Source: a virus
Virus record (IMG/VR): IMGVR_UViG_3300037584_002593
Coordinates: 1 to 20,698 of that record
DNA length: 20,698 bases
Reading direction: 5' to 3' (one strand)
Every line of letters starts with the position of its first letter. Positions within the stretch are counted from its first letter, which is position 1. Below, piece after piece: positions 1 to 20,698 of the stretch. The position numbers were made by a program, and so were the translations under genes. The notes under the pieces were generated by a model. It had not been told where the DNA came from, did not search any database, and worked only from the letters and a program-made list of their open reading frames with translations.

Positions 1-531
1 GACGAGTCTTTAGTCGGCTTGCTGGATGACGTAAAACGCTTGCAAGCTATGCCTCCGGGTAGTCTTGGAAACGAATACTCGAAGTTCCTAGTAAAAACAG
101 GTCGATCTACATCGCAGTTTGCGGGTGATACTAAGGGCAAGGGCGAGAAGCCATCAGAGTCAGGGTTCAATACCTACATCAAGTGGTACAGAGATCAGCA
201 TGATTTGACTCATACGGTAACAGAGTATGAGCGCAATCCCTTTGGCGAAGTGGTCTTGCTCTGGTTCCTGCACGGAAACTTTGCAAACTTTGGCATCATC
301 GCAATGACGATACCCATGACGATAACGCATGCTAGAAAGAAGGGTTGGGGGGTCTTTGGCGCATCCTTTGAGGCGTATATGAACGGGCGCAGGGCGCAAT
401 GGCTTGCAGGCATGGATTGGCCGAATTTGCTAGACATGCCTTTACGAGACGTGAAAAAACTTATCGGCACAAAGTCCCCTGAGAAGTACCATAATTTAAT
501 GTCTAGCCTGCGAAAAAGGCGCAACTGGTGA
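1..531 (+). CDS. coq4: Coq4-like ubiquinone biosynthesis protein, 5' end cut by window edge
   Basis: The frame is open from the first base, so the gene starts upstream and 176 C-terminal codons are visible. Counting from base 1, the protein has LLDDVKRLQAMPPGSLG at residues 7-23, then HDLTH at 67-71, eleven residues, and E83. This matches the HDxxH-x11-E metal-binding signature of the Coq4 family. A later WPNLLDMPLRDVKKLIG stretch (140-156) fits the usual Coq4 C-terminus. In cells Coq4 works in ubiquinone biosynthesis; recent work assigns the eukaryotic protein a role in oxidative removal of the C1 carboxyl group. In a phage it would be an auxiliary metabolic gene that keeps host respiratory quinone supply going, which is inference. 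It overlaps the next gene by four bases (GTGA), so the two are probably translationally coupled. A TTG at 19 is an internal codon, not the likely start. Confidence 0.82.
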   Translation, partial: DESLVGLLDDVKRLQAMPPGSLGNEYSKFLVKTGRSTSQFAGDTKGKGEKPSESGFNTYIKWYRDQHDLTHTVTEYERNPFGEVVLLWFLHGNFANFGIIAMTIPMTITHARKKGWGVFGASFEAYMNGRRAQWLAGMDWPNLLDMPLRDVKKLIGTKSPEKYHNLMSSLRKRRNW

Positions 532-1025
532 AAGTGGTTGATGACTTTCTCCATCCAGACTTGTATCACAGAATATTGGATGGTTTGAAAGATTTAGACT
601 ACAAGCTTATCGATGACTACGATGGCTCAGAGAAGCACGAGGCAGGCTTGAAGACCGAGGTGGTTGAAGAAATTAAGGCTTGTTACCAAGAAAAGGTAAG
701 AGAGCCTGTTGGTTTTTTCGCGGCATCAATTGTGAAGTGTGATCCGGGGTACAAATACCACATACACTACGATCACCCTAACAAGTTGGTCAGCACCGTG
801 GTTTACCTTTACCCAGACCAAGGCAATGGCACTTTCTTTGTTACAAAAGAAGAGGGCTTAAAAGCATATTTTGACGAGATTATCTGGTATCCAAACCGCT
901 TAGTGTCTTGGATCAACACGGGTCAGAGGCATATGTACCGAAATACGACTGACGATATTCGATGTACACTGAACATATACCAGAAGAAACTAGACATAGA
1001 TTTTGCAGTAACACCTGACGATTGA
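528..1025 (+). CDS. Fe(II)/2-oxoglutarate-dependent oxygenase, small phage type
   Basis: A 165-aa protein starting with GTG inside the stop of the upstream gene. It resembles the prolyl-4-hydroxylase-like 2OG oxygenases common in marine phages. The iron facial triad can be placed as H80-x-D82 in HIHYDH and a distal H135 in GQRHMYRN. R145 in IRCTLNIY is the probable 2-oxoglutarate anchor. The spacing HxD-x52-H is normal for the double-stranded beta-helix fold. Such enzymes hydroxylate a protein, lipid or small molecule; the substrate here cannot be read from sequence. Four-base overlap with the Coq4-like gene suggests joint expression and possibly a shared pathway, but phage neighbours are often unrelated. 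A ribosome binding site for the next gene (AAGGAG) overlaps its stop. Confidence 0.82.
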   Translation: MKVVDDFLHPDLYHRILDGLKDLDYKLIDDYDGSEKHEAGLKTEVVEEIKACYQEKVREPVGFFAASIVKCDPGYKYHIHYDHPNKLVSTVVYLYPDQGNGTFFVTKEEGLKAYFDEIIWYPNRLVSWINTGQRHMYRNTTDDIRCTLNIYQKKLDIDFAVTPDD

Positions 1026-1030
1026 AGGAG
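1025..1030 (+). promoter_or_regulatory. Ribosome binding site of the lysozyme gene
   Basis: AAGGAG lies six bases before the ATG at 1037 and shares a base with the stop of the oxygenase gene. It decides for the ATG at 1037 over the in-frame TTG at 1022, which has no such site. Confidence 0.7.
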
Positions 1031-1036
1031 AAAGGT

Positions 1037-1456
1037 ATGAGCAAGTTGGTTGAGATGCTTAGGCGACATGAAGGTGTGCGTAGCCATGTATATCTGTGCA
1101 GTGCTGGCTACGAAACGTTGGGTGTAGGGCGCAACATTAGTGAATCTGGGCTAGGGCTGTCTGATGATGAAATCGACTACCTGCTTGAGAATGATATCAA
1201 ACGAGTGAAGAAGGAGCTTTCGGAAGCATACGATTGGTTTGATGATCTAAGTGACGCTAGACGTGACGCAATGATTGATATTTGCTTCAATCTTGGTTTG
1301 ACTAGGCTTCGTGGCTTTGTAAACGCGCTAGAGGCCATGTCACGGCAACAGTTCGATATAGCTGCCGATGAGTTCATGGATAGCAAATGGGCCGATCAAG
1401 TTGGGATGAGAGCTTTGCGAGTTACCGAAATGATAAGAGATGGTGAGTACACCTAA
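1037..1456 (+). CDS. Endolysin, T4-type lysozyme (GH24) with catalytic Cys
   Basis: A 139-aa muramidase that cleaves the glycan of peptidoglycan at lysis. From the ATG at 1037, catalytic E12 (RRHEG), C21 (YLCSAG) and T27 (ETLGVG) reproduce the E-x8-D/C-x5-T spacing of T4 lysozyme E11/D20/T26. Cys stands where T4 has Asp; an engineered D20C T4 enzyme is known to stay active, and natural E-C-T endolysins exist. The C-terminal half (RRDAMIDICFNLGLTRL, then ALEAMSRQQFDIAADEFMDSKW) matches the helical lobe of the family. Length is a little short of T4 lysozyme (164 aa). There is no clear signal-anchor or transmembrane segment at the N-terminus, so it probably needs a holin; none is recognisable in this window. 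It overlaps the following tail gene at TAATG. Confidence 0.9.
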   Translation: MSKLVEMLRRHEGVRSHVYLCSAGYETLGVGRNISESGLGLSDDEIDYLLENDIKRVKKELSEAYDWFDDLSDARRDAMIDICFNLGLTRLRGFVNALEAMSRQQFDIAADEFMDSKWADQVGMRALRVTEMIRDGEYT

Positions 1457-3351
1457 TGCCTTTGCAGAAATTCATCTTTAACCCCGGAATCAACAAGCAG
1501 GGAACTGATTACACTGCGGAGGGTGGATGGTTTGACGGCAATCTTGTTCGGTTTCGCCAAGGTTTGCCCGAAAAAATCGGTGGTTGGGTTAAATATCTAA
1601 ACAGTTCTTTTGAAGGGACAGGCAGAAAGCTGCTGGGCTGGACGGCTGTTGATGGAACTAAGCTTCTTGGCATTGGCACCAGAAGCAAATTGTACATTTC
1701 GTCGGACTCAAACTATAGCGACATAACGCCGGTTCGCTCAACCACTGCGGCAGGCGACGTAACTTTTGGCGCTACGAATACGTCTAGCTCTATCACCGTC
1801 ACAGACACCGCTCACGGAGCATCTCTAGGCGATTTTGTAACTTTCAGCGGGGCTGCAACGTTGGGCGGCAACATAACTGCTGCGGTCCTAAACCAAGAGT
1901 ATGAGATTGATTCAGTTAGCGATACGAACACATATGTCGTTATCGCAAAAGACACATCTGGCGCAACGGTTACAGCAAACGGCAGTGATACTGGCAATGG
2001 TGGCAGTTCTGTTGTGGGCGCATATCAAATCAACGTCGGTCTTGACGTATTCCTTAATGGCACAGGGTGGAGTGTCGGCGCTTGGGGTAATGGCGCTTGG
2101 GGATCTTCTAGCGCACTGAGTCCGTTGAACCAACTACGCTTGTGGTCCATGGATAGTTTTGGCGAGGACTTGATTGCTAACGTGCGAGCAGGAGGCATTT
2201 ACTACTGGGACACTAGTGCAAAAAATTTAGGGGCAGATCGTGCTGTAAATATTTCTGCTCTTGCGGGCGCAAATTTTACGCCTACAGCCGCTCTTCAGGT
2301 CCTTGTATCTGACGTAGACCGGCATGTAATTGCCCTTGGCGCAGACCCCATCAATGATACCGCAACAGCTAGAACTGGGACTATTGACCCTCTTTTGGTT
2401 GCTTTTTCTGACCAAGAAAACGCGGCAGAGTGGTTTCCTACATCAACAAACACTGCCGGTTCGCTGCGTTGCTCGGCAGGCTCACAAATTATCAGTGGCC
2501 TCAGAACACGGCAAGAAACTTTGATATGGACGGATGTGGCTCTTTACAGCCTACAGTTCATTGGTCCGCCTCTCACCTTTGGCTTAAACCTAGTCAGTGA
2601 CGGCGTCAGCATCATTGGGCCAAACGCTGCGATCAGCACCCCGAATGGCGTGTTTTGGATGGACAGGAAGGGCTTCTATCAGTACGGAGGAAGCATAACG
2701 CCTCTTACTTGTACGGTTCTTTCTCATGTACTGGACGACTTTAACGCAGATCAAGGGTTTCAGGTTCATGCGTTTGTAAACAAGCAGTTTCAAGAAGTGG
2801 GTTGGTTCTATCCATCCGGAAACTCAATGTCGATAGACCGGTACGTTACATATAATTACGTCGAGCAGACGTGGGCTATTGGTGAGCTATCTAGAACCGC
2901 GTGGCTTGACGAGGGGTTAGAAAGCTTCCCAAGAGCCGCCGGGTACGACGGTGCGGAAAACTACATTTACTCTCACGAAACAGGCCACGACGATGACGGC
3001 CAGCCGATGGATAACGTCTTTGTTGAAAGCGCCGACTTTGATTTAGGTGATGGCGAGCAGTTTCAGTTTATCCGAAGATGTGTTCCAGACGTTAAGTTCA
3101 CGGGTGATAGCGGGGCAACGCAAACGATTAACTTTGTTTTGAAAGCAAGAAACTTCCCCGGCGATTCACTGACCACGGACCAAACATCTTCTTTTACGAC
3201 TAACAGCACAAAAATAGACACCCGTGCGCGAGGTCGTCAGGCTGCGGTTCGGTTTGAATCTGATGACGATGGTGACATTGGCGTAAGAACAGGGGTTGGT
3301 TTTAGGATTGGCGCAACTAGGCTTGATTTACAACCAAACGGCAGACGATGA
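1456..3351 (+). CDS. Tail accessory / DNA-stabilisation-type structural protein
   Basis: A 631-aa virion protein. The N-terminus (FNPGINKQGTDYTAEGGWFD, then VRFRQGLPEKIGGW, residues 8-44) is typical of a phage family related to P22 gp10-like stabilisation proteins and tail-tube B proteins, which close the portal channel and carry the tail. The body is rich in beta strands with short repeated Trp and Gly turns (GWSVGAWGNGAWGSSS, 204-219). Residues about 100-185 look like an inserted Thr/Ser/Gly-rich beta module (HGASLGDFVTFSGA, 120-133) of the kind spliced into many tail proteins. The C-terminus (RARGRQAAVRFES, then IGATRLDLQPNGRR) is also usual in this family. It starts with ATG at 1456 inside the lysozyme stop and overlaps the next gene at ATGA. 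The exact position in the tail is inferred, not shown. Confidence 0.75.
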   Translation: MPLQKFIFNPGINKQGTDYTAEGGWFDGNLVRFRQGLPEKIGGWVKYLNSSFEGTGRKLLGWTAVDGTKLLGIGTRSKLYISSDSNYSDITPVRSTTAAGDVTFGATNTSSSITVTDTAHGASLGDFVTFSGAATLGGNITAAVLNQEYEIDSVSDTNTYVVIAKDTSGATVTANGSDTGNGGSSVVGAYQINVGLDVFLNGTGWSVGAWGNGAWGSSSALSPLNQLRLWSMDSFGEDLIANVRAGGIYYWDTSAKNLGADRAVNISALAGANFTPTAALQVLVSDVDRHVIALGADPINDTATARTGTIDPLLVAFSDQENAAEWFPTSTNTAGSLRCSAGSQIISGLRTRQETLIWTDVALYSLQFIGPPLTFGLNLVSDGVSIIGPNAAISTPNGVFWMDRKGFYQYGGSITPLTCTVLSHVLDDFNADQGFQVHAFVNKQFQEVGWFYPSGNSMSIDRYVTYNYVEQTWAIGELSRTAWLDEGLESFPRAAGYDGAENYIYSHETGHDDDGQPMDNVFVESADFDLGDGEQFQFIRRCVPDVKFTGDSGATQTINFVLKARNFPGDSLTTDQTSSFTTNSTKIDTRARGRQAAVRFESDDDGDIGVRTGVGFRIGATRLDLQPNGRR

Positions 3352-3692
3352 GTAAGCTTTTAAGAGGGCGTTTGCCGACTGTTTTAGGGCAACAATCGGT
3401 AGACAGCGATACTTTTAACAGCACGGTTCGCCTGTTAGAGCTTAGTCTTAACGCTTTTGACCCAGATGCCACTCCGCAATTCACAAGAACTGAAAGAGAC
3501 GAGCTAAAATTTAATGCGGGGGATGTTATTTGGAATAGTTCCATAAACACCCTTCAGGTATATAGTGGTAACGAATGGATTAGTTTATCTAAAGAACTGC
3601 CCTATGAGACATCTTCGCTAGAAGCGGTTGCAGAGGTGGGGGCTGTTCAAGTAATTACAAACGGGGCTATCGTGGTGAACGTACACGGTTAG
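3348..3692 (+). CDS. Small hypothetical virion-module protein
   Basis: A 114-aa protein of unknown role, starting with ATG four bases inside the preceding gene. The segment FNAGDVIWNSSINTLQVYSG (54-73), followed by NEWISL, resembles a short beta motif often seen in phage fibre and tail-associated proteins, in which a Trp ends a strand pair. No signal peptide, membrane segment or catalytic motif is visible. The coupling to the tail gene suggests a structural or assembly role. It ends at a TAG followed by the only gap (38 bases) inside the virion block. Confidence 0.6.
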   Translation: MSKLLRGRLPTVLGQQSVDSDTFNSTVRLLELSLNAFDPDATPQFTRTERDELKFNAGDVIWNSSINTLQVYSGNEWISLSKELPYETSSLEAVAEVGAVQVITNGAIVVNVHG

Positions 3693-3693
3693 G

Positions 3694-3724
3694 TTGGTTC
3701 TTCTAATAAAAATAGGCGTATACT
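3694..3724 (+). promoter_or_regulatory. Weak candidate promoter in the 38-base gap
   Basis: TATACT at 3719-3724 matches five of six bases of a sigma70-type -10 box, and TTGGTT at 3694-3699 partly matches a -35 box, but the 19-base spacer is long. Transcription would begin almost at the ATG at 3731, leaving little leader. An AAGGA lies at 3725-3729, only one base from that ATG, which is too close for an ordinary ribosome binding site. I regard this as possible only. Confidence 0.22.
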
Positions 3725-3730
3725 AAGGAC

Positions 3731-5698
3731 ATGGGACAAGCTGCACTTAAATACGATGAGTTTGAGGAACTGGATCAAGTTCCTATACCGGAAGGCGGTA
3801 TCGCCACCTTTTTGACGGCTGAAACCGGCTCTTGGGCCGATGACGACGACGATGTGCCACCCAAAGGCATTACAAACGTCGTAAAGATAGCCGACAAACT
3901 GGCTCAGTATGGCCGTAACGAAGACGAATACATGGTTCACGCCGCCGAAGGCGAAACTGTGATCCCTATGGAAGTCTTCAAGCAGAATCCCGCCCTGAAA
4001 GAAAAGCTTTTTGCAGAAATGCGCATCATGGGCATTGAGCCAGAGCGTTACGTTGTAGGTAACGAGCTTAACTCAATCAACCCTGTGACAGGTCAGCCTG
4101 AATTCTTCTTGAAGAAGCTGTTCAAGGGCTTGAAAAAGATTGTCAAAAAGGTTTTGCCAGTTGTAGCGACGATTGTTTTGAGTGCGATTCCGGGCGTGGG
4201 GCCGGTTCTAGCCTCCGCAATTGTTCAAGGCGCTTCAACAGCGATTCAAGGCGGCAGCTTAAAAGACAGCTTAAAAGCAGCGGCCATAGGCGGTATTTCT
4301 AGCTTTGCCGCAGGCAAAATTGGAAATGCCCGAGGTTGGGCTGAAAACAGCGCCAAACAAATGATGACTCAATCGGCTATTAACACCACGCTTTCTGGTG
4401 GAAAACCGGTCGATATCTTAAAAAGCGCCGCCGTAGCGGGTCTTACGACGAAAGGTCTGGAGATGGTTCGCGGCAGGACCGCAGCCGAAACCACCCCAGA
4501 AGCAGACGTAGCTCCTCAAGTAGATACTAAACTGGGCGAAACTCTAAGCACCGACTTGGACGTAATGGACGCTACTTTAGCTAAGACAGGGGACCTTTCA
4601 ACTGCCGGTGCACCGGGGACAACAGAGGTCTTGCCATCCGGTGAGCTACAGAGCATGCTGAAAAACATGGAAGTTTCCGCTGACGCCACCGGTTCGGTAG
4701 CTTCAACGCTTCCGGAATCTGTCGATGCCACCGCGACTGAAGTAACCGGCATACGTTTACCGGGCACTCAGCCTCCTGTTGATGCGTCTCTAGAAATGTT
4801 CCCCGCAGCACAGCAGCTAGTTACGGACATAGACACGACCTTGGCCGAAAGTGCTCAAGATCCTCTCTTGCGCAGTTATCGTCGCGAAGCTGGCCTACCC
4901 GAAAGCGGACCTCTCGCTACTGACGGTGCTCCCGCTACTGACGGTGCTCCCGCTACTGGCGGTGCTGCGGTGGATTTGACACCGCCGCAGGTGCCCGGCG
5001 TTCTAGAGTCAGCAAAGGATATTTTTACTGGCCGCACCACCGGCAAAGGTTTTGACTTTGCAGGAAGACTAGATGCCGCTAAAGATTTGTTTTTGCCAAG
5101 TTACGATCCAACTGAATTGAAGAATTACTTGACCGATTTCAAAAACGTCGATCCAAAAGGTTTTGCGGCGGAGTACGGCAATAACGCTTCCGTTACTAGC
5201 GCCATAAGCGATTTTTTGAAAGACCCAACCAATAAAATCAGCACTTTGCGTAAATTTGGTCCCGGTGCTGCCGCAGTGTTGGGCCTTAGCGCCTTATCGA
5301 AGCCCGAAGAGGTAGAAGGCATCAACATCGATGACATACCCACCGGTCAGGACCTTATCGACGCTGACCCGTCTAAATACCGCATATACGGTGACGACTT
5401 TGTTTACCAACAGCCGCAGTTTACTGTGACTCGTTCGGCGGGCAATATGTTTGGCGTGCCTGCCTTTACACCTTCTCCTTTGAACGTAGCAGAGGGCGGC
5501 GGTATTATGAGTTTCCCCCGTATGAACGGCCCTATCGAAGGCCCCGGCACTGAAACTTCTGACGACATACCCGCCATGCTTTCTGACGGCGAGTTTGTGT
5601 TTACGGCTAAAGCAGTGCGCGGAGCAGGTAGGGGTAGCCGAGAAGAAGGCATGAACACCATGTATCAAATGATGCGTCAATTTGAGGCTAGAGCGTAA
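3731..5698 (+). CDS. Large virion-module protein with AEGETVIP and SDGEFV motifs
   Basis: A 655-aa protein. Residues about 67-125 (YMVHAAEGETVIP, then NPALKEKLF, RYVVG, NSINPVTGQPEFF) form a module I recognise from many phage virion proteins of unknown function. Next come a Lys-rich helix (FLKKLFKGLKKIVKKVLP, 126-143) and a hydrophobic, Gly/Ala-rich stretch (about 143-200), which could insert into a membrane. The middle (250-420) is Ala/Thr/Pro-rich, of low complexity, with an 18-base tandem repeat. The C-terminal 50 residues carry SDDIPAMLSDGEFVFTAKAV, then RGAGRGSREEGMNTMYQMMR, a block shared by marine phage structural proteins. Residues 305-313 (ELQSMLKNM) recur in the 944-aa protein. The start is the ATG at 3731 because no other start occurs before the conserved module, although its ribosome site is poor. 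A role as internal or ejection protein is inference. Confidence 0.65.
   Translation: MGQAALKYDEFEELDQVPIPEGGIATFLTAETGSWADDDDDVPPKGITNVVKIADKLAQYGRNEDEYMVHAAEGETVIPMEVFKQNPALKEKLFAEMRIMGIEPERYVVGNELNSINPVTGQPEFFLKKLFKGLKKIVKKVLPVVATIVLSAIPGVGPVLASAIVQGASTAIQGGSLKDSLKAAAIGGISSFAAGKIGNARGWAENSAKQMMTQSAINTTLSGGKPVDILKSAAVAGLTTKGLEMVRGRTAAETTPEADVAPQVDTKLGETLSTDLDVMDATLAKTGDLSTAGAPGTTEVLPSGELQSMLKNMEVSADATGSVASTLPESVDATATEVTGIRLPGTQPPVDASLEMFPAAQQLVTDIDTTLAESAQDPLLRSYRREAGLPESGPLATDGAPATDGAPATGGAAVDLTPPQVPGVLESAKDIFTGRTTGKGFDFAGRLDAAKDLFLPSYDPTELKNYLTDFKNVDPKGFAAEYGNNASVTSAISDFLKDPTNKISTLRKFGPGAAAVLGLSALSKPEEVEGINIDDIPTGQDLIDADPSKYRIYGDDFVYQQPQFTVTRSAGNMFGVPAFTPSPLNVAEGGGIMSFPRMNGPIEGPGTETSDDIPAMLSDGEFVFTAKAVRGAGRGSREEGMNTMYQMMRQFEARA
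4916..4969 (+). repeat. Three 18-base tandem repeats coding for ATDGAP
   Basis: GCTACTGACGGTGCTCCC occurs at 4916-4933 and 4934-4951 without change, and a third copy with three differences follows at 4952-4969 (ATGGAA). The repeat keeps the frame and extends a flexible linker in the 655-aa protein. Perfect copies point to recent slippage. Confidence 0.9.
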
Positions 5699-7497
5699 TG
5701 GCTGATGTAACAACCACAACCCAGTATGTACGTGAAGCCCCTGAAATTGAGGCGTATAAGCTTGGGCTATATCAAGATGCTCAAAAATACATTCAGGAAA
5801 TGCAGCGGCAAGGTGTTACACCCCCAGCGCAGGCCATTGCAGGTCTTACAAGTGAGCAACTAGCCGCAGGGGAACTTACCCGTACCGGGATTGGTGGGTA
5901 CGAGCCGTACTTACAAGGCGCGTTATCGGCAAATCAAGCTGCTCAAGGCATGATTGCTGGGACTTCCATGCCCTTGTTGCAAGAGTCCTTGGCGCAACAA
6001 CAGCAAGGTATTTCTGGCTTAGAGCAAGCACGCCAGCTAGCGGTAGCGCAGCGACAAGCTCCTTATCAGGTTAGGGATCAAGCTTTACGCGGTCTTTCTG
6101 GTGCTGCAACAGATATTGCGCGTGCTGGGGCAGGCGTAGGCAGTCAGGTTTTTGCTGCCCAGCAAGGTTTAGGGCGTGCCGGTCAATTAGGTCAACAAGC
6201 GGCACAACAAGCAATGCCCGCGAGTCAACGTGCGCAACAACAAGCAATGCAGTCTAGTCAACAAGCCGGACAGATCGCAGGGCAGGGCATGCGTAGCATT
6301 GGTCAAGCGCAGCAAGGCATCGCAGGCCAAATTGGTGGGGCACAAACTGGTTTAAGCGAAGCCACCGGTCGAGCTAGAGGCGTCACACAACAAGCCATCG
6401 GTCAGCTACAGGGCAGTGATGCTCAGTTCGATCCTAGCGGGATTGCTGCCTTTATGGACCCGTTTACTCGACAGGTCATTGAAGCTGAACAGGCCGAGAT
6501 TGCTCGACTAGGCGAAAAACAAGTTAATGAAGCGCGTGCGGCTCAAGCAGCGGCAGGCGCGTTTGGGGGTTCTAGAGGGGCACTCATGGAAGCTGAGATC
6601 GGTCGAAACGTCTTGGAACAACAAGCGCGGACCGGGGCACAACTTAGCTCACAAGGCTATCAGCAGGCGGCGCAGCAAGCGCAACAAGCCTTTGAAGCGT
6701 CGAAAGGTCGCCAGCAACAAGCTGCCGCTCAAACAGGTCAATTAGGGCTTAGTGCAGAGCAGCTAGCGCAACGTGGTGCTCAAGCAGGCGGTCAGTTAGG
6801 TCTACAAGGTCAAATGAGTCAAGCACAACTGGCAAGCCAAGCAGCACAGCTAGGTATTTCAACAGAGCAGTTGCAGAACCAGATGGCGCAGCAAGCAGCA
6901 CAAACGGCTCAAAACCAAGGTCGGTTAGGTCTATCGGCTGCACAACTACAGCAGCAAGGCGCACAGGCAGGCGGTGCGTTGGGTCTTTCGGGGCAACAAG
7001 CGATGGCACAAATGGCGGGGCAACGAGCAAACATTGCCCAGCAGGGTGGTCAGCTAGGCTTGCAGTATGGTCAATTAGCTCAAGCTGATGTAAATCAACT
7101 CGCGGCTCTTGCGCAACAGCAAGGAGCAATGGGTCAAGGCATTGCTGGACTTGCTATGCAAGGCGGGCAACTTGCCGGTCAGCTAGGTAGCCTTGGTGGG
7201 CAGCAAGCGGCTCTTGGTCAACAAGCACAGCAGCAGCGTCAAGCTGACGCACAAAGTCTGCTCCAGTATGGCGGCATGGAACAGCAGCAAGCACAAAACG
7301 TCTTGAACGCTCAGTACCAAGCAGAACAGGCGGCTTACAACCAGCCGCTAGCGCAGCTAGGCTTCTTGGGCGACATGACAAAAGCATTGCCGTCGTCTCA
7401 AAGCGCCGTCTTCCAACAAACACAACCTTCTCCAAGCTTTGCGCAAACAGCCGGGGGCTTGGCAATGGGGGCGGCTGGTCTAGCGAGGGCCTTTTAA
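5698..7497 (+). CDS. Gln/Ala-rich repeat virion protein
   Basis: A 599-aa protein starting at TAATG on the upstream stop. The N-terminus (REAPEIEAYKLGLYQDAQKY, residues 12-31) and the centre (FDPSGIAAFMDPFTRQVIEA, 244-263, then AGAFGGSRGALMEAEIGRN, 286-304) are the ordered parts and resemble a conserved marine phage virion family. The rest is dominated by Gln, Ala and Gly. From about 346 to 500 an irregular repeat of about 20 residues recurs, each copy built on LGLS/LGIS/LGLQ followed by QL (at 349, 367, 385, 410, 428 and 453). This would form long amphipathic helices. No catalytic motif, signal peptide or true membrane span is visible. Its place between two other low-complexity virion genes suggests an internal core or ejected protein; that is inference, and a tail-fibre role is not excluded. 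Confidence 0.62.
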   Translation: MADVTTTTQYVREAPEIEAYKLGLYQDAQKYIQEMQRQGVTPPAQAIAGLTSEQLAAGELTRTGIGGYEPYLQGALSANQAAQGMIAGTSMPLLQESLAQQQQGISGLEQARQLAVAQRQAPYQVRDQALRGLSGAATDIARAGAGVGSQVFAAQQGLGRAGQLGQQAAQQAMPASQRAQQQAMQSSQQAGQIAGQGMRSIGQAQQGIAGQIGGAQTGLSEATGRARGVTQQAIGQLQGSDAQFDPSGIAAFMDPFTRQVIEAEQAEIARLGEKQVNEARAAQAAAGAFGGSRGALMEAEIGRNVLEQQARTGAQLSSQGYQQAAQQAQQAFEASKGRQQQAAAQTGQLGLSAEQLAQRGAQAGGQLGLQGQMSQAQLASQAAQLGISTEQLQNQMAQQAAQTAQNQGRLGLSAAQLQQQGAQAGGALGLSGQQAMAQMAGQRANIAQQGGQLGLQYGQLAQADVNQLAALAQQQGAMGQGIAGLAMQGGQLAGQLGSLGGQQAALGQQAQQQRQADAQSLLQYGGMEQQQAQNVLNAQYQAEQAAYNQPLAQLGFLGDMTKALPSSQSAVFQQTQPSPSFAQTAGGLAMGAAGLARAF

Positions 7498-10331
7498 TGA
7501 GCGTAATTCAAAGACCTTTGTTTCGAGCAGCCGGTGGCGGCGCTAACAAATTCCCAGATCTTAGCGGCGACGGCAAAGTCACGCAGAAAGACATACTGAT
7601 AGGGCGTGGCGTTATTGAGAAGCAAGAAGGCGGCGGTATTGGCCCTATGATGCCCGCCGAAGCGCCCATGGACCCGTTAGCTCAAGATGTTTTGATGGCG
7701 CGGGAAGAAGGCGAAAAGATTGGCTTGGATTACCTTGCTCAAACCATGGACGGCATCGACATGGCGGCAAACACGGAGGAGTTAATTAACTCTATCCGAG
7801 GTAATGACCGTCCCCTGCAAGATCGGGTGGCAGAGCTTGCCACGTTTGTGGGTGAACAGGACGCGGTTCAAACACCCGAATCTGTTCTTGCCATGGTTCA
7901 ACCTACTATCATGCTGTCAGAGGAAGGCGCTATCGATAGCGGCGTAGGCGGGTTAATTCAACAAGTTATTGGCGAAGGCGATATGGGCGCAGAAATGGGT
8001 CAAGGCGTTGGCGCTTTGATGGCTCAAGGTCAGCCTGAACCCGTGGAACAACCGTTGCAACAGTTCAACCAAGGCGGTGCCGTAAAAAAGCTCGCATTCG
8101 GCGGCGACCCGGTCTATGACCCTGCTCGCGGCACGTCTTTTGGTATGCAGTCCATACAAGCGAACCTTGCCGACGCAACGGGGGGCATACAGCCTGTTCC
8201 GGACCTAGCGTCTATGCTTGATCCCGAGTACGCGGCGCTATTACAAAGTGAGGCGCTACAACGGCGTGAACCGCGAAGTGCAAGAGACGCTGCCGCAGAA
8301 TATCAAAAACTGATGGAAGAAGCTTATGACATCGAAGGCCAGCGGGCTTTTTCTGATCGTGAGGCCGCTTTAGATTTAGCGCGGGCAGGCTTTGCTTTTG
8401 CCTCTGGTCGAGATCCAAAAACCGGCGAAAATATGGCCGGGAGAGGGTTTTTAGCCCAATTAGGCTCCGTGGGGCAGCAGTACGCTGAAAGTGCGGGCGA
8501 ACGTCTAGCTAGAGAGCGTAAAGGTGAGCAGGCGCTTCGATTAGCGGCCATACAACAAGGGATTGCGGCAGAGCAGCGCGACCAAGAAGCGCAAGAAAGA
8601 AGTATTTCTCAAGCTAGGTCTGCAATCCTTGAAGCGAATTTGGACAAACGAAAACTTGATCAACAAGGTTTGATTACTGTAGCGGGTATTAAAGCAGCGG
8701 GCGTGACTGTAGGCACGCAGATCGGTGCAAACTTGTTTGAAGGCAGCGAAAACCGAAAGTTTCAAGAGCAGCAAACTAACCGAAAAGCCGAGATAGAAGA
8801 AAATTTGACGAACATCCGGGCAAGGATAGCCGAGGCTAAAGCGGAAAATGATTTTGGTCGTCTTCAAAAGCAAACGGAAACTTTGCGTAAAAACCAACTA
8901 GAGCTTACAGGTGTAAACTTCAACAACGATTTGGCAATACAAGCGGATCGGTTTACTCGTCAGCGGGACCTTATCGAATTGCGAGGCGGCATAGATCAAG
9001 CACTGCAAACTCAGCGGTTAGGTCATGCGACTTTAATGCAAGACGACCGCCAAGATTTTCTTGCAGGTCAGTCTGAGTTAGACCGAGACTTGCGAAGAGA
9101 CTTGTCCGACGATGAATTAGAATATCGTCGCGAAGCCTTAGAGCTTAACGAAGAGATGTTTGCGCACAAGCAAGCTATGGACCCTTCTACCGAAGATAGT
9201 TTTCTGTACGACATCTCCGGCGGATTTGTTGGGCAAGGATCGCAAGCACGAGAATTGAACGATATCAATTTAGATATACAGAAACTTCGCGCGGCAGCGG
9301 CAGAGCGAGGCATAGAGGAAAGCTTCTTAGCTAGGACAGACCAGAACATCGCTAATTACATTAGTTTGGCTGATCAGGCGTTGCGTCAAGAACGAAATAG
9401 CATGTTGAAAGGCGAGCAGATACTAAGTGCGCTACAAGCACAAGGCGCAGGGCCGAAATTCGGGACAGCAGCGCAGCAAACGGAGCTTTTGGGTAACCCG
9501 ACCGCAATTAATGCCTACGCCAGAGGTGTGAACATTCCGGGCTTTGATATTGCACTCAACAACATGTTTGGCACGGTGACCCTAGATAACCGAGGCAACC
9601 AAGTTCCTGCACGAAAGCTGACTCCGGCCCTGCGAGCCGCTCTTATAAAACGTAAAGAGGCAGGCTTTGCTGTTCCAGCACTACCCGGCTTTGCAAACGG
9701 GGGTGAGGTAGATATGGGCGCGGGGCAGGGTCTTCTTGAGCCTGTCACAGGTTTTCGTTTTCCCATGACACAAGAAACGCTAGACCCAGAGCAGCTTCCT
9801 CGCACCTATGAGCCTACTATCACGCAGGACATAGCAGACATCACTAAGGCTACCGGCACGCAAGAAGGGCTTCTCAACGTTGGAGGAGTGGCCTTAAATA
9901 CTTTAGCTAACGCTATTTTCGGTACAGAAGCAGGGCTTGCTGCCGATACTCGACAGGCTAAAAAGGCCGTTGAAACGCTAGGCACAGTAGCTACCACAAC
10001 ACTCATGGCCGCTATACCCGGTAAAGACAACGTTGAGCTACAGCGCATGCTGAAAAACATGCAGGTGCCCGCCGATTCGTTTAGCTTACAAGATGACGAG
10101 GCGTTGGATTACTTTAAGTTAGCGCGTAACACCATGGACCTTGGCATCAAAAACCAAGAAGACTTGTTAGAAAACGCTAACCTGACGCGGAAAGAAATCA
10201 CTAAGGTGCAGACGGATCTGGCGCAGATGAACGCGATTCAAGCTGAGTATGACAACGTCATCAAAGCGTATGAGGCCAAGCTGATGCCGTCTGAAGAAGT
10301 CTACGATTCACTAGATAAGTTTTTTAGGTAA
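7497..10331 (+). CDS. Large helical virion protein with EF-hand-like loop
   Basis: A 944-aa protein starting at TAATG on the upstream stop. Residues 21-32 (DLSGDGKVTQKD) fit the calcium-binding loop pattern D-x-S-x-D-G-x-V-x-x-x-D. Residues about 92-155 (NTEELINSIRGNDRPLQDRV, then AVQTPESVLAMVQPTIML) form a conserved helical block. About 250-560 is charged and rich in Gln, Arg and Glu with coiled-coil character. A Gly-rich FANGGEVDMGAGQG stretch and a hydrophobic Ala/Thr/Gly segment (about 795-840) precede ELQRMLKNM at 847-855, which matches a motif in the 655-aa protein. The C-terminal 90 residues return to charged helices. The size and composition recall the internal ejection proteins of podoviruses such as T7 gp15/gp16, but I see no clear homology to them. 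It is followed without a gap by the 1289-aa gene. Confidence 0.62.
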   Translation: MSVIQRPLFRAAGGGANKFPDLSGDGKVTQKDILIGRGVIEKQEGGGIGPMMPAEAPMDPLAQDVLMAREEGEKIGLDYLAQTMDGIDMAANTEELINSIRGNDRPLQDRVAELATFVGEQDAVQTPESVLAMVQPTIMLSEEGAIDSGVGGLIQQVIGEGDMGAEMGQGVGALMAQGQPEPVEQPLQQFNQGGAVKKLAFGGDPVYDPARGTSFGMQSIQANLADATGGIQPVPDLASMLDPEYAALLQSEALQRREPRSARDAAAEYQKLMEEAYDIEGQRAFSDREAALDLARAGFAFASGRDPKTGENMAGRGFLAQLGSVGQQYAESAGERLARERKGEQALRLAAIQQGIAAEQRDQEAQERSISQARSAILEANLDKRKLDQQGLITVAGIKAAGVTVGTQIGANLFEGSENRKFQEQQTNRKAEIEENLTNIRARIAEAKAENDFGRLQKQTETLRKNQLELTGVNFNNDLAIQADRFTRQRDLIELRGGIDQALQTQRLGHATLMQDDRQDFLAGQSELDRDLRRDLSDDELEYRREALELNEEMFAHKQAMDPSTEDSFLYDISGGFVGQGSQARELNDINLDIQKLRAAAAERGIEESFLARTDQNIANYISLADQALRQERNSMLKGEQILSALQAQGAGPKFGTAAQQTELLGNPTAINAYARGVNIPGFDIALNNMFGTVTLDNRGNQVPARKLTPALRAALIKRKEAGFAVPALPGFANGGEVDMGAGQGLLEPVTGFRFPMTQETLDPEQLPRTYEPTITQDIADITKATGTQEGLLNVGGVALNTLANAIFGTEAGLAADTRQAKKAVETLGTVATTTLMAAIPGKDNVELQRMLKNMQVPADSFSLQDDEALDYFKLARNTMDLGIKNQEDLLENANLTRKEITKVQTDLAQMNAIQAEYDNVIKAYEAKLMPSEEVYDSLDKFFR

Positions 10332-13300
10332 ATGGCTATACCACTAACGTACTTGCCGTCCACCCTTGCACAAGGCATATCTGACGTGTCTGAGGAAGAG
10401 CGGGCAAGTCTTCGCGCTGCGCGGGCCAACGCTAAGAAGCCGTTGGACTTTGATCTGAACGGCGCTTTTGTTGCACTTTCCGACAAAGGCTTTGACTCAA
10501 GAACGTCTTTAGACCTCATCGCCAAGAAGCTTAGTGAGAAAGCCAACTTTGATTTATCGGGTGCCCGCAAAGCAGGTTTCACCAACGAACAAGTCGTAGC
10601 CAAGCTTATTGGTCGAGATCCCGATGACCTTGAATCAGACCCGGTAGGCTCCTTCTTTGGCGGCATCGGAAGAGGTGCAGTAGAAGGGTTGCCCGGCGGT
10701 GTAGCAGGTGCGGCCACGGTAGCCGGTCTTACCGCAGTCGGAGTAGCCTCCACCCCGCTTTTGCTGGGCGGCGGCATTTTGGCAGCTATCGCTACAGGAA
10801 TGACCGGTGCGGGAGAGGCGCTAGAAGAAGCTACCCTTGGCGAAAGGCAGCTACTGCCCGGAGAACGCGGCGCGGGGGCCGCTGGCGAAGTGCTTGGCAG
10901 CGTGGCAAGTACGGTTCCGCTCACGCAACTTGCTTTAAAAAGCATCCCAGAAGCAGTTGATTTTGGGGCGAAAAAACTTCTTGCGCGACACAACGAAGAA
11001 AAAGCCAAACTTGCTCAAGAGGCGGGTAAGATTTTTACCAAAGATGGCGTGCCTAAAAACGTCAAACGACGTGAATTTTTAGAAAACCTTGTTTCTAGTG
11101 TGGGTAAAGAAGCCCGAGACAAGAGCGCAATCAGCTTTGGTTTACGAGAATTGGGCTACAGCGCGATCCCTGCTGCCGCAGAAGGCATATCAGAATCTTT
11201 GTACCCCGGCGATGACGTTACGAGAACAATAGCGGGCGTTGCAGCGTCGTTAGTTCCTAACCCAACTTTCCTTGCAGCGGACGCTGTAACCTCTGTGGGA
11301 GGGGTGGCTAGGCAAGACATTTCTGAAAAAGGCTTCAAAGACTCCGCTAAAAACTTGTTTGGTGCTCTAGACCGTGGAGACAGGGCCAGAAAGCAAGCTG
11401 CTGCCGAATATATTGTACGGGCTTACAACACCTCGCAAGCTGCGGCGGCGAGGGCAGCAGGGCAACCCGAGCCGGAAAACGCGGCTCTTGCATTCGCTGA
11501 CGAGCTAGATCGACTAGTGGCCGATGACCCAGAATTTGCAAAGCTACTTACTCCCGGTCAACTGACCAACGATCCTTTCTTTCTATTGATGGAAGCGTCT
11601 ACTCGACGCGGCAATGTCCCGTTAACTAATCAGCAACGGGACTTTGGCATTCAGTCAAGGCAGCACTTACGACAGTTGATTGAAACTCTTCGTCTTACCG
11701 GCAGTGATGATCTTTTAAAAGAAGCCGCACGGCTAGAGCAGCGGGGGTTAGAAGCCGAAATCACCGGGCTTTTAGATGTTGAGCTTACCAAAGCTGCGGA
11801 AGCAGCCGATAAACTGGCTTTGGTTCGCGGTGACAGAGACACCACCGCTAAAATAAAGGAAGACCAAGGTACCTTACTGAAACAGGCCGCAGAGAGTGCG
11901 GTAGAACAATCCAAGGTCGTTCGCCGAAAATTATACGCGGATGTTGATAAGAACGTTCAAGTTAGCACGGCCCCTCTTTTAGCGGCATACCGTGAGCTTA
12001 GGGCGAGCAACTTGCTGACAGAGGCGGGAGAGCTAAAGGGTGATTTGATCAATGATCTTAGAAACTATGGCTTACAGACCGATACAGGCTTGGGTGATTT
12101 ACTGAAAGAAGCCGCTTCCAAGAAAAAAACGTTAAGTAATCGATTGGATACGGTTGGCCGAAGCTTCCAAAAGACAGCAGAGGGTAACCCGGACGCGTTT
12201 AACACCTTTGATCTTTTGGTAGACACAAGTGGCGGCGCTGCAAAACGAGGTTATGAAAACCGGTTAGATCAAGTCATTGCCGGTTTCTCAAGAAAAATAG
12301 ATGACCCCGATGCTGCCGGGACCGAGATGTCCGCCCCTGTTCGAGCAAACATCTTAAAGTTAGCGAAGCAAGCCAAAGAAATTGAATCCATAAAGCGAAA
12401 CTTGACTCAAGCAACGTCAGAAATCGACAACGTTTCGCTAGGCGATTTCGCTGCGGACGAACCGGTGATGAAGCCTATTGGGGAATTGTTGGCCTTCCGG
12501 AACAAAGTTAGAGAAGGTTTTAGAGACGCTCAACGAGGCGTCAAAGATGGTCCTACCGAAGCGCAACTAGCTATTTTAAATCGCGGTGCTACGGAAGCCA
12601 TACAAGAGCGTATAGATAGCGGCACTGTTGACGGAGTGTTGTCGGACAACCTTAAAGCATTGGACTTAGCAGAAAGGTATGCGGCAGCACATCAAAATGT
12701 TTTCAGAAGAACGTTTGTAGGTAGGCTTACTCGAACAAAGCTGGATGGCGATGAATTTATTGCCCCAGAGCAAGCATTAGACAAATTGTTTTCCGGAAGC
12801 CCAACTAAAAACGTCCGAGAAACACTGGAGGCTTTTGGTTTCCAAGGTTTAGAAGGCGGGGAACTAGCCTTTGACGAAGACTTTTTAGGCACGGCCAGCG
12901 GTGCAATTAATGCTTATTTACGCAACGAGATAGCAGGTAAATCTAAGGCCACAACAATCGTCAATCCGATTACGGGCAAGACAGAAACGGTTCAAACATT
13001 AGATCAAAGAGACATTGATCAGTTCCTGAACAAAAACTCTGAAGCTCTAGCGGCATTAGATCCCAGCGGTAGTTTGCTCAATGACTTACGAAGCGCCGGA
13101 ACGTCTAAGATTGCATTGGAATCTGTCTTAAATACTCAGACCGAGCGATACAAGACGCACCAAGCAGAAGTCAATCTGGGTAAGTTCTTGGAAGTAGACA
13201 ATGCTGAAACCGCCGTACAAGACATCATTTCAGGAAAAAATGCTGCCACCGATCTGAAGACGATTGCTCGACGGATTAACAACGCTCAAATTAACGATGT

Positions 13301-14201
13301 TCAAAAGCAAAGTCACAAAGAAGCTTTGTTCTCTACGCTAGTGGATGCAGCACTGACTAGGTCACTGGAAGGGACCGGTGACAAACAAGTGATTAACTTT
13401 TCCAAGATGTACGACATTCTGTACGACACCTCAAATAGACGAACGCAGGTCGGGCTAACTAACTATCCGAAAGAAGGCCCAAGTTTGATGCAGATCTTGG
13501 ATGACGCGGGTGGTGTTCCCAAAGAACAAGCGACAGAGCTTAAAACTTTTCTACTGCGAGGCAGAAAGCTCACGGAGGCGCTAGACGCGGGCGTAGATGA
13601 CTTCTTAGCCGCCAAGGACACCCCCGCCGCTAAAGATTTCATTGCTAGATTTGCGGGTGCTCAAGGCGTGTCAGAGGTAACCAAGATGCTTGGAATGACG
13701 CCGACGATCCAAACCACGTCAGCAGGTGCGCAATTGATACGAAATCAATTCATTAATCTGCCTAACATGGTCGCCAAAGACTTGCTAATAGACATATCAA
13801 AGCCCGGAGGCGCGGGGACAAAAACATTGGCAGACCTAATGCGGGCAGGCTCTACGGCAAAACAGCAAAGTGATATTTTTGTTCGCATTGCTAAAAATAT
13901 TGTTGGATCGCCTACTTACCTGACTTCTTTATCTGTACGAGGCGCACAGGCCGCACAAGAAGAACAGCCCACGTTAGAACCTGCTCCTGTCGAGCAGCCG
14001 GTGGCTGTAGAACCGCCGATGGCCCCTCCGATGCAGCAGCCCATGCCGCAACAAATGGCAGCGCCTCAACCGGCTCCCCCACCTCAAGGCGGAGCAAACC
14101 CGCAACAGCGTCAGCAGTTCGCGGCCCTGTTCCCTAACGATCCGATCTCTGGACTGATTCAGCAGCAGGGCATAGCTTCGCTACCCCAAGCACCGAGCTA
14201 A
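10332..14201 (+). CDS. Very large internal virion (ejection-like) protein
   Basis: A 1289-aa protein, the largest in the window; its ATG directly follows the upstream TAA, with AGG three bases before it. Residues about 40-95 (FDLNGAFVALSDKGFDSRTS, then GFTNEQVVAKLIG) are small helical units. A glycine- and alanine-rich hydrophobic region (about 105-160, with GGVAGAATVAGLTAVGVAS, then LLLGGGILAAIATG) could span a membrane. The remaining 1000 residues are mostly charged helices. The tail is Pro/Gln-rich (about 1205-1260) and ends with RQQFAALFPNDPISGLI, a C-terminal block seen in other marine phage proteins. A membrane-active segment in a giant helical protein inside a tail module fits a DNA-ejection protein. 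No lytic transglycosylase or other enzyme motif could be found, so the function is inferred from composition and position. Confidence 0.62.
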   Translation: MAIPLTYLPSTLAQGISDVSEEERASLRAARANAKKPLDFDLNGAFVALSDKGFDSRTSLDLIAKKLSEKANFDLSGARKAGFTNEQVVAKLIGRDPDDLESDPVGSFFGGIGRGAVEGLPGGVAGAATVAGLTAVGVASTPLLLGGGILAAIATGMTGAGEALEEATLGERQLLPGERGAGAAGEVLGSVASTVPLTQLALKSIPEAVDFGAKKLLARHNEEKAKLAQEAGKIFTKDGVPKNVKRREFLENLVSSVGKEARDKSAISFGLRELGYSAIPAAAEGISESLYPGDDVTRTIAGVAASLVPNPTFLAADAVTSVGGVARQDISEKGFKDSAKNLFGALDRGDRARKQAAAEYIVRAYNTSQAAAARAAGQPEPENAALAFADELDRLVADDPEFAKLLTPGQLTNDPFFLLMEASTRRGNVPLTNQQRDFGIQSRQHLRQLIETLRLTGSDDLLKEAARLEQRGLEAEITGLLDVELTKAAEAADKLALVRGDRDTTAKIKEDQGTLLKQAAESAVEQSKVVRRKLYADVDKNVQVSTAPLLAAYRELRASNLLTEAGELKGDLINDLRNYGLQTDTGLGDLLKEAASKKKTLSNRLDTVGRSFQKTAEGNPDAFNTFDLLVDTSGGAAKRGYENRLDQVIAGFSRKIDDPDAAGTEMSAPVRANILKLAKQAKEIESIKRNLTQATSEIDNVSLGDFAADEPVMKPIGELLAFRNKVREGFRDAQRGVKDGPTEAQLAILNRGATEAIQERIDSGTVDGVLSDNLKALDLAERYAAAHQNVFRRTFVGRLTRTKLDGDEFIAPEQALDKLFSGSPTKNVRETLEAFGFQGLEGGELAFDEDFLGTASGAINAYLRNEIAGKSKATTIVNPITGKTETVQTLDQRDIDQFLNKNSEALAALDPSGSLLNDLRSAGTSKIALESVLNTQTERYKTHQAEVNLGKFLEVDNAETAVQDIISGKNAATDLKTIARRINNAQINDVQKQSHKEALFSTLVDAALTRSLEGTGDKQVINFSKMYDILYDTSNRRTQVGLTNYPKEGPSLMQILDDAGGVPKEQATELKTFLLRGRKLTEALDAGVDDFLAAKDTPAAKDFIARFAGAQGVSEVTKMLGMTPTIQTTSAGAQLIRNQFINLPNMVAKDLLIDISKPGGAGTKTLADLMRAGSTAKQQSDIFVRIAKNIVGSPTYLTSLSVRGAQAAQEEQPTLEPAPVEQPVAVEPPMAPPMQQPMPQQMAAPQPAPPPQGGANPQQRQQFAALFPNDPISGLIQQQGIASLPQAPS

Positions 14202-14208
14202 TTAAATC

Positions 14209-15075
14209 ATGCAGAGACTTCAGCAAGGTATTGGGTCCATGTTAGCAAGCCGACCATTAGGGAGCGGTGGTCAATTCGGGCAGCTTCAAGGTAGCTCTGG
14301 GCCTAGGACCCCGTCTTTGGAAGAAGTGCTCGCGGAACGCGGCTTTCAGATGCCAGAGAGGCCGACAGGCGTCGGACATCAGGCAATGGTGATGTACAAA
14401 GACCCGGTTACAGGCGAAAACAGAACTGGTGGCGCACATGCTGCAAGCCACGCCAACTCACTGAGCGATTTTTACGGGCAAAACCCAGAAGCACTTGAGG
14501 TTGCAAAACAGTACAACACCGATCCCACGCAATTTGAGAGGAGTCCGGGGATACACGCATTTGGCAAATCGGCTCCTACTAAAGTGCTTCAACAAGAAAT
14601 GCCCCGAGTTCTTGGTAATCAACCGCAACAGTTTCAGGGGCCATCTCTAGACCCTGCTCAACAACAGCAAGAACTGGCTGCTCTTTCTAGTGCGCAAGCT
14701 AGGGCCGCTGGCATGCCTCCGCCTCAACCTGTGCAAGAATTTCAACCTATTCAACGACCGTCAGTGCAATCTTTACAGCAGCCGATGGGGCAACAACAGC
14801 CACAGTTCACTCAACAAGACATGAGCGGAATGATGCGGTTAATGATGCAGATGTTTCAGCAAATGATGCAGAGTAATCAAGGACAACAGTCTTATAACTC
14901 TGGCGCATTTAACAACGCTCCCTCTAATTTTTACCCTCAATATCCCTCTGCGCCACAACAAACGTATGCTCCTCCACCACAACGTTTTGCGCCGCAAAGA
15001 TATCAGGCCCCCAGATCTCAGCCATACAGGATGAGACAAGCAACTAGGTTTGCCGGATCACCTTTCGGCAGGTAA
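14209..15075 (+). CDS. Gln/Met/Pro-rich protein ending the virion module
   Basis: A 288-aa protein seven bases after the 1289-aa gene, with no evident ribosome binding site before its ATG. Residues about 55-130 are the only part that looks folded (VMYKDPVTGENRTGGAHAAS, then HANSLSDFYGQNPEALEVAK). The rest is low complexity: Gln-rich from 138 to 204, a striking Met cluster (MSGMMRLMMQMFQQMMQ, 205-221), then a Tyr/Pro/Gln-rich and finally Arg-rich basic tail (APQRYQAPRSQPYRMRQATR, 261-280). I do not recognise the family. The position suggests a virion or assembly role. Its stop codon touches the stop of the opposing helicase gene. Confidence 0.55.
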   Translation: MQRLQQGIGSMLASRPLGSGGQFGQLQGSSGPRTPSLEEVLAERGFQMPERPTGVGHQAMVMYKDPVTGENRTGGAHAASHANSLSDFYGQNPEALEVAKQYNTDPTQFERSPGIHAFGKSAPTKVLQQEMPRVLGNQPQQFQGPSLDPAQQQQELAALSSAQARAAGMPPPQPVQEFQPIQRPSVQSLQQPMGQQQPQFTQQDMSGMMRLMMQMFQQMMQSNQGQQSYNSGAFNNAPSNFYPQYPSAPQQTYAPPPQRFAPQRYQAPRSQPYRMRQATRFAGSPFGR

Positions 15076-16518
15076 CTAAATAAGCCATTTCTTGGCCTCT
15101 TCGCCCAAGACTTCTTGGGCTATGTCAATTTTGTCGCGTAGGGCCTTGATGATCTTTTCATCTACGGTGTCTGGGCTGACCAAATCCACGTACAAAACAT
15201 GCCGAGTTTGACCGATACGATGCGCACGGTCCTCCGACTGTAATCGTATCTCTAGGTCGTACTGGTTGTTGTAGTAGATCATGTTGGTAGCAGCCGTCAG
15301 CGTCAGCCCGTAGCCCCCAGTTCGGGGGTTTGCCACAAAAAACCGCAGATCGCTGTCGAGGTCTTGAAACTCAGCCACAATCTCGTCTCGTTCGTCGGCA
15401 GGAGTGGCCCCATAGAAGGTGCGCACGGACCTTGGCCCATAGACCTTGGATAATTCTTTCTCTATCTGCTCTATGTCGTAGACCCAGCTAGCCCAAACGA
15501 TGACCTTGCCGTCCATCTCACTTATCACGTCCAGTAACTCAGACATTCGGTTGCTGTCTAGCGCCTGTATCTCGCCGTCGTCCGTCTTGAGATGCCCACA
15601 ACAGATCTCTTGTAGCCGCATAATCTGCGTCAGGACGCTCTGTGTGGTCGCCAGTTCGCCTTTTTCAAGCATGGCTAGGGCCATGTCTTGCATTTGTTTG
15701 TAAGCCCGCTCCTGCTCCTTGGTGAGCGCCACGTTGCGTTGCGTATAGATTTTCTCCGGCAAGTCTAAGCAGTCTTCTTTTAAAACTCGGCTAGAAAAAT
15801 CGTTCAGCTTGACGTTTAGTTCGTCGAGATTGCGGTAACCGGTGATGTCCTGAAAGCTTCTGTTGCCAAACTTACGCTGCGTGATCACCGCATAACGGCC
15901 CTGAAACGCGTAGTAACTGTCGAACCCGAGTAGATCAGTGCCCAAGAAAGCACACTGGGCGTATAGATCCATGGGGTTCTTGGTTATAGGACTGCCGGTC
16001 AGGATGCGTTTGTACTTGGCTTCTTTGCCTAGCGCGACGATGTTCTTTGTACGCTTTGCTGTACGGTTTTTAATCGACGTGGACTCATCCACCGCCACCA
16101 AACAGTTGCGGTTACGCTTCACAAACCACTTAGCCACGTCCACACCTTTCTTAGTAGAGAACGACTCGACGTTCATCACCAAGATCTTCAGGTGCTCTTG
16201 GTCGTTAGCAAGAGCCAGCAACTCTGCTTTGAACGTCTGCGTCAGGTTTGGTTGCCACTGAACTACACTGACCGGTATTCTGTCCGGCAAGTGTTGCGGT
16301 ATCTCCTTGTGTACCCAGTTGCCGTACACGCCTTTTGGCGCAATGACCACGGCTGTATCTATCTCACCGTCGCAATAAAGCTTGGCAATCGTGTCGATAG
16401 TTACCTTGGTTTTGCCCGTGCCCATCTCAAGGAACAGCGCCCATGCGCGGCTATTCCAGCTAGCATCAAAAACCTCTTGCTGGTGTTCGTAGGGTTGGGT
16501 CTTGAAAGTAAATTGCAT
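15076..16518 (-). CDS. SNF2-family helicase/ATPase
   Basis: A 480-aa superfamily 2 ATPase, the only minus-strand gene. In order: Q-like motif YEHQQEVF (10-17), Walker A MGTGKT (32-37), Walker B DEST (144-147), motif III LTGSPI (173-178), then the second RecA lobe with VIVWASWVYDIEQIEKEL (339-356), motif V TGGYGLTLTAATNMIYY (400-416) and motif VI QSEDRAHRIGQ (427-437), which is diagnostic of SNF2 proteins. It is complete but compact, with no added domains. Phage members may remodel DNA-bound proteins or drive branch migration and recombination-linked replication, as T4 UvsW does; which of these applies is unknown. It is read away from the replication block from the shared 98-base intergenic region. 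Its stop (TAG read on the minus strand) abuts the stop of the Gln-rich virion gene. Confidence 0.92.
   Translation of the reverse strand: MQFTFKTQPYEHQQEVFDASWNSRAWALFLEMGTGKTKVTIDTIAKLYCDGEIDTAVVIAPKGVYGNWVHKEIPQHLPDRIPVSVVQWQPNLTQTFKAELLALANDQEHLKILVMNVESFSTKKGVDVAKWFVKRNRNCLVAVDESTSIKNRTAKRTKNIVALGKEAKYKRILTGSPITKNPMDLYAQCAFLGTDLLGFDSYYAFQGRYAVITQRKFGNRSFQDITGYRNLDELNVKLNDFSSRVLKEDCLDLPEKIYTQRNVALTKEQERAYKQMQDMALAMLEKGELATTQSVLTQIMRLQEICCGHLKTDDGEIQALDSNRMSELLDVISEMDGKVIVWASWVYDIEQIEKELSKVYGPRSVRTFYGATPADERDEIVAEFQDLDSDLRFFVANPRTGGYGLTLTAATNMIYYNNQYDLEIRLQSEDRAHRIGQTRHVLYVDLVSPDTVDEKIIKALRDKIDIAQEVLGEEAKKWLI
15103..15120. terminator. Perfect hairpin near the convergent gene junction
   Basis: GCCCAAG at 15103-15109 and CTTGGGC at 15114-15120 pair perfectly around the four-base loop ACTT. 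It lies 28 bases past the stop of the + strand virion gene and inside the last codons of the helicase gene. Neither strand has a clean U tract after it, so it is a weak candidate for a bidirectional terminator between the convergent units. It could also be chance, as it codes for VLGEE. Confidence 0.3.
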
Positions 16519-16534
16519 GTTTTGCCTAAATTGT

Positions 16535-16564
16535 TTGACACATGCGATATTATGGGATTATTCT
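16535..16564 (+). promoter_or_regulatory. Sigma70-type promoter for the replication module
   Basis: A perfect -35 box TTGACA lies at 16535-16540. TATTCT at 16559-16564, after an 18-base spacer, matches four of six bases of the -10 consensus including T1, A2 and T6. An alternative reading uses GATTAT at 16556-16561 with an extended TGG in front and a 15-base spacer. Either would start transcription around 16570, about 45 bases before the first replication gene. This suggests that host RNA polymerase reads this block. Confidence 0.55.
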
Positions 16565-16604
16565 TCGTTTGGGAAGTGGCTAACGCCATTTGAAACTTGA
16601 AAAA

Positions 16605-16610
16605 CGGAGA
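16605..16610 (+). promoter_or_regulatory. Ribosome binding site of the first replication-module gene
   Basis: CGGAGA places GGAG about seven bases before the ATG at 16617. It supports that ATG rather than an in-frame TTG at 16590, which would add nine residues. Confidence 0.65.
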
Positions 16611-16616
16611 ACGACG

Positions 16617-17183
16617 ATGAGTGACTTACTCGCCGACATGGCTGCTGACAGCCAATCTTCTTTGTCTCTGCCCGGAGACAAGAGCTTAGATGCTTTGTCA
16701 TCTATCGCAGATTCTATCGTATCTGCGGAGCAAACGGTCAAAAATCTCGAATCACAGCTAAAAGAAGCAAAGCAGGTACTGCTGAAGCTCACAGACGAAG
16801 ATCTGCCTAGCAAGATGCAAGAGATCGGCATGACCAACTTTACCTTGCGAGACGGTAGCAAGGTCGAAATCAAAGAGACGTATGGTGCGCGAATCAGCAA
16901 GCAGAACGAAGCTGCGGCTTTTGATTGGCTACGCTCGCGTGGCGAAGGCGACATCATCAAAAACACCGTCACAGTGCGCTTTGGTAAGGAGAAAGATAAC
17001 GAAGCGCAAGCCTTGGTCGAAGAACTCCGTAGGCAAGCTTGGGAACCAGAGCAGAAGCAAGAGGTTCATCCCTCGACGTTGAAGGCTTGGGTCAAAGAGC
17101 GAGTGGAGCAAGGTAAGGAGCTAGACATGGAATTGTTTAGTGTGTGGGTTGGACAACGAGCAACGATTAATAAGGCAAAATAA
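16617..17183 (+). CDS. Hypothetical coiled-coil protein of the replication module
   Basis: A 188-aa protein that I do not recognise. Residues about 33-60 (AEQTVKNLESQLKEAKQVLL, 37-56) have strong heptad character. A compact region follows (LPSKMQEIGMTNFTLRDGSK, 63-82, then VEIKETYGARIS, FDWLRSRGEGDII, TVTVRFG), which looks like alternating strands and a helix. The C-terminal part (HPSTLKAWVKERVEQGKELD, 151-170, then FSVWVG) is charged and helical. There is no membrane segment or catalytic motif. As the first gene after the promoter and directly coupled (TAATG) to the candidate ssDNA-binding protein, it is probably a DNA replication or recombination accessory factor. That is inference from position. 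Confidence 0.62.
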   Translation: MSDLLADMAADSQSSLSLPGDKSLDALSSIADSIVSAEQTVKNLESQLKEAKQVLLKLTDEDLPSKMQEIGMTNFTLRDGSKVEIKETYGARISKQNEAAAFDWLRSRGEGDIIKNTVTVRFGKEKDNEAQALVEELRRQAWEPEQKQEVHPSTLKAWVKERVEQGKELDMELFSVWVGQRATINKAK

Positions 17184-18010
17184 TGGCTGATAAAGACGAA
17201 AAGAAAGTAGCGGAAAAGAAAAATAGCGACGTTGTGGTCGCAAGCGCAGCAATGTTTGAAGCAGATGCTGGTGCAGGAATGCAGATGACTGAGGACGACT
17301 TAGCACTGCCGTTTTTGAAGATCGTGTCTTCTGAACTATTGAATCAGGACGCAGACATTGCCGATAAGGCGAAGCTGGGGGACATGATCAACTCGGTGAC
17401 GAAGCAAATTTACTCGGGCAAAACACCGATCAAGGTGATTCCGTGCCACTACAAGCGAGAGTTTTTAATGTGGGCACCTCGCGGCTCTGGTAACGGCGCA
17501 CCTTTGCAGATTTTTGCGCCGGAGGACCAGCGTCCACCAACAACTCGCGATCCTGCGACCAACAAAGACTTTGTCGATAACATGCAGGGTGAATACATCG
17601 ATGAGACGCACCAGCATTTTGTCCTAATACTTGAGGAAAACGGCACTTGGTCGAACGCGATGATTTCTATGAAGTCTACGCAGTTGAAGAAGTCCCGTCA
17701 GTGGAACTCAATGATTGCCACGCGGACGATGGTGGGCGCAAACGGACCGTTCACGCCACCTCGCTTCTCACATATCTACAACCTGTCTACGAACAAGGAA
17801 GAAAACTCCAAGGGCGTGTGGCACGGCTGGAAGATTGAACTGGAGGGTCCGATTGAAGATCCTGCGCAATACCACGCGGCTAAAAGCTTTCATCAGTCCA
17901 TCAGTGCGGGGGATGTGACGGTCAAGCACGAAGAGTCAGGGCCTGCGAAACCAGCCCCGCAGGGTGGTAATGAAGCGTCTGAGGAAAATTCCGACGATAT
18001 ACCTTGGTAA
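17183..18010 (+). CDS. Candidate ssDNA-binding-like protein with SSB-type acidic tail
   Basis: A 275-aa protein starting at TAATG on the upstream stop. The N-terminal 38 residues are charged and probably disordered. The core (about 38-235) contains LALPFLKIVSSE (40-51), TPIKVIPCHYKREFLMWAPR (81-100), HFVLILEENGTW (145-156) and GVWHGWKIELEGPI (211-224), a strand-rich pattern with many aromatic residues. I do not see a classical OB-fold signature. The last 25 residues are Pro/Gly/Glu-rich and end NSDDIPW, very close to the DDDIPF tip by which bacterial SSB proteins recruit partners. Acidic aromatic-ended tails are also found on phage SSBs such as T7 gp2.5. The neighbouring primase ends EDDIPF. 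The ssDNA-binding function is therefore inferred from tail and context, not from a recognised fold. Confidence 0.6.
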   Translation: MADKDEKKVAEKKNSDVVVASAAMFEADAGAGMQMTEDDLALPFLKIVSSELLNQDADIADKAKLGDMINSVTKQIYSGKTPIKVIPCHYKREFLMWAPRGSGNGAPLQIFAPEDQRPPTTRDPATNKDFVDNMQGEYIDETHQHFVLILEENGTWSNAMISMKSTQLKKSRQWNSMIATRTMVGANGPFTPPRFSHIYNLSTNKEENSKGVWHGWKIELEGPIEDPAQYHAAKSFHQSISAGDVTVKHEESGPAKPAPQGGNEASEENSDDIPW

Positions 18011-18092
18011 CAACTAACTCGGCGTTCCGTGCCGTCGTTAGGGGCATTTGAGATCTCCTCACAGATAGCCCCATGCACGGACCAAGGATTTT
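18011..18092 (+). promoter_or_regulatory. Structured 82-base spacer before the primase gene
   Basis: Two nested or successive hairpins can be drawn. The first pairs TAAC (18015-18018) and CGGC (18020-18023) with GCCG (18031-18034) and GTTA (18037-18040), with a small internal mismatch and a seven-base loop. The second pairs GGGGC (18041-18045) with GCCCC (18068-18072) around a region that includes the palindrome GAGATCTC (18050-18057). No U tract follows, and I see no good promoter. It may be an RNA processing or translation-control element, as it sits inside one presumed transcript. Confidence 0.4.
18084..18088 (+). promoter_or_regulatory. Ribosome binding site of the primase gene
   Basis: AAGGA lies four bases before the ATG at 18093 and fixes that start. 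It is just outside the second hairpin, which ends at 18072, so it should be accessible. Confidence 0.6.
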
Positions 18093-19625
18093 ATGGATAT
18101 TCGTAGATTTGCTGAAATATTTGATGGCCTGAAACAGGCATACGGGACTTTTAAAATTGAGTCCAAGTCGAGCAGTGGCAAGACGCAGGGTAAGGCAAAC
18201 GTGGTTCGCGAACCTCGGACCAAAGAAGATTGGGAAAACCATCTAGCTGGTACACAGTCGATTGGGATCATCCCGATCAACGAGGACAACGCCTGCCGTT
18301 GGGGCTGTATTGACATCGATCAATACAACTTCAACCACAAGGCTCTGATCGACAAGATACAGGCGGCGAAGCTACCTCTGGTGGTATGTCGCAGTAAATC
18401 AGGGGGCGCTCACGTCTTCTTGTTTACGGACGCTTTCATTCCTGCAAAAGACATGCAGGACGTGCTGACTCAGCTTTGTGCTGGGTTGGGGTACGGCGGT
18501 AGTGAGATATTTCCGAAGCAGGTAAGTCTCAACCTAGAGCGTGGCGATGTGGGTAACTTTCTTAACATGCCTTACTTCGACCATGAGAATGGTCTGAGGT
18601 ATGCCTTCAACCTCGACGGCACGGCGGCAACGTTGGAGCAATTCTTTGCCTTGGTGGCAGAAAACGTGCAGACGCACGAGCAGGCTCTGTCTTTAGTCGT
18701 TGAACAAGATCAATCGCTACCCATACCAGACGGCCCGCCTTGCTTACAGATACTGTGTAAGGAAGGGATAGGCGAAGGCGCTAGGAATAACGGGCTGTTC
18801 AACGTGGGTGTTTACTTACGCAAGGCGTATCCCGATACGTGGGAAACAGAGATACTCAATCACAACATGAACTTCATCCACCCTCCGCTGCCCTTGGGCG
18901 AGGTGAACACGGTTGCTAAACAGCTTGAGCGCAAAGATTATGCTTACAAGTGTAAAGACGCGCCAATCAACGCGTACTGTAACCCTGAACTATGCAAAAC
19001 GCGTAAGTTTGGTATCGATGCTGCTGTCTCTGGCGTACAAATCGCCAACCTGCGCAAGTACAACAGTGTTCCGCCCGTGTGGTTCTTGGACGTTCAAGGT
19101 CAGCCCTTGGAACTAGGGACAGACGATTTGATGAACCAAGCGGCGTTTCAGCGAGCTTGCGTGGAACAGTTGAACTTTTTCCCTCGGACAGTGCAAAAAG
19201 CGCAGTGGGAGCAGCGTATCAACGCTCTGCTGAACGAAATGAGTGACACGGAGGGTCATGTCATTGAAGTAAGTCAGGATGTTAGCGTTAACGGGCAGTT
19301 TGCAGACCACTTGGAAGAGTTCTGCACGGGGCATCAAGCCGCTGATGAGAAAGAACAGATCTTGCTCAAGCGCCCATGGACTGATGAAGATCAGAAAGAA
19401 ACGTACTTCCGGCTCAAGGATCTGGAGGCACACTTGGTAAAAGCTAATTTCAAGGCATACAAAACGCATCAGATCGCGCAGAGACTGCGTGACGTAAACG
19501 GCGAAGCAACTCAGCTTCGTATACAAGGCAAGGTTATTCGTTTGTGGAAGATACCCGCACATGAACAACCGACCGGACGTGTGGCAGAGCCTTCGTTCGG
19601 TAAAGAAGACGACATACCTTTCTAG
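18093..19625 (+). CDS. TOTE-like archaeo-eukaryotic-type primase with SSB-like tail
   Basis: A 510-aa protein. The primase core spans about residues 50-200. Motif I is GCIDIDQYN with D74 and D76; motif II is RSKSGGAH with S103 and H107; GSEIFPKQ (136-143) and GNFLNMPYFD (154-163) follow. These are the signatures of the archaeo-eukaryotic primase group described from TOTE conflict systems. A C-terminal helical primase domain follows (GIGEGARNNGLFNVGVYLRK, 225-244), ending in a Cys cluster (C287, C296, C301, then KTRKFG) that may bind zinc. The last 150 residues are unassigned. The protein ends GKEDDIPF, matching the SSB C-terminal tip. It would make primers for phage replication. No helicase of the DnaB type and no polymerase is fused to it, unlike many phage primase-helicases; the SNF2 gene nearby is the only helicase in view. 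Confidence 0.85.
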   Translation: MDIRRFAEIFDGLKQAYGTFKIESKSSSGKTQGKANVVREPRTKEDWENHLAGTQSIGIIPINEDNACRWGCIDIDQYNFNHKALIDKIQAAKLPLVVCRSKSGGAHVFLFTDAFIPAKDMQDVLTQLCAGLGYGGSEIFPKQVSLNLERGDVGNFLNMPYFDHENGLRYAFNLDGTAATLEQFFALVAENVQTHEQALSLVVEQDQSLPIPDGPPCLQILCKEGIGEGARNNGLFNVGVYLRKAYPDTWETEILNHNMNFIHPPLPLGEVNTVAKQLERKDYAYKCKDAPINAYCNPELCKTRKFGIDAAVSGVQIANLRKYNSVPPVWFLDVQGQPLELGTDDLMNQAAFQRACVEQLNFFPRTVQKAQWEQRINALLNEMSDTEGHVIEVSQDVSVNGQFADHLEEFCTGHQAADEKEQILLKRPWTDEDQKETYFRLKDLEAHLVKANFKAYKTHQIAQRLRDVNGEATQLRIQGKVIRLWKIPAHEQPTGRVAEPSFGKEDDIPF

Positions 19626-19629
19626 GAGG
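19624..19629 (+). promoter_or_regulatory. Strong ribosome binding site of the 77-aa gene
   Basis: AGGAGG overlaps the primase stop and lies four bases before the ATG at 19634. It is the closest match to the anti-Shine-Dalgarno sequence that I found in the window and suggests high translation. Confidence 0.75.
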
Positions 19630-19633
19630 AAAA

Positions 19634-19867
19634 ATGACAGGACTAGTATTTCCAGAGGGCCTGCGGGTTTTTAAGCCACGGCAGAAAGCCCCTGAGTTTG
19701 TTAAAGGTGCTCTGTTGATCAACAGGCAAGAACTCATTGATTGGCTGCAACAGCAGCATGAGGAAGAAATCCGAATCGACATTCTACAGGCTAAAGCACC
19801 CAAGACCGGTTGGTATTGCAAAGTAGACGATTGGAAGCCCGACAACGCTCCGCAGGCAGACTTTTGA
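19634..19867 (+). CDS. Small hypothetical phage protein, 77 aa
   Basis: A short protein with a strong ribosome binding site, eight bases after the primase stop. It has a helix with Gln and Glu (NRQELIDWLQQQHEEEIRID, 30-49) and a C-terminal TGWYCKVDDWKPD (58-70), which resembles a small conserved family in marine phage replication modules. I do not know its function. No membrane segment or metal motif is seen. Its stop overlaps the start of the next gene (TTGA). Confidence 0.7.
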   Translation: MTGLVFPEGLRVFKPRQKAPEFVKGALLINRQELIDWLQQQHEEEIRIDILQAKAPKTGWYCKVDDWKPDNAPQADF

Positions 19868-20142
19868 TAGTTCTCGAAGATTTTGAAGAGGCTCTCTTGG
19901 GTGTGGGCGAGTGCGTTGACATAGACTCACCCGTAATGGTCTATGACTACAGTAAGTGCTTGGAAGTTTTGATGAAAAAAAACGATTGGTCTATAGAAGA
20001 CGCTATTGAGTGGATGGACTACAACGTGATTTCGGCTCGCATGGGAAAAGCCAGCCCAGTGTTTGTATTTCCCACTAAAGATCTTGCCGATCTTGCCATG
20101 GAGTACGATGTAACAATAACCGAAAAGGATGTATTACATTGA
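19864..20142 (+). CDS. Small conserved phage-type protein, 92 aa
   Basis: A 92-aa protein. I place the start at the TTG at 19864 because it overlaps the upstream stop as TTGA; the frame is open further upstream, to a TTG at 19810, but that would read through the previous gene. A weak AGG lies seven bases before it. The sequence IDSPVMVYDYSKCLEVLMKK, then DAIEWMDYNVISARMGKASP and VFVF follows a pattern I associate with a widespread phage family of unknown role, in which the usual core is YD...L....EEA.E....N...A..G..TP.F. It overlaps the following oxygenase gene, again as TTGA. Confidence 0.65.
   Translation: MIVLEDFEEALLGVGECVDIDSPVMVYDYSKCLEVLMKKNDWSIEDAIEWMDYNVISARMGKASPVFVFPTKDLADLAMEYDVTITEKDVLH
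20125..20129 (+). promoter_or_regulatory. Ribosome binding site of the truncated oxygenase gene
   Basis: AAGGA inside the previous gene lies nine bases before the TTG at 20139 and supports that start over the ATG at 20175. Confidence 0.45.
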
Positions 20143-20698
20143 GCAGTGTTGAGTTTGAAGACCTGATTGCGCCCATGACAGTCGTTGAGTTTGAAGAAAA
20201 ACACAGAAGCAAAAACTTTGTTGTGTTCCCAAGGAATGATGCGCGGACAGAACTGTTCGACAACATAATCGACTGGCAGCAATTCAGCAGCTACATCAAC
20301 AACGACAGGGCAGTCGCAGGGATGCAGGCGATTACCCTTGATGGCAGAAAACTGTGCATGGAGAAGGGCAACCTTGAGCGTGAGAGTAGGCCCAATTGGT
20401 GCCGCAGGGACTACTACGACAAGAAATATTTGCACGAGATATGGACTGCGGGCGGCTCTCTGATCCTGACAAAAGCGTCACTGCTTACATCAAAAATAAG
20501 CGCAATTGCTGGCGCAGTTGAAAGATATTATCGCGGTGCAGCAGATGCACATTTCTATTGCTCTGGCCGACCCAACGCTTCTACGTTTCCTTTCCATATC
20601 GATCAAGACGACAACTTTTTGGTTCATGCGCAAGGCGAAGTTAGCTGGGAGGTGTCAAACAGTTTTGAGAACGATGATGGCGACTTCACATCGTTCGA
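20139..20698 (+). CDS. JmjC/cupin-like Fe(II)/2OG oxygenase, 3' end cut by window edge
   Basis: The frame stays open from 20139 to the right edge, giving 186 codons without a stop. The product begins MSSVEFEDLIAPMTVVEFEE (TTG read as Met), like the start of cupin-type oxygenases in which a short helix precedes a strand (NFVVFP, 26-31). Near the cut end, FPFHIDQDDNFLVHAQGEVS (150-169, then WEV) carries the H153-x-D155 iron ligands and the G-x-x-x-W strand typical of JmjC and ribosomal-oxygenase cupins, which hydroxylate proteins. The distal His is beyond the window. The substrate is unknown. It is the second iron oxygenase here and is not closely similar to the one at 528. If the ATG at 20175 were the start, the protein would lose 12 residues. 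Confidence 0.68.
   Translation, partial: MSSVEFEDLIAPMTVVEFEEKHRSKNFVVFPRNDARTELFDNIIDWQQFSSYINNDRAVAGMQAITLDGRKLCMEKGNLERESRPNWCRRDYYDKKYLHEIWTAGGSLILTKASLLTSKISAIAGAVERYYRGAADAHFYCSGRPNASTFPFHIDQDDNFLVHAQGEVSWEVSNSFENDDGDFTSF

Follow-up and report, generated by a model that had tools for sequence, protein, structure and literature searches.

A Coq4-family gene in a marine phage and its radical SAM neighbour in related contigs

Coq4 enzymes are known from the mitochondrial synthesis of coenzyme Q, and the motif HDxxH-x11-E has been described for COQ4 (PMC9774615, PMC7615680). The animal enzyme carries out a Zn-dependent C1 decarboxylation for which this motif is required (PMC7615680), and the crystal of the Coq4-like protein Alr8543 (Protein Data Bank entry 6E12) holds oleate and two Mg ions at it (PMC9774615). 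Bacteria are served at the C1 step by UbiD and UbiN, and aerobic decarboxylation in Rhodobacter uses UbiN (PMC10626278). Here we analyse a Coq4-family gene at the start of a 20.7-kb virus record (20,698 nucleotides, GC 50%; the window), together with its relatives in other viruses and in cells.

A Coq4-family gene at the edge of a phage contig

The first reading frame of the window (Table 1) is already open at its first base. Cut off by the contig end, it keeps the final 176 codons of a longer gene: the protein has lost roughly 60 residues at its N terminus and its C-terminal three quarters are present, a truncation that the initial annotation, correct about the family, had left unmentioned. 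The fragment matches the Pfam Coq4 profile PF05019 over positions 74–219 of 221 (E 1.9e-11), well above the curated cut-off of 22.9 bits, and the full-length relative L015 reaches 55.3 bits over positions 8–220; in all, the window and four full-length relatives score above the cut-off. The metal-binding motif, which had been described as intact, is indeed complete, with HDLTH followed eleven residues on by Glu. HDxxH-x11-E was seen once in the six-frame translation of the window against 0.027 expected from base-shuffled windows, and shuffling the residues of the window Coq4 protein recreates it in 0.03% of cases; its presence is not due to chance. The flanks quoted in the same annotation, including the C-terminal MPLRDVKKLIG, are real as well, and an MPxGSLG stretch is common to the window protein and cellular Coq4 proteins. 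We are all but sure that this reading frame belongs to the Coq4 family.

The window is from a marine bacterial virus. Lysozyme, virion and SNF2 helicase genes lie in the window and a terminase gene in a relative contig (47% identical to that of phage 023Pt_psg01 and 46% to that of Pelagibacter phage HTVC027P); the virion structural protein marks the contig as phage, and the phage gene context led us to reject host contamination. The best structural and terminase relatives come from phages of Gammaproteobacteria, Roseobacter, Pelagibacter and cyanobacteria. Elsewhere in the window, the SNF2-type helicase gene (15076–16518) is the only large gene whose place on the minus strand is clear, and a TOTE-type archaeo-eukaryotic primase domain (PF22548) is encoded at 18093–19625, near Pam3 gp33- and gp34-like genes at 16590–18010.

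Relatives of the window protein (77–97% identity) occur in 22 other IMG/VR contigs, many of which are near-copies, so that the number of distinct lineages is about ten. The full-length proteins have about 237–245 residues and Pfam matches of up to 55 bits; the nearest relative, L002, carries the full reading frame and aligns with the window over 4.9 kb at 95.8% identity. Across this marine clade the median pairwise dN/dS of Coq4 is 0.09 for 20 measurable pairs, many other pairs being near or at synonymous saturation, and the median for the radical SAM gene described below is 0.06. Marine-clade Coq4 is thus under purifying selection, neither decaying nor unconstrained, and is kept as an auxiliary gene would be.

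Table 1. Positions of the Coq4 gene, its motif and neighbouring features (window coordinates unless a contig is named)
Feature	Position	Strand	Evidence
Coq4-family gene, 5′-truncated at contig end, 176 of ~237 codons	1..531	+	PF05019 44.1 bits; full-length relatives L002-L022
Metal-binding motif HDLTH-x11-E (predicted); HDLTH codons 199-213, Glu codon 247-249	199..249	+	Sequence; H, D, H, E invariant in 73 aligned Coq4 proteins
2OG-Fe(II) oxygenase-like gene, GTG start, 4-nt overlap with Coq4 stop (GTGA, 528-531)	528..1025	+	ORF; L003 homologue PF13640
Phage lysozyme (endolysin), cassette neighbour in most relatives	1037..1456	+	PF00959 49.2 bits
Virion structural / stabilization protein	1456..3351	+	phrog_3287 E 2.8e-71; 39% identity to phage DSL-LC04
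Radical SAM/SPASM partner	L003:5003-5827		PF04055 49.7 bits, PF13186 25.0 bits, both above cut-off

Predicted fold and residues around the metal site

An AlphaFold model of L002 made from 73 phage and cellular Coq4 sequences (pLDDT 89.4, pTM 0.85) matches the known Coq4 structures 6E12 (Z 20.4, 2.9 Å, 204 residues) and 3MSQ (Z 18.0), the next-best PDB entry reaching only Z 3.3; Foldseek gave E 2.9e-07. The alignment of the marine phage clade alone yielded no confident model (pLDDT 46) and, because cellular Coq4 sequences are in the larger alignment, the match stands as support, not independent proof, for the predicted Coq4-type all-helical fold of the phage protein. A top PDB match to 6een, a designed PPR repeat, was rejected as a repeat artefact.

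Six residues are invariant across all 73 aligned proteins: H128, D129, H132, T135, E144 and G190 (L002 numbering). Around them, the marine clade carries R123W, W131T, Q154N, G100Q, L101F, T155F and E202P, changes at positions that are 80–100% conserved among the cellular Coq4 sequences sampled. An unchanged metal site amid altered conserved surroundings suggests that the marine-clade protein may act on a substrate different from that of cellular Coq4, and with R123W, W131T, Q154N and G100Q even decarboxylation may be lost. The intact motif had been taken to argue for function, which the invariant ligands and the purifying selection bear out; judged from its sequence, the phage protein is probably catalytic.

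A radical SAM cassette and other viral Coq4 genes

In relatives of the window, Coq4 has a constant neighbour. A radical SAM/SPASM gene lies directly upstream in 21 of the 21 contigs with upstream sequence (many near-copies, from about ten lineages); the window is without it because its contig begins inside Coq4. The gene encodes 274 residues, overlaps the Coq4 start by about 10 nt, and has both a SPASM domain and the core CxxxCxxC, as CNRTCSFC in the alignment. Moreover, an IMG/VR scan with the radical SAM protein returned 20 contigs, every one bearing Coq4. Downstream, a 2OG-Fe(II)-like gene is present in 15 of 23 contigs, the window included, with no match in INPHARED; this assignment is weak, given that the L003 copy scores 22.9 bits against PF13640, below the 27-bit cut-off, and that the HxD...H pattern was read by eye. 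The window copy matches PHROG 274, 'DNA endonuclease V', but resembles a 2OG-Fe(II) oxygenase (HxD...H), and the label may be wrong. The cassette adjoins lysozyme, in the lysis region, in 19 contigs and DNA polymerase A in four. That radical SAM and Coq4 stay together while their genomic place changes is the mark of a functional unit, and we consider it likely that the two act jointly. No related radical SAM gene was found in 80 cellular Coq4 loci, so the pairing is without a known cellular model; nor was one found in the examined stretches of other phage Coq4 lineages.

The neighbourhood bears on two other readings of the cassette. One is that Coq4 is a non-catalytic, lipid- or isoprenoid-binding protein acting on the membrane, as in lysis or the exclusion of superinfecting phages, as its place beside lysozyme in most contigs and the lipids bound by family members in crystals (PMC9774615) might suggest. 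The four contigs in which the cassette adjoins DNA polymerase instead, the retention of every metal ligand under selection and the radical SAM coupling, which suggests chemistry, make this reading distinctly unlikely. The other takes a macromolecule as the target of the cassette, be it peptide, glycan or nucleic acid, in place of a lipid or quinone. Some radical SAM/SPASM relatives are peptide maturases, but those NCBIfam matches are weak, with scores far below cut-offs; the closest radical SAM proteins in INPHARED are encoded amid other radical SAM and aminotransferase genes, and Coq4 of L147 lies amid glycosyltransferase and methyltransferase genes. As the known ligands of the Coq4 fold are hydrophobic and no small precursor ORF is fixed to the cassette among the called ORFs, checked by eye, a macromolecular target seems to us improbable.

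A broader scan found Coq4 relatives in 63 viral contigs. About 40 of them are T4-like (L138-L164, L235-L260) and, from our reading of the IMG sample series, of freshwater habitat; here Coq4 is flanked by the terminase gene gp17 and the tail sheath gene gp18, and its 5′ end overlaps the end of gp17 by about 60 nt (for example, L140:7929-8681). In these contigs gp17, which is 54–57% identical to cyanophage gp17, is nearly invariant (dN/dS 0.014), whereas Coq4 is more variable but still under purifying selection (0.16). A GT2-linked group (L141, L142 and L147) has the gene order glycosyltransferase–Coq4–unknown. Finally, Coq4 of L137 (L137:4037-4816), a contig with the phage genes lysozyme, ThyX and cell-wall hydrolase, shares 80% identity with genes on the chromosomes of marine Gammaproteobacteria (L051, L053 and L054), and by sequence we regard it as a recent acquisition from such a host. 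L137 and the other groups in a tree with cellular Coq4 support at least two gains by phages; the same tree does not demonstrate separate origins for the marine and freshwater clades, a single origin not being rejected (AU p 0.46). One further protein is encoded in both L137 (5874-6497) and L147 (9920-10465): the two copies begin with a P-loop-like SG(A/G)TKYCLDL, are 34% identical across 106 residues and match neither a PHROG nor a Pfam family.

Coq4 genes of viruses seem not to have been described before. The phage Coq4 proteins tested had no match in PHROGs, and tblastn with three Coq4 queries found none among the 50,697 phage records of INPHARED. A Coq4 profile search of five isolate records (including DSL-LC04, HTVC027P and CRP-902) and a BFVD structure search were likewise negative for Coq4, and we found no paper on viral Coq4 in the open-licence literature. 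Within this searchable scope, the remark that Coq4 is not an established phage gene holds. A scan of the genome contigs with the phage-only Coq4 alignment gave no match.

Ubiquinone, the proposed chemistry and comparison with known systems

Alpha- and gammaproteobacteria mostly make ubiquinone. Coq4-family genes, however, are rare there: with the centre genomes counted in, they occur in 12 of 142 genomes of the first class and in 3 of 143 of the second. Carriers are often multi-copy, a single genome giving as many as six matches; the control genomes gave 1 positive in 14, a cyanobacterium. UbiD is present in 5 of 12 Coq4-positive and 4 of 10 Coq4-negative alphaproteobacterial genomes; at about equal presence, and with these small numbers, Coq4 does not look like a replacement for UbiD, and in these genomes the family does not seem to track either ubiquinone or UbiD. 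On two Sphingomonad plasmids (L042:3983-4780 and L043:3932-4729), Coq4 lies amid P450, acyl-CoA dehydrogenase and OB-fold genes, a catabolic setting that hints at a possible catabolic role of bacterial Coq4. Taken together, the rarity, the multiple copies, the apparent lack of a relation to UbiD and the plasmid setting mean that, in bacteria, membership of the Coq4 family is not to be equated with ubiquinone. The Coq4 genes of L059 (named Klebsiella pneumoniae) and L109 (Bacillus sp.) fall among those of other proteobacteria, within Sphingomonas in the case of L109; these are probably mislabelled or contaminated assemblies.

These findings turn the main functional idea of the initial annotation, that the phage sustains the respiratory quinone of its host, into a minority reading. 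As a true C1 decarboxylase, the phage protein would keep the host quinone pool full in infection; in support of this are its family and intact Zn-type motif, the C1 step done by animal COQ4 (PMC7615680) and the reported occurrence of ubiG among viral genes of Lake Baikal (PMC8066274). Against it, in addition to the genome counts above, UbiD and UbiN do the C1 step in bacteria (PMC10626278), the marine clade has changed conserved positions, and the fixed radical SAM partner is left unexplained. Among the genes scanned, the cassette holds no recognised ubi gene, only the radical SAM and 2OG-like genes. To our knowledge, the radical SAM partner belongs to no described ubiquinone pathway. We therefore consider ubiquinone support unlikely, and the alternative offered alongside it, recruitment of the fold for something else, is now more likely than quinone support.

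The reading that we prefer, and hold with moderate confidence, is that the gene encodes a functional, metal-dependent, lipid- or aromatic-modifying enzyme of the Coq4 family, the second gene of a radical SAM–Coq4(–2OG) auxiliary cassette. The cassette runs from radical SAM/SPASM through Coq4 to, often, a 2OG-Fe(II) oxygenase-like gene, in overlapping reading frames. During infection, the radical SAM enzyme would make a radical-based change on a hydrophobic substrate (aromatic-prenyl or lipid); Coq4 would bind the product in its hydrophobic cavity, where the divalent metal held by H-D-H-E would remove a carboxylate or carry out related lyase chemistry; and the 2OG enzyme, where present, would hydroxylate the result. 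The family, fold, conserved ligands, purifying selection and fixed linkage are the observed part of this scheme; beyond them we infer that the enzymes may share a substrate, that it may be a lipid and that the reactions may follow this order, decarboxylation being suggested by analogy with animal COQ4. More tentatively, the two or three enzymes may form a phage-only pathway for the synthesis or remodelling of a membrane lipid or quinone that is not among the products of known cellular pathways. If so, this would be a new reaction for the Coq4 fold and a new phage route to alter host membrane or respiration. In any case, the Coq4 family joins the phage gene repertoire in several contexts, one of them welded to radical SAM. 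Because bacterial Coq4 is too scarce in the classes that make ubiquinone for a general ubiquinone enzyme, the phage cassette offers a compact system in which Coq4-family chemistry outside mitochondria becomes testable; this, and the seemingly undescribed state of viral Coq4, give the finding its interest.

Among known systems, the freshwater T4-like Coq4 proteins are likewise phage-borne, with intact motif and under purifying selection, but they differ from the marine clade in their gp17/gp18 site, lack of radical SAM, 19–28% identity and separate place in the tree. The nearest cellular proteins by search, from marine Gammaproteobacteria, Sphingomonadales and Myxococcota (up to 39% identity, L046), adjoin no related radical SAM gene, the Sphingomonad plasmid copies adjoining P450 and acyl-CoA dehydrogenase genes instead. 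The closest solved structures, the Nostoc Coq4-like proteins Alr8543 (6E12) and Npun02000094 (3MSQ), are cyanobacterial, only 15–19% identical to phage Coq4, and carry HDI(W/Y)H where the phage motif has T in place of W/Y. With eukaryotic COQ4, the C1 decarboxylase, the phage protein shares Pfam family, HDxxH-x11-E and predicted fold; in contrast to it, the phage gene stands outside the mitochondrial setting and the COQ metabolon, with changed conserved residues and a fixed radical SAM partner.
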